NCBI GenBank assembly: GCA_017470505.1 | Contig: JAFUYO010000024.1 | Coordinates: 1 to 64,000 of the forward strand | Reading direction: 5' to 3' | Source of the DNA: Butyrivibrio sp. | GTDB taxonomy: Bacteria > Bacillota > Clostridia > Lachnospirales > Lachnospiraceae | DNA length: 64,000 bases | Part shown: piece after piece, positions 1 through 64,000 of the stretch | Position numbering within the stretch: position 1 is the stretch's first letter | How the letters are laid out: every line of letters begins with the position of its first letter | Position numbers and translations under genes: made by a program | The notes under the pieces: model-generated | What the model was told of the DNA's origin: nothing | Seen by the model: the letters and a program-made list of their open reading frames with translations, nothing else | The model's database searches: none

Positions 1-138
1 AAAATCCCGCTAAAAGCACCAAGGGGCAAGTGCGGCCTTTTTTAGGAGTTCATTCACCAACCTCGCAAGCCCATCATTCATCCACATCAGATTACGCCTG
101 CTTTATACCACTAAACACTACTGGGTTGTTAACATTGG

Positions 139-699
139 TTGTTCAAATACCATATAAAGAATACTCCCAGAATCAATGCACTTTATGAGCATGATGGTCT
201 TCTTACTGTCATCGAAGAGTACATTTCCGGAGATACACTTCAGGAAGTAATAGATCTGTGCGGTTCTGTTTCCGAAGCGGATGCTGTATCATATGCGATA
301 AAGCTCTGCGATATCCTCATAGAGCTTCATTCACAGACTCCTATGCTGATTCATCGTGATATCAAGCCATCAAATATCATCCTCACAGAGGATGATAGGA
401 TTATTCTTATCGACCTTAACGCTGCCCGTCAATGTATCAGTGAGAAAAACCGCGACACAAGGCTCATTGGCACTGAAGGCTATGCTGCTCCGGAGCAGTT
501 TGGTTTCGGTAATTCATCATGTCAGACCGATATCTATGCCGTAGGCAATCTCATTAAGGCTCTTATTGGTCTGTATAAGAATCCCTCGATGAAGGTATCA
601 CCTAAACTGATATCAATAATCGGCAAATGTCTTGAGATGAATCCCAAAGACCGCTACCAGTCAGCCTCGATGCTAAAGGCTGCTCTTGCGAAACTTTAA
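139..699 (+). CDS. Ser/Thr protein kinase fragment (C-lobe only, N-lobe missing)
   Basis: The 186-residue product starts at a TTG codon and reads straight into the end of a kinase N-lobe (IEEYISGDTL). It then has the catalytic loop HRDIKPSN (about residues 73-80), a DLN triplet in place of DFG (about 92-94) and the P+1 segment GTEGYAAPEQ (about 112-121). The glycine-rich loop and the ATP-anchoring lysine of eukaryotic-like kinases are absent. All three frames upstream to position 1 lack anything resembling an N-lobe, and the same frame carries stops there. I infer a truncated, probably inactive remnant. Lachnospiraceae kinases with the same DLN/GYAAPEQ pattern are normally longer. Confidence 0.75.
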   Translation: MFKYHIKNTPRINALYEHDGLLTVIEEYISGDTLQEVIDLCGSVSEADAVSYAIKLCDILIELHSQTPMLIHRDIKPSNIILTEDDRIILIDLNAARQCISEKNRDTRLIGTEGYAAPEQFGFGNSSCQTDIYAVGNLIKALIGLYKNPSMKVSPKLISIIGKCLEMNPKDRYQSASMLKAALAKL

Positions 700-747
700 C
701 GGATTACCTGCTCATAGGTACATTATAACAACAACAAAAAACTTTAC

Positions 748-766
748 TCCCACCGCTACAGTGGGA
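748..766 (+). terminator. Small hairpin after the kinase fragment
   Basis: A 6-bp stem TCCCAC/GTGGGA with a 7-base loop lies between the kinase fragment and the zinc-ribbon gene and is followed by an A/T-rich run without a clean U tract. It is a weak terminator candidate at best. Confidence 0.25.
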
Positions 767-791
767 ATAATATAAAAAATTGGTGAACAAT

Positions 792-1898
792 ATGAAACTT
801 GTCAACTGTCCTGTATGCGGAGGCAGATGCTCAGCAGATATTGAGAAATGTCCTGAATGCGGTTTTGAGATCAGACAATACTTTGAAAAAAGAGCTGTTC
901 CAAAGAATACGAAAAAATTGCCCATCCTGCTGATTGCCGGTGTTTTAATCGTAGTACTACTGGCCATGGTACTTATACCATACGACATTTTTCTCAATAA
1001 ACAGGAACTTGCAAAACATGCAGAAAAAGCAGAGTCCCTCGAAGATATTTTTCCAACAGCTCAGACGACCCCTGATGATACAATCACACTAAATGAGCCT
1101 GCTACGGATATAGATGTAAGCGGCGTATACAGCGGTGACGACCATGAAATCCTCGTACTTAATACAGATGGTTTGGCATATTACTACTGTAATGAAATAT
1201 CCTTTACAGAGTTAGCCTGTCCCTGGTATATCAAAGATGATACGGTTAATATTGAATTTTCCCGGATGCATTGTATTGTAACATCAAAGATTGATGATAA
1301 AGAACTGCTCTTTAGGTCAGAAAGTGCAAACTGGAACGCAGAACTGTTTACCCGCCTTGACGTAGAGCCCGAACAGTACCTTACCAAAGCTCTCTCAACA
1401 TATGATCCTAATGCCACACTAAACAGTGACGGTACTCTTACTTACCAGCTAGATGGGATCAGCTATACGCTTCCAAAATCATTTATTGATCTTAATGATA
1501 AATCAGATAAACAAGACGATTGGTCAGCGTTTGTTGACAACGATGCTCAGGCGAATTATGTTTCTACTGTGCTATTTTATAGATCATTAGGCTCCTTCCC
1601 AAAAGAGTCTGATGTTAACAACAACGTCACGGATTTTGCATCAAGATTTCTTAATAAAGCTGCTATCATCTCCTGCACTGCAACGACTGTAGCCGGATAC
1701 CCCGGATATCTATGTGAGGTAACCGGATATCTTAATAAGGGATTCGTTGCGTTACAAAACTATGAAGTATCTGGATATATCGCAGTCTTCAATAATGAGA
1801 ATACCCATAAGAATAATTACGTGATGTTCGTGCAGAGTTCTAGCAGATCAATAGACAATTCAGATGTTTTTGGGGATATATTAAAATCAGCACACTAA
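792..1898 (+). CDS. Zinc-ribbon single-pass membrane protein, function unknown
   Basis: The 368-residue product begins MKLVNCPVCGG and has two CxxC pairs (NCPVCGG and KCPECGF, within the first 30 residues) forming a zinc ribbon. A transmembrane helix follows at about residues 45-65, then a long extracytoplasmic part. I chose ATG 792 over the in-frame TTG at 780 because a GGTG element sits 6 bases upstream and the ribbon begins right after the ATG. The large outer domain resembles no family I can name; its C-terminal third, with repeated GY motifs and an SSSR segment, looks like a lipoprotein-type beta domain. A zinc ribbon plus a single helix is common in Firmicutes sensory or envelope proteins. 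No function is assigned. Confidence 0.7.
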   Translation: MKLVNCPVCGGRCSADIEKCPECGFEIRQYFEKRAVPKNTKKLPILLIAGVLIVVLLAMVLIPYDIFLNKQELAKHAEKAESLEDIFPTAQTTPDDTITLNEPATDIDVSGVYSGDDHEILVLNTDGLAYYYCNEISFTELACPWYIKDDTVNIEFSRMHCIVTSKIDDKELLFRSESANWNAELFTRLDVEPEQYLTKALSTYDPNATLNSDGTLTYQLDGISYTLPKSFIDLNDKSDKQDDWSAFVDNDAQANYVSTVLFYRSLGSFPKESDVNNNVTDFASRFLNKAAIISCTATTVAGYPGYLCEVTGYLNKGFVALQNYEVSGYIAVFNNENTHKNNYVMFVQSSSRSIDNSDVFGDILKSAH

Positions 1899-1988
1899 AA
1901 AAGATAGTTCATCAAAATACTACAGTTGGTGTAATGAGTCATATGTGCAGGGCTTTCTCATATCTCCTGATAGCTACTTCGTCATAAC

Positions 1989-2999
1989 GTGCACCGCCAC
2001 TTATGCAGGGTAATATCATCAATAATAGGACTTGCGTTTAATGGAAGTACTCCATTTCCAGCTGAAGTATACTTCATTAATCTTGCAAACACGATACAGA
2101 TGAAATTCGCAGTACCATATTTTGATGTGTTCGATTCCAAACTACAGGAATTTTCTGTACCTGTTGCTGTAAGGGGATCATTTGACTTTAACATATGTGA
2201 CTACCAGACATTTATCAATAAGCACCGTTTGGATAACTTCTCTGTCTCGGATCTACAGGTTCAAGTCAAAGATTCTGTTTCTGAAAATGTAAAAATAGTT
2301 GTAGCCAATGCCCCAGATGATTTTGAGATACCAGTTATCCACTTGGGAAAGAAAATAACAGATATAAAGGAAAAGGTAAAAACGCTCCTTGCAGGAAAAC
2401 TATTCAACGATTATGGTATAACACTAAAAGATATCAATTTAGCTGCCATCGAGATTGATAAAGATAGCTCAGGTTATAAAGAATTAAGCGCAATTACAAA
2501 AGATCTTACCGCCGAAACCCTAAAGAAGCGCAATAAGGCAAACATAATCGCAGAAAGTCGTGAGATCAAAGGCAATCAGACACTTGGCATGTTTGAGAAA
2601 GCAGCCAATGCGCTTGTTGACATAAAAGAGAATCAATTTATTCGCCACAAAAAAGCTGAAGTTGAATTCGCTGATGCCATAGAAGATGCCAGAGCAGGTA
2701 AGATTGGTGCTATCAGAGGTAAGCTTTTTAGAGACATTGGAAAAATGGTCCACGGCAACGAAAAGAAAAATGCAGGCGATGTCCCTCCCCCAATTCCAAC
2801 TGCCAGTCTTTATAATGTTGCAGTAGATGGTAAGCCAACTGGTCCTTATACCATTGAGGTCCTTGCACAAATGGTAGAATCAACTCAACTAACAAGAGAC
2901 AGCCTAGTCTGGAAAAAGGGAATGGCTCAATGGGAAAAAGCTGGAGATGTTGATGAGCTCAAAGATTTGTTCATTGAAATGCCACCTATACCTGAATGA
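1989..2999 (+). CDS. SPFH/virion-core-like protein with C-terminal GYF_2 domain, N-terminally truncated
   Basis: The 336-residue product starts at GTG. From about residue 20 (FPAEVYFINL) it follows the bacterial SPFH-domain proteins annotated as virion core protein-like or YdjI-like. The SPFH part runs to about residue 190, a helical segment follows, and the end (about 282-330, LYNVAVDGKPTGPY to the W-KKGM-QWEKA region) is a GYF_2/DUF4339 domain. Family members normally have about 80 more residues before FPAEVYF; here the upstream frame is stopped almost at once (TAG near 1905). I infer loss of the N-terminus. Family members are thought to act in membrane stress or assemblies, often phage-shock-like, but nothing here proves activity. 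Confidence 0.7.
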   Translation: MHRHLCRVISSIIGLAFNGSTPFPAEVYFINLANTIQMKFAVPYFDVFDSKLQEFSVPVAVRGSFDFNICDYQTFINKHRLDNFSVSDLQVQVKDSVSENVKIVVANAPDDFEIPVIHLGKKITDIKEKVKTLLAGKLFNDYGITLKDINLAAIEIDKDSSGYKELSAITKDLTAETLKKRNKANIIAESREIKGNQTLGMFEKAANALVDIKENQFIRHKKAEVEFADAIEDARAGKIGAIRGKLFRDIGKMVHGNEKKNAGDVPPPIPTASLYNVAVDGKPTGPYTIEVLAQMVESTQLTRDSLVWKKGMAQWEKAGDVDELKDLFIEMPPIPE

Positions 3000-3264
3000 T
3001 ACATGAAAAGGCGTGTTATTCTTAAGAATTATATAGTATCTTTTCTCTTTCCGTTCCGGGACAGACTGTCCTCTTTCGTGGAGACATCAGTGCTTCGCTG
3101 AAGATAACAAATAACAACTTTCAATCCAGAGTATAAAAGCTCCTTGCATAAGTGTTAAAGTACATAGTATCAGGAGAGAAACCTTCGAATCTAATACCGA
3201 CATCAACACTCTTGATACTATCGTTTCTAAGATTAAGCACAGAGCGGAGGTAACCACAAAGTAT

Positions 3265-3507
3265 ATGCAGCAATGGGATAGAGAACGCATTATGAAACGT
3301 GAATGGACTGATGAGGTTACTAAAATAGTTTCTGCCTCTACAAAAGAAGCTGATGCTCTTAAAACAATCCGTTACGGCCGCGAGGACGGTGTTCCTGACA
3401 GTAAGATCAGGCTGCGACTCGAAAGAGATTATGACCTTACTGCATCAGTCATAGACTCTCTTTTCGACAAAGTGAATTCTGAAGAACTTGCAGCCACTCT
3501 AAAATAA
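3265..3507 (+). CDS. Short hypothetical protein, probable C-terminal remnant
   Basis: This is an 80-residue charged, helical product ending LAATLK. The same frame is open upstream to a TAA at 3112-3114 with no start or ribosome binding site, so the visible piece looks like the 3' end of a longer gene. The KYMQQWDRER segment and the following helical tail resemble the C-terminal tails of Rpn/PD-(D/E)XK nuclease-family transposases in Lachnospiraceae, but the nuclease core is not present, so that assignment is tentative. It follows two other truncated genes in the same orientation. Confidence 0.4.
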   Translation: MQQWDRERIMKREWTDEVTKIVSASTKEADALKTIRYGREDGVPDSKIRLRLERDYDLTASVIDSLFDKVNSEELAATLK

Positions 3508-3539
3508 CGGAATCTGTTTTTCCATTTCATCAAGGTCAG

Positions 3540-3594
3540 TTTTTATTGGGTCATTTATTGGGTCATTGCCGGAACCATCGTGACCCAATAAAAA
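3540..3594. terminator. Bidirectional terminator-like inverted repeat
   Basis: A perfect 14-bp inverted repeat (TTTTTATTGGGTCA at 3540-3553 and its complement at 3581-3594) lies between convergent genes. A second direct copy of the left arm, TTTATTGGGTCA, sits at 3554-3565, so two alternative hairpins can form. The arms supply U-rich ends in both directions. Confidence 0.6.
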
Positions 3595-3652
3595 TATACC
3601 TTCTGGTATTTCCCTTGCCAAAAGCGCGAATCTGACACCCGGATTCTTCTCC

Positions 3653-4693
3653 TCACTTTGTCAGGTTCTTAATTGTTCCAATCTTCGCACCTATAGTGCC
3701 GCCCTTATCGTCGGCGGCATTGCTCCGGGCAAACGCCATTATCGTCAAAAACAGAAGATCAATATTCTGCTCCTTTGTCCAAATGCGGAAAAAGCCTTCA
3801 ACAGGAATTGCACTTGCAACCTTGTGCTCTGCCGCATCATCTTCGTGGGGATACTGACTTGTAGTCTCAGCAAGTGCAATCTCTGCTCCATCCCTGAATA
3901 TGTGATACTTCATGCCAAGAAGAGTGGACTCACCGGCCGTATAACTTGTTTCAACACTGATTCCGTTTTCCTTCAAATGCTTCCATACGTCTACGCCATC
4001 AAAATCAAAGGTAAGATGGTCATCTAAAAGAATTGTTCCCCACTGGCTCTCCTCCGCATGCCCCACAAGATGCGGTGTGGTAGTGCCATGCTCATGGTCT
4101 ATAAAATCAAACTTATAGGCGCCGACCATGGTAAGTTCAGTCATTTTCGCCTCATAGAGCACCTTCCTGTTGGCATCCTCGATGCGGTGTCCGGCCTTCA
4201 ATGTTCCAAGGTCTGTCAGGAAATACAGCTCTCTCTCCTCTCCCTCCACATGGGGAGCATATTTGGGCATATCGTTTTCCCCGGTATTTCCTTTGATTTC
4301 CTTTAAGGCCTTATGCTCTCTTACGCTTGAAACAATCACGATGGCCAGAATAATCGCACTTACAATCATCATATAGATGCCAATTCCCTTGCCGCCATGG
4401 ATTATCCCGGGATTATCCGGGTCATAATAAATTGTGATCGTATCCCCGACAGAATATGAGCCACTTCCCTGATCAAGCCTTCCGGTATAGGATACGCCTC
4501 CTACTGTGTAATCCACGATGGGATAATAGGTGACATCCTCACCGGTATGCTCCGCCTCAAAATCAACGATCGTCGCCGAAGTCTTTTCAAAGCCCCTTGC
4601 CTGAAAGAACGTGACATACACGCCTCCACACAGGCAGATTAAAGCTAACACAGCGGCAAAATACTTAAGCTTAGGTCCACGTACTGAAAACAT
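3653..4693 (-). CDS. DUF3592 membrane protein
   Basis: The 346-residue product has a membrane helix at about residues 9-28, a DUF3592 beta domain at about 36-98 (ATIVDFE, then YYDPDNP) and a second helix at about 104-124. A cytosolic C-terminal half follows that I do not recognise; it contains a beta-rich stretch vaguely like Tubby/LURP-one domains. ATG 4693 is preferred over the longer frame at 4711 because GGGAGG at 4701-4706 sits 7 bases upstream. It begins 4 bases after the stop of the calpain-like gene, so it is very likely co-transcribed with it. DUF3592 proteins are of unknown function. Confidence 0.75.
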   Translation of the reverse strand: MFSVRGPKLKYFAAVLALICLCGGVYVTFFQARGFEKTSATIVDFEAEHTGEDVTYYPIVDYTVGGVSYTGRLDQGSGSYSVGDTITIYYDPDNPGIIHGGKGIGIYMMIVSAIILAIVIVSSVREHKALKEIKGNTGENDMPKYAPHVEGEERELYFLTDLGTLKAGHRIEDANRKVLYEAKMTELTMVGAYKFDFIDHEHGTTTPHLVGHAEESQWGTILLDDHLTFDFDGVDVWKHLKENGISVETSYTAGESTLLGMKYHIFRDGAEIALAETTSQYPHEDDAAEHKVASAIPVEGFFRIWTKEQNIDLLFLTIMAFARSNAADDKGGTIGAKIGTIKNLTK

Positions 4694-4697
4694 ATAA

Positions 4698-6989
4698 CTA
4701 CCTCCCAACAATCTTGTTTGGCATCACATGGATGCTTGTAAAGCAGTGCTTGAACTCTCCAAAGGTATATTCGTCAATTCTGTCCTCGTACGCGCTCTGA
4801 ACCTTAACTGTGCGCTGGCCGTTTTTGGGCGTACCTTCGCCGCAGAAAACAAACTCATGGCGCTTTAAGAGATGTACAGGGAACTTTACAGTATCATTCA
4901 ACTTGTCATAGAAGCCTGTACTGCCACCTTCTTCTGCAGTATTGCATATAACCGCATAGCCCATTTTAAAATATGTAAGTGCCTTTGCAAGCGCAATGTC
5001 ACCCTGATTGTCGATCAGAGTTTTGGAGAGAGTTTTTGTTTCAACCCTGTTTGATGATGCAACGCTTCTCTCCGTATAGTTCTCGGGATCTTTATTTCTC
5101 GTTGAGATGGTTTCAAAGCGCCCTTCTCCGAACAACAGCCAGCTTGCAAGCTGCTCAGATCCCCACGCCATTTCATCGGCGTTTAAGGATTCATCCGCTA
5201 TTTCATATTTGGAGTAGTCGTGTCCTCCCTTTTCCTTATCATCCCAGAAGCGATATCTGGGAGCAGGCTCGTTTCTCTTTTTACCGATTAAAACAAGGCA
5301 TGCCTTTTCTACGCACTGTATCCACACAGGACGTTCATCTCCGCTGGTATACTTTCCTCCCAGTTTGGTTTTCTGGACACGAATCTTCTGTTTACGCCCT
5401 GCCTCGTCAAATAATGTTACAATCGCCCATTTCGGATCCCTGGGGTCTTCTTTTATAAGATGCTTTGTAATATAATCCGGATTATATCTTGCAAGTGACT
5501 GTATAGCCGCAATGATATAGCAGTTAAAGCTGCTCCTGTTTTCACGCACATCCTTCAGATTAATGTTTCCGTTTTCTCCAAAGAGCGGTTCATATGTAGG
5601 CTCTCCGTAGTCCTTCGTAAATTTCTTATCCGGTACTTCAATCACGTAATCAGGCTCTTTTTCGTCAAGCTTTTCATTCTTTTTTGACTGTATCTGTCCG
5701 TCGAAAAGCCCCATGTAATAGTCAACACGCGCTTCTGCAGTCTTATGACAGCTATTAAGTACCTCCGCAATAGACAGATTTGTATCAGTGTTAACCTTTT
5801 CATCGTACTGCAGCTCGTCCGGCTCCATGATTTCAAGCGGTTTCTTCATGTTTTCTTTAAGGAGCCTTGTTGTCACCTTTTTGCGCTCTGTCTTTTGCCT
5901 GATTTCATTTTCAGGATGAGCTGCTGCATTTACAGGTTTCTTCTTCTGTTCAAACTTCAAAATATTCTCATCATTAAGAATATTCCCTATATTCAGCTTT
6001 CTGTTGCGGCTAAGCTCATCATACTTCTCTTCAAATCTGGCGTATGCATTGAGCTTATTGGACGCCTGATCAACGCCTTTCATATATTCGTCGCGGATTT
6101 TGGTAAAGCGCTGATTTTTTTGATTCTGAGCAAAAACCAAAAGTGCCTTGAGTTTTTTGATCTCAGAAATTTTTTCAGAAACTGACTTAAGAGTAAGACA
6201 CAGAGCCAGATTCTCCAGTACCTTGGCATCATCGTATATGTCGGCATCGACCATGGCCAAATTGAAATCAGCACTAATCTCAGCGTCCTTGACCTTTTCC
6301 TGGTTTTCCCTGTAAGCTATAGCAACTTCAGATGACAGATCTGTGTACTTAGACAGAGCCCCTGTCAGAACATCCTTATTCAGCTCCTCGGATAACAGCC
6401 TCCTCATGGCTCTTATCCTGGCGCTCTCAGCATGCTCATTTATCATGTTCTGATCATCTGTCTCCTTGCTTTGCATGTAACTTGAAGCAATGACTGAAAG
6501 CTTTCTGATATAATTATCTTCCTGATCTTCGTTTATACCACTCAGCTCATTTTTATATGTCCTGTAAGTGGAAAAATAGTCCTTCTTCTCATCGGGTATA
6601 TCATGTCCATCAACTCTGACATCCCACTCAGCTATGCAGTTATCATCGTCAAAAATCTCGGAAAGAAATGACTTCTCACCGTCATTCTCAAACGCTTCTT
6701 TTGCAGAGAGATCATGATCCTTTTTGTTTTCATACTCTTTCAGTGCATTTGCAACTGTCCTGATGACTGACGAAAGTCTGTCTCTCTTGTCCGAATCAAG
6801 AAGGTCTGAAAAGTAGAAGTTGATAAACCCTCCTGCAACGGCAGCATCATTAAACGCACTGTCGGCAAAGTCTGTCAGCGCCTTTCGTATCTTCTTCGGG
6901 ATACGTTCAAAATCCCTGTCTTTAAAGAGCTTGCCTGCCTCAATATTTCTTATGAGCGTTTCTTCGTCCAAAAGCTTTGCTGTCTGCAA
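4698..6989 (-). CDS. K3 downstream part: kinase-fold C-terminus plus calpain-like cysteine protease domain
   Basis: This 763-residue frame starts at TTG, with a poor ribosome binding site, inside the previous gene (40-nt overlap). Residues about 55-88 (FYFSDLL to ALKEYE) align without gaps to the C-terminal helices of the kinase-like proteins at 36837-38699 and 40580-42601. A long charged helical region follows to about 470. The end resembles peptidase family C2 (calpain): FNCYIIAAIQSLA with candidate nucleophile C490, PVWIQCVEKA, a candidate catalytic histidine H711 in KRHEF, and a calpain-like end YTFGEFKHCFTSIHV. The expected Asn motif (NPWG) reads QSAY. I infer that this is the second half of one protein broken by a frameshift. 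The calpain assignment comes from motif order only. Confidence 0.65.
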   Translation of the reverse strand: MQTAKLLDEETLIRNIEAGKLFKDRDFERIPKKIRKALTDFADSAFNDAAVAGGFINFYFSDLLDSDKRDRLSSVIRTVANALKEYENKKDHDLSAKEAFENDGEKSFLSEIFDDDNCIAEWDVRVDGHDIPDEKKDYFSTYRTYKNELSGINEDQEDNYIRKLSVIASSYMQSKETDDQNMINEHAESARIRAMRRLLSEELNKDVLTGALSKYTDLSSEVAIAYRENQEKVKDAEISADFNLAMVDADIYDDAKVLENLALCLTLKSVSEKISEIKKLKALLVFAQNQKNQRFTKIRDEYMKGVDQASNKLNAYARFEEKYDELSRNRKLNIGNILNDENILKFEQKKKPVNAAAHPENEIRQKTERKKVTTRLLKENMKKPLEIMEPDELQYDEKVNTDTNLSIAEVLNSCHKTAEARVDYYMGLFDGQIQSKKNEKLDEKEPDYVIEVPDKKFTKDYGEPTYEPLFGENGNINLKDVRENRSSFNCYIIAAIQSLARYNPDYITKHLIKEDPRDPKWAIVTLFDEAGRKQKIRVQKTKLGGKYTSGDERPVWIQCVEKACLVLIGKKRNEPAPRYRFWDDKEKGGHDYSKYEIADESLNADEMAWGSEQLASWLLFGEGRFETISTRNKDPENYTERSVASSNRVETKTLSKTLIDNQGDIALAKALTYFKMGYAVICNTAEEGGSTGFYDKLNDTVKFPVHLLKRHEFVFCGEGTPKNGQRTVKVQSAYEDRIDEYTFGEFKHCFTSIHVMPNKIVGR

Positions 6990-8029
6990 AAGGTGCGCCC
7001 CGTGACGATATATGTGTCCTGACCGTCAAGATTCTCACAGCGGTACCTCAGAACTATGCTATCCTTCAGATCTGCTTCGCTCCCTCCGAGAAGGAAGTTC
7101 ATCAGCTTTATCGAAGAGAGATCACTCATGGCCTCAGCAGAAAAGTGCATGGTCTTACCCTTCAGATCTCTGTAAGATGAGAAGCTATAGCCGCTCTCAA
7201 AAGCGCCGCCCTTAAACTTCTCAGAGCGAGTCCCAAGATATATCTTTCCGTCCTTATCCCTGACACCTGCAATTCTGGTATTTGTACACAGATTGGAGCA
7301 TCCAAGCGCTGAAAAGAGCCTGCTTGCCGCAACCCTCGTCTTGGACCTCTCTTCAAGAAGTGCGGGTTCATCTTCGAGGTCGTAGATAGCGCTCTCGCCT
7401 ATCTCACCATTATTTTCAAGCACTTCTTCCCTGGTCTTTGACTCCTCGACAGTTGTCCTGTACCCGAGGAGATTGCCAAGGACGATTCCTTCACACCTGA
7501 CTCCGGCAAAGAAATTTATCACTGATGAGTCAGTAAATTCGCCTCTCTCTTTCACCGCCATATAGAGAATGCTGCGAACGAGTCCGAGTCTTTCCTTACC
7601 TCTTGTCTTGCGGTAAAAGCGGTCTTTTTCCCTGATATAGTTCTGGCAGGCCGAGATCAGATCATTATAGCAGGCTGCAAGATACTGCATAGCCTCCTCT
7701 AAATGCTCTTTGTTCTGAGTATCCACAGAGATGCAGAGCTGCTTGTTCACCTCATTGAGAGCGACCTTCACCTCTGCCATGAGCGTAGAGTCACCTCTGC
7801 CAAACTTGTCGTTCATGAACTCATCTGTTTTAGCCATATGCTCTGCAAAGGCATTCTTGTATGAGCTCTGAAATGCAGCGGCCTCCTCATCTACGACATT
7901 TCCTGTCTTTCCCCAGGCCATGGCTCTGACATCAGATCTCTGATTCTGATTGATAACATCGGAATAATCAAGTTTTCCGAACCCGTTTAATTTATCTTTG
8001 GTTATAAATTTATTCTCGTTGTCACTCAT
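6950..8029 (-). CDS. K3 upstream part: helical domain plus catalytically degenerate kinase-like domain
   Basis: This is a 359-residue product, ATG 8029. Residues about 80-165 form a helical domain matching that of K1 and K2 (ACQNYIREK, then GKERLGLV). Residues about 225-345 match their kinase-like core: RVAASRLFSALG corresponds to NVASSRLASILG of K2, and FSAEAMSDLSSIKLMNFLLG to YSPEAIRSLANLQIFDILAG. Where K1/K2 have GQVDRH, this protein has GGSEAD, and no IDND motif follows, so it is a pseudokinase by sequence. The product ends TGRTFCRQQ in a different frame from the continuation; one extra T in the TTTT run near 6988-6991 would join it to the next frame as TGRTFLQTAKLL. It has its own promoter just after leuD. 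Confidence 0.7.
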   Translation of the reverse strand: MSDNENKFITKDKLNGFGKLDYSDVINQNQRSDVRAMAWGKTGNVVDEEAAAFQSSYKNAFAEHMAKTDEFMNDKFGRGDSTLMAEVKVALNEVNKQLCISVDTQNKEHLEEAMQYLAACYNDLISACQNYIREKDRFYRKTRGKERLGLVRSILYMAVKERGEFTDSSVINFFAGVRCEGIVLGNLLGYRTTVEESKTREEVLENNGEIGESAIYDLEDEPALLEERSKTRVAASRLFSALGCSNLCTNTRIAGVRDKDGKIYLGTRSEKFKGGAFESGYSFSSYRDLKGKTMHFSAEAMSDLSSIKLMNFLLGGSEADLKDSIVLRYRCENLDGQDTYIVTGRTFCRQQSFWTKKRS

Positions 8030-8083
8030 ATTCTCTCAGTCCTTCTATATTTTTTGGACAAAAGGTATTATTTCCAACAAATA

Positions 8084-8112
8084 TTTATACGATACTGCTA
8101 CCTGAATGTAAA
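8084..8112 (-). promoter_or_regulatory. Promoter of the K3 gene
   Basis: On the minus strand the -35 element TTTACA (8107-8112) is followed after 17 bases by TATAAA (8084-8089), preceded by TCG. The same TCGTATAAA core stands before the K1 and K2 genes. Transcription would start about 45 bases before ATG 8029. Confidence 0.55.
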
Positions 8113-8115
8113 AAA

Positions 8116-8604
8116 TTATTTCGCGTTTATGTAATTAATAAGGCCCTCTGAGTCAATGATCTTCTGCATGAACGGAGGGAAGGCCTGACCCTTAAAGGTC
8201 TCACCTGTCGTCTCATCGGTGATAAGTCCTGAGTCGAAGTCGATGCTGACTGTGTCCCCTGCTTTTATCCTGTCAGGTGCATCCTCGCACTCGATGATGG
8301 GAAGTCCTATATTGATGCTGTTGCGGTAAAAGATCCTCGCAAAGCTCTTGGCTATCACGCAGCTGACCCCCGATGCCTTGATGGCAATCGGTGCGTGCTC
8401 TCTCGACGAGCCGCAACCGAAGTTCTTGTCAGCGACGATGATGTCTCCTTCCTTGACGTTCTTTACAAAATCCTTGTCGATGTCCTCCATGCAGTGCGCA
8501 GCCAGGTCCTTGTGATCCGTGCTGTTTAAGTACCTTGCAGGGATGATGACATCCGTATCCACGTTATCTCCATATCTAAAAACTGTTCCCTTTGCAGCTT
8601 TCAT
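8116..8604 (-). CDS. leuD: 3-isopropylmalate dehydratase small subunit
   Basis: LeuD is the swivel-domain subunit that pairs with LeuC to isomerise 2-isopropylmalate to 3-isopropylmalate in leucine synthesis. The 162-residue product has the family signatures [14 protein letters not shown] near the N-terminus and [12 protein letters not shown] (about 62-73), the segment that contacts substrate. The length fits the short bacterial/archaeal-type LeuD rather than the 200-residue enterobacterial form. AAGGAG stands 7 bases before the ATG. It lies 177 bases downstream of leuC in the same direction; leuA and leuB are not in this window. Confidence 0.95.
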
Positions 8605-8781
8605 GTCTGTTCTCCTTTTTTCGTGCCTGGTGGTGTGGGCTGGACCCTGGGTGTGGGCCCTGGGGACGGAGTCAAGGGCTCATTTCCACTTTTCCTCACC
8701 CCTCAGGCCGGTCTTTGGTTTCTACACTTTCTTCGTTTTCTCCGCTTTCTACAATTGCTGCGTTCTTCACGCTCTCCACTG
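8605..8781 (-). other. leuC-leuD spacer
   Basis: This 177-base spacer holds no gene I can support. A short open stretch of about 28 codons continues after the leuC stop in the +1 frame and ends at a TGA; it could be a relic of a longer C-terminus but has no start signals. Confidence 0.3.
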
Positions 8782-10053
8782 TCACAGGCCAAGTTCAGAA
8801 GGCTCTGATACCTTCCCTGTTATGGCGCTTGCAGCGGCAACTGCGGGTGATGCGAGATATATCTCCGAGTCGATCGCACCCATTCTGCCGACAAAGTTCC
8901 TGTTGGTGGTAGATACGCACCTCTCGCCCGACGCGAGAACGCCCATATATCCGCCAAGGCACGGTCCGCAGGTAGGAGTAGAAACTATGGCGCCTGCCTC
9001 AATGAAGGTCTTAAGGAGCCCCTCTTCCATTGCGGTAAGGTAAATCTTCTGGGTCGCGGGGATTATGATGCACCTCATGCCCTCTGCAATGTGCCTGCCC
9101 TTTAAGATATCAGCTGCGCAGCGAAGATCATCAAGTCTTCCGTTTGTGCAGGAGCCGATAACAACCTGGTCGATCTTAATATCTCCCATGTCGTCAAAGG
9201 TGTGCGCATTCTCGGGAAGGTGAGGAAATGCCACGGTGGATTTGAGAGTGCTTAAGTCAATCGTGTACTCCTCATCGTACTCTGCATCCTCATCAGCCTC
9301 GAACTTTGTGTACTGCTTTCCGGGAGCGTGCTCCTCAAGGTACTTTATCGCGATGTCGTCAACGGGGAAGATACCGTTCTTTCCACCCGCCTCGATAGCC
9401 ATGTTGGCGATTGTAAACCTGTCGTCCATAGACAGATTCTTAATCCCCTCACCGACGAATTCCATTGATTTGTAAAGAGCTCCGTCAACACCTATCATTC
9501 CGATGATGTGCAGGATGACATCCTTGCCGCTGACCCACTTAGAAGGCTTTCCCACAATGTTGAATCTGATTGCGGAAGGAACCTTAAACCAGCCCTTTCC
9601 TGTCGCCATTCCGGCTGCCATATCCGTCGAGCCGATGCCCGTCGAAAAAGCTCCGAGCGCTCCGTAGGTACAGGTGTGTGAGTCAGCACCGATAATAAGA
9701 TTTCCCGGAAGGGTGAGTCCCTGCTCGGGAAGAAGTGCATGCTCAATTCCCATCTGTCCGACTTCAAAGTAGTTTGTTATGTTGTTCCTCTTTGCAAACT
9801 CGCGGACACACTTGCAGTTCTCAGCTGACTTGATATCCTTGTTGGGAACAAAGTGATCGGGAACAAGGGCAATCTTGTCTTTGTCGAAAACCCCTTCCTT
9901 TGTGAACTTTTTCATCTCGCCGATCGCCACCGGGCTTGTGATGTCGTTGCCAAGAACAAGGTCCAGATCCGCCTCGATCAGATCGCCCGCTGAAACCCTG
10001 TCAAGATGCGCGTGTGCCGCCAGAATCTTCTGGCTCATGGTCATTCCACTCAT
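8782..10053 (-). CDS. leuC: 3-isopropylmalate dehydratase large subunit
   Basis: LeuC is the [4Fe-4S] aconitase-family catalytic subunit of isopropylmalate isomerase. The 423-residue product has [13 protein letters not shown] (about 143-155), [11 protein letters not shown] with the first cluster cysteine, and the paired cluster cysteines in [13 protein letters not shown] near the C-terminus. Length and C-terminal end ([13 protein letters not shown]) fit the LeuC subfamily that works with a separate LeuD. The ribosome binding site AAGGAG lies 11 bases upstream of the chosen ATG; in-frame ATGs at codons 4 and 6 are alternatives. Confidence 0.95.
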
Positions 10054-10117
10054 ACCTTCAAAATCTCCTTTTATATTTTACTTAATAAAAATCAAAATAA
10101 TAATACTAAATATAACA

Positions 10118-10135
10118 TAAGTGAGCGTTCACTTA
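10118..10135. promoter_or_regulatory. Perfect palindrome upstream of leuC
   Basis: TAAGTGA/TCACTTA arms of 7 bp surround a GCGT loop, 65 bases before the leuC start and just after the yfhO-like stop. There is no U tract after it in either direction, so an operator is at least as likely as a terminator. Confidence 0.35.
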
Positions 10136-10146
10136 AAGCTACAAAT

Positions 10147-12600
10147 TTAATCACTTTTTCTGATTCTTTTTATCAGAAGTGCATACGCCAAAAGAACTGC
10201 TCCTCCGGCAAACGTCATGACAAGACCTTCTGTCCTGCCCTCTGGTGAATATGTGACTTTAATTTCGTGTATTCCCTTGGATACCGGGATAGCCATAAGT
10301 CCGTAGTCTGCCTTAAAGACGGGGGTCTTCGCATTATCGACGGTGCAGCTAAAGCCCTCTCTGCATGGAACAGAGAAAAAAAGAAGTGAATCTTTTTTAA
10401 GCGGAGCCGTCGTTGCCTCAAATCCGTGCGTGCTTGTATCGAACCTCGTGCAGGATGTCTCAGCCCTCTTAGTGCACTCCCTCGTAAACTCAAGATAGCT
10501 CATCTCATGCTCTCTTAAGTAATCAACATCGAGCTTCCTCATATTCAGCACACTGCCGAGCCCCTTGCCAATATCGTCAGGCAGGATCAGGACCCTTACA
10601 AGATCGTAGTCGTGATCCTTCCTGTCGAGTTCATCCCACTCGGACTCAAGGATATAGTTGTCAAAGGCAAAGCCCATGGGAATGAAGTTCAGGTTCTCAA
10701 AGACGTCAAAGCCGTTTGTGTTCTCCAAAAAGGCGTACCCCTCAGTCCCCTCTTCGTTGTAGAAGACCCTGTTCTTGGTTATCTCGGCATTTTCAAAGTA
10801 GTACCTCGCAGAGACAATAGCCCTGACGCCCGCTCTCTCCACGGGGATATTGGTTTCAACCGTCCTCGTGATGCCGCAGGCACCCGACAGAAAGTCAAAG
10901 ATCTCCGACGGGACGGTGCTCAAAAAGCAGTGGATCGAGGGAATCCCCCAGACCATGTCGTAGTTGGTGCTCGTCGAGTCGACTTCACCCCTTGCAAAAA
11001 AGTCTGTATCCACCTCAACCCTGTTGTCGAGCATCTGCTCCTGCCACTTCGCCTTTCCCCTGTCGCTTATGATGGAGCTTCCGTTTACAATGGGAACGCC
11101 GGTCGAAATGATGCAGGATACCACAACCATCAGAAGAATTATCATATCCCTCGCATTTCTGTGAAAGGGGGAGCTGCTATTTATCACCCTGCTAAAATCC
11201 CTGTTTTTGGGGAGGATGAATCCGATAAAGACGAGCATCAGTAAAAGCACTGCCGTAAAGACCATGTCCCTGACAAAGATTGTGGAGTTGTCCGACATGC
11301 TCATAAAGGTGATGTTGCCATTCTCATCGGTAGTCGGCAGAAGGTAGACTCCGACGAAGAACAGAAAGAAAATGCAGGCAGCGGCTATCCCCTTTTTCAT
11401 CTGAAGGCTCTTTCCCCTCTGCATCACCATGGCTGTCTCAAGCGCCATAATAAGAACGGGAATATAGAACCACCTCGCGTAATAGGACTTGTTAAAAAGT
11501 GAAAAAGCCGAGTTAAAAACCGGTATCACCGCCATGATAAGGAACAGCAGAGTCAGCTTTTTCTGCCAGCAGCTCTTTTTAAACGTAAGGAAAAACGCAA
11601 CGACTCCGGAGATTCCGAACATCGGGATGTAGGCTGCAAGCGAGGCGTTCTTGACAGTACCCGTGTAAAAGAGCGTCCCCTTGCCGATAATGTCAGGGAG
11701 CATCGCAAGGCTCTTTAAAATGTCCCAGATGAGCTTACCGCTCGGGTAGACAAGCATATCGTAGCCCATGAGGACGTTTGACAGTCTTGTGTTACCTGAC
11801 ACTCCGGCAAAAGCCTGTGCGAGAAACAATCCTGCAAGAAGTACTCCAAGGCCCCCCGAAAAAAACGCCCGGAGAAACCTGATGAGTTTGTCAGCAGGAC
11901 CGCCCTTTTTAAGGTATCTAACGACAAAATAGATCACAAAGAACAAAACCTGCCCAAAGAAAAAGTAGTAATTAACGATGGACATAAAGGCCGTCATGAG
12001 GGAGAATCTAACAAAGTGGGTGCCTGATAGAATAAGCCTTCCGTCCTTACGCGTCTTTACAGACATGAGCTTTTCAAATAACAAAAGGTACAGCGGAAAA
12101 AAGCACACGGAGTCCGTGAAGTGATTGAAAACAATGTTGCAGGCATTGAATCCGGAAAAGGCGTACAGATATCCGCCGATCATGGCATACTCGTACTTGT
12201 GAACGTAGCGCCTGATATAGAGATAGCCGCATAAGGCCGCGATTGCGTACTTAAGTGCCATCAGAAAGGGCATCAGATACGGGATAGCCTTCTCCGGGAA
12301 AAGAGTCGTGATCCAGAAAAACGGACTCCCCCAGAGGTAAAACGAAAAGTCCCCTGCCATGGAGCCTCCAAGGTCCACGTTCCAGTTCCACAGTATCTGC
12401 CCGCTCCTCACCGCCCTGTGAGCGAGTATATAGAACGGGATCTGCTGCACATTGTAGTCGCCGTAATAAAAAAACGGCAATCCCCTCTTTATCAGAATAG
12501 GCAGGATAGCCAGAACATACATAAGAAAACCGCTGGCAAACATCACCACCGCCGGATACAGTATTCTCTTTTTCCTATCCTCCCCCATAATTCCAGTCAT
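10147..12600 (-). CDS. YfhO-family polytopic membrane protein
   Basis: The 817-residue product has about a dozen hydrophobic helices through the first 500 residues (first at about 15-35). It has the acidic/aromatic loop LGGSMAGDFSFYLWGSPFFW (about 57-76) typical of YfhO/GT-C-like proteins, a large extracytoplasmic domain at about 510-785 and a last helix before the basic end LLIKRIRKSD. YfhO proteins are implicated in glycosylation of lipoteichoic acid or other envelope polymers in Firmicutes. ATG 12600 has AAGGAT about 10 bases upstream. It sits between ilvC and leuC but has nothing to do with amino-acid synthesis, and a terminator separates it from ilvC. Confidence 0.8.
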   Translation of the reverse strand: MTGIMGEDRKKRILYPAVVMFASGFLMYVLAILPILIKRGLPFFYYGDYNVQQIPFYILAHRAVRSGQILWNWNVDLGGSMAGDFSFYLWGSPFFWITTLFPEKAIPYLMPFLMALKYAIAALCGYLYIRRYVHKYEYAMIGGYLYAFSGFNACNIVFNHFTDSVCFFPLYLLLFEKLMSVKTRKDGRLILSGTHFVRFSLMTAFMSIVNYYFFFGQVLFFVIYFVVRYLKKGGPADKLIRFLRAFFSGGLGVLLAGLFLAQAFAGVSGNTRLSNVLMGYDMLVYPSGKLIWDILKSLAMLPDIIGKGTLFYTGTVKNASLAAYIPMFGISGVVAFFLTFKKSCWQKKLTLLFLIMAVIPVFNSAFSLFNKSYYARWFYIPVLIMALETAMVMQRGKSLQMKKGIAAACIFFLFFVGVYLLPTTDENGNITFMSMSDNSTIFVRDMVFTAVLLLMLVFIGFILPKNRDFSRVINSSSPFHRNARDMIILLMVVVSCIISTGVPIVNGSSIISDRGKAKWQEQMLDNRVEVDTDFFARGEVDSTSTNYDMVWGIPSIHCFLSTVPSEIFDFLSGACGITRTVETNIPVERAGVRAIVSARYYFENAEITKNRVFYNEEGTEGYAFLENTNGFDVFENLNFIPMGFAFDNYILESEWDELDRKDHDYDLVRVLILPDDIGKGLGSVLNMRKLDVDYLREHEMSYLEFTRECTKRAETSCTRFDTSTHGFEATTAPLKKDSLLFFSVPCREGFSCTVDNAKTPVFKADYGLMAIPVSKGIHEIKVTYSPEGRTEGLVMTFAGGAVLLAYALLIKRIRKSD

Positions 12601-12646
12601 GAATCAAAATCCTTACACACATTGAATATATTGATTAATCAGTAAA

Positions 12647-12678
12647 GCCCGCAGCAGAAGAAAACAGTTGCTGCGGGC
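12647..12678 (-). terminator. Terminator after ilvC
   Basis: A 10-bp perfect stem GCCCGCAGCA/TGCTGCGGGC lies 18 bases past the ilvC stop. Its 3' side on the minus strand continues CTTTACTG, a short U-rich tail. Confidence 0.7.
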
Positions 12679-12695
12679 CGGAGTTTCTACCTCGA

Positions 12696-14292
<1,597 letters not shown>

Positions 14293-14316
14293 CTTATCTT
14301 GTCCTTTGAAATTAAG

Positions 14317-14344
14317 TAACTATTCACACCAAAATGAACAGTTA
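14317..14344 (-). other. Stem-loop at the 5' end of the ilvN-ilvC transcript
   Basis: Arms TAACTGTTCA and TGAATAGTTA pair with one mismatch around an 8-base loop. The stem begins close to the predicted transcription start of the downstream promoter, so it could protect the 5' end or act as an operator. No T-box or leader peptide is visible. Confidence 0.4.
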
Positions 14345-14350
14345 TTAAAA

Positions 14351-14378
14351 AGTATACCACTTCAACGCGTCATGTCAA
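14351..14378 (-). promoter_or_regulatory. Promoter of ilvN(2)-ilvC
   Basis: On the minus strand a perfect -35 TTGACA (14373-14378) is followed after 16 bases by TATACT (14351-14356). It lies in the 133-base gap between the two small-subunit genes. Confidence 0.75.
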
Positions 14379-14425
14379 TGAAGTACATGTGCTACTTTCC
14401 TATTGGATGAGTACAGGCACTGTCT

Positions 14426-14908
14426 TCATTGCTCCTTGCACTTCGTGAGCGCCACTGTCCCGGTGCGTGCAATCTCCACAATGCTCACGCTTTTCAACAT
14501 CTCTATAAAGAGCTCTATGCGCTCGGAGGTGTCGCAGATCTGGATCACCATCATATTCTTGGACATATCCACTATCTGCGCGTTCATTATCTGGCAATTC
14601 TCCATGATGTCCCGCCTGTTGTCGCGGTTGTACTTGACCTTTATCAGCATCAGCTCCCTGTTGATACTCATGCTCTCCTTGAAGGTCTTGACCTTTATGA
14701 CATCAATCTTTTTGTTGAGCTGTTTCTCTATCTGCTCGATTGTCCTCTCGTCGCCCGTCGAGACGATAGTCATGCAGGAGACGGCCCTGTCTGCCGTCTC
14801 GCCGACCACGAGGGAATCGATATTGAAATTTCTCCTGGAGAAAAGACCTGCGACCTTCGAGAGCACACCTGCCCTGTTTTCAACCAGTACCGAATAAATT
14901 CTCTTCAT
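14426..14908 (-). CDS. ilvN: Acetolactate synthase small (regulatory) subunit, copy 1
   Basis: This is a 160-residue ACT-domain regulatory subunit: VLVENRAGVLSKVAGLFSRR at about residues 6-25, ALS_ss_C domain to the conserved EIARTGTVAL end. It starts 18 bases after the ilvB stop and so belongs to the ilvB transcript. The ACT glycine and asparagine positions that bind valine (ENRAGVL) are present. Together with copy 2 it gives one catalytic and two regulatory subunit genes in a row. Confidence 0.92.
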   Translation of the reverse strand: MKRIYSVLVENRAGVLSKVAGLFSRRNFNIDSLVVGETADRAVSCMTIVSTGDERTIEQIEKQLNKKIDVIKVKTFKESMSINRELMLIKVKYNRDNRRDIMENCQIMNAQIVDMSKNMMVIQICDTSERIELFIEMLKSVSIVEIARTGTVALTKCKEQ

Positions 14909-14926
14909 GCTAATTCACCTGTAAAA

Positions 14927-16561
14927 TCAATACTTTGTAAGTTCCATTGGATTGATACGGACCTCCATAAGTCCGGACGTATCATTTGCAAGGAATTCCT
15001 CCAGCTCGCCATCTATGTCGCTGTTTCCGTCGACCTTGCGGTATTCCATGCCGTAGGCCGCCGCAATCATCGAAAGATCCGGGTCGCCTTTAAGCTCAAC
15101 CATGGAGTAGTTGTCGTTGTACGCATAGTGCTGATGCTCCCTGACCATACCGAGGAACCCGTTCTTTAGAACAACTATTTTTACAGGCACCTTGTACTGG
15201 CGCATGGTCGCAAGCTCCATCATGCTCATCTGGAAGGCTCCATCGCCTATGACTGCGACCACCTGCCTTGAAGGGTCTGCGAGCTTGGCTCCTATCCCGG
15301 CCGGGATTGAGTACCCCATGGTCCCCATTCCGCCAGAGGTCAAAAACCTTCCGTTCTTGACGATATGATATGCGCAGGACCAAATCTGGTTCTGTCCGAC
15401 GTCGGCCACATAGACGGCATCGTCCTTCATGGCATTTGACAGCCTTCTTATGAAGTCCCTTGGCTCTGCGTAAGCTTCAAGCGCATAGTCGGGCACGCGG
15501 TCCGACTCCATCTTGTCCCTGTATTCTTCAAGTGTTCTCAGCCAATCGCTGTGATCGTCGGGGTGGTCGTCCTGCTCGAGGAAATCCCTGAAAATATGCT
15601 TGATATCTCCTACGAGGGGAATTGTGGGACCTACGTTTTTGCCGATCTCAGCAGGGTCTACGTCGATGTGGACCATGACCTTGTTCTCTGTTATGAGGTC
15701 AGGCCTGTTGACAGCTCTGTCCGCAACCCTCGCTCCAACCATCAAAAGAAGGTCAGATTCATTCATTGCACGATTCGCGTAGGGCTGCCCATTGTTTCCG
15801 ACCATTCCGAAATAAAGGGGATGTTCAGATGGCATAACGCCGATTCCCATCATGGTCGACACGACAGGAACGTGGTTTAGCTCTGCAAACTCCCTTATCT
15901 CTTTGGTCGCCTGGCTTAGGTGTACGCCGCCGCCCACACAGATTATGGGCCTTTTGGCGTGCTCAACCTCCTTTATTACCTTCTTTATCTGGACCATGTT
16001 TCCCTTGACCGTCGGTTTGTAGGACCTCATCGAAATAGTCTCGGGATAGACGAAATCACCGGGAAGCTCCGCCATCTGCACATCGTAAGGTATATCAATC
16101 AGTACGGGTCCTCTTCTTCCCGAGCCCGCAATGTAGAAGGCCTCCTTGAAGATCCTGGGGATATCCTCGACATTCCTGACCAGATAGCTGTATTTTACAA
16201 AAGACTCAACAGCCCCCGTTATATCTGCCTCCTGAAAGACGTCGCTCCCTATCATGTCGCTGTTTACCTGTCCTGTTATCGCGACAAGCGGTATGCTGTC
16301 GGCGTAGGCAGTTGCAATCCCTGTTATGAGGTTGGTCGCGCCGGGGCCCGAAGTCACTGCACACACTCCGACCTTGCCGCTTATCCTCGCGTATCCGCTG
16401 GCGCAGTGTGCAGCATTCTGCTCAGTCCTTATGAGTATTCTCTTTATGTTGGTATCAAGTATCGAGTTCCAGAAAGGGTCGATGGCAACTCCGGAATATC
16501 CGAAGATCACCTCGGTGTTCTCCTTTTCAAGGCATTTTACAATGGCCTCTGCTCCAATCAT
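14927..16561 (-). CDS. ilvB: Acetolactate synthase large (catalytic) subunit
   Basis: IlvB is a ThDP/FAD enzyme condensing pyruvate with pyruvate or 2-oxobutyrate. The 544-residue product carries the catalytic glutamate at about residue 47 (RTEQNAAHCASGYAR), the central FAD-type domain and the ThDP motif starting GDGAFQMSMMELAT and ending in VVLKNGFLG. The usual substrate-channel segment YGYPGG reads FGYSGV, a small departure from the family. ATG 16561 is chosen over the longer frame at 16588 because GGGAGGA precedes it at good spacing. It starts 23 bases after the metH stop and 18 bases before the first small subunit. Confidence 0.94.
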   Translation of the reverse strand: MIGAEAIVKCLEKENTEVIFGYSGVAIDPFWNSILDTNIKRILIRTEQNAAHCASGYARISGKVGVCAVTSGPGATNLITGIATAYADSIPLVAITGQVNSDMIGSDVFQEADITGAVESFVKYSYLVRNVEDIPRIFKEAFYIAGSGRRGPVLIDIPYDVQMAELPGDFVYPETISMRSYKPTVKGNMVQIKKVIKEVEHAKRPIICVGGGVHLSQATKEIREFAELNHVPVVSTMMGIGVMPSEHPLYFGMVGNNGQPYANRAMNESDLLLMVGARVADRAVNRPDLITENKVMVHIDVDPAEIGKNVGPTIPLVGDIKHIFRDFLEQDDHPDDHSDWLRTLEEYRDKMESDRVPDYALEAYAEPRDFIRRLSNAMKDDAVYVADVGQNQIWSCAYHIVKNGRFLTSGGMGTMGYSIPAGIGAKLADPSRQVVAVIGDGAFQMSMMELATMRQYKVPVKIVVLKNGFLGMVREHQHYAYNDNYSMVELKGDPDLSMIAAAYGMEYRKVDGNSDIDGELEEFLANDTSGLMEVRINPMELTKY

Positions 16562-16584
16562 GTAGCTTCCTCCCGTCAAAAAAA

Positions 16585-19173
16585 TCATTCTATATTCAAA
16601 AGCTTTTTCACAACTCTGACCGTGTCTGCTGCATCGGCAGAGTATCCGTCAGCACCTATCTCTTTTGCGTACTCAGGGGTCACAACGGCGCCTCCGACTA
16701 TTATCTTTGCTCCTATGTTCTGCTCTTTGGCGTAGTCGATGACGTTTTTCATCTCCTTCATGGTAGTCGTCATAAGAGCGGACAGGGCGATTATGCTTGC
16801 GTTATTTGCAGCCGCACTTTTGATTATATCCTCTTTTGGTACATCTTTGCCAAGGTCAATCACATCAAAGCCGTAATTTTTGAGCATCAGCGCTACAAGG
16901 TTCTTGCCGATGTCGTGGATATCGCCCTTCACCGTCGCAATGACGATCGTAGGAAGTGCCTCTGATCCATTCTTATCTTCGAGCAGAAGAGGCTCCAGTA
17001 TCCCGATTGAGAGCTTCATCGCTTCAGCTCCGGAAATCAGCTGCGGCAAAAAATATTTTCCCTTGTCAAAGAGCTCCCCCACTTCGTTGATTGCGGGCAT
17101 AAGGGCATCATCCAGAATCTTTCTGGCAGGGATGCCGCTCTCAAGGGCATTCCTTGTGTCGCGCTCAATTATTTTCCTGGAGCCGTTTAAGACATCCTTT
17201 TTGATGATGCTGATGCAGTCAGCTGCGCCTGCCTGCCCGCTTACGGAACTACCGGGCGCAGCAGTTCTGTCATGCCCGGAGCCACCTGCCGCAAGGCTCT
17301 GACCTGCAGCTGCCGCAGAACCCGTAACAGACACCTGACCTGCTGAAGAGACACCATGCCCGCTCATAGCCGCCGCGCCTGCAGCCGCAGTCTCCATCCT
17401 CTCAGATACGAGATTCATCCTCTCAATATAGTTTATGTCAGCGCCTTCCTTGTTCATCAGAAGGTCTGATGCAAAGGCTGCATTTATCAGCATATCCTGC
17501 GAGGGGTTTGCTATCGCCATAGTAAGTCCCCTCTGTATTGCCATCGTCAGAAAAGCCGTGTTCACATTCATTCTCTGAGGCAGCCCGAAGGAGATATTTG
17601 ACAGCCCGCAGATTGTTGCAAAGCCGTTTTGGTAGCAGTACTCAATCGTATCGAGCGTGTTCCTCGCAGCCTCCGGGTCAGCTCCTACAGTTGCAACAAG
17701 CCCGTCTACTACGATGTCCTCTTTCGTCAGTCCAAACTCCAAAGCCATAGCCGAGAGCTTTTCTATGTTTTCCTTCTTCTCCCTGGCATCCTTGGGAATC
17801 CCCTCAGGGCTTAACGGGAGAAGAACAAACATCGCGCCGTACTTACGTGCAAGGGGGAGAAAACTCTCCGCCTTTCCCTTCTCAAGAGAAATCGAGTTGA
17901 TAAGCGCCCTTCCCGGGTAGAGCCTTAAGGCCGCCTCCATGACGTCAGCACTTGATGTGTCTATGCAAAGAGGAAGGTCCGTTATCGTCGTGACCTCCTC
18001 GATGACTGAGAGCATGGTCTGTTTCTCATCGATCCCGCCCATACCCACGTTGACATCAAGAATAGATGCGCCATCCTCCTCCTGGTTTCTGGCATACTCA
18101 CAGACAAGCTCAAGGCTCCCCTCAACGAGCTCTGCCTGCAGCTTTTTCTTGCCGGTTGGATTTATCCTCTCGCCGACCACCATGAAGGGATCGTCGAGCG
18201 TAAAACTCACCGCGCGCCTCTCTGATGAGAGGAACCTTCTTCCCGATATCTTCCTGTGAAATGTCGCACCCGCTTCTCTCAGAAGGTCATCGAGCCTGAC
18301 ATCACCATATCTTTCATGCAAAAGAGCTATGAACTCCGGCGTAGTTCCGCAGCAGCCGCCTATGATCGACGCGCCCGATAAAAGTATCCTTCTCATCTCG
18401 CGCACAAACGTATCTGCGTCCATGTCGTACTCAGTGTTTCCGTCACTCCCCATCCTGGGAAGTCCTGCGTTTGGCTTTGCAATTATCGGTATATTTGTTA
18501 CAGCAGCCATCCTGCTGATAATATCAGTCATCTTATCTGGGCCCGTTGAGCAGTTTGCACCCACTGCCGCTGCACCGAGCGCCTCAAGTGTTATCGCCCC
18601 TGCCTCCGGGTCAGAGCCAAAGAGAGTCCGCCCGTCGCCCTCGAACGTAAGAGTTACAATGACCGCGATATCTGATAACTCTTTTGCCGCAATAAGCGCA
18701 GCCCTGCACTCCTGAAGGCTCATCATGGTCTCTACAACTAAAATGTCGCACCCTGCACCTGTCAGAATCTGTATCTGCTGCCTGTAGACATCGACGAGCT
18801 CTTCAAAGTCAAGGTCACCGACGGGCCTAAGCTGCCTTCCCGTCATCGTGATATCACCTGCAACAAGAGCCCTTCCACCGGCAGCTTCTTTGGACAGGGC
18901 GACAAGCTCTGAATTGATCCTCTCTATCTCGCTCTCAAGAGCGTAGTCAGATAGCTTTATCCTGTTTCCTGTAAAGGTCGGGGCATAGATGATGTTTGAG
19001 CCAGAATCGACATAGGCGCTCTGGAGCTTTCTTATCACATCGGGGTGCTCCAATATCCACGCTTCGGGGCAGACGCCTGACGGCATGCCTGCCTTCATGA
19101 GGTTACTTCCCGTAGCCCCGTCCAGAAACACTATTCTGTTCTTACAAAATTCAAGAAATTCTTTTTTATTCAT
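16585..19173 (-). CDS. metH: Cobalamin-dependent methionine synthase, short form without reactivation domain
   Basis: MetH moves a methyl group from methyltetrahydrofolate to homocysteine through cobalamin. The 862 residues hold a homocysteine-binding domain (1 to about 290; zinc cysteines C208, C274, C275 in GGCCGTTP), a pterin-binding domain (about 325-590), the B12 cap and the B12 domain with DIHDIG (cobalamin-ligating H753). The SAM-dependent reactivation domain of E. coli MetH is absent, as in many Firmicutes. An Ala/Gly/Ser-rich linker of about 55 residues (594-649) replaces the short joint between pterin and cap domains. No strong ribosome binding site is visible; the gene follows the acyltransferase by 24 bases. 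No cobalamin or SAM riboswitch fits in that gap. Confidence 0.93.
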   Translation of the reverse strand: MNKKEFLEFCKNRIVFLDGATGSNLMKAGMPSGVCPEAWILEHPDVIRKLQSAYVDSGSNIIYAPTFTGNRIKLSDYALESEIERINSELVALSKEAAGGRALVAGDITMTGRQLRPVGDLDFEELVDVYRQQIQILTGAGCDILVVETMMSLQECRAALIAAKELSDIAVIVTLTFEGDGRTLFGSDPEAGAITLEALGAAAVGANCSTGPDKMTDIISRMAAVTNIPIIAKPNAGLPRMGSDGNTEYDMDADTFVREMRRILLSGASIIGGCCGTTPEFIALLHERYGDVRLDDLLREAGATFHRKISGRRFLSSERRAVSFTLDDPFMVVGERINPTGKKKLQAELVEGSLELVCEYARNQEEDGASILDVNVGMGGIDEKQTMLSVIEEVTTITDLPLCIDTSSADVMEAALRLYPGRALINSISLEKGKAESFLPLARKYGAMFVLLPLSPEGIPKDAREKKENIEKLSAMALEFGLTKEDIVVDGLVATVGADPEAARNTLDTIEYCYQNGFATICGLSNISFGLPQRMNVNTAFLTMAIQRGLTMAIANPSQDMLINAAFASDLLMNKEGADINYIERMNLVSERMETAAAGAAAMSGHGVSSAGQVSVTGSAAAAGQSLAAGGSGHDRTAAPGSSVSGQAGAADCISIIKKDVLNGSRKIIERDTRNALESGIPARKILDDALMPAINEVGELFDKGKYFLPQLISGAEAMKLSIGILEPLLLEDKNGSEALPTIVIATVKGDIHDIGKNLVALMLKNYGFDVIDLGKDVPKEDIIKSAAANNASIIALSALMTTTMKEMKNVIDYAKEQNIGAKIIVGGAVVTPEYAKEIGADGYSADAADTVRVVKKLLNIE

Positions 19174-19197
19174 CCATTTTACCGTATATGATCACTG

Positions 19198-20370
19198 CTA
19201 TTTTCCAGCTGCCATGCTCCGCTTCTCCCTGACCGCCTTAACTAAAGGCGCAGTTACAAACAGACAGATGCATATCGCCATCACGATCAGTGGTTTCATC
19301 CACATCGGATACTCCGGTATCACGCCTCTTTGCGATAGGAAATCAAGTATCGCGATGACGAGAACATGGTAAAAATATATATTGTTAGGCGCGCTCTCTC
19401 CGACCTTCCAGAGGACGTTTCCGACAGGAATATCGCACTCGGAGAGAATCATGATTCCTATCACTATAAGAAGTGACCCGAGGTGCACGAACTTATCGCC
19501 GACCGTGAACTGCTCAAAGACCGACTCAGCTGCGCCAAATAAAGTCATCAGTATTGCAGGAAGTTTAAGCCTCGAAAACTTATAGGCATACTCATCATCC
19601 GAAAGCTCACTGCAGAGCTTCTCGCAATGATCCGAAAAAAGTATTCCCAAAAGGATAAAGGGCATCCCCACAAGGAGCCAGTTCCTCAGGATGTACCAGG
19701 TGTTTATGCTGATATCAAAGGGTCGTATCGGGTACACACTCTGCAGCACCTCCCCAAAAAACAAGAGCCCCATCAGCATGACCACAAGCGCCCTGTACCA
19801 TTTCCTTAGAACAGGTGCAAAGATGAAAATAAGTGCATACACATAAATAGTGGCAAACAGATACCACATGTGGTCAAACACAAATGAGCCGTCATATATG
19901 AATCGCCCCGAGTTAAAGAGAAAGAAAATCGACGCCTCGCAGGCGTTAAACTTCATCGTAAACCACTCGGAAATGCTCATCCCTCCGCTTAAGTAAAAGA
20001 ACAGGGAGTAGATGAGATACACAAGATAAACTATGCCCGTAACGCGGCAGATTTTTTTAAGCGCCCGAAGAGTTTCCTTCCTGACAGGCGCCGTACCCTT
20101 AACGGTCCTGATACGACTCTCACCACCTGGTGCCGCACCATTAATGCTCACTGAAATCCTGTCTCCAACAGCCTCGTCCTTAACAACCTGCGCGCTCCTC
20201 TTTCTCCGGGTCAACAGGAACCGCCCCGATACCACAAAAAAGAAGGGGACCGTAAATCTCGCGATACTGTATACTATATCCCCGAACCACCCTCCAAATG
20301 GGGCGTGCAGCGTTATGACCATGAGAGATGCTATTAACTTTACAAGGTATAGGAACCTGTTCTTGTTCAT
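19198..20370 (-). CDS. Acyltransferase-3 family membrane protein
   Basis: The 390-residue product has about ten hydrophobic helices and the family start with a histidine in the first helix (SLMVITLHAPFGG, about 15-27), followed by FTVPFFFVVSGRFLL. Members O-acetylate or otherwise acylate cell-surface sugars (OatA, WecH, LPS/teichoic modification). A charged cytosolic loop of about 50 residues after the second helix is longer than usual. The start overlaps the lipoprotein stop as ATGA, showing translational coupling. Confidence 0.85.
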   Translation of the reverse strand: MNKNRFLYLVKLIASLMVITLHAPFGGWFGDIVYSIARFTVPFFFVVSGRFLLTRRKRSAQVVKDEAVGDRISVSINGAAPGGESRIRTVKGTAPVRKETLRALKKICRVTGIVYLVYLIYSLFFYLSGGMSISEWFTMKFNACEASIFFLFNSGRFIYDGSFVFDHMWYLFATIYVYALIFIFAPVLRKWYRALVVMLMGLLFFGEVLQSVYPIRPFDISINTWYILRNWLLVGMPFILLGILFSDHCEKLCSELSDDEYAYKFSRLKLPAILMTLFGAAESVFEQFTVGDKFVHLGSLLIVIGIMILSECDIPVGNVLWKVGESAPNNIYFYHVLVIAILDFLSQRGVIPEYPMWMKPLIVMAICICLFVTAPLVKAVREKRSMAAGK

Positions 20371-20900
20371 TCGCCTTCGTCATCCGTCGGTATCGTCGAA
20401 ATCTCATAGGTGCTCTCGGTCTCAACCGTTATGCCCTCACCCTCGGGAACCTCTCCGTGGAGGACCTGCAGCATTACCATAGCCCTGTTATTGGCCCTCT
20501 CGTAGTACTCGGAGGCGAGCATCTCGCTGTCCTCGTCAAACTCATTGTCGTAGGCCTCATGGTAGAACTCCTGCGCCTTCTCCATATACTCGGCGGCTTC
20601 GTCCGCAAGGTCCGCTATCCCCGAAAACTCCTCGGGAACTTCAACAAGCGCCATCTCTTTGTAAGTCTCAGTCATCCTGTCGATATTGTCAAGGAGCTCA
20701 TCCTTGGCAGTCTCCGAGTCCGGGTCTATCGTGTTGATGGAGTTGTTATAGGAAGATAAATCCGCATAAAAAGAGGTCATGCTCTCCTTGTATGCCTCGA
20801 GCTCGGGGTCAGTTTTCTGACCGCACCCGTATAGCACCATGCAAAGACACATGACACATGTAAGCGTAAGCGTTTTTAAAACAGAATTTCTTTTTTTCAA
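20367..20900 (-). CDS. Small lipoprotein, function unknown
   Basis: The 177-residue product has a signal peptide and lipobox LYGC (cysteine at about residue 26), then an acidic, helical body rich in Glu/Asp that resembles no named family. It starts at TTG with GGGAG 6 bases upstream and lies 21 bases after atpC, with no terminator between, so it probably reads on from the ATP synthase transcript. It is coupled to the acyltransferase by an ATGA overlap. Confidence 0.8.
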   Translation of the reverse strand: MKKRNSVLKTLTLTCVMCLCMVLYGCGQKTDPELEAYKESMTSFYADLSSYNNSINTIDPDSETAKDELLDNIDRMTETYKEMALVEVPEEFSGIADLADEAAEYMEKAQEFYHEAYDNEFDEDSEMLASEYYERANNRAMVMLQVLHGEVPEGEGITVETESTYEISTIPTDDEGE

Positions 20901-20921
20901 ATTATGCTCCCCCAGCCTTGA

Positions 20922-21353
20922 TTATTCCTGATACTTTGAGGCAGCCTTGAGCCTTGTGAGCGCCCTTGCAAGCCCCGCCTGCGACTTCTTGTACTCCTTG
21001 ATCGACTGCTTCTGGGCCAGGTGCTCCATTGCAAATTCATACGCTTCCTGCGCCCTTCTCTTGTCGATGTCCTCAGGTTTCTCGACCGTGTTTACTATGA
21101 CAGTGCACCTGTTGTCGGTGGTCATCTGCACGGAGCCTATCGAGACGACACCTATGACCCATTCCCCATTGGGCTTTTTTATCTTCAGGATACCTTCGTA
21201 AATAGCCAGTATCATCTCCTCGTGTCCAGACAGGACAGCAAGCTCGCCGTCCTCGCAGGGCAGGATGACTTCTGCCGCCTCATCGTCGTAGAAGCATCCG
21301 TTCACGGAAATGATCTGTAGATGGAAGGTTTTGACAACTTGTTCCTCGCTCAT
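20922..21353 (-). CDS. atpC: F1 ATP synthase epsilon subunit
   Basis: This is the central-stalk regulatory subunit. The 143-residue product has the N-terminal beta sandwich (FHLQIISVNGCFYDDEAAEV, about 10-29) and a C-terminal pair of helices (EDIDKRRAQEAYEFA onward) of normal length, so an inhibitory helical arm is possible. It starts 3 bases after atpD and is the last atp gene. Confidence 0.95.
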   Translation of the reverse strand: MSEEQVVKTFHLQIISVNGCFYDDEAAEVILPCEDGELAVLSGHEEMILAIYEGILKIKKPNGEWVIGVVSIGSVQMTTDNRCTVIVNTVEKPEDIDKRRAQEAYEFAMEHLAQKQSIKEYKKSQAGLARALTRLKAASKYQE

Positions 21354-21356
21354 CCT

Positions 21357-23689
<2,333 letters not shown>

Positions 23690-25450
23690 TTAAATGCCTT
23701 CCTTTAATTCCTCATTGAACCTGTCTGTGAGCTGCAGTATATTGCTTCTCATGACATCCGTCAGATCCCCGGTCTTTTTGATCTCATCGCATATGTCCGT
23801 GTGCCTGAAGTTAAAAAATGCAAGGAGCTTTTCCTTGTACTCCTGGATCATTCTGGTGTCGACCCAGTCGATCCTGCCTCCGCCTACAGCGACAAGGATG
23901 ATCACCTGCTCGTGCATTGCGAGGGGCTTTGCAAGGGGCTGCTTTAAGAGCTCCATCAGGATATTGCCGTGATTTAACTGCTTCTTGGTGACCTCGTCGA
24001 GGTCTGATGAGAACTGCGTGAACACCGCCATCTCCCTGTACTGCGCAAGGTCAACCCTTATGCTGCCCGCAGCCTTCTTCATGGCCCTGGTCTGTGCCGC
24101 TGAGCCTACACGGGAGACGGACAGTCCCACGTTTACGGCAGGCCTCATGCCCGCAAAAAACAGATCGCTCTCAAGGAAGATCTGACCATCCGTGATGGAA
24201 ATGACGTTTGTGGGGATGTATGCAGAAACATCTCCCGCAAGTGTCTCTATAATCGGAAGGGCTGTCATTGAGCCTCCGCCAAGTTCAGACGAGAGCTTGG
24301 ACGACCTCTCAAGCAGCCTTGAGTGGAGGTAGAATACGTCTCCCGGATAAGCCTCACGTCCCGGCGATCTCTCCAAAAGAAGAGACAATGCCCTGTAGGC
24401 AACTGCGTGCTTGGACAGATCGTCGTAAACTATAAGGACGTCCCTGCCCTGTCTCATGAAGTACTCGCCCATTGCGGTTCCCGAATAGGGGGCTATGTAC
24501 TGGAGAGGTGCTGTGTCAGACGCTGTGGATGAGACCACGATCGTGTACTTCATCGCACCTGTCTTTTGCAGCGTCTGTATGATGCTCGCAACTGTCGATG
24601 CCTTCTGCCCTATTGCGACATAGATGCAGATGACACCCTTTCCCTTCTGATTGATTATGGCGTCAATCGCAATGGAGGTCTTGCCGGTCTGCCTGTCGCC
24701 TATTATGAGCTCACGCTGACCACGCCCTATGGGGAACATGGTGTCGATTGAGAGAATACCTGTCTCCATGGGCTCACACACCGGCTGTCTCTCTATGATT
24801 CCGGGAGCTCTTCTTTCCACCTCGAAAAAGCCGGACTCCTTGATATTTCCAAGCCCGTCAATCGGAGCGCCCAGAGCGTCGATGACTCTTCCCACAAAGT
24901 TATCGCCGACAGGGATGCCCGCCTCTTTGTAGGTTCTGACAGCTCTGCTGCCCTGCCTTATGCCTGTATCTTCACCAAAAAGAATGCACCCGATATGATC
25001 ATCTCTGATATCCTGGGCCATTCCCTTTGTACCGTCTTCAAATTCAATTATCTCACCATAAAAGGTGTGCTCAATGCCCTCGACATTCGCTATGCCGTCG
25101 CCGACCCATGTGACGACTCCAACTTCTTTTCCCTCGATGTGAAGGTCAAAGTTGTCAATCTTCTCTTTCAGCATCGAGATTATTTTGCCGGGGTCCTGGG
25201 TAACGTCACCTGCCTTGAAGCCTGAGAGCTCTTCTCTTAGCTGCTCGGCTCTCCCCCTGTCACTCCAGTCGTACTCAAAATTGCCGCAGCTGACAATAAA
25301 GCCACCGGTAATTGACTCATCCTGCAGGCAGGTGATTTCGACAGAGTCTGTCCCAAGCTCTTTTTGAAGCCTTTCACAGATGCCCGTCAGCTGCTCTTTG
25401 GTGGGAGGAGTATTTGCATAGCGAAGTTGTGCCTTCATAATATTATTCAT
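23690..25450 (-). CDS. atpA: F1 ATP synthase alpha subunit with N-terminal delta-subunit C-terminal domain
   Basis: Residues about 90-586 are a complete alpha subunit: P-loop GDRQTGKT at 251-258, 82 residues later than in E. coli. Residues about 12-76 match the C-terminal domain of the delta/OSCP subunit: QLTGICERLQKELG, then DESITGGFIVSCGN, then DRGRAEQLREEL, lining up with the delta pattern D-x-S-x-x-x-G-x-x-I-x-x-G followed by S-x-R-G-R-L. No separate atpH is present between atpF and atpA, where it normally lies. I infer a delta(C-domain)-alpha fusion with loss of the delta N-terminal helical bundle. The start overlaps the atpF stop by 8 bases and is in frame without interruption. Confidence 0.93.
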   Translation of the reverse strand: MNNIMKAQLRYANTPPTKEQLTGICERLQKELGTDSVEITCLQDESITGGFIVSCGNFEYDWSDRGRAEQLREELSGFKAGDVTQDPGKIISMLKEKIDNFDLHIEGKEVGVVTWVGDGIANVEGIEHTFYGEIIEFEDGTKGMAQDIRDDHIGCILFGEDTGIRQGSRAVRTYKEAGIPVGDNFVGRVIDALGAPIDGLGNIKESGFFEVERRAPGIIERQPVCEPMETGILSIDTMFPIGRGQRELIIGDRQTGKTSIAIDAIINQKGKGVICIYVAIGQKASTVASIIQTLQKTGAMKYTIVVSSTASDTAPLQYIAPYSGTAMGEYFMRQGRDVLIVYDDLSKHAVAYRALSLLLERSPGREAYPGDVFYLHSRLLERSSKLSSELGGGSMTALPIIETLAGDVSAYIPTNVISITDGQIFLESDLFFAGMRPAVNVGLSVSRVGSAAQTRAMKKAAGSIRVDLAQYREMAVFTQFSSDLDEVTKKQLNHGNILMELLKQPLAKPLAMHEQVIILVAVGGGRIDWVDTRMIQEYKEKLLAFFNFRHTDICDEIKKTGDLTDVMRSNILQLTDRFNEELKEGI

Positions 25451-25937
25451 TCTTCACCGCTTTCGCTTCATTTATAAACTTGTCATACAGCTTGTAGTCA
25501 TCTGCCTTGTCCCTGTCGGTAGCAGCAATCTTGGACGCAGCGTCGATGACCATGTCTCTCATCTGTCCGGCATACTCTTCCTTGGCCCTCTCAGCCTCAG
25601 CCATAGCCTTGTGCCTGGCCTCTTTGACGATCTGGTCACCCTTCTTCCTGGCATCCGTAACGATGCGGTCGTACTCATCATATCCCTGCTTTTTGATGTC
25701 GGCGAGTATCGTCTCCTTCTCCTCGTCGGCAAGGGATATCTTTTCCTCGTACATGCTCTTCTGGGCCATAGCCTCTGCAATTGCCTTGTCCGCAGTAGCA
25801 GTTGCGCTGTCAACTTCCTCCTGGCGCTTTGCGAGTATCTCGTCGACACGCCCGAAGAGGAACTTCTTGAATACGAAGTACAGTATCAGGAGATTGATTA
25901 TTGTACATACAATGTTAACTATACTGATATTTAACAC
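25443..25937 (-). CDS. atpF: F0 ATP synthase b subunit
   Basis: This is a peripheral-stalk subunit: one N-terminal membrane helix (about 5-25) and a long charged coiled coil, 164 residues in all. It starts at GTG with AGAGG 6 bases upstream. There is one b gene only, so a homodimer is expected. No delta domain is fused here, unlike in mycobacteria. Confidence 0.95.
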   Translation of the reverse strand: MLNISIVNIVCTIINLLILYFVFKKFLFGRVDEILAKRQEEVDSATATADKAIAEAMAQKSMYEEKISLADEEKETILADIKKQGYDEYDRIVTDARKKGDQIVKEARHKAMAEAERAKEEYAGQMRDMVIDAASKIAATDRDKADDYKLYDKFINEAKAVKNE

Positions 25938-25960
25938 GGTCTACCTCTTTTACTCTTGTT

Positions 25961-26179
25961 TTACGCAAAAAGAATTATCATGATGGCTACAACGAATCCG
26001 TAGATGGCGGTCGCCTCTGCGAGCGCGCAGCCTAAAAGAAGCAGTCTCATGATCTTGCCGTCTGCTTCAGGCTGTCTGGCAACTGCATCTGTCGCCTTGC
26101 CGGTTGCGATACTGATGCCGATTCCCGCGCCTATTCCCGTGAAAGCCGCAAGTCCTGCTCCGATTGCTGTTAAACTCAT
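25961..26179 (-). CDS. atpE: F0 ATP synthase c subunit
   Basis: This is the 72-residue two-helix rotor subunit with the RQPEA loop and carboxylate in ALAEATAIYG. The Na+-type ligands known from Ilyobacter c subunits are missing: the helix-1 glutamine is isoleucine (GAGIGIS) and the residue after the key glutamate is alanine instead of serine. Proton coupling is therefore more likely. GGAGG precedes the ATG by 8 bases. Confidence 0.96.
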   Translation of the reverse strand: MSLTAIGAGLAAFTGIGAGIGISIATGKATDAVARQPEADGKIMRLLLLGCALAEATAIYGFVVAIMIILFA

Positions 26180-26194
26180 ATCTTTGTCCTCCTT

Positions 26195-26878
26195 TTATTC
26201 AACTGCTTCTTTTATGTAAAGAGATGTCAGAAAGCAAAATACATATGCCTGAATAGCCCCGTCAAAAAGATCGAAATAAAGCGATAAAGCTGCCGGAAGT
26301 ATGACCGGCACAACGTGCTTTATGAGTTCCATTATGACTGTCGCTCCAAGGATATTTCCAAAGAGTCGCATGCACAGCGACAGGGGTCTTATCACGAGCT
26401 CAAGGACGTTCATCGGCGCAATGACCGCCATGGGATGCGCAAAGCTCTTAAGCCAGCCGCCTGCGCCCTTTTTCATGATGCCGGCCGCCTCCACCAGAAC
26501 TATACTCATAACAGAGAGAGCTATCGTGACGTTTAAATCCATCGTCGGCGGCGTAAAGCCAAATAGTCCTACCATGTTGCAGAGACCGATAAAGACAAGT
26601 ACCGTCACGATATAGTCGGTATAGCCCCCCGCCTCCTCTCCGATTATGGTAGAGATGAGGTTTCTCAGAAACATGACGACTGATTCAAGAGCTGCCTGCC
26701 TCTTTGAGATATTGTGCACCTTGAGGTCCTTCGTGAGAATCAGTACAAGCACTATGACTACAGCGAGTATGATCCAGGAGACCACCACTGATGCATAAAT
26801 ATCAAAATAGCCTCCGCCAAACGGCATATGGATCAGGGTCTTATCTTCCATTAGAAGCTCATTGAGCATTTCTTTCAT
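26195..26878 (-). CDS. atpB: F0 ATP synthase a subunit
   Basis: This is the stator channel subunit: 227 residues, about five to six membrane helices, with the essential arginine in RPLSLCMRLFGN and the end DGAIQAYVFCFLTSLYI. ATG 26878 is preferred over ATG 26884 because GGAGG lies 8 bases before the former and abuts the latter. No atpI-like gene precedes it; the next gene upstream is unrelated. Confidence 0.95.
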   Translation of the reverse strand: MKEMLNELLMEDKTLIHMPFGGGYFDIYASVVVSWIILAVVIVLVLILTKDLKVHNISKRQAALESVVMFLRNLISTIIGEEAGGYTDYIVTVLVFIGLCNMVGLFGFTPPTMDLNVTIALSVMSIVLVEAAGIMKKGAGGWLKSFAHPMAVIAPMNVLELVIRPLSLCMRLFGNILGATVIMELIKHVVPVILPAALSLYFDLFDGAIQAYVFCFLTSLYIKEAVE

Positions 26879-26907
26879 AAGCATTTCCTCCGGGTAAATA
26901 TATTATA

Positions 26908-26935
26908 ATTATACTTGATACTCACCCTTTGTCAT
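26908..26935 (-). promoter_or_regulatory. Promoter of the atp operon
   Basis: On the minus strand ATGACA (26930-26935) and TATAAT (26908-26913) are 16 bases apart; a second TATAAT follows at 26902-26907. The -35 element lies inside the last codons of the preceding gene, which leaves a leader of only about 20 bases before atpB. Confidence 0.6.
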
Positions 26936-29900
26936 CATTTTTCTCGCCGGTATCCGCATCATCCTGCTGAGCTTCTTCTGTATCAGACTCTCCTCTTTCG
27001 GGCTCTTCAGCCTCATTCTCTTCGGTATCAGACTCTTTCTTATCAGCTTTCTTATCAGCTTTCTTACCGGCTTTCTTATCTGCCTTCTTATTATCCCTGG
27101 AATCGTCGTAGAAGATCTGTTCCTTGCTCTCAATCCTGTCGGATACCTTCTTAACAACGCGGTTTATTACCTTTGCGCCCTTAGCTCTGTGCTTTCTGAT
27201 GAAAATGAACATGAACACAAGGGCAGCTATCAGAATGATCAGTACCACAACTGCGATGCCAATCATACGAAGACCTGTCTTTTTGGCATCTGATACGTCC
27301 ACAGAGAGTGTGAACTCATTTCCCTCTATCTCATAAACCTGGTATTTCCCCATCGTCCCTGATGGCTTTAAGTCAACATAATTTCCATCCTTCAATAATT
27401 TGAGATGGTAAGCACCTCCTAAGTATTGTCCCAAAAAGTTAAGCGCCTCTGTAACCTCATTTTGGGATTTAAACCTGACCATATGGGTCTTCTCACCGTC
27501 ATCCGGCACAGTTACCTTTATGGTCTCAAAGTTTTCAAAAGCATCGTCGCCATCACCCGTATTGAACGTCTTCTCGACAATGAGCCTGTCATTCTCCTTG
27601 AACTTACCATCCACAAGGAGCTCTGACTGGATAAGGTTCTCAGATGCGTTCTCCTCAGAGAGAGTCGTCCTGTAGCGCTTGTAGGTTGCCGTAATCGTCA
27701 TATCGGTCGTGACAGAATCAACATCCGAGATATCCCAGGACTCGTAGTACCCCTCTTTGTGCTTTAATCCCGGATACTCCGACTCAGAAAGAGATGTTCC
27801 GTATTCCTTTTTGATCTTGCCGACAACCTCTGACCCTCCGTCTATATCATCGTCCTCAAGCATGAAGGTTATCGTGAGCTTCTTAAACTCCCCGGGAACA
27901 TCCGAGTAGACAACGCTGTTGACCTTTGTGAGGGCCTTGGACTCATTGTCTGTCTCCTCACTGCCATCTGTTTCAGCAGTCTCTGTGATCTTCTCATCGA
28001 TGAAAAGATTTCCTGCGAGCGCCTTTTTGTAGGGCACAGGCTCAGCCTTTTTGGTGTAGCTCACCCTGTCTATTCCCGCAAGTTCATCGCTTACAAAGAA
28101 GTTGTTCCGCACTTCCCCGCTCTCCGACACATGGCCTGCAATCGCGCCAAACCAGCTGTCGGCGTCCTCAATTTTGACCATTGAGAAGCAGTTCCTGAGA
28201 TGCGTTCCGTCCCCTACGATACCTCCGACATAGGACAGCCCCTTCAGTATTCCCCTGGAAAAAGAGCTGACGATGTACGAGTAGGACGCAGCCGCAATTC
28301 CACCTACATACTCTCCGGAAGATGACTGCACGCCTGCGTAGTTGCCGCACCCTATAATGGTTCCCATCTCCTGCAGTCCGCATACCCCTCCTGCGTAGTT
28401 CTTCTCACCTATGATTTCTCCGTAGTTGTTGTCCGAGCGCAGGACGCACTTTGTAATGTAGGAGGTGTTTAGCCTTGAATCCGATATGCCTGTTATATCA
28501 CTCTCTCTGTCAAAATCGTACTCTATTGCCATGGTGCCGGCGATACCGGAAGAGTCGATATCCCCCTCAATGCGACCGTAATTCGAGCACCCTGCAATTG
28601 TGGCATCCGTGCAGATTGAAGCCTCCTCAAGGGAAACATCCTCAAAGACCTTGGTGTAATCCATATCAAGGACGCCGTCTATTGCATCAGTGTAGAGCAT
28701 CATGATAGTGTTGAACTGATCTGATATTGCGGAGAGGTCGTCAACAAGAACCCCTGTTGCATTGTTGGCCTCTGAATTCAAAAGGCCGAAGTTGTCGTTC
28801 ATACCTGCCATGTTATTCACCAGACTGCTGGCGTGCGCCCTGTATTCGGCGCTGAGGGACGGCATATATATATCATCCCTGCCGGCGAGGTTCTTGGCTA
28901 TTGACTTTAAATCCTTCCCCGCATTTGAGAGGTTACCAGCTGCGCTCTCAAGATGGCTTACGCTGCTGAGTGCATCGGATCTTGCCGTGTCGGACATCTC
29001 ATCGAGATGCCTTGTCGTAAGCTCTGTCATTGTACTGGTGGCCGTCTCAATATCCAGAAGATAAGCCGCCCTTCCGGTTTCTCCTGTCGGACTCTGATAA
29101 TGCGTCTGTGCGTAATTGGAAGCTGCAGCTGATGCATAGGATTCTGCCCCGGATCTGAGAGCAGCGTCAGCCGATCCTCTGTCGCTCTCAGTATCTGTGT
29201 CAGGGAAGGATGAATCGTCATCAGCTGTGTGTACCCAGGTTCCTTCAAGGCAGGTCCCCCATCTTCCTCCGTCCTGATCAAGTTTTTCAAGATCTGCGTC
29301 TGCATCAGTCAGATCCGAGTTTGATTGGTATACGGAATCTCCGGTCTTGTAGCGCAGATCACTGGTGTATTCGTTTCCATTTAAGTGAGTTGCGATATAC
29401 TCGTTGTAATAAGCTTCATAGGACCTGTCGTACAGCTCATCGTGCTGAGACGAGATACTGTCGAGCCTGTCTTTGGCATTGTTGTAGTCCTCTAATTCTC
29501 CTTCGTCCATGTACTTCTCTACATCGAGGTCTTTAATAGCTTTCTTTATATCTTTTACCGACTTTTTGGTGTTGTCCGCAGCAGAAGTTGTCTGATCGAT
29601 AAGTCCGTCATTTTTGGTTGACTCATCCAGCACATACTCAACCCTTGAAATAGTTTCATTGGCCGCTGCTGTCACATCGTTAGTGAAATCTATTGTCCCG
29701 TCCGCAATGAATCTGACATCCTCGATCGCTCCCGCCGTGTACTGCTGCATTACAGAGAGCCTGTTGGAGATGATGTTCGACTGATTCTTGGCATCATTTA
29801 AGGTGTCTCCGACGATGTCGTGGAGCTTTCCGATTGCTTCTGAAAGCTGATAAGCGATGTCAGATGAGAGGTCGACAGTGATATAGGGCTCTGCCTGTCC

Positions 29901-30920
29901 GGCAATACCGCCTACGTCCTTACGCCCGAGGATCTTGCCGTTGTTGGTGCAGTTAAAGACATAGCCTGACTGCCTCCCGACTATTCCGCCTATGTTGTAG
30001 CCTACATGCTCATAGCCCACGTCGCCCTTGTTGATACAGCGCGCTACAATACCTATGGAATGCCCGGCAATCCCTCCGATATCCGTAGCAGTCACTTGGG
30101 AACTGGCTTCCTCCGAGCTCCCCTGTGAGCTCTTTATGAGGCTGATGACATTTGCCAGACTGCTCATGGCATCAATCGTTATCTTCGTATCCGTATTGGT
30201 TGTGTTTACAAAGGCCTCATTGGTGCACCTGTCTATGTTGCCCTCGTTGTGCCCGACAGCTCCGCCGACAAAATGAACACCCTTTATATAACCGTAGCTT
30301 GTGCAGTTCTCGATGAGACCCGTTAGCTGATTCCTCCCTGCGATTCCGCCGACATAGTCGTTTCCTGAGATAACACCCTTAAAGCTGCAGTTTCTAAGCG
30401 TTCCCTCATTGTCGCCGACAATTCCTCCGACCATGATCTGGCTGCCTGCGGGGATGATCGTTCCGCTGACACTTAGATTGCTGACAGTCGCAGTCTGCTG
30501 CAGGTGCGAAAAAAATCCCACATAGGAGATGCCGTCCGATATGTTGAACTCTGTTATTGTGTGGTCCTGCCCGTCAAATATACCGCCAAAAGTGGGGATT
30601 CCGTCAAAATCCTTTCCAAGAAGAGAAATATCTTCTGTGAGGATGACCTTCTTGTTCACGGACCAGGTGTCAAGTGAACAGTTTTTGGCAAAAGCTATGA
30701 GGTCATCAGCGCTTGCTATCCTGATCTCCTCGAGCTGCTCGGGGATTGTGGCTGCAACCTCATCCTCGATGTCGGCGTCGACGTTCTCGACGTCCTCCTG
30801 TGCATCAGTCTGGGTTCCGGTTGAGATGCCGGAGAGTTCATCGGGCGCTGCCGCCGATATACTGCTGTTTGCCGAAATTACCAAAAGCGCTAAGAGGATT
30901 GCACATATTCTTTTTTTCAT
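26922..30920 (-). CDS. Large surface protein with GLUG-type repeats, membrane anchored
   Basis: The 1332-residue product has a signal peptide (1 to about 24), and several repeats of the form VGGIVGxNxGxLxNC (about residues 130-380, more near 870-990) like GLUG-motif proteins. A long helical middle (about 380-830) rich in SAADN-type coiled segments recalls YhgE/Pip extracellular regions. A membrane helix at about 1215-1240 is followed by a cytosolic tail of Lys/Asp/Glu repeats (KKADKKAGKKADKKADKK). It starts 2 bases after the MMPL transporter with a perfect GGAGG. The tight pairing suggests that both act on one envelope task; I infer that it may be an adaptor for substrates of the transporter. 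Confidence 0.8.
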   Translation of the reverse strand: MKKRICAILLALLVISANSSISAAAPDELSGISTGTQTDAQEDVENVDADIEDEVAATIPEQLEEIRIASADDLIAFAKNCSLDTWSVNKKVILTEDISLLGKDFDGIPTFGGIFDGQDHTITEFNISDGISYVGFFSHLQQTATVSNLSVSGTIIPAGSQIMVGGIVGDNEGTLRNCSFKGVISGNDYVGGIAGRNQLTGLIENCTSYGYIKGVHFVGGAVGHNEGNIDRCTNEAFVNTTNTDTKITIDAMSSLANVISLIKSSQGSSEEASSQVTATDIGGIAGHSIGIVARCINKGDVGYEHVGYNIGGIVGRQSGYVFNCTNNGKILGRKDVGGIAGQAEPYITVDLSSDIAYQLSEAIGKLHDIVGDTLNDAKNQSNIISNRLSVMQQYTAGAIEDVRFIADGTIDFTNDVTAAANETISRVEYVLDESTKNDGLIDQTTSAADNTKKSVKDIKKAIKDLDVEKYMDEGELEDYNNAKDRLDSISSQHDELYDRSYEAYYNEYIATHLNGNEYTSDLRYKTGDSVYQSNSDLTDADADLEKLDQDGGRWGTCLEGTWVHTADDDSSFPDTDTESDRGSADAALRSGAESYASAAASNYAQTHYQSPTGETGRAAYLLDIETATSTMTELTTRHLDEMSDTARSDALSSVSHLESAAGNLSNAGKDLKSIAKNLAGRDDIYMPSLSAEYRAHASSLVNNMAGMNDNFGLLNSEANNATGVLVDDLSAISDQFNTIMMLYTDAIDGVLDMDYTKVFEDVSLEEASICTDATIAGCSNYGRIEGDIDSSGIAGTMAIEYDFDRESDITGISDSRLNTSYITKCVLRSDNNYGEIIGEKNYAGGVCGLQEMGTIIGCGNYAGVQSSSGEYVGGIAAASYSYIVSSFSRGILKGLSYVGGIVGDGTHLRNCFSMVKIEDADSWFGAIAGHVSESGEVRNNFFVSDELAGIDRVSYTKKAEPVPYKKALAGNLFIDEKITETAETDGSEETDNESKALTKVNSVVYSDVPGEFKKLTITFMLEDDDIDGGSEVVGKIKKEYGTSLSESEYPGLKHKEGYYESWDISDVDSVTTDMTITATYKRYRTTLSEENASENLIQSELLVDGKFKENDRLIVEKTFNTGDGDDAFENFETIKVTVPDDGEKTHMVRFKSQNEVTEALNFLGQYLGGAYHLKLLKDGNYVDLKPSGTMGKYQVYEIEGNEFTLSVDVSDAKKTGLRMIGIAVVVLIILIAALVFMFIFIRKHRAKGAKVINRVVKKVSDRIESKEQIFYDDSRDNKKADKKAGKKADKKADKKESDTEENEAEEPERGESDTEEAQQDDADTGEKNDDKG

Positions 30921-30922
30921 AA

Positions 30923-33403
30923 TCAGTTTACCTCCCCTTCTGCCAAAATATTTTCTCCTGCTGCGGGAGTATCGTTCCCCTCCAGCATCTGAACATCGCC
31001 GCTCTCAACATAGGCGCTCAGGTTTCCACGCACAATGGCATGCACAGTGCCGTCCACGTTTCCGTCGATATGTCCTCTCACAAAGCCGTCAATACGCATA
31101 AGACCTGTTTTCTGTTTGGTGCGCACCGGCATATTCATGACAAAGGCGGTCAGCTCGATCACCTTGTCTCCCACGAGCAGAATCTGTGGAAGTACGAACA
31201 TCGTGACAAAAATGGAGATGATTGTTCCTCGTCCAAGACATTTTCCGATGCCGTAGATAGCGCAGTCGGATGTCATCTTGCCGATGAGGGTTCCTGCGAC
31301 GGCAAGCATGGTTCCCGAGGTGATGATAGTCGGGAATGAGAGGTTCATGGTATCAATAATGGCATCTCTTTTGCCCATGGTCTCTCTCAGCTCAGTGTAG
31401 CGCCCTGCGATGACGATCGCGTAGTCGATATTGGCACCCATCTGAATGGAGCTGACGATAAGGTAGCCGAGGAAGAACAGATTGTCGTGCTCAATTGCAG
31501 GGAAAGAGAAGTTGATCCAGATACATCCCTGAATGACTGCGATGAGGAGCACCGGCATGCCTGCTGATTTAAAGGTGAAAAGAAGCACGACAAGGACTGC
31601 CAGTATCGAGATGACGCCGGTCATGGTGTTATCTCTTGCAAAACACTTCTTCAGGTCATACTGGCTGACGGACTCCCCGACAACGTAGATCTTGTCAGCA
31701 TCGTAGTACTTCTCTGTTATTGTGTGAAGCTCGTCGATAAAAGCAAAGGTCTCATCGGACTCCTCGGGGAGAGTCAGGTACACAAGGATCCTCGAGAAGT
31801 TCTCGCCCTGAAGCTGGTTTTTGGCAAAAGTCATCATCCTGTTGGCATCCTCTAACTTCTCCATCAGCTCATCGTCGAGCGTAACGTATCCCTCTTCCAC
31901 CTCCTGGTAGACGAACATGAACATATCGATCAGAGGCACCCTGTAATTGGCAAGGCCGTTTATCGCCTTGGCGTAGTCCTCATCGTCAACAGCGTAGGCG
32001 GCATATATGAGCTCTGCTATCTCGTAGTCGATGTTGATAAGTTCAGAGAACTGCCTGGGCGTTAACTTTTCTGTGAGGGTGTAGCCGTTTAATGCCTCGG
32101 TGTTGGCAAGACCGGTTATGGATGAAACCTCATCGTGCGTCAGAAGGTCGTCGATAAGCCTCTTTTCCATATCGTAGTCGCCCGAAGGGAAAACAAGAGC
32201 GACCATGTTGTCGGACTTAAAATTCTCATCCTGCATATTCTGCGCCTCCTGGACTGCATTGGTAAGAGGCGGCGTGATCTTGGAATAGCCGTACACGTAG
32301 GGCGTGTTTGCTGAGAGTCTGTTCGCGATTATAATGACCACGACAAAGACAGGCGCTATGATATATCTGGACGCAAAGGCAAATTTGCCGACAAACGGGA
32401 TCTGCGGGATGAAGTTTTTGTGCTGGGTCTTCTCCATGAGAGATGCAAAGAGCATGATAACGCCCGGCATCAGCAGGAACACCGACAAAAGGCTCAGGAG
32501 AATGGCCTTTATCAGGACAATACCCATATCTGACCCGATGCCGAACTGCATGAAGAGCATGGCAATAAGACCGCCCATTGTGGTGAGCGAGCTCCCCGAG
32601 ATCTCCGGGATTGACTTCGAGAGGGCAACGATACAGGCTTCACGTGGTGGAAGATCTGCGTGCTCCTCCTTGTATCGGTTCAAGAATATGACCGCGTAGT
32701 CAACGGACAGCGCCAGCTGCAGCACGATCGTAACCGAGTCTGACACAAAAGAGATTGTCCCGAGCAGGAAATTCGTTCCCATCTGTACAAGAGCTGCACT
32801 GCCGAAGGTGATGAGCAGCACAGGAACCTCTGCATATGCCTGGGATGTCAATAACAGGACTGCTACAACGATGATGACAACAAGAACGGAAATTACACTC
32901 ATCTCCTGATTGATAAGTTCTGACTGCGTATCTCCGAGTGTTGTAGATATATAAGCGTCGTAGGGCTCAAAGTAGTTTCTCACAAAGTCCAACATCACAA
33001 GACACTGGTCGTCATTTTCATCGTAGTCGAAAGTGATGTTAAAAAGAGCCGAGCCGTTGTTGTAATGCTCCTCTGTATCATCCACCTCCGCAGAAAAAAT
33101 GCCATCTACATCCTCGAGATACTCCTGTATCTCAAGCGCCTGGTCGTAGGATATATTCGCCACCATGACCTTGACAGAGCCGTAGGTTATAAACTCCTTC
33201 TTCATAAGGTCGAGTCCCTGCCAGGTCTCCGACGTCTCCGGAAGATACTCCGAGAGGTTGTTCTCAACACTGACCCAGTTCCTGGAAATAGCTGAGAATA
33301 TCGCAAGTATCGCGTAGATCAGAAAGAACAGATTCCGCTTGTCGACAATAAATGCGCAGATTTTCAACATGAAACTGTTTCCGGCATTTTCTTTGTTTTC
33401 CAT
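30923..33403 (-). CDS. MMPL/RND-superfamily transporter
   Basis: The 826-residue product has the RND layout: one helix near the N-terminus, an outer domain, a block of about six helices including LALSVDYAVIFLNRYKEE, a second outer domain and a second block with SSIQMGANIDYAIVIAGRY. The two S-x-D/N-Y-A pairs are the MMPL proton-relay type motif. These proteins export lipids, glycolipids or polymers. ATG 33403 is chosen because GAGGA lies about 10 bases upstream and the product then starts shortly before the first helix; an upstream ATG at 33472 is the alternative. The C-terminal tail contains an HIDGNVDGTVHAIVRGNL stretch I do not recognise. Confidence 0.88.
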   Translation of the reverse strand: MENKENAGNSFMLKICAFIVDKRNLFFLIYAILAIFSAISRNWVSVENNLSEYLPETSETWQGLDLMKKEFITYGSVKVMVANISYDQALEIQEYLEDVDGIFSAEVDDTEEHYNNGSALFNITFDYDENDDQCLVMLDFVRNYFEPYDAYISTTLGDTQSELINQEMSVISVLVVIIVVAVLLLTSQAYAEVPVLLITFGSAALVQMGTNFLLGTISFVSDSVTIVLQLALSVDYAVIFLNRYKEEHADLPPREACIVALSKSIPEISGSSLTTMGGLIAMLFMQFGIGSDMGIVLIKAILLSLLSVFLLMPGVIMLFASLMEKTQHKNFIPQIPFVGKFAFASRYIIAPVFVVVIIIANRLSANTPYVYGYSKITPPLTNAVQEAQNMQDENFKSDNMVALVFPSGDYDMEKRLIDDLLTHDEVSSITGLANTEALNGYTLTEKLTPRQFSELINIDYEIAELIYAAYAVDDEDYAKAINGLANYRVPLIDMFMFVYQEVEEGYVTLDDELMEKLEDANRMMTFAKNQLQGENFSRILVYLTLPEESDETFAFIDELHTITEKYYDADKIYVVGESVSQYDLKKCFARDNTMTGVISILAVLVVLLFTFKSAGMPVLLIAVIQGCIWINFSFPAIEHDNLFFLGYLIVSSIQMGANIDYAIVIAGRYTELRETMGKRDAIIDTMNLSFPTIITSGTMLAVAGTLIGKMTSDCAIYGIGKCLGRGTIISIFVTMFVLPQILLVGDKVIELTAFVMNMPVRTKQKTGLMRIDGFVRGHIDGNVDGTVHAIVRGNLSAYVESGDVQMLEGNDTPAAGENILAEGEVN

Positions 33404-33480
33404 TTTTCCATCTTCCTCATAAATAAAGTAAAGACCGATCGCAGGGCATAGTATCCCCGCATTTTCAATCATTACCGCCC

Positions 33481-33509
33481 ATTATATAACATATTTTGAT
33501 TTTTGACCA
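33481..33509 (-). promoter_or_regulatory. Promoter of the MMPL-GLUG operon
   Basis: On the minus strand TGGTCA (33504-33509) is followed after 17 bases by TATAAT (33481-33486). The direct-repeat array at 33511-33587 begins immediately upstream of the -35. Confidence 0.6.
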
Positions 33510-33510
33510 C

Positions 33511-33587
33511 CGTCACACAAGATGTTGTGAGTCACACCCGTCACACAAGATGTTGTGAGTCACATTGTTGTGAGTCATTGTGAGTCA
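33511..33587. repeat. Direct repeats with internal inverted repeat, probable operator array
   Basis: Two copies of a 28-base unit start at 33511 and 33539, each with CACAA-GATG-TTGTG. Two partial copies follow that share TTGTGAGTCA (about 33567-33587). The 453-base gene-free stretch 33404-33856 otherwise holds the MMPL promoter and the terminator at 33701; the piece at 33590-33700 shows nothing I can name. Confidence 0.6.
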
Positions 33588-33700
33588 TTGCGGGACATCT
33601 CATCAGAAAGTGTGCGTCAGTGGGGAACGTTTCAGCCGGGAAGTTCAGCGGGGGTTATAGTGACTAACCTACGCTGAAATGCCCATTTTTTATCAAAAGA

Positions 33701-33729
33701 AAACACTCCGTGAATTTACCGGAGTGTTT
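33701..33729 (-). terminator. Terminator after the UPF0210 gene
   Basis: A perfect 10-bp stem AAACACTCCG/CGGAGTGTTT with a 9-base loop is followed on the minus strand by TCTTTTGAT. It lies 128 bases past the UPF0210 stop and probably ends that transcript. Confidence 0.65.
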
Positions 33730-33856
33730 CCTGTGTGTAAGGGTGATAAAACCTTGGAGTTAAACAGGTTTTATTTATCAGTTTTTCTTGTTTGTTTTTT
33801 CTGCTCTAGCCTTCCTCGTAAGTACACCGCTTTCTACACAGCGGTGCAGCGGCGGG

Positions 33857-35221
33857 TCAGTTCTTGAAGCTGTGGACCGGTGCGGGGATGCGGCCGCCGC
33901 GGTTTACGAAGGCATCGCAGGAGAAGCTGTTAACGGGCATGATCGGAGCATAGCCAAGGAGGCCGCCGAATTCAACTGTTTCTCCGACGCCCTTGCCGAT
34001 TACGGGGATGAGACGGACGGCTGTCGTCTTCTGGTTTATCATACCGATCGCCATCTCGTCTGCGATGATCCCGGCAATCGTCGTATCGGGAGTATCTCCC
34101 GGGATCGCGATCATATCAAGTCCCACGGAGCAGACGCAGGTCATGGCCTCTAATTTCTCGAGGGTGAGGGCACCCGCCTCGACGGCGTTTATCATGCCCT
34201 GGTCCTCGCTGACGGGGATGAACGCTCCGGATAGTCCTCCGACATAGGAGGATGCCATGACTCCGCCCTTCTTGACCTGGTCGTTCAAAAGAGCCAGTGC
34301 TGCGGTAGTTCCCGGGGCACCCGCAGATTCAAGCCCTATTTCGCAGAGTATATCGGCAACGCTGTCCCCGATGGCAGGGGTCGGTGCAAGGGAGAGGTCT
34401 ATTATCCCAAACGGAACCCCTAATCTCTTCGAGGCCTCCTGAGCGACCAGCTGACCTACTCTCGTTATCTTGAATGCTGTCTTCTTGATGGTCTCGCACA
34501 GTACCTCGAAGTTCTCGCCCCTGACCTTCTCGAGGGCTGTCTTGACAACTCCCGGGCCGCTTACTCCGACATTGATTATCTTGTCAGCCTCTGTTACTCC
34601 GTGAAAAGCCCCCGCCATAAACGGGTTGTCATCCGGGGCATTGCAGAATATGACTAGCTTGGCACAGCCAAGAGAATCCGCATCTTTTGTCGCCTCTGCC
34701 GTCTTCTTCACTATCGTTCCCATGAGTCTCACGGCGTCCATGTTGATACCTGTCTTGGTGGAGCCGACATTAATTGAAGAACAAACTACGTCTGTCGAAG
34801 ATAGCGCCTCGGGTATCGATTCAATGAGGAGCCTGTCTGCAGGAGTCATCCCCTTGCTTACCAGCGCCGAGTATCCTCCGATGAAATTGACGCCGACCGC
34901 TTTCGCGACTTTATCGAGTGTCTTCGCAATCCTCGCAAAATCCTCTGCGCTCTTGCATGCAGCGCCGCCGACAAGAGCGATCGGAGTAACCGATATTCTC
35001 TTATTTACAATCGGTATTCCAAACTCCCTCGATATCTGATCTCCGGTCTTGACGAGGTCTTTGGCTGTCTCGTAAATCTTGTTGTAAATATTGTCGCAGA
35101 GCTTATTTAGATCTGAATCTATACAGTCAAGAAGGCTTATCCCGAGTGTGATGGTCCTCACATCGAGATTCTCCTTCTCTATCATCTCATTTGTCTCAAC
35201 CACTTCATGTATATTAATCAT
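33857..35221 (-). CDS. UPF0210/PFL-like (DUF711) protein
   Basis: The 454-residue product matches the conserved DUF711 family distantly related to the glycyl-radical enzyme fold: [39 protein letters not shown], and an end PAPVHSFKN. No glycyl-radical loop is seen. The function is unknown; the family almost always sits next to an ACT protein, as here (11 bases). ATG 35221 is chosen because GAGGG lies 8 bases upstream; the longer frame at 35275 overlaps the ACT gene. Confidence 0.9.
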
Positions 35222-35232
35222 TAGTTTTTCCC

Positions 35233-35505
35233 TCAAATCCTGTGCATGGAGTCGAATATTTCTTCCTTCTGGCACTTGATCACAACGCCGATATCTCCTC
35301 CGAGCTTCTCGAGCTCATCTGCGACGGTGTTGAAGTCCTTGTCTGTGCCTGACATGTCAACGATCATCATCATGTTAAAAAAGCCGCTGACTATAGTCTG
35401 GGATATATCAAGTATATTTATACCGGAATCCGCAAGGTATGTGCATACCCTGGCGATGATGCCGACCGTGTCCTTACCTACTACCGTGATAATTGTCTTT
35501 TTCAT
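35233..35505 (-). CDS. ACT domain protein, UPF0237 family
   Basis: This 90-residue protein is one ACT domain ([20 protein letters not shown], about 7-26), which normally binds a small ligand such as an amino acid. AAAGGAGG precedes the start. It is coupled to the UPF0210 gene and likely regulates it. Confidence 0.92.
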
Positions 35506-35572
35506 GTCTCCTCCTTTTTCTCGCTACAAGTCACCTGCCTGGCTGCCTCCCCTTTACAGGAGCAGATCCTCT

Positions 35573-36613
35573 TTATTTTTCCTCCGCAGGCTTCTTGATT
35601 TCCCTCATCCTGTATTCTTTGTCATCATCTATCATGCTTAGCATTATATCCGCAAACTCGGGATCAAACTGTGTTCCCCTGCCCTTTTCTATTTCGCCCC
35701 TCACTACCTCCTGCGGAAGCGCATTTCGGTAGCTCCTCTTGCTGGTCATGGCGTCATATGCGTCGGCAACTGCGATTATCCTCGCCTGCTCAGGTATGTC
35801 CGTGCCCGAAATCCCGTCGGGATATCCCTTGCCGTCATATCTCTCATGATGCCACCTGGCGCCCGTCGCGAGGTCCGGCCTCTCTTTAATAGTTGAGAGA
35901 ATCCTGTGCCCAATCGCGGGGTGCTGCTTCATCTGGGCGTACTCCTCATCGGTCAGTTTCCCGTTCTTGGTTATGATGGTATCGGGGACGCCGATCTTGC
36001 CGACATCGTGCAGAATCCCCATCATGTAGATGTTCTCCTGCTGCTTTTTGTTGTAGCCGTAGCGCCTTGCTATCTCCCTCGAGTACTCGGCAACCCTTCT
36101 TGAGTGGCCTCTCGTGTACTCGTCCTTGGCTTCTATGGTCTCCGCAAGAGTGCTGACTACGCTCAGTGCCAGGCGCTGATTCTCCTCGACCTTCTCCTCG
36201 ACTGCGCTCTCGAGCTGCCTCTGGAGCTTAACAAGCTCAATCGTGTTGCGGACGCGAAGCGTCAGCGCCTCAGGATTGAAGGGCTTCCTGATGAAGTCCA
36301 TGGCACCCATCTTAAGCCCGACAGACTCAGTCTCGCCCTCACCGCTGTCCTTGCCGGTCAGGAAAATGACAGGAGAAGCTTCTCTTCCAAGCTCAGACTC
36401 CAGCTTTCGCAGCTCCTTCATGGTCTGAAGCCCGTCCATCTCCGGCATCATGATATCGAGAAGTATCAGGTCAGGCTCTCTCACCCGAAGATAAGTCAAA
36501 AGCGCCCTGCCCGAATTAAGAGGCACAACACTTATATTGCTCTCCTTAAGTATCCCTCTGACAGCCGTCAGCTCCAGACTGTCATCATCAACTACAGCAA
36601 CCTCGTACGCCAT
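35573..36613 (-). CDS. Response regulator with HD-GYP output domain
   Basis: The 346-residue product has a receiver domain (residues 1-125; phospho-acceptor D53 in LILLDIMMPEMDG; lysine in FIRKPF) and an HD-GYP phosphodiesterase domain with GILHDVGK and HHERYDGKGYP, the form expected to hydrolyse cyclic-di-GMP. No histidine kinase lies beside it. GGAGAG precedes the ATG. The ACT and UPF0210 genes follow after 67 bases without a clear terminator. Confidence 0.93.
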   Translation of the reverse strand: MAYEVAVVDDDSLELTAVRGILKESNISVVPLNSGRALLTYLRVREPDLILLDIMMPEMDGLQTMKELRKLESELGREASPVIFLTGKDSGEGETESVGLKMGAMDFIRKPFNPEALTLRVRNTIELVKLQRQLESAVEEKVEENQRLALSVVSTLAETIEAKDEYTRGHSRRVAEYSREIARRYGYNKKQQENIYMMGILHDVGKIGVPDTIITKNGKLTDEEYAQMKQHPAIGHRILSTIKERPDLATGARWHHERYDGKGYPDGISGTDIPEQARIIAVADAYDAMTSKRSYRNALPQEVVRGEIEKGRGTQFDPEFADIMLSMIDDDKEYRMREIKKPAEEK

Positions 36614-36791
36614 ATTTCTCTCCGTTCCACAACAATATGAGTAATGACACTCACCCTCTAAAATTCCCTATGAATCATTTTAGCACATAAAACGGATATG
36701 AAAAGAACACACTTTAACTGAATTGTAACCCACGGTCAGGGCAGCTTTATCTTAGGCATATACCGTGTAAATCTCTCTTATACATAAAAAA

Positions 36792-36817
36792 GTGCAGGAG
36801 CACAATGGTCCCTGCAC
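36792..36817 (-). terminator. Terminator after the K1 gene
   Basis: A 7-bp stem GTGCAGG/CCTGCAC on the minus strand is followed by TTTTTTATGT, an intrinsic terminator 20 bases past the K1 stop. The rest of the 36614-36836 gap is AT-rich and should hold the response-regulator promoter, which I could not fix. Confidence 0.75.
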
Positions 36818-36836
36818 AAGTTTAATTTTACCTTTA

Positions 36837-38699
36837 TTACAGACACATTTTGTCAAGTCTTGTCCACTTAAGCGACTCGCTGACATCTTCGTTATTCTTG
36901 TTTGCTCTCAGATCCCTGACAGCTACATCCCAATCTGCATCGCTTCTTAAGATCTTCTTCTGGTACTTCTTGCCTGAACCGGCCTGCTTCTTCTCATAGT
37001 TTAATCTGTTGCTGAGTACCTTCTGCACTCCCTTAAATCTGTTTGCAAGGAAGCTTATCTCACTCTCTGTCATGACGTCAGCGAGATTATATGTAAAGAG
37101 CTGTACGTCAAACTCTGAGATCTTCTGGGCAAACTGATAGTCGACATACGGAAGCATAAGCTCGCCGTCTTTTTCAATGCTCTTGGCGCTTGACTGTGTC
37201 TGATTGCCCTTTTCGAGTATCTCCTCATAAGTCAGGTTTCCAAGGCATAAATCGTTGTCAATTCCCTTTACGCTTCCAAGGAGGTTTCCATCCAGAATGG
37301 AGGTGTTGAAGTTTTCATCATGTCTGTCAACCTGTCCCAGAATAACATCCAGTATCTGAAGACTTAAAAGACCTTTTATTGTGCTTCCTGAATAATTGAC
37401 TTTACGGAGATTGTTCTTATTCATCAGCTGCTTAATATTTCCGCCGCCGGCATCATCCATGATGATACCCTTAACCTTTTTGCCATTAACCTCAATCTCA
37501 CTCATATGTGCGCCGACGATAAGGCTTTCAACTCCAAGAAGCTTGGCAATCCTGTAAGCTGCCACATTCCTCTTTGACAAACTTGCATCTTCCGGTAATT
37601 TTGCGGTCTCGACAGCTTTTCTCTTAAGATACAGACGAGCACCTTCTTTTAATATCCTGTTGAAATATGCCTTATCTTCCTCGGATTTTACTTCCATAAG
37701 AGGTGCGCCGGGACTTATAAGCATATTCTCCTGAAGCCATCCGACCAGGTCCTCCTGCTTGGAATTTGCGATAATTGAATCAGTTAAGAGATCATTTGTA
37801 AACACCTCAAATCTGATAGAACGTAGAACTTCGTCTTTAAAAAACGCATGTTCTTCCTCTTCATCAGTCTTTGCTTTGGCACGTTCTTCGGCAACTGAAT
37901 TCTGTTCGCTATTAAAGTAATTAGCGAATAGATGTTCAGCATCATCCTCTTCCTTCTTGAAGTACTTCTTCTCGCCGTTCTTCTCAATCACATAGAGCTC
38001 AGATGTATTACCGCCCTCAACTTTTTTAATTGAAACGCCGTCCTGGCCATCTACAAACTTATCAGTTCTCACATCAGCGAGCACATCGAGCCATGTCTTG
38101 CCTGCAAAATCCTGCCTGTAACCCGCCTCAATCTCAGCGACAACTCCTGAGAAGCGCGCGGACTCCTCCTTGAGCTGCTCGTAAAAGCCAAGTACCATTG
38201 CCCTTCTTACTTTACCCTCATCAGACTTGGGATTGGTACGGCTTTTGAGGTACTTATCGCACTTGTCGATAGCATCGAGGAAAGCTGTCTGTATGGTCTC
38301 TGCCTTATTGACGTCTACAGGCTCCTTAAAGAAATCATCAAGCTTTTTCATGGAATCAAGAACAGGTTTCATGTAAGAGCGTGACGGGTTGTAGCTTGCG
38401 TTCTGCTCTCTGCCCTTCTTGTCAACAAAGCTGTAGCCCTTGTTTCTTATGATCGATTCCTTGCCCTGGAACAGTGAAACAGCGCGCCGGGGAAGATTGC
38501 CCTCGACATTTTTGTTCTTCTGCTCAAGGTATGAGAGCTTCTGCTCCTCATTTGCAAAAATCGGTGGCTCCTCAACGGGGATATTCACCACGTTGACCTC
38601 GGGCTCCTTTATCATCTCACTTTTTTTCGTAGTGTCTATTACAGTCTTATCCTGTTTCTTTTTCCACTTGTATTCTCTACCATCTGCATTTTCCGGCAT
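36837..38699 (-). CDS. K1: PI3/4-kinase-like protein with helical N-terminal domain
   Basis: The 620-residue product has no signal peptide. A charged N-terminal segment comes first, then a helical domain (about 105-200, YMKPVLDSMKKLDDFF, then DEGKVRRAMV), a beta segment with candidate ATP lysine near 248 (SELYVIEKNGEKKYFKK), a variable insert, SKRNVAAYRIAKLLGV (about 375-390), the catalytic-loop-like GQVDRHDENF (about 455-464) and KGIDNDLCLG (about 478-487). This order (xAAYRLxxLLG, DRHxxN, IDN) is that of PI4K-II/actin-fragmin-kinase-like folds. K2 is a full-length paralogue; K3 lacks the motifs. ATG 38699 is chosen: GGAGG at 38708-38712 is 8 bases upstream. Substrate unknown. Confidence 0.7.
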   Translation of the reverse strand: MPENADGREYKWKKKQDKTVIDTTKKSEMIKEPEVNVVNIPVEEPPIFANEEQKLSYLEQKNKNVEGNLPRRAVSLFQGKESIIRNKGYSFVDKKGREQNASYNPSRSYMKPVLDSMKKLDDFFKEPVDVNKAETIQTAFLDAIDKCDKYLKSRTNPKSDEGKVRRAMVLGFYEQLKEESARFSGVVAEIEAGYRQDFAGKTWLDVLADVRTDKFVDGQDGVSIKKVEGGNTSELYVIEKNGEKKYFKKEEDDAEHLFANYFNSEQNSVAEERAKAKTDEEEEHAFFKDEVLRSIRFEVFTNDLLTDSIIANSKQEDLVGWLQENMLISPGAPLMEVKSEEDKAYFNRILKEGARLYLKRKAVETAKLPEDASLSKRNVAAYRIAKLLGVESLIVGAHMSEIEVNGKKVKGIIMDDAGGGNIKQLMNKNNLRKVNYSGSTIKGLLSLQILDVILGQVDRHDENFNTSILDGNLLGSVKGIDNDLCLGNLTYEEILEKGNQTQSSAKSIEKDGELMLPYVDYQFAQKISEFDVQLFTYNLADVMTESEISFLANRFKGVQKVLSNRLNYEKKQAGSGKKYQKKILRSDADWDVAVRDLRANKNNEDVSESLKWTRLDKMCL

Positions 38700-38775
38700 A
38701 ACCAAAGCCTCCATTATTCGTTTAATATCTGTCAGGATCAGGCCCCGGCAGATATCATTATTTTGTTTACAGTTG

Positions 38776-38804
38776 TTTATACGATATATTGTATTCTGTG
38801 GCAG
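38776..38804 (-). promoter_or_regulatory. Promoter candidate of K1
   Basis: On the minus strand CTGCCA (38799-38804) and TATAAA (38776-38781) are 17 bases apart, with TCG before the -10. An alternative is TTGGAA (38812-38817) with TACAAT (38788-38793), spacing 18. A hairpin with ATATCTG/CAGATAT arms (38725-38755) sits in the leader. Confidence 0.4.
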
Positions 38805-38884
38805 ATAATTTTTCCAATACTCTTGAAAAAAAAATTTGAATTAACATATACTATAATAAGTAGAAATCAGAAAGGCATAGTGAT

Positions 38885-39724
38885 ATGGATATTTACACCA
38901 TTACAAAAGAACTTGCACCGACGCTCAAAAACCACTGCCCGGACGCTGTGCTATCCAATGTCGGGCAGCAGGGCTTTTATACACTTGCATCATTCGATGA
39001 TGAGGATTTTCTGACGGGGGTTATACAGTTTCGCTTAGGCAACAGCACTGTGCGCTCGGAATTTGCCGCGATCATCACCTACATCTTCGTTCAGGACATA
39101 TTCAGAGAGCGCGGAACCGCTATCTCCCTGCTTGGTGAAGTTATAGATATTGCAAGGGCTTCTGACGTCCCCCGGATAGAAGTTGAGCTTTTACCTGAAG
39201 CTCAGGGGCAGATGGAGCTTAAGGATTTCTTTTTAAAAAGACATTTTACATTTAACGACGAATACTGCCTGTACACCGGCTCAGCCGCCGATATGCTGAG
39301 GGCCCCTTCGCTTACGCAGAGCGTGAAGACAGCTGTCTCAACTATTGAGATACTATCTCTCAGGGACTTCAACTAGATTCTGGGGAGCCTTAAAGAGAAC
39401 TTATCTCCCGCTGTCAGGGACATTAACCTCTACGAGAAGAAGGTCAGCACCTACTTCAGGTCAGGCAGCTCCTGCGGCATGCTCCTTTTGAGAAAAAGAG
39501 GCGCATCAGCCTTAGAGGTCGTCTTCTATGCGTCGACTGAGTCAGCAGACAGAGCATCTATGCTTGATCTGATCCTGCTCAGTGCCAGAAAAATACGCGA
39601 TGATTATCCGGATAACACTGTTATCCGCATCGTCACCGCTGATAAGAGAAACAAGAATATAATAGAAAAGCTCTGCCCCGGGGTTACTCCTCACAGTTTA
39701 AGCCGCGGGATTTATGAGATATAG
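38885..39724 (+). pseudogene. Double-GNAT acetyltransferase, interrupted by an in-frame TAG
   Basis: The frame opens with ATG 38885 (AAAGG 9 bases upstream), runs 163 codons to TAG at 39374-39376 and then continues open in the same frame to a TAG at 39722-39724. The two parts together align end to end with the intact neighbour at 39739: DRDFELMLDAL there corresponds to LRDFN-stop-ILGSL here, so the stop replaces a leucine codon (TTG to TAG would do). The first half has GNAT features: IFVQDIFRERGTAISLL with an RxxGxA motif for acetyl-CoA, and a C-terminal LKDFFLKRHFTF. The truncated first half could still be a working one-domain acetyltransferase. Confidence 0.75.
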
Positions 39725-39738
39725 GAAGGTACTCCAAC

Positions 39739-40593
39739 ATGGCAATCTACAATATAACAGGCGAAGCAGCTTCGCAGCTTGGGAGCCACTGCCCTGACAA
39801 TGTGATCTCAAACGCAGGCCGTCCCGGCTACTTCACCCTCGTATCATCAGATGACGAGGGCTTTTTGACAGGGGTTCTTCAGTTTTATATAGGTCACAGC
39901 TTGGTGCGCTCAGAAATTGCAGCCGTGATAACCCACATATTTGTTCAGGACGTATTCAGGAACCATATCATCGGAAGCAATCTCATCGATGAGCTCGTTG
40001 ATATAGCGCAAAAATCGGAGATTTACAGGGTCGAGATTGATCTTCTTCCTGAAATTCCCGAACAGAATGCGCTCAAGAGCTTTTTTTCAAAAGAGCGCTT
40101 TGCTTTTTATGACGGGTATCGTCTGTATATGGGGGCTCTTAACCGCTTTACGCACTCTTCAGTCTTCTCCGACGTAAAGGATACCGACATCCACACCATT
40201 GACTCCCTCTCTGACAGGGATTTCGAGCTGATGCTGGATGCTCTTATGCCGAATTTATCCCCCACTGTCAGAAATATTGATCTCTACGAAAAAAATGTGA
40301 GCACTTATTTTACCACCGGTGGGTCCTGCGGGATGCTCCTTGTCAGGAAAGTGTCCGACTTCACCCTTGAACCGGTTTTCTATGCAGCGACAGAAACTGC
40401 CGACAACCAGATGCGCCTTGACCTCATCCTCGTCTGCGCACAAAAGATGAGGGAGAACTATCCGGGTAATACGGTAATCCGCATTGTCACAGACGATTCG
40501 AGGAACAAGAAGATCATCAAAAAGCTCTGCCCCGAGATAGTTCCCTACGAATTAGAGCGTGGATACTACACTATCACAACTACCTCCGATTAG
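39739..40593 (+). CDS. Double-GNAT N-acetyltransferase-like protein
   Basis: The 284-residue product is a tandem copy of the preceding gene, starting 14 bases after it with AGGAAGG upstream. It has a first GNAT-like half (about 1-135) and a second half (about 155-284: LSPTVRNIDLYEKNVSTYF, then NTVIRIVTDDSRNKKIIKKLCP) that looks like another acetyltransferase fold. The acetyl-CoA loop of the first half reads RNHIIGSNL instead of RERGTAISL in the broken copy, so motif A is eroded here. Its last 14 bases overlap the 3' end of the convergent K2 gene. The role is unknown; it lies between two kinase-like genes. Confidence 0.65.
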   Translation: MAIYNITGEAASQLGSHCPDNVISNAGRPGYFTLVSSDDEGFLTGVLQFYIGHSLVRSEIAAVITHIFVQDVFRNHIIGSNLIDELVDIAQKSEIYRVEIDLLPEIPEQNALKSFFSKERFAFYDGYRLYMGALNRFTHSSVFSDVKDTDIHTIDSLSDRDFELMLDALMPNLSPTVRNIDLYEKNVSTYFTTGGSCGMLLVRKVSDFTLEPVFYAATETADNQMRLDLILVCAQKMRENYPGNTVIRIVTDDSRNKKIIKKLCPEIVPYELERGYYTITTTSD

Positions 40594-42601
40594 CAAAAAT
40601 TGCATCCGGATGGTAGTAGGAATATGCCTCCATATAACTGCGTTTATAGGTTCTGGTATCATCAATTATCGCCTTTTCTGCACCGTTCCATTCGTCGCCC
40701 TTAAGGAACCTCTTTTTCTGCTTCGCATCATCCTTCTGCTCCCAGAGCTTTTTGATAGCTCTCTTAACCCCCTTAAGTCTGTCGGAAAGAGCCTCTCTCT
40801 CCTCGTTCGATAGAATATCCGCCATCTGATAGCTTAGCTGTTCAGCATCCAGCTGCATGATATGCTGTGCCATATCATAGTCAATAAAGGGGAGCTTGAC
40901 ATCCCCGTGTGATTCAAAGTTTTTTATCCTGTTGTAACCCTGCTGTCCTGTAGCGGTGATTTCATTGTACCTGAGCTTTCCAAAGCACATATCGTTATCT
41001 ATTCCGCAAATTGTGTTTATCACATACATATTTTTCTTTTGATCGAATTCATATGTGACATGATAATTGTTCCTGTGCCTGTCTACCTGCCCTGCAAGGA
41101 TATCAAAGATCTGTAGGTTTGCAAGGCTCCTTATTGCCTCAGGAGAATACATCACCTTTACGTTTTCTTTTTCTGCCTTGGAAAAGAGCTGTGCGCAGCT
41201 TATTCCCTTGGCTTCATCCATGATAACGCCTGACATCTTAGTGCCGTTTATCTGTATTTCCGTCATCCTGCTCTGAGTCACGAGGTCTTTCACCCCGAGG
41301 ATGGAGGCGAGTCTGCTGGACGCAACATTTCTCTTGGAGAGCTCACTCTTTTCTTCAACCTTAACGTTCTTTACTGCAATTGCATTTGAGAGATAGTTCT
41401 TGGAAATGGTCTTAAGCGTATCATGCAGGTAGAATAACTCACACTCTTTAAATTCCTTCATTTTTGAAGGATCTTTTGCACTTTCTTTAAGCAGGTTCAA
41501 CCCCTCTTTAAGCCACTTGTTAAGAGATGCCTCAATTGCTGACCCGTCACCTGACAGTTCAAGAGCGTAAAAAACCTTGCTAAGATCAGAACTCGCCTGA
41601 GCGATATCCGGATTATCCCTTAACAGTTTATCGATTGTATGATGAATATAAGACGAGTCTTTGTCGGTATATTTTGAGTCCAGTTCTTCTTTAAGAAGAT
41701 CCAAAAGTTCAGCTCTTCTCAAGTTTCTTGTTTTGATTCTCTCAATTTCTTCCTGAGATTCCCCGGTAGCAGTCAGATCCGGTATTTCCTTCTCAAGTCG
41801 CTTTTTCTCAGCGTCAATACTTGAAGAATATGTTCCCTCAGGGACAGACTCATGCTTCTTAAAGAACTTCTTCTCTTTGGTCTTGGTATCCTCAATTATG
41901 AAAAGCTCCGAGGTCGCCGCGCCGCCCTTGGTGAGCTTGAAGTCGCCGTTCTTATCGTCATAGACGGTTGTCCTGACTTTTCTAAGTACATCGCTCCACC
42001 TGGTTTCTTCATTAGTCTCATACTCACCGATCTTAATCTTCTCAATTGTCTCGGCAAAGCGCATTGACTCCCAGGTCAGCTGCTTGTGGAAGTCCTGAAC
42101 CATCTGCTTTCTGACCTTGCCCTCATCGGTGTAGGGGTTCTTGCGGTTTTCAAGGTAATTCCAGCAGGCAGAGCTGGCATCGAGAAAGGCCTTCTCGATA
42201 GCTGCCGAGTCCTTTAAGTCTATTTTTTTATCAAACAAATCGTCAAGCTTTTTTAACGAGTCAAGCACGGGCTTCATATACTTGGATGAAGGAACATCCC
42301 TTTTGCCCTGTATGGTCCTGCCCTTTTTGTCAATATAGGTGTAGCTCGCAGTCCTGACAAGGTCCTGCTTCTGACTGAAGGTCTCAAAGGACGCGGAGAT
42401 ATTTTCCTCCACCTCTTTGTGCTTCATTGTAAGGAGGGCATCTTCTTCATTCTGATCAAATTCAATGAGAGGCTCTTCACCTGCAATGTTTTTATCAGCA
42501 TTTATGTGATTTTTCAGAAGTTCACTCTGCTTTTGGGTATCGATCTCGGTGGTCTTGTTCTTTTCTTTAAACTGATACTGTTTTGGATCAAAATCTGCCA
42601 T
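40580..42601 (-). CDS. K2: PI3/4-kinase-like protein, paralogue of K1
   Basis: The 673-residue product has the same architecture as K1: N-terminal segment YQFKEKNKTTEIDT, helical domain (about 105-185, YMKPVLDSLKKLDDLF, then DEGKVRKQMV), candidate ATP lysine near 245-249 (KEKKFFKK), a longer insert (about 255-415), SKRNVASSRLASILGV (about 422-437), GQVDRHRNNY (about 504-513) and GIDNDMCFG (about 533-541). C-terminal helices LSYQMADILSNEEREALSDR follow. ATG 42601 is preferred over 42607: GGAGG (42609-42613) lies 7 bases upstream, the same arrangement as in K1. No signal peptide or membrane helix. It is likely an active phosphotransferase, or an AMPylase-like user of ATP; this is inference from motifs. 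Confidence 0.7.
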   Translation of the reverse strand: MADFDPKQYQFKEKNKTTEIDTQKQSELLKNHINADKNIAGEEPLIEFDQNEEDALLTMKHKEVEENISASFETFSQKQDLVRTASYTYIDKKGRTIQGKRDVPSSKYMKPVLDSLKKLDDLFDKKIDLKDSAAIEKAFLDASSACWNYLENRKNPYTDEGKVRKQMVQDFHKQLTWESMRFAETIEKIKIGEYETNEETRWSDVLRKVRTTVYDDKNGDFKLTKGGAATSELFIIEDTKTKEKKFFKKHESVPEGTYSSSIDAEKKRLEKEIPDLTATGESQEEIERIKTRNLRRAELLDLLKEELDSKYTDKDSSYIHHTIDKLLRDNPDIAQASSDLSKVFYALELSGDGSAIEASLNKWLKEGLNLLKESAKDPSKMKEFKECELFYLHDTLKTISKNYLSNAIAVKNVKVEEKSELSKRNVASSRLASILGVKDLVTQSRMTEIQINGTKMSGVIMDEAKGISCAQLFSKAEKENVKVMYSPEAIRSLANLQIFDILAGQVDRHRNNYHVTYEFDQKKNMYVINTICGIDNDMCFGKLRYNEITATGQQGYNRIKNFESHGDVKLPFIDYDMAQHIMQLDAEQLSYQMADILSNEEREALSDRLKGVKRAIKKLWEQKDDAKQKKRFLKGDEWNGAEKAIIDDTRTYKRSYMEAYSYYHPDAIFANRR

Positions 42602-42661
42602 AGCCATACCTCCGGTTTTTTTGTGTGTTCTCGTTCAAAAAAGGCTTTTACTGCACATTTT

Positions 42662-42691
42662 TTTATACGAATGCAATGTCATTTATGGCAG
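42662..42691 (-). promoter_or_regulatory. Promoter candidate of K2
   Basis: On the minus strand CTGCCA (42686-42691) and TATAAA (42662-42667) lie 18 bases apart, again with TCG directly before the -10. The leader would be about 55 bases. Confidence 0.45.
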
Positions 42692-42710
42692 CGATTGCAG
42701 CCTTTCAATA

Positions 42711-43508
42711 TCAGAACTCAAGTACCGGCGAGAGGCCGCTCCTCTCAGCTACCATGATCTTAAAGTCATCGCCGTGGTAGGGGTTATTCCCCATCTCAAT
42801 CTCAACGCGCACTGTCTCAAAGGCCAGCTCAGGCATGTTGTTCTCCTTGGATAGATGCCCCAAAAAGATTCCCTTCATCTTATCGTTTAAGAGCCTGCAG
42901 AGGAGCTCCCCTGACTTGTCGTTAGAAAGGTGCCCCTTGTTCCCGAGAATCCTGGTCTTGAGCCTGTAGGGGTATGGTCCCGTCTGCAGCATCCTGACGT
43001 CGTGGTTTGCCTCGAGAAGCAGAGCGTCACACGCAGAGAGCGCATTTACAGTGTACTCGTCGTAACACCCGAGGTCTGTCGCAACCCCTATCTTTTTGTC
43101 ACCGCAGTAAATCCGGTAGCCGCAGGGCTCAAGCGCATCGTGTGAGATAGCCATCGGGTCAATTATCATGTCGCCTACAACAACCGCCTGATCGACGGTG
43201 ACGGGGATGAACTCCGACTCTGCCATCTCGTTTTTCTTATCACTCATCCTGATCCCCGATATGGTCCCGGCAGTTGCGTAGATCGGGATGTCGTACTTTT
43301 TGAGGATAGTGTGAATGGCCGAAATGTGATCCGTGTGCTCATGGGTCACAAAAATAGCGCTGATGTCGTCAAAGCTAAGGTCAAGCGCGCACAGTCCCTC
43401 CTCGATTTTCTTTTTGCTGCTCCCCGCGTCGACAAGGATATGTGTGTTGTCCGATCCGATGTAGGTGCAGTTGCCGCTGCTACCGCTGGCTAAACTTGTA
43501 AATCTCAA
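42711..43508 (-). CDS. MBL-fold metallohydrolase, WalJ/YycJ type
   Basis: The 265-residue product has a metallo-beta-lactamase fold with the metal motif THEHTDH, further His/Asp ligands in ISHDALEP and DLGCYDEY, and the family start RFTSLASGSSGN. B. subtilis YycJ/WalJ is a nuclease-like protein linked to cell-wall and DNA repair functions. TTG 43508 is chosen as start because GGAGG (43514-43518) is 5 bases upstream and the product then begins like YycJ; the longer frame from 43535 adds 9 residues across a hairpin. The usual walRKHI neighbours are absent. Confidence 0.88.
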   Translation of the reverse strand: MRFTSLASGSSGNCTYIGSDNTHILVDAGSSKKKIEEGLCALDLSFDDISAIFVTHEHTDHISAIHTILKKYDIPIYATAGTISGIRMSDKKNEMAESEFIPVTVDQAVVVGDMIIDPMAISHDALEPCGYRIYCGDKKIGVATDLGCYDEYTVNALSACDALLLEANHDVRMLQTGPYPYRLKTRILGNKGHLSNDKSGELLCRLLNDKMKGIFLGHLSKENNMPELAFETVRVEIEMGNNPYHGDDFKIMVAERSGLSPVLEF

Positions 43509-43523
43509 TTTCCCCTCCAACAA

Positions 43524-43549
43524 GGACCGCACCAAATCTGATGCGGTCC
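43524..43549 (-). terminator. Hairpin between the ftsA-like gene and the metallohydrolase
   Basis: A perfect 8-bp stem GGACCGCA/TGCGGTCC with a 10-base loop starts 14 bases after the ftsA-like stop. The minus-strand tail TTGTTGG is poor in U, so it may be a partial terminator or processing site ahead of the metallohydrolase start. Confidence 0.45.
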
Positions 43550-43563
43550 CACAAAATACTCTT

Positions 43564-45756
43564 TTATCTCCAGTAGACCTCTATCTTGTCGCCCTCGTGT
43601 ATCGGCTGCATGTAGTCAGGTGTCGAGCCGTTTAAAGCCGTCACTATGCTCCTGCCGTTTGGCTTTGAGAGGTCAAAATCTATGGCATCAAAGATGTCAA
43701 CAAAGATGTAATCTGCCTTGCCGTGAAGTGTAACGGCATCGCCGTTGACGGTGATGTGCAGGTCGTGTGCGAGGACGTTTCTGACTACCTGCTCCCCTGC
43801 AAATGCCGCCTGGGCGCCCTCAGATCTCTCGTATGTCCCGTCGTCATCGGGCAGGTCGTCAAAGGAGAGCTGCCCGTTCTTGCCCGCGCGAAGCCTCTTC
43901 TCGTAGGCCATGTTCTCGTAGGAGTCCTCATTCGCCATGCGGACTGCCTCCTCGTCGGCACTTGGGAAATCCCTGTAGTAGTCCATGAGTACCTCTTCCT
44001 GGGACTTGAACTCAACCTTGAAGTTCTCATACACAGGAGTGTCGGCGTCACCTCTCTCGTTATTGACGATGATGACCGTGTCCTCGGTGAGCTCGATATC
44101 CATGAGCTCAGCAATCTGGGCTGCAGTGTTGTAGTCGAGGATTTTGACATCATCACCTGCCTTCAGGCTGTAGAAGCCGCTCTGAGGCTCGCCGTTTACG
44201 GTTGCGTACTTGGATGCCTGAACGTTTTTGCCGTTTACATTTACGTTGAAGTGCTGCTTGAACTCGGGGATGTTGTCGATCGAAGCCTTGCCCGGAGCTC
44301 CTGCGGTTGAGGGTGTGACCTCAATGATGTCGTTGGCATGGATCTTGGAGTGGATATCGGCAGGCTTCCCGTTGAGCTGGATTATTGCAGCTTCTCCGGG
44401 CTCGCCCCTTGATGCCCTCTCCTTGCCGTTTACCGTGTAGCGAAGCTCAGCGCCCCTCTTGGGGAAGAGATCCTCATTGGGGAAGGACGACTGCATTGCG
44501 GCATCAACGATCTGGAGCTTGCCGTTGTCGTATATCTTGGTCTGTGTCCCATTGAAGGAAACAAAGATAAAGTTGTTGGCTTCCTCATAGAAGCTGATGC
44601 AGATACCAAGGGGAGTGACTAAAAGTGAATCCCTCTCTATGCCGCCGTTGTTGAGGAAGGTGATGTTCTTCATAACTTCCTCGCCCCTTAAGGCAACTCT
44701 CTCCTCGGGGATATCCATATCCTTGGCGATCGCCTTGGTGTATCCCGGAACGCATCCGCCTCCGCCCACTACGAATATGGCGCTGACCGGCTTGTCGCCG
44801 TTCAGTCTCATGATCTCGTCGACAACCTTCTGTGCCATCTCATCGACCTTGGGCTTTATTATCCTCGCTATCTCTTTGGCGGTAATTGTCTTGTTAAGAC
44901 CCATGATGTCGACGTAATCTATCTTTTCATCGTGACTCGCCTTTATCTTGATCTCGTCAGCCGCGTTGAAATCAACGAGGCAGTGCTGGGCAATTATCTC
45001 AGTTATGTCGTCGCCTGCTATGGGGAGCATGCCGTAGGCTGTTATGGAGCCGTCATCGGTGACACAGATATCGCTTGTACCTGCGCCAACGTCGACGAGT
45101 GCCAGATTCAGCATCCTGAACCTGTCGGGGATTGCAACCATCATTGCAGCTATAGGCTCGAGAGTGAGGTTTGCAACCTTGAGCTGCGCTCTCTCACAGG
45201 CCTTGTAAAGTCCGTCTACACAGTCATCCGGAAGGAAGGTGGCGATGAGCTCGACGCTTACTTTCCCTGCGTTGTGCCCCTCGAGGTTCGCAATCTGGTA
45301 GCCATCGAGATAATAGTGCATCACAGAATATCCGACCAGATAGAACTTGAGGTCCGAGGTGTTCTGTGCAAGGAACTCCTGATACGCCTGCTCGACCGCA
45401 CCGGAGTCGAGGTTGTAGATGTCCTCATCCGTTATCGTGTGGTTGTCGGGATATTCATAGTTGTAGGTTGTCCTCACCGTGCGCAGCACACGTCCCGCAG
45501 CTGCGATACAGACATCTGTCATATGTATGTCGGTATCCTGCTCCAGTTTGTCCGTGACCTTTCTGATAGTCGCGCCGACCTTGCCGATGTCGTGGATCTG
45601 TCCGTCGAGCATGGCTCTGGTCTCATGCTTCTCCACAGCCTGCGCGATAACTATGAACTGCCCCTCGTTCATGTAGCCAACGGTTCCCACTACGCTCCTG
45701 GTTCCGATGTCCAGTCCGTATACTACCTTTTGATCATGCTGTTCCAAACTCGCCAT
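43564..45756 (-). CDS. FtsA-like actin-fold protein with long C-terminal extension
   Basis: The 730-residue product has an FtsA/PilM-type ATPase: VVYGLDIGTRSVVGTVG at the start, a 1C/SHS2-like insertion, phosphate-2 loop LALVDVGAGTSDICV and adenosine motif FVVGGGGCVPGY. FtsA is usually about 420 residues; here about 300 more residues follow, with two or three beta-grasp or ubiquitin-like segments (AAIIQLNGKPADIHSKIHAN, LKAGDDVKILDY, then DYMQPIHEGDKIEVYWR). The membrane-targeting helix typical of FtsA is not at the C-terminus. ATG 45756 is chosen for GGGGAG 10 bases upstream; it overlaps coaE by 23 bases. A second division-type role is inferred. Confidence 0.85.
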   Translation of the reverse strand: MASLEQHDQKVVYGLDIGTRSVVGTVGYMNEGQFIVIAQAVEKHETRAMLDGQIHDIGKVGATIRKVTDKLEQDTDIHMTDVCIAAAGRVLRTVRTTYNYEYPDNHTITDEDIYNLDSGAVEQAYQEFLAQNTSDLKFYLVGYSVMHYYLDGYQIANLEGHNAGKVSVELIATFLPDDCVDGLYKACERAQLKVANLTLEPIAAMMVAIPDRFRMLNLALVDVGAGTSDICVTDDGSITAYGMLPIAGDDITEIIAQHCLVDFNAADEIKIKASHDEKIDYVDIMGLNKTITAKEIARIIKPKVDEMAQKVVDEIMRLNGDKPVSAIFVVGGGGCVPGYTKAIAKDMDIPEERVALRGEEVMKNITFLNNGGIERDSLLVTPLGICISFYEEANNFIFVSFNGTQTKIYDNGKLQIVDAAMQSSFPNEDLFPKRGAELRYTVNGKERASRGEPGEAAIIQLNGKPADIHSKIHANDIIEVTPSTAGAPGKASIDNIPEFKQHFNVNVNGKNVQASKYATVNGEPQSGFYSLKAGDDVKILDYNTAAQIAELMDIELTEDTVIIVNNERGDADTPVYENFKVEFKSQEEVLMDYYRDFPSADEEAVRMANEDSYENMAYEKRLRAGKNGQLSFDDLPDDDGTYERSEGAQAAFAGEQVVRNVLAHDLHITVNGDAVTLHGKADYIFVDIFDAIDFDLSKPNGRSIVTALNGSTPDYMQPIHEGDKIEVYWR

Positions 45757-46384
45757 TATTTTTCCACTCCCCAAGTTTATTGTCTATCTGCTCAAATGCG
45801 GCGCCTTCTTCGCCGCTGTTATCTATCACAAAATCACAGCTCTTTCTGAACTCATCATCGCTTAGCTGCGATAAAAAGATCTCTCTTATCCGGTCATCTG
45901 AATAGCCCCTCGAGCGCTTAAGTCTGTCCCGCCGTATCTCCTCGTCTGCGTAGACATACCACATCTCATCTACAATATCTCTGTACCCGTTCTCAATCAG
46001 AAGCGCCGCCTCGACAAATACAAAGTCGTACTTAAAACGCGCCCTCTCTGACTCTATAATATTAATAATATAGTCATTTACAGCCGGATGTAAAATTTTA
46101 TTGACTTCATCAAGGAGCTCTTCATTGCCGAAGATTGCCTGCGCCATCTTCTTTTTGTCTATCTCGTAGTCACAGCCCAGGATCTCTTTTCCCAGGAGGG
46201 CGACGATGCTATCGTATGCGGGGAGCCCCTTTTTCTTGATGTCGTTGGCGACGTTGTCGGAGTAGATGACAAGTGCGTTGTAGCTTCCCTTTATGTACTC
46301 AAGGAGCGTGCTCTTGCCCGCCCCGACTCCGCCGGTTATCCCTATTATGTTGCACTTTCCGTGCCTTAAGCAGTTTTCTTTCAT
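45734..46384 (-). CDS. coaE: Dephospho-CoA kinase
   Basis: CoaE performs the last step of coenzyme A synthesis, phosphorylating the ribose 3'-OH of dephospho-CoA. The 216-residue product has the P-loop GITGGVGAGKST (about 15-26), the conserved SDNVANDI segment and LHPAVNDYI, with the lid arginines in RRDRLKRSRG. It lies between polA (40 bases) and the ftsA-like gene (overlap); polA-coaE adjacency is common in Firmicutes. Confidence 0.94.
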   Translation of the reverse strand: MKENCLRHGKCNIIGITGGVGAGKSTLLEYIKGSYNALVIYSDNVANDIKKKGLPAYDSIVALLGKEILGCDYEIDKKKMAQAIFGNEELLDEVNKILHPAVNDYIINIIESERARFKYDFVFVEAALLIENGYRDIVDEMWYVYADEEIRRDRLKRSRGYSDDRIREIFLSQLSDDEFRKSCDFVIDNSGEEGAAFEQIDNKLGEWKNNGEFGTA

Positions 46385-46424
46385 AGTAAGTCACATTATC
46401 GACTGTATTTTCCAAGCCTATAGG

Positions 46425-48644
46425 TCATTTCGCCTCGTACCAGTCTGATCCGGTGTGGCAGTCAACCTCCAATGGAACCGAGAGGTCTGCGCTTTTTCCC
46501 ATCTCCTCAACAAGGATATTGGTCACAATATCCTTCTCATCCGGTGCCGTCTCGATTACCAGCTCGTCATGGATCTGCAGGATGAGCCTTGACTTTAAGT
46601 TCTCTCTCTTTATCCTGAAAAAGACGTTTATCATCGCGATCTTCATGATGTCCGCCGCAGTTCCCTGGATCGGCGCGTTCATCGCAACCCTCTCGCCAAA
46701 CTGCCTCAGCATAAAGGTCGCCCCTTTCAGCTCAGGAATCGGGCGTCTCCTCCCGTAGAGAGTTTTGCTGAAACCGTTTTCCTTGGCAGATAGAATAGCC
46801 CTGTTCTGATAATCGCGAACCCCGGGGTAGGTGTCAAAGTACTTCTCCATGTAGTCCCTGGCCTCGGAAACAGAGATCGACAGATCCTGAGACAGGCCAA
46901 AAGAGCTCATGCCGTAGACGATGCCGAAGTTGACAGCTTTGGCGTTTCGCCTCTGCAGGGGCGTAACCTCATCAAAAGGCACGTGGAACACCTTTGATGC
47001 CGTTATCCTGTGGATGTCGCTGCCCTCGTGGTAGGCGTTTATAAGCCCCTCATCCTCCGACATGTGGGCGAGGATCCTGAGCTCTATCTGCGAGTAGTCA
47101 GCATCTGCAAAAAGATACCCCTCCTTCGGCACGAAGACCTTGCGGATGAGCCTTCCGAGCTCGGTCCTCATGGGTATGTTCTGAAGGTTCGGCTCCGTCG
47201 AGCTGATGCGCCCCGTCGCCGTTATGGTCTGGTTAAAGGATGTGTGTATCCTGTTATCGCTCTCAATATAAGCTGCAAGTCCGTCGGCATAGGTCGACTT
47301 CAGTTTCGCAAGTCCCCTGTACTCCAGAATATCTGCGACGATCCTGTGGTCGGGAGCAAGCTTTTCAAGTACGTCAGCCGCCGTCGAATATCCCGACCTG
47401 GTCTTCTTCTCCGCAGGCAGATGGAGCTTCTCAAAGAGGATCTCACCGAGCTGCTTGGGCGAATTGATATTGAAGGTCTCACCCGCAGCCTCGTAGATTG
47501 CGCTCTCAAGCTCAGTTATACGCTCTAAAAGGCGCGCCCCGTACTCTGACAGCGCATCCTTTCTGGCGATTATCCCCTCCTTTTCCATCGAGTACAGTAT
47601 GTAGGAAAGGGGCATCTCAATATCGTAAAACAGATCTGCCATACCGCTCTTTATCATCTTCTTTTTGAGGAGCGGCGCAGCTGCAAAACAGGTGTAAGCT
47701 GCCTTGCATGCATAGTCTGCAAGTACCTTTATCTCAATCTCCGAGAGCTTCTTTTTCCCGAAGACATCACTCCTTTTTTCCATCGGGATCCCGAGGACCT
47801 CCGAGCTGATGTCATGCGGCTCGTAGTCGCTCTTTAACGGGTTATTCAGATACGCCGCAAGCAGCGTATCAAAGCACCTTGGAAATTGGTCTCCGGAAGA
47901 ATCGTCCCCGTGTACGTACCCCCGGGTTCTGTTTGAAATCTCAACCGGGGTAAAAAACCTGTAGCTCTCCTTGATATCAAAGGTCGAAAGGTTCACTTTG
48001 CTGCTGAGCTCTTCAAGCTTCCCTCCGAGGTACTCAGCGGTTATGAAATTCTCGACCGGTATGTATGAGACGAGATCCTCTGAAAAACATATTGCCATCC
48101 CAGAGAGGGTCCTGTCCTTGAATTTATCGTTTAATCTCTCGGTGAGAAGGTAGAAGCCCACAAACTTATCTGCACCTGCAAGCTTTTCAGCCTCTTTAAA
48201 AAGCCCTTCTACTTCGTTTAAATCAGATGTGATTTTTGTTGTAAATTTAAACTTCGGAAGCTCGATTGCCTTTCCTGTCGGTGAGATGTCAAGAAGCGCC
48301 TTCTCTATGGCTGCCTTCAGATCATCGTCTATCGGCCCGGTTATGGAAGGGGCCGTACCCTCTTCTTCTAAATCACGTGAAACTACTAAGCCTGCAGCTG
48401 TCTTCAGAATTTCTTCAAATCTTACTGCCTGGTAATTAAGAACAGGCGTCAGAGAGTTTTCAGAATCACCAAACTCTACAGAAAGGCTTGTATACTCACC
48501 TGAAGATATCAGCTCTTTTAACCTGAAAAGAGCTCCGTATATGCCGCCTATGTGATTGCCCTCTGCATCCGTAAAATCGGGAATTGCATAGAAGGCATCG
48601 CGAACAAGTTTGCGAGCGTTTATTGAAAGTGTGTTGTCAGACAT
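46425..48644 (-). CDS. polA: DNA polymerase I, 5'-nuclease domain largely deleted
   Basis: The 739-residue product has intact polymerase motifs: A (DADYSQIELRILAHMSED), B (RRNAKAVNFGIVYGMSSFG) and C (QIHDELVIE). The 3'-5' exonuclease fold (about 150-330) lacks the DxE residues, as in Bacillus Pol I. The first 50 residues (AFYAIPDFTDAEGNHIGGIY, then LFRLKELI) match the start of the Pol I 5'-nuclease (AYHAFPPLT--GEPTGAMYG), but the following roughly 200 residues with the metal-binding aspartates are gone. A separate flap nuclease would be needed. ATG 48644 follows GGAGGG by 3-4 bases; a longer frame at 48668 overlaps the previous gene. Confidence 0.9.
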   Translation of the reverse strand: MSDNTLSINARKLVRDAFYAIPDFTDAEGNHIGGIYGALFRLKELISSGEYTSLSVEFGDSENSLTPVLNYQAVRFEEILKTAAGLVVSRDLEEEGTAPSITGPIDDDLKAAIEKALLDISPTGKAIELPKFKFTTKITSDLNEVEGLFKEAEKLAGADKFVGFYLLTERLNDKFKDRTLSGMAICFSEDLVSYIPVENFITAEYLGGKLEELSSKVNLSTFDIKESYRFFTPVEISNRTRGYVHGDDSSGDQFPRCFDTLLAAYLNNPLKSDYEPHDISSEVLGIPMEKRSDVFGKKKLSEIEIKVLADYACKAAYTCFAAAPLLKKKMIKSGMADLFYDIEMPLSYILYSMEKEGIIARKDALSEYGARLLERITELESAIYEAAGETFNINSPKQLGEILFEKLHLPAEKKTRSGYSTAADVLEKLAPDHRIVADILEYRGLAKLKSTYADGLAAYIESDNRIHTSFNQTITATGRISSTEPNLQNIPMRTELGRLIRKVFVPKEGYLFADADYSQIELRILAHMSEDEGLINAYHEGSDIHRITASKVFHVPFDEVTPLQRRNAKAVNFGIVYGMSSFGLSQDLSISVSEARDYMEKYFDTYPGVRDYQNRAILSAKENGFSKTLYGRRRPIPELKGATFMLRQFGERVAMNAPIQGTAADIMKIAMINVFFRIKRENLKSRLILQIHDELVIETAPDEKDIVTNILVEEMGKSADLSVPLEVDCHTGSDWYEAK

Positions 48645-48657
48645 ATTCCCTCCGGGT

Positions 48658-48981
48658 TCATAGAGCAATGAGCAGCAAAAGACATAGTGCGAAAAGCGCA
48701 GCGACCGCTATCTCGAGGACGTAGCTGATAAAGACCAGATACTTTCTGGCTCCCAGCTTTCTCCTGGAGTCACTCAAGAGATTGTCAAGCTCCTTATTCA
48801 GGTTGAATGTTTTGCCATCCTCGAGCCTTTTCAGTCCCACGCTGACGAGGAACTGAATAGTGAGTTCCTCCCTGCATTCAGAGCAACTCTCCACATGGGA
48901 CAGAAACAATGACAGATCCTGATTGTCAAGGTCATCGTCCAGAAAGGCCGGAATGAGCTTCTGTATATCGCTGCACTTCAT
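48658..48981 (-). CDS. Zinc-finger anti-sigma-factor-like membrane protein
   Basis: The 107-residue product has an HxxxCxxC zf-HC2 motif (HVESCSECREE, about 27-37) with an upstream cysteine, a linker and one C-terminal membrane helix (about 82-105). Such proteins hold ECF sigma factors at the membrane, but no sigma factor gene is adjacent in the window. ATG 48981 is taken; an in-frame GTG three bases earlier and a TTG at 48993 are alternatives. It leads the polA-coaE-ftsA-like run, which starts 13 bases after it. Confidence 0.75.
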   Translation of the reverse strand: MKCSDIQKLIPAFLDDDLDNQDLSLFLSHVESCSECREELTIQFLVSVGLKRLEDGKTFNLNKELDNLLSDSRRKLGARKYLVFISYVLEIAVAALFALCLLLLIAL

Positions 48982-49048
48982 CACGGCTACCAACCATCAA
49001 CATGTTGTGTATAAAAAGGGTGCTTTTACATCCAATTCTACAACATAT

Positions 49049-49077
49049 AGAATACTACAAAACGCATTGTTTATCAA
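49049..49077 (-). promoter_or_regulatory. Promoter of the zinc-finger/polA/coaE/ftsA-like operon
   Basis: On the minus strand TTGATA (49072-49077) and TATTCT (49049-49054) are separated by 17 bases, followed by a leader of about 60 bases. Confidence 0.55.
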
Positions 49078-49130
49078 ACATTTTCCGCAGAGCTGCGTTA
49101 TTCTTTTGCGTCAGCCTGGTTCCATAACAT

Positions 49131-49173
49131 AAGAAAAGCCTCCGAATGTTGTAATAACACATACGAAAGCTTT
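49131..49173 (-). terminator. Terminator after the GPH transporter
   Basis: A 15-bp stem (AAAGC outer arms, ATGT inner arms, two G-U pairs and one mismatch) lies 15 bases past the stop and is followed on the minus strand by TTTTCTTAT. Confidence 0.65.
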
Positions 49174-49187
49174 TATCTTTTTTGGGG

Positions 49188-50630
49188 TTACTGGTTTTCC
49201 TGTGACTTTCTCTCTTTAAGTTCTGACGAGATTTCTCTTAGTTTTTCATCGTTTAGGATATATTTTTTGCGGAACCAGAAGATTGCGAAGAAAAGGCCGA
49301 AAATGGGGACAAGGGTCATGGTCATGCGAAGACCCATCTTCTGGGCGCTGCTTACGCCCTCTGAGTAGTCGATGAGTGAGGAGACGACCTCGGTGTCGCT
49401 GTTAAGTGAGAGTACCTGGAGCGATAATGCTGCGATCAGCGCCGATATGCCTGATGCCAGCTTTACCACAAAGGTCTGCATCGAGAAGATGACCGACTCA
49501 TCTCTTCTGTAGTTCTTGAGTTCTCCGTAGTCGACGGTATTTGCAAGGAATACCGTTGTGATGACAGCCAGCATTCCGTTTGCGGCAAAGATGAAGAAAC
49601 CGGGGATGAACAGGAGAAAGACGTTGTTCATTGCTGTCGATGCCAGAATGAGGAGCGAAATATATCCGCAGATAGCCATTCCCATGCTGATGTAGTAGAT
49701 CCTGATCGAAGTGAAAAATCTTCTCAAAAGGGGATACAGGATCATCATGGCAAGGATCTGCACAGCGCCCCCGAAGGTCGAGAACAGCGTGTAATCGCCC
49801 TTCCAGCCGATTCCTCCGAAGTCGTATTTAAAGAAATAGATGACAAGGTTTGATGTGATGTATATCGAGCAGTTGACGATGACGATTGCGACAACGACAG
49901 CCATCGCCTGGTCGTTCTCAAGGAGCGCTCTGAACATCTCTCTCACCGACGCGCTCTTCATGTCGACCGATGATTTCTCTTTTACATTGATGCAGCAGAT
50001 AACTGTAAAGAGGACAAAGAATGCTGCGATTATGAGCGCGAAGTATGAAAAGCCGAGCCTCTCAACCGCCCTGTCCGAAATCTCATTTCCGCCAAAAAGG
50101 CGTCCCAGAGCTGATACCGACATGACCGTGATGATGGTTATGATAGCAGACCCGACGCCTGCGCAGGAGCGGGCAAGAGTTGTCAGGTTCTCCCTCTCTT
50201 TTCCTCCTGAGGTGAAGGCAGGTATCATTGACCAGTAGGGAATGTCCATCATGGTGTAGGTGATGCCCCAGACAATATAGGTGACAGCCGCGTAGGCGAT
50301 GAGTCCTCCCGGCGTAAGAGTCGGCGGTGCAGTGAACATGAGTACAAGTACTACAGCGTTGGATATGGTTCCGATGAGAAGCCAGGGGCGGAACTTCCCC
50401 CACCTGGTCTTGGTCCTTGCAACTACCGCGCCCATTATCGGGTCGTTGAATGCGTCAAATACTCTGGCGACCATGAGGATCACGCCCATCGCTGCGGCGC
50501 TGACCCCTAGAATATCCTGAAAGTAGTACAAAACATAGGACGCAGAAAGCATGTAGACCATGTCTTTTCCCACGGCGCCAAGACCGTAGGACGCTTTAGC
50601 TCTTCCCGATAATTTCATATTGTCCTGCAT
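49188..50630 (-). CDS. GPH-family glycoside:cation symporter (MelB-like)
   Basis: The 480-residue product has twelve predicted helices, and the family start KASYGLGAVGKDMVYMLSAS and cation-site segment RVFDAFNDPIMGAVVARTKTRWGKFRPW (aspartates at about 58 and 62). These carriers import sugars or glycosides with H+ or Na+. Its ATG overlaps the stop of the glycosyltransferase as TAATG, so the two are translationally coupled and the carrier may move a glycan the partner makes or salvages. Confidence 0.9.
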   Translation of the reverse strand: MQDNMKLSGRAKASYGLGAVGKDMVYMLSASYVLYYFQDILGVSAAAMGVILMVARVFDAFNDPIMGAVVARTKTRWGKFRPWLLIGTISNAVVLVLMFTAPPTLTPGGLIAYAAVTYIVWGITYTMMDIPYWSMIPAFTSGGKERENLTTLARSCAGVGSAIITIITVMSVSALGRLFGGNEISDRAVERLGFSYFALIIAAFFVLFTVICCINVKEKSSVDMKSASVREMFRALLENDQAMAVVVAIVIVNCSIYITSNLVIYFFKYDFGGIGWKGDYTLFSTFGGAVQILAMMILYPLLRRFFTSIRIYYISMGMAICGYISLLILASTAMNNVFLLFIPGFFIFAANGMLAVITTVFLANTVDYGELKNYRRDESVIFSMQTFVVKLASGISALIAALSLQVLSLNSDTEVVSSLIDYSEGVSSAQKMGLRMTMTLVPIFGLFFAIFWFRKKYILNDEKLREISSELKERKSQENQ

Positions 50631-52108
50631 TATTTTGATGCCTCCCTGAGCTTAACTGCAAGCTCAACTGCCTTTTTGGCTCCGTCATATATTCCGGCCT
50701 TTTTGTTCTCCATGATGCTGTCGCACATCTCATCAAGAAGGCGGGTCTTTAGAAACTGGTCCAGCATCTGGATCGTGTGGGGAATATCCCTGCACTCAAG
50801 TGTTCCGTCGCCGATCTCGGCTGAATGGATGGCTCCCCACATCTCGTGCTTGCCGACTCTCCTGATAAAGAGCTTCGGAACCGGATAAAAAGAAAGCTCG
50901 CTCGGCTTTGTCACAAGTACGTCGCAGCTCCTCATCAGCAGGTTTGTTGTGTAAACCGCCTTGAAGATATCAGCGTGGTAGAACCCGTGGATACCTGTCA
51001 CTTCTGTATTTTCATCGAGAGCAGACTCTGCAAAGGAAAGAGTATCCTCCCAGTTGTCCATATGCTCTTTGGAAACCTCCTTCATGTCGGGGATTTCTTT
51101 TAAAAGCTCGTTCCATACATTTTTGTAGTCGCCGACATTCACATACAGAGCAGCCTTTTCCTCTTTTATGAGAGGAAGAAGGTGCCTTATTATCGCAGCA
51201 AATATCTCCTTCTGCGCCCCGGCTCCGCCGATTGTCAAAAGGAATCTCTCCGGCTTTCCATCTTTTTTCCGCTGGATTCGGGCATTGCAGTCAGCCTCGA
51301 TGTTGCTCACAAGCTCATAATCTACGTAGTGACCTGTGTAGATAAGCGAATCCTGTGGCATGGGGCTGCACACCTGCTGTCCGTTCATGCCGTTTAAGAT
51401 GCGGTAGCCCATGTAGGCGTTTTTGCACTGAATGGTGTGAACAGAACCTTCTGCCAAGTGGAGCGCCATCGGCCAGTTGTCGGGGATGGCGTTTACGACG
51501 TACTTCATCCCGGCATGGATTGCTGCCTGCGCGGGCCACACATGCGTTGCGATAACGGGGATGTCCCTTGGAATGTTTCTGTAAACGGGAGCCATGAGCT
51601 CGGCGTTCTTCTGATCGGCTGAGTTGTATGCAAGTGCCCTGAAGCCCTCGTAGTTGGTGGGCTCCCAGATGAGCCTGTTAAATAAGGGGTTTTTGGAGAG
51701 CCTTGATCCCAGTGAATAAAGATCGTTCTGCGCTCCTATCACCTTGGTGCAGGTGGTCTCCTTAAAAGAGTTTAAATCCATCCAGTAGGGCGTGTAGCCA
51801 AGGTGGTTAGCGTAGGATGCCATAGCCATTGAAATACGGTAGTGGCCAAAGCCCATCCTGATATTGCCTACGATTATTCCCTTCTCTGTGTCCATCTGTC
51901 CAGCCCCGTCGGGGTAATTTTCAGACACATCTATATTCTTAACACCAAGTACAGGTCCTATGACTTCGTTGTCTGTTATCCTGACATTGTAGTTTTTGTT
52001 GCTGTCATCTCCGTACTTTCTTATAAATTTCTTTTTGGAATTAACGGCATTTAAATATGCCTTACTGTCTATTTTGTTTCCGAAAATAACCCTGGATCTG
52101 TTTGTCAT
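50630..52108 (-). CDS. GT-B-like glycosyltransferase related to MGDG synthase/MurG
   Basis: The 492-residue product has GNIRMGFGHYRISMAMASYA (about 80-99), the glycine-rich acceptor loop of MGDG-synthase and MurG-like GT-B enzymes. Later it has RFLLTIGGAGAQKE (start of the C-terminal nucleotide-sugar domain) and DVLVTKPSELSFYPVPKLF, the position of the MurG SGxxTxxE motif. ATG 52108 follows AGAAGGGGAAG; a longer frame at 52153 is possible. Substrates are unknown; the coupled sugar symporter suggests carbohydrate metabolism rather than glycolipid synthesis. A family assignment beyond GT-B would be a guess. Confidence 0.65.
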   Translation of the reverse strand: MTNRSRVIFGNKIDSKAYLNAVNSKKKFIRKYGDDSNKNYNVRITDNEVIGPVLGVKNIDVSENYPDGAGQMDTEKGIIVGNIRMGFGHYRISMAMASYANHLGYTPYWMDLNSFKETTCTKVIGAQNDLYSLGSRLSKNPLFNRLIWEPTNYEGFRALAYNSADQKNAELMAPVYRNIPRDIPVIATHVWPAQAAIHAGMKYVVNAIPDNWPMALHLAEGSVHTIQCKNAYMGYRILNGMNGQQVCSPMPQDSLIYTGHYVDYELVSNIEADCNARIQRKKDGKPERFLLTIGGAGAQKEIFAAIIRHLLPLIKEEKAALYVNVGDYKNVWNELLKEIPDMKEVSKEHMDNWEDTLSFAESALDENTEVTGIHGFYHADIFKAVYTTNLLMRSCDVLVTKPSELSFYPVPKLFIRRVGKHEMWGAIHSAEIGDGTLECRDIPHTIQMLDQFLKTRLLDEMCDSIMENKKAGIYDGAKKAVELAVKLREASK

Positions 52109-52202
52109 CGTTTCTTCCCCTTCTGCCACAGGCTCACCTTCCTGTATGAGCACTATTCGTTGCTGCTCATTTCCCGGCGGTAACCATAATCATTTATCAT
52201 TC

Positions 52203-52293
52203 GGAAACCAAATTTATAATTTTAGTTTCCATAGCTAAATGATAGCAAATCCGTATGTAAGGGACAAGAAACGCTTTCTACAATTTTCGTTTC
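52203..52293. promoter_or_regulatory. Two matched inverted-repeat sites upstream of the glycosyltransferase-symporter operon
   Basis: GAAAC-N16-GTTTC occurs twice, at 52204-52229 and 52268-52293, centres 64 bp apart. The inner sequences also match on the minus strand (AAAATT then TA). The first site covers a possible -10 (TATAAA on the minus strand). This looks like a pair of operators for a dimeric regulator acting on the minus-strand operon. Confidence 0.5.
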
Positions 52294-52338
52294 CATTTTT
52301 TGTGCATTATAACAATATGTGCTTTCCCGAAAGAAGCT

Positions 52339-53421
52339 CTATACTACCGCAACTATGGACAGATTCCGCTTCTTAGAGAGGTCGATGAACTCCTCTCCGC
52401 ACTTTACCACCGGCTTTGAGAGGTGCACGGGATTTATGAAGATGACTTCTCCCGTCCTTCCGTCGTTCAGCATGACCCTGTTGGAGATAAAGGTGCTCAC
52501 GATATTGCTGAGGAAAGGCATTATTGCTGCGGGATCATACTTGTCAATCCCGTCCTTTTCAAACTGTTCAATGACAGTAAAAGGACAGATTGCATCTCTT
52601 CCTGCTCTCTTAGAGGTCAGCTCATCATAGACATTGGCGATTGCAACGATTGATGCGATCTCGTCCATCTTTTCGCCGGGGATGTGGAACGGGTAGCCGC
52701 TTCTGTCCCTGCGCTCATGGTGCATCAGCACGCAGTTCTTTATATGCTCATCGATGGGTTTGTTTCTGACAAGGGCATACCCCTTGATGACATGATCCCG
52801 CATCAGCTTCTGCTCATAATCAGAAAGGCGCCCGGTCTTGTTCAGAAGATCCGTCGGCATGAACATCTTGCCGATGTCGTGTAAAAGACCACCCGCCGTA
52901 GCCAGCTGTATCTTTTCCTGCGGAAGGCGCATCCAGGTGGCTATCGTGTTGCTGATAAGCGATACGTTCAGACTGTGGACGAAGACCGCATCTGAATTGT
53001 CGCGCAGATTATGAAGCATATCAAATACGCCGGCTGTTCCCCCCGCCTCCACGAAGAGGTGATACACAGGCTCAGTCAGCTGGTCCACATCAAGAGGAAC
53101 CTTGTCGCTTGCAAGGAGTCTGAAGGTCTCCTCGAGCTTCTCAGCGTGCTCCTCCAGGTGCTGCTTGAATTTAATAAACTGCTCGGTGCTCTTCAGGCGC
53201 TCTGAGTACGAGGGATTGTCGCGATTGTGATCCCTCTTCTCCGATACGGACTTTTTCTTGTCCTCAACAAAAATGTTGTAGAGAGAAAAGCCCCTTATCC
53301 TCTCGATATCCTTTTCATCGAGCACTGTTCCCTTGGGAAGAACAAGCCGGTCATCCAGAGTGTATATATTCTCGGAAACGACGAGTCCGGGTTCAAGTTT
53401 ATCTACAGATATCAGCTTCAT
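52339..53421 (-). CDS. HD-GYP domain protein
   Basis: The 360-residue product has an N-terminal segment of about 60 residues (ISVDKLEPGLVVSENIYTLD) of the DUF3391-like kind, then an HD-GYP domain with GGLLHDIGK and HHERRDRSGYP. The motifs fit a cyclic-di-GMP phosphodiesterase. No receiver domain. ATG 53421 has AGGTGAT about 7 bases upstream; the longer frame at 53448 is less likely. It is divergent from the oxidoreductase at 53563. Confidence 0.9.
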   Translation of the reverse strand: MKLISVDKLEPGLVVSENIYTLDDRLVLPKGTVLDEKDIERIRGFSLYNIFVEDKKKSVSEKRDHNRDNPSYSERLKSTEQFIKFKQHLEEHAEKLEETFRLLASDKVPLDVDQLTEPVYHLFVEAGGTAGVFDMLHNLRDNSDAVFVHSLNVSLISNTIATWMRLPQEKIQLATAGGLLHDIGKMFMPTDLLNKTGRLSDYEQKLMRDHVIKGYALVRNKPIDEHIKNCVLMHHERRDRSGYPFHIPGEKMDEIASIVAIANVYDELTSKRAGRDAICPFTVIEQFEKDGIDKYDPAAIMPFLSNIVSTFISNRVMLNDGRTGEVIFINPVHLSKPVVKCGEEFIDLSKKRNLSIVAVV

Positions 53422-53562
53422 AAAATCACCTATCCTTATGTTTATCATAGCATAATTTAGTCACTTTTTAACACAGTTAGCTACGTTTTTTGGTATAATT
53501 GAAATTGCAGGGGAATAGCTTAGCTGTTCTACATAGATGTAACAATTTGGAGGGATTTTAAA

Positions 53563-54135
53563 ATGATTCTTTTTATTGATGCGTGCGTGAGGGATGATTC
53601 CAGGACAAGAAGGCTCTCAGAAGAGGTTCTGAAAAAAATCACAGGTGAAAAGCCTGAAGACGTAAAGAGAGTTGTTCTTAAGGATATTGATTTTGCTGTT
53701 ACCGACCAGGACTATCTGAGAGCACGCGATGAACATTTAGCAAAAGGTGAATTTGACAGTGAGATGTTTTTGCTTGCTCGTGACTTTGCTGCGGCAGACT
53801 GTATCGTCATCGCAGCTCCATACTGGGACCTCTCTTTTCCTGCTGCTCTCAAGCACTATATCGAGCAGATAAATGTCGTCGGAATCACCTTTGAGTACAC
53901 GAAAGAAGGATTCCCAAGGGGACTATGCAAAGCTGACAGACTCTACTATGTGATGACAGCCGGAGGAAACTATATTCCCGAAGCCTATGGATTCGGATAC
54001 ATTGAAGAACTTGCGCGGAGCTTTTACGGAATCGAGAATGTGAAACTCATAAAAGCTTCCGGCCTTGACATAAACGGTGCCGACACAGAAGGCATAATGA
54101 GACAGGCAATCTTGGACATTGAAAAGGCTCTCTGA
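53563..54135 (+). CDS. Flavodoxin-fold NAD(P)H-dependent oxidoreductase
   Basis: The 190-residue product is of the azoreductase/NADPH-quinone reductase type: ACVRDDSRTRRLSEEVL at the start (phosphate loop of FMN), APYWDLSFPAALKHYIEQIN (about 86-105, the AzoR PMYNFxxPxxLKxxxD element) and TAGGNY (about 127-132). It would reduce quinones, azo compounds or nitro groups. GGAGGGA precedes the ATG. TATAAT at 53494-53499 is a -10 candidate without a good -35. Confidence 0.88.
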   Translation: MILFIDACVRDDSRTRRLSEEVLKKITGEKPEDVKRVVLKDIDFAVTDQDYLRARDEHLAKGEFDSEMFLLARDFAAADCIVIAAPYWDLSFPAALKHYIEQINVVGITFEYTKEGFPRGLCKADRLYYVMTAGGNYIPEAYGFGYIEELARSFYGIENVKLIKASGLDINGADTEGIMRQAILDIEKAL

Positions 54136-54215
54136 CGCATCATCTGTGAAATCAGACACTCATTGTGCATTTTGCCGATGCCGCCCTCCGAGTCGGACTT
54201 TTGCCCCGCTCATCA

Positions 54216-54809
54216 TTATTTCATGTCTCTATACATATACCATGCGAGTACATGGTGCGCCTGTTTGAAGTCGCCGCCAAAGATATGCTCCTTAAGTTCC
54301 TCCTCGGAAAGGAGGAGCACCCCCAAAAATTCGGTGTCATCCAGATGCTGGGAGGTCTTTTTTTCGCAACCCGTTGCGGCGTAAATATGGACGTTGTTGC
54401 TTGCGAGAGTTGCATTTGCGGGGATGGTCAAAAGGTGAATGAAATTGTCGGAGACGTACCCGGTCTCCTCCTCGAGCTCACGCTTTGCTGCGTGAAGAGC
54501 GTCCTCTTCGGATGCAATGGTGTTCTGTGCGGTTATGTATGGAACATCACTCTTTTGCCTGTATTCTATCCCGCCTGCCGGGAACTCCGTTGTGATCTCA
54601 TCTATTCCGTGGCGGTACTGCCTGACGCAGATAAAGCGTCCCTGAGTGTCAGTTGCGACGATGATGACAAAGCTGTGCTTTGAATAGTTATAAACCGGCC
54701 CTATCTCAGCGCCGTTCGGCAGCCTGTAAATATTGGTCCTGAAATCAATCCACGCATCCTGAACCAGGTGTGTCTCTTTAATTAATTCCCATCTGAGTGA
54801 ATCTGACAT
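54216..54809 (-). CDS. NUDIX hydrolase, ADP-ribose pyrophosphatase-like
   Basis: The 197-residue product has the NUDIX box ending AKRELEEETGY and the preceding EFPAGGIE, as in ADP-ribose pyrophosphatases that act on nucleoside-diphosphate sugars. About 17 extra residues (YRQKSDVPYITAQNTIA) separate the AGG from the box glutamate, so the first glycine of the strict consensus is replaced by asparagine. The metal-binding RELEEE is intact. GGGAG precedes the ATG. The gene converges with the oxidoreductase; 80 bases between. Confidence 0.85.
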   Translation of the reverse strand: MSDSLRWELIKETHLVQDAWIDFRTNIYRLPNGAEIGPVYNYSKHSFVIIVATDTQGRFICVRQYRHGIDEITTEFPAGGIEYRQKSDVPYITAQNTIASEEDALHAAKRELEEETGYVSDNFIHLLTIPANATLASNNVHIYAATGCEKKTSQHLDDTEFLGVLLLSEEELKEHIFGGDFKQAHHVLAWYMYRDMK

Positions 54810-54838
54810 ATCATTGCTCCCGTTAATGATTAAAACAC

Positions 54839-54867
54839 TTGAAGAAGAAATTTACCTGTGTTAAACT
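54839..54867 (+). promoter_or_regulatory. Promoter of tRNA-Leu
   Basis: TTGAAG (54839-54844) and TAAACT (54862-54867) are 17 bases apart, 30 bases before the tRNA. Confidence 0.55.
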
Positions 54868-54896
54868 AATAAAGCTGTGAGTTTGTTGCAGCAAAA

Positions 54897-54979
54897 GCCG
54901 GCATGTCGGAATGGCAGACGATGCAGACTCAAAATCTGTTGTGGGTAACCACGTGTGGGTTCAAGTCCCACTGCCGGCA
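54897..54979 (+). tRNA. tRNA-Leu (anticodon CAA)
   Basis: An 83-base type II tRNA: acceptor arms GCCGGCA/TGCCGGC with discriminator A, anticodon loop CTCAAAA (54928-54934) with CAA at 54930-54932, a long variable arm and T loop TTCAAGT. The CCA end is not encoded. It reads UUG. Confidence 0.95.
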
Positions 54980-54983
54980 GCTT

Positions 54984-55032
54984 AAAAGCGCGTGTCACCT
55001 GTGTATTTACAGAGTGTCAGGCGCTTTTTTTT
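54984..55032 (+). terminator. Terminator after tRNA-Leu
   Basis: A perfect 8-bp outer stem AAAAGCGC/GCGCTTTT with a second inner pairing (GTGTCAC region) runs into eight T residues directly downstream of the tRNA. Confidence 0.85.
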
Positions 55033-55086
55033 GTTCAACATAAAATTGCTGCCGCGAGCGACATTATTATGTCAGAAAACAAATTC

Positions 55087-55383
55087 TCACATATAGCAGT
55101 GCTCCTCTGTCAGGTGGAGCCTTTTATCGTTTACAAGGGCTCCCGTGATCTCGAGCTTGTACCCCTTTCTTGCAAGGCTCTTGCGGCCTTCCAAAACGAG
55201 GTGTATCTTCTTGTCCTCAGTCATGTACTCCTCTTCAATCTCGTCTGAGACTTCGGACTTCTCGAGAACCTTCTTGAAGTCCCCGATAAATGCCGGAATT
55301 ATTATCGCTCCTATGCTCTGTCCCTGTAAGGGGCCGTAAACTCCCACAATTTCATGAAGGAGAAGCCTTCTAAGTTCTTCCAT
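55087..55383 (-). CDS. Hypothetical 98-residue protein
   Basis: The product begins MEELRRLLLHEIVGVYGP, has a GAIIIPAFIG segment and a charged second half with KKIHLVLEGRKSLARKGYKLEITG. I recognise no family. It is soluble by composition and stands alone between the tRNA terminator (opposite strand) and the pyrophosphatase. The spacer 55384-55502 contains an imperfect GC-rich inverted repeat (about 55447-55499) without a U tract. Confidence 0.6.
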   Translation of the reverse strand: MEELRRLLLHEIVGVYGPLQGQSIGAIIIPAFIGDFKKVLEKSEVSDEIEEEYMTEDKKIHLVLEGRKSLARKGYKLEITGALVNDKRLHLTEEHCYM

Positions 55384-55502
55384 TTCCCCAATTCCCCCTT
55401 ATACCTTATACTCATTAACGAAAATCTTTCCCGCTTCGTTAATGAGCTGCGCCGACCGCACGCTGCAAAGCAGCCATCTTCCTCTTGCGGCCGTGCGCAT
55501 TA

Positions 55503-57152
55503 TTACTGCTGTATCGTCTCAACGATCGCAGGAAGGAGCTGCTTCTTTCTCGATACAACGCCCTGGAGCCTGACTGTGTCTGACTCTACACTCAGTCCAA
55601 ATGCGCTGTTGAGCGTGTGGAGCGCCTTGCCGCCCGCATAAATAACATCCGAGGACTCCTCGAGGATGTTGGTCAGCATGAAGAAGAGCATATCGAGACC
55701 GTCCTTCTCCGCGGACTTTTTGAGCTCCGGCATCACCTTGTCCTTGATCTCCATAAGCTCCTCAGCGCTCATGGAATTGATCTGGCCGATGCCGATCGTC
55801 ATATCGTCGACGGTGAATTTCTTGAAATCCTGATGGAGTATCTCATCGGCGGTCTTGCCGCTTAAGTTCGAGCCTGCGTGGAACATCTCCTTTGCAAATT
55901 CCTCGTAGTTGACTCCCGCGAGATTCGATAGCTCCTCTCCCGCTTTTCTGTCAACATTTGTGCAGGTCGGTGAGCGGAACATAAGTGTATCCGACAAAAT
56001 CGCAGATAAAAGAAGTCCCGCAGTGGTCTTGTCTATCTCTATCCCGTACTCCTTGTACATCAGGTATATGATCGTGCAGGTCGAGCCAAGAGGCTGGTTT
56101 CTGAAAAAGACAGGTCCCGCCGTCTCAATGGTCCTGAGCCTGTGGTGGTCTATTATCTCCAGGATATCGGCTGCATCTGCGCCGTTGACCGCCTGGTTCT
56201 TTTCGTTGTGGTCGACGAGGATCAGCTGCTTTTTCTGTGCGCCGAGGAAATTCCTTCGGCTGATCATTCCGATGTAGTTGTCGTTCCTGTCGAGCACAGG
56301 GAAATACCTGTGTCTCATGGAGGCCATTACCTCCTGGATATCCTCGATGTACTCATCCATGTAGAAGGTGACGAGATTCGACTTCTTCATGATGTGGTCG
56401 ATGGGCATCGACTGGTTGATGAGCCTTGCGACAACAAAGGTGTCGTGAGGCGTCGTTATGATCCTGGTCCCGTGGTCAGCGGCCTGGGCCTTGATGGTCC
56501 TTGCGACCTCCGCGCCCTCGCAGACTATGATGCACGAAGCGTCCAGTTCAATCGCACAGAGCTGTGTCTCGTACCTGTTTCCGAGGATGACGATATCCCC
56601 CTTCTCGATGACGTTCTCCATCATCTCGGGGCTTGCAGCAGCTATTACTACCTTGCCGGTCTTTAGATTGTCCTCTATATCTCCGACAATCAGCTCTCCG
56701 TCGAGCGTCTCCACGATGTTCCTGTAGGAGGTCCCGGCCTGTGAGAGTATGTGCGGATCGATGACGTCCATGTAAGTCTCAACAATATCATTGGTCGTGA
56801 CAATGCCCGAGAGCTTGCCGTCCTCGGTGGCACAGAGCGTCACAACATCAGCATCCCTCATCTTCTTCCACGCGTTCTTTAAAGAGAGCTTACCGCTGGT
56901 GCCGTCGAGGGTTCTGATCTCCATATCCCTGACCTGCGTTCTGACGTCCTTGATATATGCGGGAACCGGCACGTCATAATACGAGAGCACAAACTGTGTC
57001 TCCTCGTTGAGGTGTCCTGCCCTGCATGCTATGTAATTGCCGCCAAAAACCTTGTTCTTGAGATTTGCGTAGGTTATGGCTGCACATATGGAATCCGTGT
57101 CCGGGTTCTTGTGACCGATAACGAAAACCGGTCTGTTCACTTTATTATCCAT
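55503..57152 (-). CDS. ppaC: CBS-domain manganese-dependent inorganic pyrophosphatase (family II)
   Basis: It splits pyrophosphate to phosphate. The 549-residue product has a DHH phosphoesterase domain interrupted by regulatory domains: GHKNPDTDSICAA at the start, then CBS, DRTGG and CBS segments (about 70-305, MRHRYFPVLDRNDNYIGMIS at the end), DHH motif IIDHHRL (about 335-341) and the DHHA2 domain with the end SRKKQLLPAI. CBS-PPases are regulated by AMP/ADP and diadenosine polyphosphates. ATG 57152 is taken because GAGG is 7 bases upstream; the TTG just before it is not needed. Confidence 0.95.
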   Translation of the reverse strand: MDNKVNRPVFVIGHKNPDTDSICAAITYANLKNKVFGGNYIACRAGHLNEETQFVLSYYDVPVPAYIKDVRTQVRDMEIRTLDGTSGKLSLKNAWKKMRDADVVTLCATEDGKLSGIVTTNDIVETYMDVIDPHILSQAGTSYRNIVETLDGELIVGDIEDNLKTGKVVIAAASPEMMENVIEKGDIVILGNRYETQLCAIELDASCIIVCEGAEVARTIKAQAADHGTRIITTPHDTFVVARLINQSMPIDHIMKKSNLVTFYMDEYIEDIQEVMASMRHRYFPVLDRNDNYIGMISRRNFLGAQKKQLILVDHNEKNQAVNGADAADILEIIDHHRLRTIETAGPVFFRNQPLGSTCTIIYLMYKEYGIEIDKTTAGLLLSAILSDTLMFRSPTCTNVDRKAGEELSNLAGVNYEEFAKEMFHAGSNLSGKTADEILHQDFKKFTVDDMTIGIGQINSMSAEELMEIKDKVMPELKKSAEKDGLDMLFFMLTNILEESSDVIYAGGKALHTLNSAFGLSVESDTVRLQGVVSRKKQLLPAIVETIQQ

Positions 57153-57250
57153 CAATCTTCCTCATAATATCATTTTCCGATTACATCCCTGTAACACAAT
57201 TATATTAGCGCATTTTGGTAGCCATTTTCCACACTTTTAAAAATATTTTA

Positions 57251-58981
57251 TCAAGCGAACTGGCTGTTGTAGAGCTCGTAGTAGAAGCCCTTTTTGCCAA
57301 GAAGCTCTGCATGGCTTCCCTGCTCTAAGATATGACCGTCCTTCATGACGAGGATGACGTCAGCCTCCCTTATGGTCGAGAGCCTGTGGGCGACGATAAA
57401 GCTGCTCCTGCCCTCCATCATCTTCGAAAAGGCCTTCTGTATCCTGATCTCGGTTCTGGTATCGATAGACGATGTCGCCTCGTCGAGAATCAGCATCGGC
57501 GGAATGTGCAGCATCACCCTGGTTATGCACAAAAGCTGCTTCTGCCCCTGCGAGAGATTCCCGCCGTTTTCCGAGATGATCGTGTCATACCCATCCGGGA
57601 GTCTCTTGATGAAGCTGTGTGAGTGCGCCGCCCTGGCTGCCCTCATTATATCTTCATCCGTAAAGCCCTCTCTCCCCAGGGTTATGTTGTCCCTGATACT
57701 TCCGCCGCGCAGCCACGTCTCCTGCAAAACCATCCCGAAGTTGTCGCGAAGGTCCTTCCTCTTCAGATTACGTATATCGATTCCGTCAACCTCAATCGAG
57801 CCACTGTCCACATCGTAGAACCTCATCAGAAGGTTGATCAAAGTGGTCTTTCCGCTTCCCGTCGGGCCGACGATTGCAACTCTCTGTCCCTTTTTGATAT
57901 TCAGTGACAAATCTTCGATAAGGCTTCTCTTCTTGTCATAGGAAAAAGATACATCTCTTATATCTACAACGCCCTCTGCCCTGAAAGATTCCGGTGCATT
58001 TTTATCATCAACCCTCTCACCCTCCTCTTCAATGAGGTCAAAGACTCTCTCTGCGCAGGCAAGAGCGTTCTGAAGCTCCGTGACAACGCCCGATATCTCG
58101 TTAAATGGCTTGGTGTACTGATTGGCATAGCTAAGGAAAATCGTGAGCCCGCCGACAGTCATCCTCCCGTCTATGCACGCAAGCGCCCCGAAAAGAGCTA
58201 CCGCAGCGTAGACAATATTGTTGATAAATCTCGTACCCGGATTTGTCAGGGATGAGATAAATGTCGCAAGGACACTTGTCTTTTCAAGGCGGAAGTTGAT
58301 CTCATCAAACGCCTCCATGTTCTCATCCTCGTGGGCAAAGGCCTTGACTACAGAGAGATTGCCTATCATCTCATCGACAAAAGCTGTCTGATCCGACCTC
58401 GCAGAGCTCTGATCCTTGAAGAGTGAAAAGCTCTTCGTCGCGATAAACTTTGCAAGAAAGAGGGACAGAGGCGTCAGCACAACAACAACCAGGGCAATCC
58501 TGAAGTTTAAGTAGAACATGAAAATAAGTGTTCCGATAATCGTGACTATCCCTGTAAAGAGCTGTGTAAAGCCCATGAGGAGCCCGTCGGCAAAGAGGTC
58601 GACATCAGAGATTATCCTGTTTACAATATCTCCCGTCTGCTTTGAGTCGAGATACTCAAAAGGCAGGATCTGGAGCCTTTCAAATGCGTCGCGCCTTACA
58701 TCCCTCACAACCCTGAAGGTTATGCGGTTGTTTACCGTGTTCATGATCCACTGGCAAAGAGCTATGACAAGGACGATCACGACTATCTCAAAAAGGATTG
58801 ACATAACCTTTGTAAAATCGACGTCCAAAGGCCCTATGATGCAGTCGATCGCATTACCTGCAAGGATCGGGACATAGAGTGACAAAAGAGCTGTCACCAC
58901 AGCGAGTATCATCGAGATGGCGATAAGATAATTGTACTTCCCGGCGTATCGGAGGACTTTTTTCAGAGTATTCTTTTTCAT
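57251..58981 (-). CDS. ABC exporter half-transporter with intact catalytic glutamate
   Basis: The 576-residue product has six membrane helices fused to an ATPase domain. Walker A GPTGSGKTT, Walker B LILDEATSS with catalytic Glu, H-loop AHRLST, but signature LSQGQ instead of LSGGQ. It forms a heterodimer with the preceding gene, which it overlaps by ATGA. The altered signature faces the partner's degenerate Walker site, the same asymmetry as in TM287/288 and BmrCD. These exporters move drugs, peptides or lipids. Confidence 0.93.
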   Translation of the reverse strand: MKKNTLKKVLRYAGKYNYLIAISMILAVVTALLSLYVPILAGNAIDCIIGPLDVDFTKVMSILFEIVVIVLVIALCQWIMNTVNNRITFRVVRDVRRDAFERLQILPFEYLDSKQTGDIVNRIISDVDLFADGLLMGFTQLFTGIVTIIGTLIFMFYLNFRIALVVVVLTPLSLFLAKFIATKSFSLFKDQSSARSDQTAFVDEMIGNLSVVKAFAHEDENMEAFDEINFRLEKTSVLATFISSLTNPGTRFINNIVYAAVALFGALACIDGRMTVGGLTIFLSYANQYTKPFNEISGVVTELQNALACAERVFDLIEEEGERVDDKNAPESFRAEGVVDIRDVSFSYDKKRSLIEDLSLNIKKGQRVAIVGPTGSGKTTLINLLMRFYDVDSGSIEVDGIDIRNLKRKDLRDNFGMVLQETWLRGGSIRDNITLGREGFTDEDIMRAARAAHSHSFIKRLPDGYDTIISENGGNLSQGQKQLLCITRVMLHIPPMLILDEATSSIDTRTEIRIQKAFSKMMEGRSSFIVAHRLSTIREADVILVMKDGHILEQGSHAELLGKKGFYYELYNSQFA

Positions 58982-60702
58982 ACCGCGCCCTCCTTTTTGT
59001 ACTGGGAATCGTAAATTTCCCTGTAGGTCTCGCAGCTGTCAAGGAGCTCATCACTTGTGCCTATTCCCTCGACCCTGCCGTCATCTAAAACAATTATCCT
59101 GTCGCAGTTAAGTACAGATGATGGCCGCTGCGAAACTATGAACGTGGTCGGAGGGTTGTCCATTTCGGAAATGGCTTCCCTCAGCTTTTTGTCAGTGAGG
59201 TAGTCGAGGGCCGATGCGCTGTCATCAAGGATCAGTATCTCAGGCTTTTTGACAAGTGCACGCGCGATAGTAAGGCGCTGCTTCTGCCCGCCCGAGAAAT
59301 TCGTGCCTCCCTGGGCAACCATCTCATCAAGGCCCTTCTGCTTGCCATCAACGATTTCTTTGGCCTGGGCTATCCTGAGCGCCTCATTTAACTCATCGTC
59401 AGTTGCCTCTTTCCTTCCCCACTTCAGATTATCCCTGATGGTCCCGTGGAAAAGAACTGCCTTCTGCGGAACAATCCCTATCCTCTCCCTCAGATCTTCA
59501 AGGCGGTACTCTCTGACGTCCACGCCGTCAATTAAAAGAGAACCCTCCCTCACATCGTAAAACCTAGGGATAAGGTTTATGAGAGTTGACTTTCCGCTTC
59601 CGGTGCCGCCTATAACGCCGATCCTCTCGCCCCTCTTTATCCTGATCGAGAGGCCCTCCAAAGAGTCGGCGCTGCTTCCCTCATATCGCATTGAAACATT
59701 GTCAAAGACGATGTGGTCAGGTGTCTTTTTAAACGTGGTGACGCTCCCGTCCTTCATCGAGGACTTCATCTCTAATAGCTCCTCCACCCTGTTCCCCGAG
59801 GCGATTGCCTTGGTGACGGTCAGGATCAGGTTCGCGAACTTGATGAGTTCAACGAGTATCTGCGACATGTAGTTGTAGAGAGCTACAACCTGCCCCTGTG
59901 TGAGGTCTCCTGAATTTACCAGAACTGCGCCGCGGTAAATGAGAAATGCGACAGAGAGATTGAGTATCCCGTAGGTCACCGGGTTCATCAGCGCGGTGAC
60001 ACTTCCCACAAAGCTCTGCAGCTTCATCTGCCGCTCGTTTTCTGATCCGAATCTCTCTTTTTCCTCACTTTCAAGGCCGAAAGCTCTTATGACTCTGACG
60101 CCTGAGTGATTCTCCCTTGTCAGGGCAAGGAGCTTATCGAGCCCGCGCTGTATCTCGCCGTACCTTGGAATGCTCCATCTCATTATGAGGTAGACCACCA
60201 GGAAAAGAAGTATTATCGTCACAAGAAAAACAAGTGCCTGCCTGGCACTTATTGTAAAAGCCATGACCATCGCGCCGAACACCACAAAGGGCGAGCGCAG
60301 AAGGAGGCGTATTGTCAGGTTGACGCCCTGCTGGACCTGGTTTATGTCGCTGCTCATACGGGTTATCATGGCTGAAGTGCCAACCCTGTCGATGTCCGTG
60401 TACGAGAGCTTCTGTATGTTGTCAAAAAGAGCTCTCTTAACCCTTGCAGCAAACCCGGCCGCAGCCTTTGCCGCAAAAAACTGAGCCGTGACCGCACAGC
60501 CAAAGCCCACAAAACACAGAAGTACCAGCAAGAGGCACATCTTTACGATGTACCCGCTGTCCTGCATTGCTATTCCCCTGTCGATCATCGATGCGATGAC
60601 GAGAGGTACAAAGAGCTCAAAGGAGGCCTCGAGCAGCTTAAATAGAGGCCCCAGTATCGTTTCCTTTTTATAATCCTTTAAAAATATAAGTAGTTTTCTC
60701 AT
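58978..60702 (-). CDS. ABC exporter half-transporter with degenerate ATP site
   Basis: The 574-residue product has six membrane helices plus ATPase. Walker A GGTGSGKST, canonical signature FSGGQ, but Walker B LILDDSAS has Asp for the catalytic Glu and the H-loop histidine is glutamine (VSQRPSS). It is thus the non-hydrolysing half of an asymmetric heterodimer with the 57251 gene. It starts 5 bases after the rRNA methyltransferase. Confidence 0.93.
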   Translation of the reverse strand: MRKLLIFLKDYKKETILGPLFKLLEASFELFVPLVIASMIDRGIAMQDSGYIVKMCLLLVLLCFVGFGCAVTAQFFAAKAAAGFAARVKRALFDNIQKLSYTDIDRVGTSAMITRMSSDINQVQQGVNLTIRLLLRSPFVVFGAMVMAFTISARQALVFLVTIILLFLVVYLIMRWSIPRYGEIQRGLDKLLALTRENHSGVRVIRAFGLESEEKERFGSENERQMKLQSFVGSVTALMNPVTYGILNLSVAFLIYRGAVLVNSGDLTQGQVVALYNYMSQILVELIKFANLILTVTKAIASGNRVEELLEMKSSMKDGSVTTFKKTPDHIVFDNVSMRYEGSSADSLEGLSIRIKRGERIGVIGGTGSGKSTLINLIPRFYDVREGSLLIDGVDVREYRLEDLRERIGIVPQKAVLFHGTIRDNLKWGRKEATDDELNEALRIAQAKEIVDGKQKGLDEMVAQGGTNFSGGQKQRLTIARALVKKPEILILDDSASALDYLTDKKLREAISEMDNPPTTFIVSQRPSSVLNCDRIIVLDDGRVEGIGTSDELLDSCETYREIYDSQYKKEGAV

Positions 60703-60707
60703 GTCCC

Positions 60708-62387
60708 TTAATAATTGATTCTAAGTCCTTTCGGGTAATGGTTTTTGAGCATACCGGATGAGAGCTTCCCCCAGCCGATGCTGTAGCCGTCAACACACAC
60801 AAGGCACCACCCCTTAGGCTCGCCCTTCTGCATGCCTGTCACATGCAGAGCTGTATCGCTCATATCACCGGAGAGCCTTATGCTCTGTCCGTTCAGATAC
60901 TGTCTGATATATGGGGATGTGCTCTCGATGTCTACGGCTACCTTGCATGCGTCTTTGGATAGTGTAAGTGCAAGCGCGTGTCCCGGCTCAAATCGGTCCT
61001 TTTTGACAGTTCCGAGGTGAAGTCCCGGACGCAGGACTTTAAGTCCCTGTATATTTGGCATATCGGAGGGTGCAAGGTAGAGCTGATCTCCAAAGGTCAG
61101 GAACTCGCCTCTGAGTTTATCATTAAGTTTTCCCTGATCCTCATGTGCAGCGCTCTTTTCAGAATCTCCGTCATCCAAAACTCTTTCAGAAAACGTTTTC
61201 TCTGCGAATTCTCTAAAGAGTTTTACAACATCCTTAGGCGCCCTCTTAAACCTTCCTCCGGGCACATAGCTCTTTAGCCCCTCTCTGTCTGTTTCGCCAT
61301 CGCGCCGAAGGACGCAGAGGAAATGCCCCTCTCCGCGAACCCTGTGCGGCCAGAGCCTCACGCTGTTCTCCACCTCGCATATTTTACGGAGGTGTTCATC
61401 ACCTTCTGCGGCATCTTTCTTTATCTCAGCCGGTTCTTCATCATCCGCCTTCATATCACAGGTATCAGATGCGCCGTCTGTGATAAACGCCCTTCTCCCG
61501 TGCTCCATGCCGCCGACGAGCCTTGTCTCTTCCGTGTGGAAATCGCTGTGACGCTTTAAGAATTTAAGTATATTTATCTCATTCTCCTCAGGTGAAAAGG
61601 TGCAGGTTGAGTAGACGAGCCTTCCACCGGGAAGGAGCATCCCGGCGGCGTTTTCCAGGATCTCACTCTGCCTCTCTGCGCATATCTGAACGTTTCCCGG
61701 GCTCCACTCAGAAAAAGCCTGCTCGTTTTTCCGGAACATACCCTCGCCCGAGCAGGGAGCGTCCACGAGGATCTTGTCAAAGTACCCCTCAAAGACATCA
61801 GAAAGATGCCCTGAGTCCTCATTGAGGACCAGCGCATTTCTGATTCCCATTCTTTCAACATTTAAGGAGAGTATACGGCACCTGTCCCTGTTAATCTCAT
61901 TGGTCACAAGGATTCCCTTACCCTTCATCCTGTCAGCAATCTGAGTGGTCTTCCCACCGGGAGATGCGCACAGATCAAGGACTCTCTCCCCAGGCTTCGG
62001 GTCAAGGAAAGAAACAGGAGCCATTGCGCTTGGCTCCTGAATATAATACACCCCTGCCTCGTGATACGGATGCTTTCCGGGAGAAAGTTTTTCATCATAG
62101 TAAAAACCTCTCTTCTCCCAGGGCACCCGTGACTCCGACAGCCCGAAATGAATCTCGGGATCCTGAGAAGAAGAGCTATCTTCGCGCGCAGCTTCATCAA
62201 AGTTCTTTTCTTTCTCTGACTTTTTCAGAATAATATCTGATACCTTAAAAGCTTTCCCGGTCTTCAGCTCGTTTATTCTCAGTGCCGGGACTCTTTTGTC
62301 ATCCTCATCAAATGCTCTTATGAATTCTTCATATTCGGCCTCATCTAAGAGGCCCTTCATTTTTTCTTTGAATTTTTCCGGAAGCAT
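60708..62387 (-). CDS. rsmF: rRNA cytosine-C5 methyltransferase, RsmF/NOL1-NOP2-Sun family
   Basis: It methylates cytosine C5 in rRNA using SAM. The 559-residue product has the SAM loop DLCASPGGKTTQ, catalytic cysteines in VDAPCSGEGMF and YSTCTFSPEENE, and a C-terminal PUA-like RsmF domain (GLKVLRPGLHLGTVKKDRFE). A charged insert (about 325-360) breaks the catalytic part. The operon order lipoprotein-rsmF-ABC-ABC is tight (22, 5 and -4 bases). The name follows the family; the actual target base is not shown. Confidence 0.87.
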   Translation of the reverse strand: MLPEKFKEKMKGLLDEAEYEEFIRAFDEDDKRVPALRINELKTGKAFKVSDIILKKSEKEKNFDEAAREDSSSSQDPEIHFGLSESRVPWEKRGFYYDEKLSPGKHPYHEAGVYYIQEPSAMAPVSFLDPKPGERVLDLCASPGGKTTQIADRMKGKGILVTNEINRDRCRILSLNVERMGIRNALVLNEDSGHLSDVFEGYFDKILVDAPCSGEGMFRKNEQAFSEWSPGNVQICAERQSEILENAAGMLLPGGRLVYSTCTFSPEENEINILKFLKRHSDFHTEETRLVGGMEHGRRAFITDGASDTCDMKADDEEPAEIKKDAAEGDEHLRKICEVENSVRLWPHRVRGEGHFLCVLRRDGETDREGLKSYVPGGRFKRAPKDVVKLFREFAEKTFSERVLDDGDSEKSAAHEDQGKLNDKLRGEFLTFGDQLYLAPSDMPNIQGLKVLRPGLHLGTVKKDRFEPGHALALTLSKDACKVAVDIESTSPYIRQYLNGQSIRLSGDMSDTALHVTGMQKGEPKGWCLVCVDGYSIGWGKLSSGMLKNHYPKGLRINY

Positions 62388-62409
62388 TCCTTTGTCCTCT
62401 CCGGTTCAC

Positions 62410-63294
62410 TCAGGCTCCGATATCAGCGCGATATGCGTTCACCTCTTCCTCGCTTAGCTCTGTTCCCTTGTAGGTTCCGTTGTTATCGAAGATGTAGAGC
62501 TGGCCGTTCTCATAGTAGTAATACACCTCGAGGTCTCCCGATATGATCTGGGTTCCTACTACCTCCTTGCCGTTTATGTCGGTGATTGTGACTTCGTGTG
62601 CTTCGTAGTCGGCATAAGCGTGATTCTTTTTGTCGGCAAGGAACACATAGTCCTTTTCATAGGATCTGTAGAAGGCAGCAAGGATAATTCCGTTGCCGTT
62701 GTCGTCCTCCGCATAAAAAGCGTAGTCAAAGAGCGGGAAGTAGTTGTCGAGGTCATCCACATACTCTCCATCCTGTACCGATACGATCTCATTCTCTTTG
62801 ATGGTGCACGGGATAACCGCAAACTGAAGGGGAGTGCCGTTGGGATCGTCGTAATTTGCCATGATGACAAAGCCCTTTCCGTTATATATATTGGCCTCGA
62901 CAGATGCATAATACATATCGTCCTCAGTCGCCCAGTCGACGAGCTTTGTTGAGTTCTCGAACTGATAAACCTCCCAAAAGTAGTCATCCCTTGAAATTGC
63001 CTGAACATTCAGAAGCCCGTCCCTGACCTCGTAGCTGATCTTGTCATCAATCTCCTCATCAACAGGCTCTTCCTCAACAACCTCTTCTGTGACCTCCTCA
63101 GCAGGAAGCTCCCTCACAGTCTCTGTGGTTGTTACATCCCCGTTGATATTCTCCGTAGTCTTCTTATACTCTGTCGTCCCCTCATCTGTCGTTGTCGTAA
63201 ACGTAAACTCCGACGTAGAAGTCGACTCCGAGGAGCACCCCGCCATCGCCCCGACAATAAGTGCTGCCGTAACTACAAGTGATATTTTTTTCAT
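62410..63294 (-). CDS. Lipoprotein of unknown function
   Basis: The 294-residue product has a signal peptide with lipobox AMAGC (Cys about 19), a low-complexity Thr/Glu linker (about 25-80) and a globular domain (about 85-294) rich in acidic and aromatic residues that I do not recognise. GAGAGGA precedes the ATG. First gene of the rsmF-ABC transcript. Confidence 0.8.
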   Translation of the reverse strand: MKKISLVVTAALIVGAMAGCSSESTSTSEFTFTTTTDEGTTEYKKTTENINGDVTTTETVRELPAEEVTEEVVEEEPVDEEIDDKISYEVRDGLLNVQAISRDDYFWEVYQFENSTKLVDWATEDDMYYASVEANIYNGKGFVIMANYDDPNGTPLQFAVIPCTIKENEIVSVQDGEYVDDLDNYFPLFDYAFYAEDDNGNGIILAAFYRSYEKDYVFLADKKNHAYADYEAHEVTITDINGKEVVGTQIISGDLEVYYYYENGQLYIFDNNGTYKGTELSEEEVNAYRADIGA

Positions 63295-63342
63295 AATATA
63301 AATCCTCTCATAAACTTTTTCTCTTTAACACTGTCATGTACT

Positions 63343-63371
63343 ATTATACGAACAGTCGGAAATCTTGGCAA
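63343..63371 (-). promoter_or_regulatory. Promoter of the lipoprotein-rsmF-ABC operon
   Basis: On the minus strand TTGCCA (63366-63371) and TATAAT (63343-63348) are 17 bases apart with TCG directly before the -10. Confidence 0.7.
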
Positions 63372-63421
63372 ACCATCACAAGCCGGTTCATTTTTATTCA
63401 TTGCAATTTGATTATCGTACA

Positions 63422-63481
63422 GGGCTGAGCAAATGCATATCTGAAGCGGCATGCCGATTCAGATATACATTTGCTCAGCCC
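63422..63481. repeat. 60-base inverted repeat
   Basis: Arms of 24 bases beginning GGGCTGAGCAAATG pair with a single mismatch around a 12-base centre that itself contains GGCATGCC. No U tract follows on either side. It lies between the lipoprotein promoter and the DtxR terminator. Confidence 0.75.
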
Positions 63482-63504
63482 GTCCTATATCCAATCCGCA
63501 ACGC

Positions 63505-63536
63505 AAAAATGACCGGCCTTTCGGTCAGTCATTTTT
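63505..63536 (-). terminator. Terminator overlapping the DtxR-type gene's stop
   Basis: On the minus strand AAAATGAC and GTCATTTT form the stem around a GAAA-type tetraloop, followed by TTTTTGCG. The left arm includes the last codons of the regulator gene. Confidence 0.75.
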
Positions 63537-63896
63537 GTGATCCCTGATGTACTTCTTGATTCCCTTGAAGGTCTCAGGACTTATGATGTGCTCTATCCTG
63601 CAGGCATCGGTCTCAGCGATGTCCTCGTTTACTCCTGCTGTCATCATGAGGAACTTCGTCAGGTTCGTGTGCTTCTCGTAGACCGTTTTGGCGGTCTTAA
63701 GGCCCTCCTCGGTCAGCATCAGCTCCCCGTCATCCTCCATTGTTATGAGCCCGTTGTCCCTGAGTATCCCCACAGCTCTTGAGACACTGGGTCTTGAAAA
63801 GCCAAGCTCATTGGCAACGTCGATGGAGCGCACTGTTCCATTCTTCTTTTTCAGCAGATAGATGGTCTCGATATAGTCTTCTCCGGACTCGTGCAT
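63525..63896 (-). CDS. DtxR/MntR-family metal-dependent transcriptional regulator
   Basis: The 123-residue product has a winged helix (DYIETIYLLKKKNGTVRSID, then SRPSVSRAVGILRDNGL) and a short dimerisation domain with metal-ligand-type residues (DACRIEHIISPETF). The C-terminal SH3-like domain of DtxR is absent, as in MntR. It would repress Mn or Fe uptake genes when metal is bound. GGGAGG is 6-7 bases before the ATG. No uptake gene is in the window. Confidence 0.9.
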   Translation of the reverse strand: MHESGEDYIETIYLLKKKNGTVRSIDVANELGFSRPSVSRAVGILRDNGLITMEDDGELMLTEEGLKTAKTVYEKHTNLTKFLMMTAGVNEDIAETDACRIEHIISPETFKGIKKYIRDHKND

Positions 63897-63917
63897 ATCA
63901 ACCTCCCAAATTTGATT

Positions 63918-63934
63918 TTATACAATTAGTATAA
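63918..63934. promoter_or_regulatory. Palindrome before the DtxR-type gene, possible own operator
   Basis: TTATAC-AATTA-GTATAA, perfect 6-bp arms, sits 22 bases before the ATG and overlaps -10-like sequence on the minus strand. Autoregulation by the adjacent regulator is an inference. Confidence 0.45.
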
Positions 63935-64000
63935 TGCAAAATTCTATTTATTCAAAGTGAATTTTTTTATCAATACCAAGTGACCTGAAAACTGAGAGGA

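What the first reader, a model, noticed from the sequence alone, without database searches (positions are those of the whole stretch)
36837..42601. Paralogous PI3/4-kinase-like proteins as a new bacterial kinase-like family
K1 and K2 share a helical N-terminal domain, a lysine-bearing beta segment, an xVAxxRLAxxLGV helix, DRHxxN and GIDND. This order matches PI4K-II/actin-fragmin-type lipid and protein kinases rather than Hanks-type kinases. Both lack signal peptides and have long insertions. Phosphotransferase, AMPylation or glutamylation are all possible for this fold.
Basis: partly seen in the sequence, partly recalled or inferred. Interest (0 to 1): 0.85.

Follow-up and report, generated by a model that had tools for sequence, protein, structure and literature searches.

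The report
Kinase-like cargo of bacterial injection machines
Two neighbouring genes of a gut bacterium encode unusual kinase-like proteins from a large, uncatalogued family whose genes often travel with a phage-tail-like injection machine and with a partner gene, so they are probably proteins that the bacterium injects into other cells.

Summary
No structure could be predicted. The genome carries a complete-looking extracellular contractile injection system, eCIS. Across 79 genomes of the genus the kinase family occurs in 24 of 27 with the eCIS marker Pvc16_N and 5 of 52 without. In 11 of 77 loci fetched by the kinase alone, its gene lies within 60 bp of an eCIS-type ATPase gene. Some members end in calpain-like or ADP-ribosyltransferase domains; all five protease fusions scored have lost kinase catalytic residues. 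The two genes between K1 and K2 belong to a partner family, acetyltransferase-fold proteins within 300 bp of 65 of 126 family ORFs. Best reading: K1 and K2 are eCIS cargo with a phosphotransferase-fold warhead and a dedicated partner. Against it: 9 of 15 family-positive genera lack the marker, one branch is mostly eCIS-free, K1/K2 lie outside their own eCIS locus, and delivery, activity and target are untested. I found no description of this family in the papers searched.

The parts
36837..38699 (-). K1: kinase-like protein, 620 aa from the ATG with the better ribosome site (ORF extends to 38714)
40580..42601 (-). K2: paralogue of K1, 673 aa from the second ATG (ORF extends to 42607)
37326..37328 (-). 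K1 putative catalytic Asp of DRHxxN (residue 463 of the 625-aa ORF)
   Evidence: motif at 37311-37337; family DRH aligned with Fam20C DRH
37251..37265 (-). K1 GIDND motif (putative metal-binding position)
37947..37970 (-). K1 lysine-bearing segment KKYFKKEE
41066..41092 (-). K2 GQVDRHRNN, putative catalytic loop
40991..41005 (-). K2 GIDND motif
41849..41872 (-). K2 lysine-bearing segment KKFFKKHE
38885..39376 (+). N1: GNAT-like partner gene, 5' part; ends at an in-frame TAG, after which the same frame stays open to 39724
39377..39724 (+). N1: downstream remainder of the interrupted frame (62% identical to N2 165-279)
39739..40593 (+). N2: uninterrupted GNAT-like partner, 284 aa, convergent with K2 and overlapping its 3' end by 14 bp
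6950..8029 (-). further weak, truncated relative of the family (helical part and start of the kinase-like part)

Best explanation
K1 and K2 are cytosolic proteins made to be loaded into, and injected by, the cell's extracellular contractile injection system (a phage-tail-like particle). Each has a polar N-terminal tail, a probably helical domain and a C-terminal PI4K-II/Fam20-type kinase fold that acts as the warhead by transferring phosphate from ATP to a lipid or protein of the target cell. The AAA+ ATPase of the eCIS would load them, and the neighbouring GNAT-like protein (N2, and the interrupted N1) would be a cargo-specific partner, either an adaptor or a modifying enzyme. Shown here: the motifs, the family, the genetic linkage of the family to eCIS and to the GNAT-like gene, the fusion of the same module to other toxin-type domains, and the loss of kinase residues in the protease fusions scored. 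Inferred: the fold, loading, injection, kinase activity, the partner's role, and the target (rumen protists, fungi or other bacteria).
For: The own genome has an eCIS locus with sheath, tube, Pvc16_N, DUF4280 PAAR-like, baseplate J, gp25 and AAA+WHD genes. Genomes of the genus: kinase family in 29 of 79, Pvc16_N in 27 of 79, both in 24; Fisher p 2e-12, not corrected for kinship. About one genome per genus of the taxonomic family (299 genomes): 6 of 15 kinase-positive genomes have Pvc16_N against 18 of 284 negative ones, p 0.0004, or 0.002 without the own genome. Of 77 loci fetched by the kinase alone, 12 carry clear eCIS-type genes (7 with baseplate-cluster genes, 5 with ATPases only), and in 11 the kinase frame lies within 60 bp of an eCIS-type ATPase frame, in L172 on the opposite strand. 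The own genome has such a pair too. Other family genes lie about 1-22 kb from eCIS genes (L095-L102). Fused domains: Peptidase_C2 in four (E 2e-9 to 2e-18) and ADPrib_exo_Tox in one (E 9e-12) of the seven long members scanned. Calpain-fused members with lost catalytic residues 5 of 5, other members 4 of 24, p 0.001, sequences not independent. GNAT-like gene within 300 bp of 65 of 126 family ORFs against 48 of 294 other large ORFs in the same loci. The GNAT-like family is in 26 of 27 Pvc16-positive and 5 of 52 Pvc16-negative genomes. Published precedent: Pvc15 ATPase loads effectors by N-terminal signals (PMC11495950, abstract).
Against: K1 and K2 lie on contig C52, not in the eCIS locus on C39, so for them the link is by family, not by operon. 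Five of 29 family-positive genomes of the genus and 9 of 15 family-positive genera have no Pvc16_N. A separate branch of 21 tree members, 16 of them from Pvc16-negative genomes, has a GNAT-like neighbour in only 1 of 18 scorable cases, so the family is not confined to eCIS. 65 of the 77 kinase loci show no clear eCIS gene, though many are short contigs. No common N-terminal loading motif could be shown. At the lysine position 89 of 123 aligned rows have Lys, 19 Arg and 15 something else, and I identified no alpha-C glutamate. No fold model was possible.
Confidence: 0.6

Rival explanations
1. K1 and K2 are intracellular kinases (for example of a regulatory or toxin-antitoxin kind such as HipA) that happen to lie in genomes with eCIS; the eCIS-adjacent members are later recruits.
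For: A branch of the family is mostly from genomes without Pvc16_N and mostly without the GNAT-like neighbour. K1 and K2 have no signal peptide and lie outside the eCIS locus.
Against: K1 and K2 fall outside the mostly eCIS-free branch, in the part of the tree where 63 of 89 scorable members have a GNAT-like neighbour. Fusion to protease and ADP-ribosyltransferase domains and the large, variable number of paralogues fit cargo better than a housekeeping regulator. HipA_C matches only 1 of 74 members (E 0.019). I did not search specifically for an antitoxin.
Confidence: 0.22
2. The kinase-like module is mainly a non-catalytic scaffold or docking domain of the delivery system, and the enzymes are the domains fused to it; stand-alone members such as K1/K2 would be vestigial or structural.
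For: Catalytic residues are lost in all 5 calpain fusions scored, in one ADP-ribosyltransferase fusion (L047) and in three members next to an AAA+ ATPase (L041, L042, L054).
Against: 20 of 29 scorable members of the set that was not motif-seeded, including K1 and K2, keep both aspartates and the Asn. Other members next to an ATPase keep them, e.g. L045, L151, L167, L174. Stand-alone relatives are under purifying selection. One ADP-ribosyltransferase fusion, L172, keeps the residues.
Confidence: 0.12
3. K1/K2 form a self-contained pair with the GNAT-like gene in which the latter is an immunity or antidote protein, as in interbacterial toxin systems, with or without eCIS.
For: Tight gene pairing with 65 of 126 family ORFs, 58 of them on the same strand. 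49 of 92 partner proteins keep an acetyl-CoA motif, so they could modify and silence the kinase.
Against: The partner also accompanies other large ORFs and calpain fusions, which is unusual for a specific immunity protein. 43 of 92 lack the motif or the segment. N1 is interrupted while K1 is intact.
Confidence: 0.15

Closest known systems
Phosphatidylinositol 4-kinase type II / PI3_PI4_kinase (Pfam PF00454)
   Same: Order of motifs (FK..E segment, helix, DRxxxN, IDN; the PI4K-II motifs partly recalled); L158 scores above the Pfam cut-off; 19 of 74 members match at E 0.05.
   Different: K1 and K2 score below the cut-off (16.1 and 19.3 against 27.1 bits); long N-terminal domain; the lysine is not universal.
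Fam20 secreted kinases (Fam20C, Fam20B, Pfam PF06702)
   Same: Best PDB profile hits; DRH and DN positions and the following helix align; 19 of 74 members match the Pfam model.
   Different: Invariant Asn after DRH that the aligned Fam20 chains lack; no signal peptide; few cysteines (3 and 5).
Actin-fragmin kinase (PDB 1cja)
   Different: The match is very weak and was not listed with the larger profile.
eCIS effectors loaded by Pvc15-type ATPase (Photorhabdus PVC)
   Same: Genes of relatives in or next to eCIS operons and AAA+ ATPases; modular toxin domains.
   Different: In two eCIS toxin surveys the word kinase occurs only for regulators or in reference titles (PMC8213781, PMC11297309; passages; supplements not seen); extra GNAT-like partner gene; no shared leader found.
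Legionella atypical effector kinases (PMC9758233)
   Same: Effector kinases, some of which cluster with Fam20/CotH, LepB among them (passages).
   Different: Different bacteria and (recalled) a different delivery system; no link to this family seen in those passages.

Membership tests
PI3/PI4 kinase (PF00454) | score above Pfam's curated cut-off | tested here: not met
   K1 16.1 and K2 19.3 bits against 27.1; relative L158 passes with 33.3
PI3/PI4 kinase-like superfamily | DRxxxN and DN residues conserved | tested here: met
   K1, K2 intact; 20 of 29 scorable members of the set not seeded by motif
PI3/PI4 kinase-like superfamily | ATP-binding lysine and partner acidic residue | tested here: inconclusive
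   Lys present in K1/K2; Lys in 89, Arg in 19, other in 15 of 123 aligned rows; no alpha-C Glu identified
PI3/PI4 kinase-like superfamily | kinase fold | not testable with these tools
   structure prediction switched off
Hanks-type protein kinase | HRDxxxxN and DFG motifs, Pkinase Pfam match | tested here: not met
   no such Pfam match for K1/K2 at E 1; motifs are DRHxxN and IDND; the Hanks motifs are recalled
Fam20C | sequence match to PF06702 | tested here: inconclusive
   19 of 74 members match at E 0.05, best 2.7e-6; K1 and K2 do not
Fam20C | secretory signal and disulfides | tested here: not met
   no hydrophobic N-terminus; 3 and 5 Cys
HipA toxin kinase | HipA_C match | tested here: not met
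   none for K1/K2 at E 1; 1 of 74 members, E 0.019
HipA toxin kinase | HipB-like antitoxin partner | not tested
   the nearest neighbours are GNAT-like; no antitoxin search was made
eCIS effector | gene in or next to eCIS operon | tested here: inconclusive
   true for some relatives, not for K1/K2 themselves
eCIS effector | co-occurrence with eCIS across genomes | tested here: met
   24 of 27 Pvc16+ against 5 of 52 Pvc16- genomes of the genus; weaker across genera, 6 of 24 against 9 of 275
eCIS effector | N-terminal loading signal | tested here: inconclusive
   N-termini polar, rich in N/Q, but no shared motif above control
eCIS effector | found in particles and delivered | not testable with these tools
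   needs experiment
GNAT acetyltransferase (partner genes) | sequence match to the GNAT fold | tested here: met
   PDB 2eui E 6e-8; Acetyltransf_1 in 10 of 26 members, N2 above cut-off
GNAT acetyltransferase (partner genes) | acetyl-CoA motif [RQ]xxGx[GA] (recalled) | tested here: inconclusive
   49 of 92 family members have it; N2 does not

The most novel reading that the evidence does not exclude
Gut Clostridia use a previously undescribed eCIS cargo platform: a kinase-fold module that is either the warhead itself or, with its active site lost, the carrier for other warheads (calpain-like protease, ADP-ribosyltransferase), each cargo being handled by its own acetyltransferase-fold partner that acts as a loading adaptor or activator.
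Probability: 0.4. Interest if true: 0.85.

Novelty: new variant of a known kind. Interest (0 to 1): 0.72.

Why it matters
My searches found no paper that holds both 'contractile injection system' and 'Butyrivibrio', and those with Lachnospiraceae or rumen were not about such systems as far as seen. A widespread effector family with a kinase fold would point to a new biochemical activity and to a new way in which gut and rumen bacteria act on protists, fungi or rivals. The partner gene gives a simple marker for finding further cargo in uncultured genomes. Two relatives come from records whose titles name strains and do not say MAG: Butyrivibrio sp. FCS014 (L164) and Pseudobutyrivibrio sp. MD2005 (L152, where the gene adjoins eCIS genes), so the idea can be tested directly if those strains are available.

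Tried and rejected
Prophage or orphan tail as the source of the sheath gene: judged unlikely, because Pvc16_N, DUF4280 and the AAA+WHD ATPase mark an eCIS; I did not search for capsid or terminase genes.

A common N-terminal leader looked plausible by eye. A simple pattern found it in 4 of 30 and 13 of 84 N-termini, no clear gain over other windows of the same proteins (0-4 and 5-16) or shuffles (means 3.1 and 7.8), so I drop it.

GNAT-like partner as a dead enzyme: a first impression, not upheld, since 49 of 92 keep the acetyl-CoA motif.

Defence system: no PADLOC match for the 4 proteins scanned. NCBIfam: none for K1/K2 at E 1. Single-sequence PDB searches gave nothing relevant. Viral home: 1 relative in IMG/VR out of 87 pattern matches. 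A first genome-contig scan with K2 alone found no relative.

Rows dropped before counts; one copy per identical sequence, and copies that also occur among loci L114+ were kept there, so some intact close relatives are not among its 29; 2 of its 31 rows gave no data; two further calpain-profile hits (L109, and L189 5604-8222) were below the family threshold used and were not scored, although L109 lies at a weak family match. I left out matches to the PP2C phosphatase and STAS genes (not eCIS-specific) and one weak ATPase match (L142); the script's own count was 20 of 78, the 78th locus being the viral one; the 126 ORFs include fragments and contig-edge copies; 123 of 144 aligned sequences kept for the tree, so members of L208, L209, L219 and L220 (Pvc16-negative genomes) are not in it. 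The supports of 91 (the 21-member split) and 87 (K1+K2) come from the quick tree only; FastTree gives 0.97 for the split.
Full report
Observation. K1 and K2 are minus-strand genes of 620 and 673 residues from their better-placed start codons, 38-41% identical over two long stretches. Neither has a hydrophobic N-terminus. In Pfam the only relevant match is PI3_PI4_kinase, below the cut-off; NCBIfam has nothing for them.

Family. A profile of 18 members finds the family in 29 of 79 genomes of the window's genus, with up to eight matches per genome. A scan of named genomes gave 305 pattern matches, of which 217 encode relatives; the best 80 were kept, in 77 loci. By their record titles they come from Butyrivibrio, Pseudobutyrivibrio and many uncultured Lachnospiraceae of ruminants, and from Anaerotignum, Agathobaculum, Oscillospiraceae and Pseudoflavonifractor, among others. 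That the window's genus is Butyrivibrio is inferred from contigs of equal length in both collections (for example 212692 and 147043 bases). Across 74 aligned sequences, R426, D502, Q507, D509, R510, N514, D537, D539, G543 and R610 of K2 are invariant. The scan was seeded with the DRxxxN and IDND motifs, so this set overstates their conservation. In the set that was not seeded this way, 20 of 29 scorable members keep them.

Kinase relationship. 19 of 74 members match PI3_PI4_kinase and 19 match Fam20C at E 0.05. L158 passes the Pfam cut-off for PI3_PI4_kinase with 33.3 bits; of the other nine members scanned in that call none passes it. The PDB profile search lists Fam20C, Fam20B, PI4K2B and actin-fragmin kinase at weak E-values of 0.03-0.65. 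With the larger profile Fam20C stays first (E 0.06), Trp repressor chains come before PI4K2B, and actin-fragmin kinase is not listed. The alignments put the family's DRH and IDN aspartates on those of Fam20C. The lysine position holds Lys in 89, Arg in 19 and other residues in 15 of 123 rows, and the helix carries an invariant R426 where I could not identify the usual glutamate. The fold could not be modelled. So a kinase-type fold is likely and the chemistry is open.

An injection machine in the same genome. Contig C39 carries sheath, tube, Pvc16_N, DUF4280 PAAR-like, baseplate J, gp25 and an AAA+ ATPase with a winged-helix match. This is the gene set of an extracellular contractile injection system. 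A second ATPase of this type stands directly beside a degenerate family member (L012/L054).

Linkage. Family and Pvc16_N occur together in 24 of 79 genomes of the genus, the family alone in 5, Pvc16_N alone in 3 and neither in 47 (Fisher p 2e-12, not corrected for kinship). With about one genome per genus of the taxonomic family the figures are 6, 9, 18 and 266 of 299 (p 0.0004, or 0.002 without the own genome). Among the 77 loci fetched by the kinase alone, 12 carry clear eCIS-type genes. Seven have baseplate-cluster genes (L141, L151, L152, L166, L172, L179 and L184; in L179 only the p358 gene of that cluster), and five have the ATPases only (L135, L149, L161, L167, L174). In 11 of the 12 (all but L135) the kinase frame lies within 60 bp of an eCIS-type ATPase frame, in L172 on the opposite strand. 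In other genomes of the genus family genes lie about 1-22 kb from eCIS genes (L095, L096, L098/L099, L100/L101, L102). K1 and K2 themselves lie on another contig, so for them the argument is by family.

A polymorphic family. Of seven long members scanned, four carry a Peptidase_C2 domain and one an ADPrib_exo_Tox domain. A home-made profile adds L108 as a fifth calpain-type fusion with the kinase module, and L047 ends in a domain related to the ADP-ribosyltransferase of L172. All 5 calpain fusions scored have lost the catalytic residues, against 4 of 24 other members (p 0.001, sequences related). Of the two ADP-ribosyltransferase fusions one has lost them (L047) and one has not (L172). The plain reading is that the kinase fold is the active part in stand-alone members and a carrier, its active site dispensable, where another active domain has been added.

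A partner gene. The two plus-strand genes between K1 and K2 are GNAT-like (N1 below, N2 above the Pfam cut-off) and 49% identical over 162 residues. N1 is interrupted by an in-frame TAG at 39374-39376, with the same frame open up to 39724. Relatives of N2 lie within 300 bp of 65 of 126 family ORFs, 61 of them within 100 bp and 58 on the same strand, against 48 of 294 other large ORFs of the same loci. The partner family is found in 31 of 79 genomes of the genus, 26 of the 27 with Pvc16_N and 5 of the 52 without, two of the five being weak (2e-7), and in many copies (14 matches in the own genome). In the own genome copies also stand within 1 kb of other very large ORFs of 887, 975, 1851, 2129 and 2155 residues. 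That suggests a marker of cargo in general. The N-terminal half matches the GNAT fold well. 49 of 92 members keep the acetyl-CoA motif, while N2 lacks it. An adaptor, an activating acyltransferase (as HlyC is for RTX toxins, recalled) and an immunity protein all remain possible.

A branch mostly without eCIS. A tree of 123 members separates 21 of them (support 91 in the quick tree), 16 of these from genomes without Pvc16_N; only 1 of 18 scorable ones has a GNAT-like neighbour, against 63 of 89 in the rest. K1 and K2 are sisters (support 87) in the larger part. The family is therefore wider than the eCIS link, and that is the strongest argument against a blanket effector claim.

Literature. I searched for contractile injection systems with kinase, Butyrivibrio, Lachnospiraceae, rumen, kinase domain and cargo, GNAT/chaperone, Clostridia and calpain and for novel kinase-like families. 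I saw no description of this family. Several of these searches returned more papers than were listed or opened (26, 448 and 27). Of PMC8213781 I read matching passages and section 11. Of PMC11297309, PMC9758233, PMC12923769, PMC10598620 and PMC10266427 I read matching passages only, and of PMC11495950 the abstract and outline. All others I saw only in search listings. Supplements were not available. Preprints and most subscription papers are not in the library.

Verdict. The finding is real and more interesting than stated. It is best read as an eCIS-linked, polymorphic effector family with a PI4K-II/Fam20-like kinase module and a GNAT-like partner. Family and linkage are shown. Fold, delivery, enzymatic activity and target are inferred.

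Noticed in passing
window 4698-8029, minus strand: Two overlapping ORFs in different frames: a weak family member (6950-8029) followed by a large ORF (4698-6989) whose C-terminal part is weakly calpain-like. Looks like a broken cargo gene.
   Followed up: partly
window 39374-39376: In-frame TAG interrupts N1 while the flanking frame stays similar to N2; either decay or an assembly error.
   Followed up: partly
L011 4528-14159 (contig C52, about 5-14 kb beyond the window): Cluster of large ORFs: a family member interrupted by one in-frame TGA, two GNAT-like ORFs and an 878-residue protein with a long hydrophobic region.
   Followed up: partly
L193 9131-12058, L194 5637-8300, L200 7123-10026, L203 10518-13613: Large proteins next to GNAT-like genes share by eye a similar C-terminal end, perhaps a second cargo family.
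   Followed up: no
L207 924-17041: Tandem array of five ORFs of 786-1332 residues, one a family member, in a genome without a Pvc16_N match.
   Followed up: no
L041, L042, L054: Three of the four scored members that lost catalytic residues without a calpain fusion stand next to an AAA+ ATPase; perhaps a pseudokinase adaptor. Others next to such an ATPase keep the residues, e.g. L045, L151.
   Followed up: partly
L204, L205, L054 4423-6222: PP2C-type phosphatase and STAS-like genes recur near GNAT-like genes and in eCIS loci; possible regulation of the machine.
   Followed up: no
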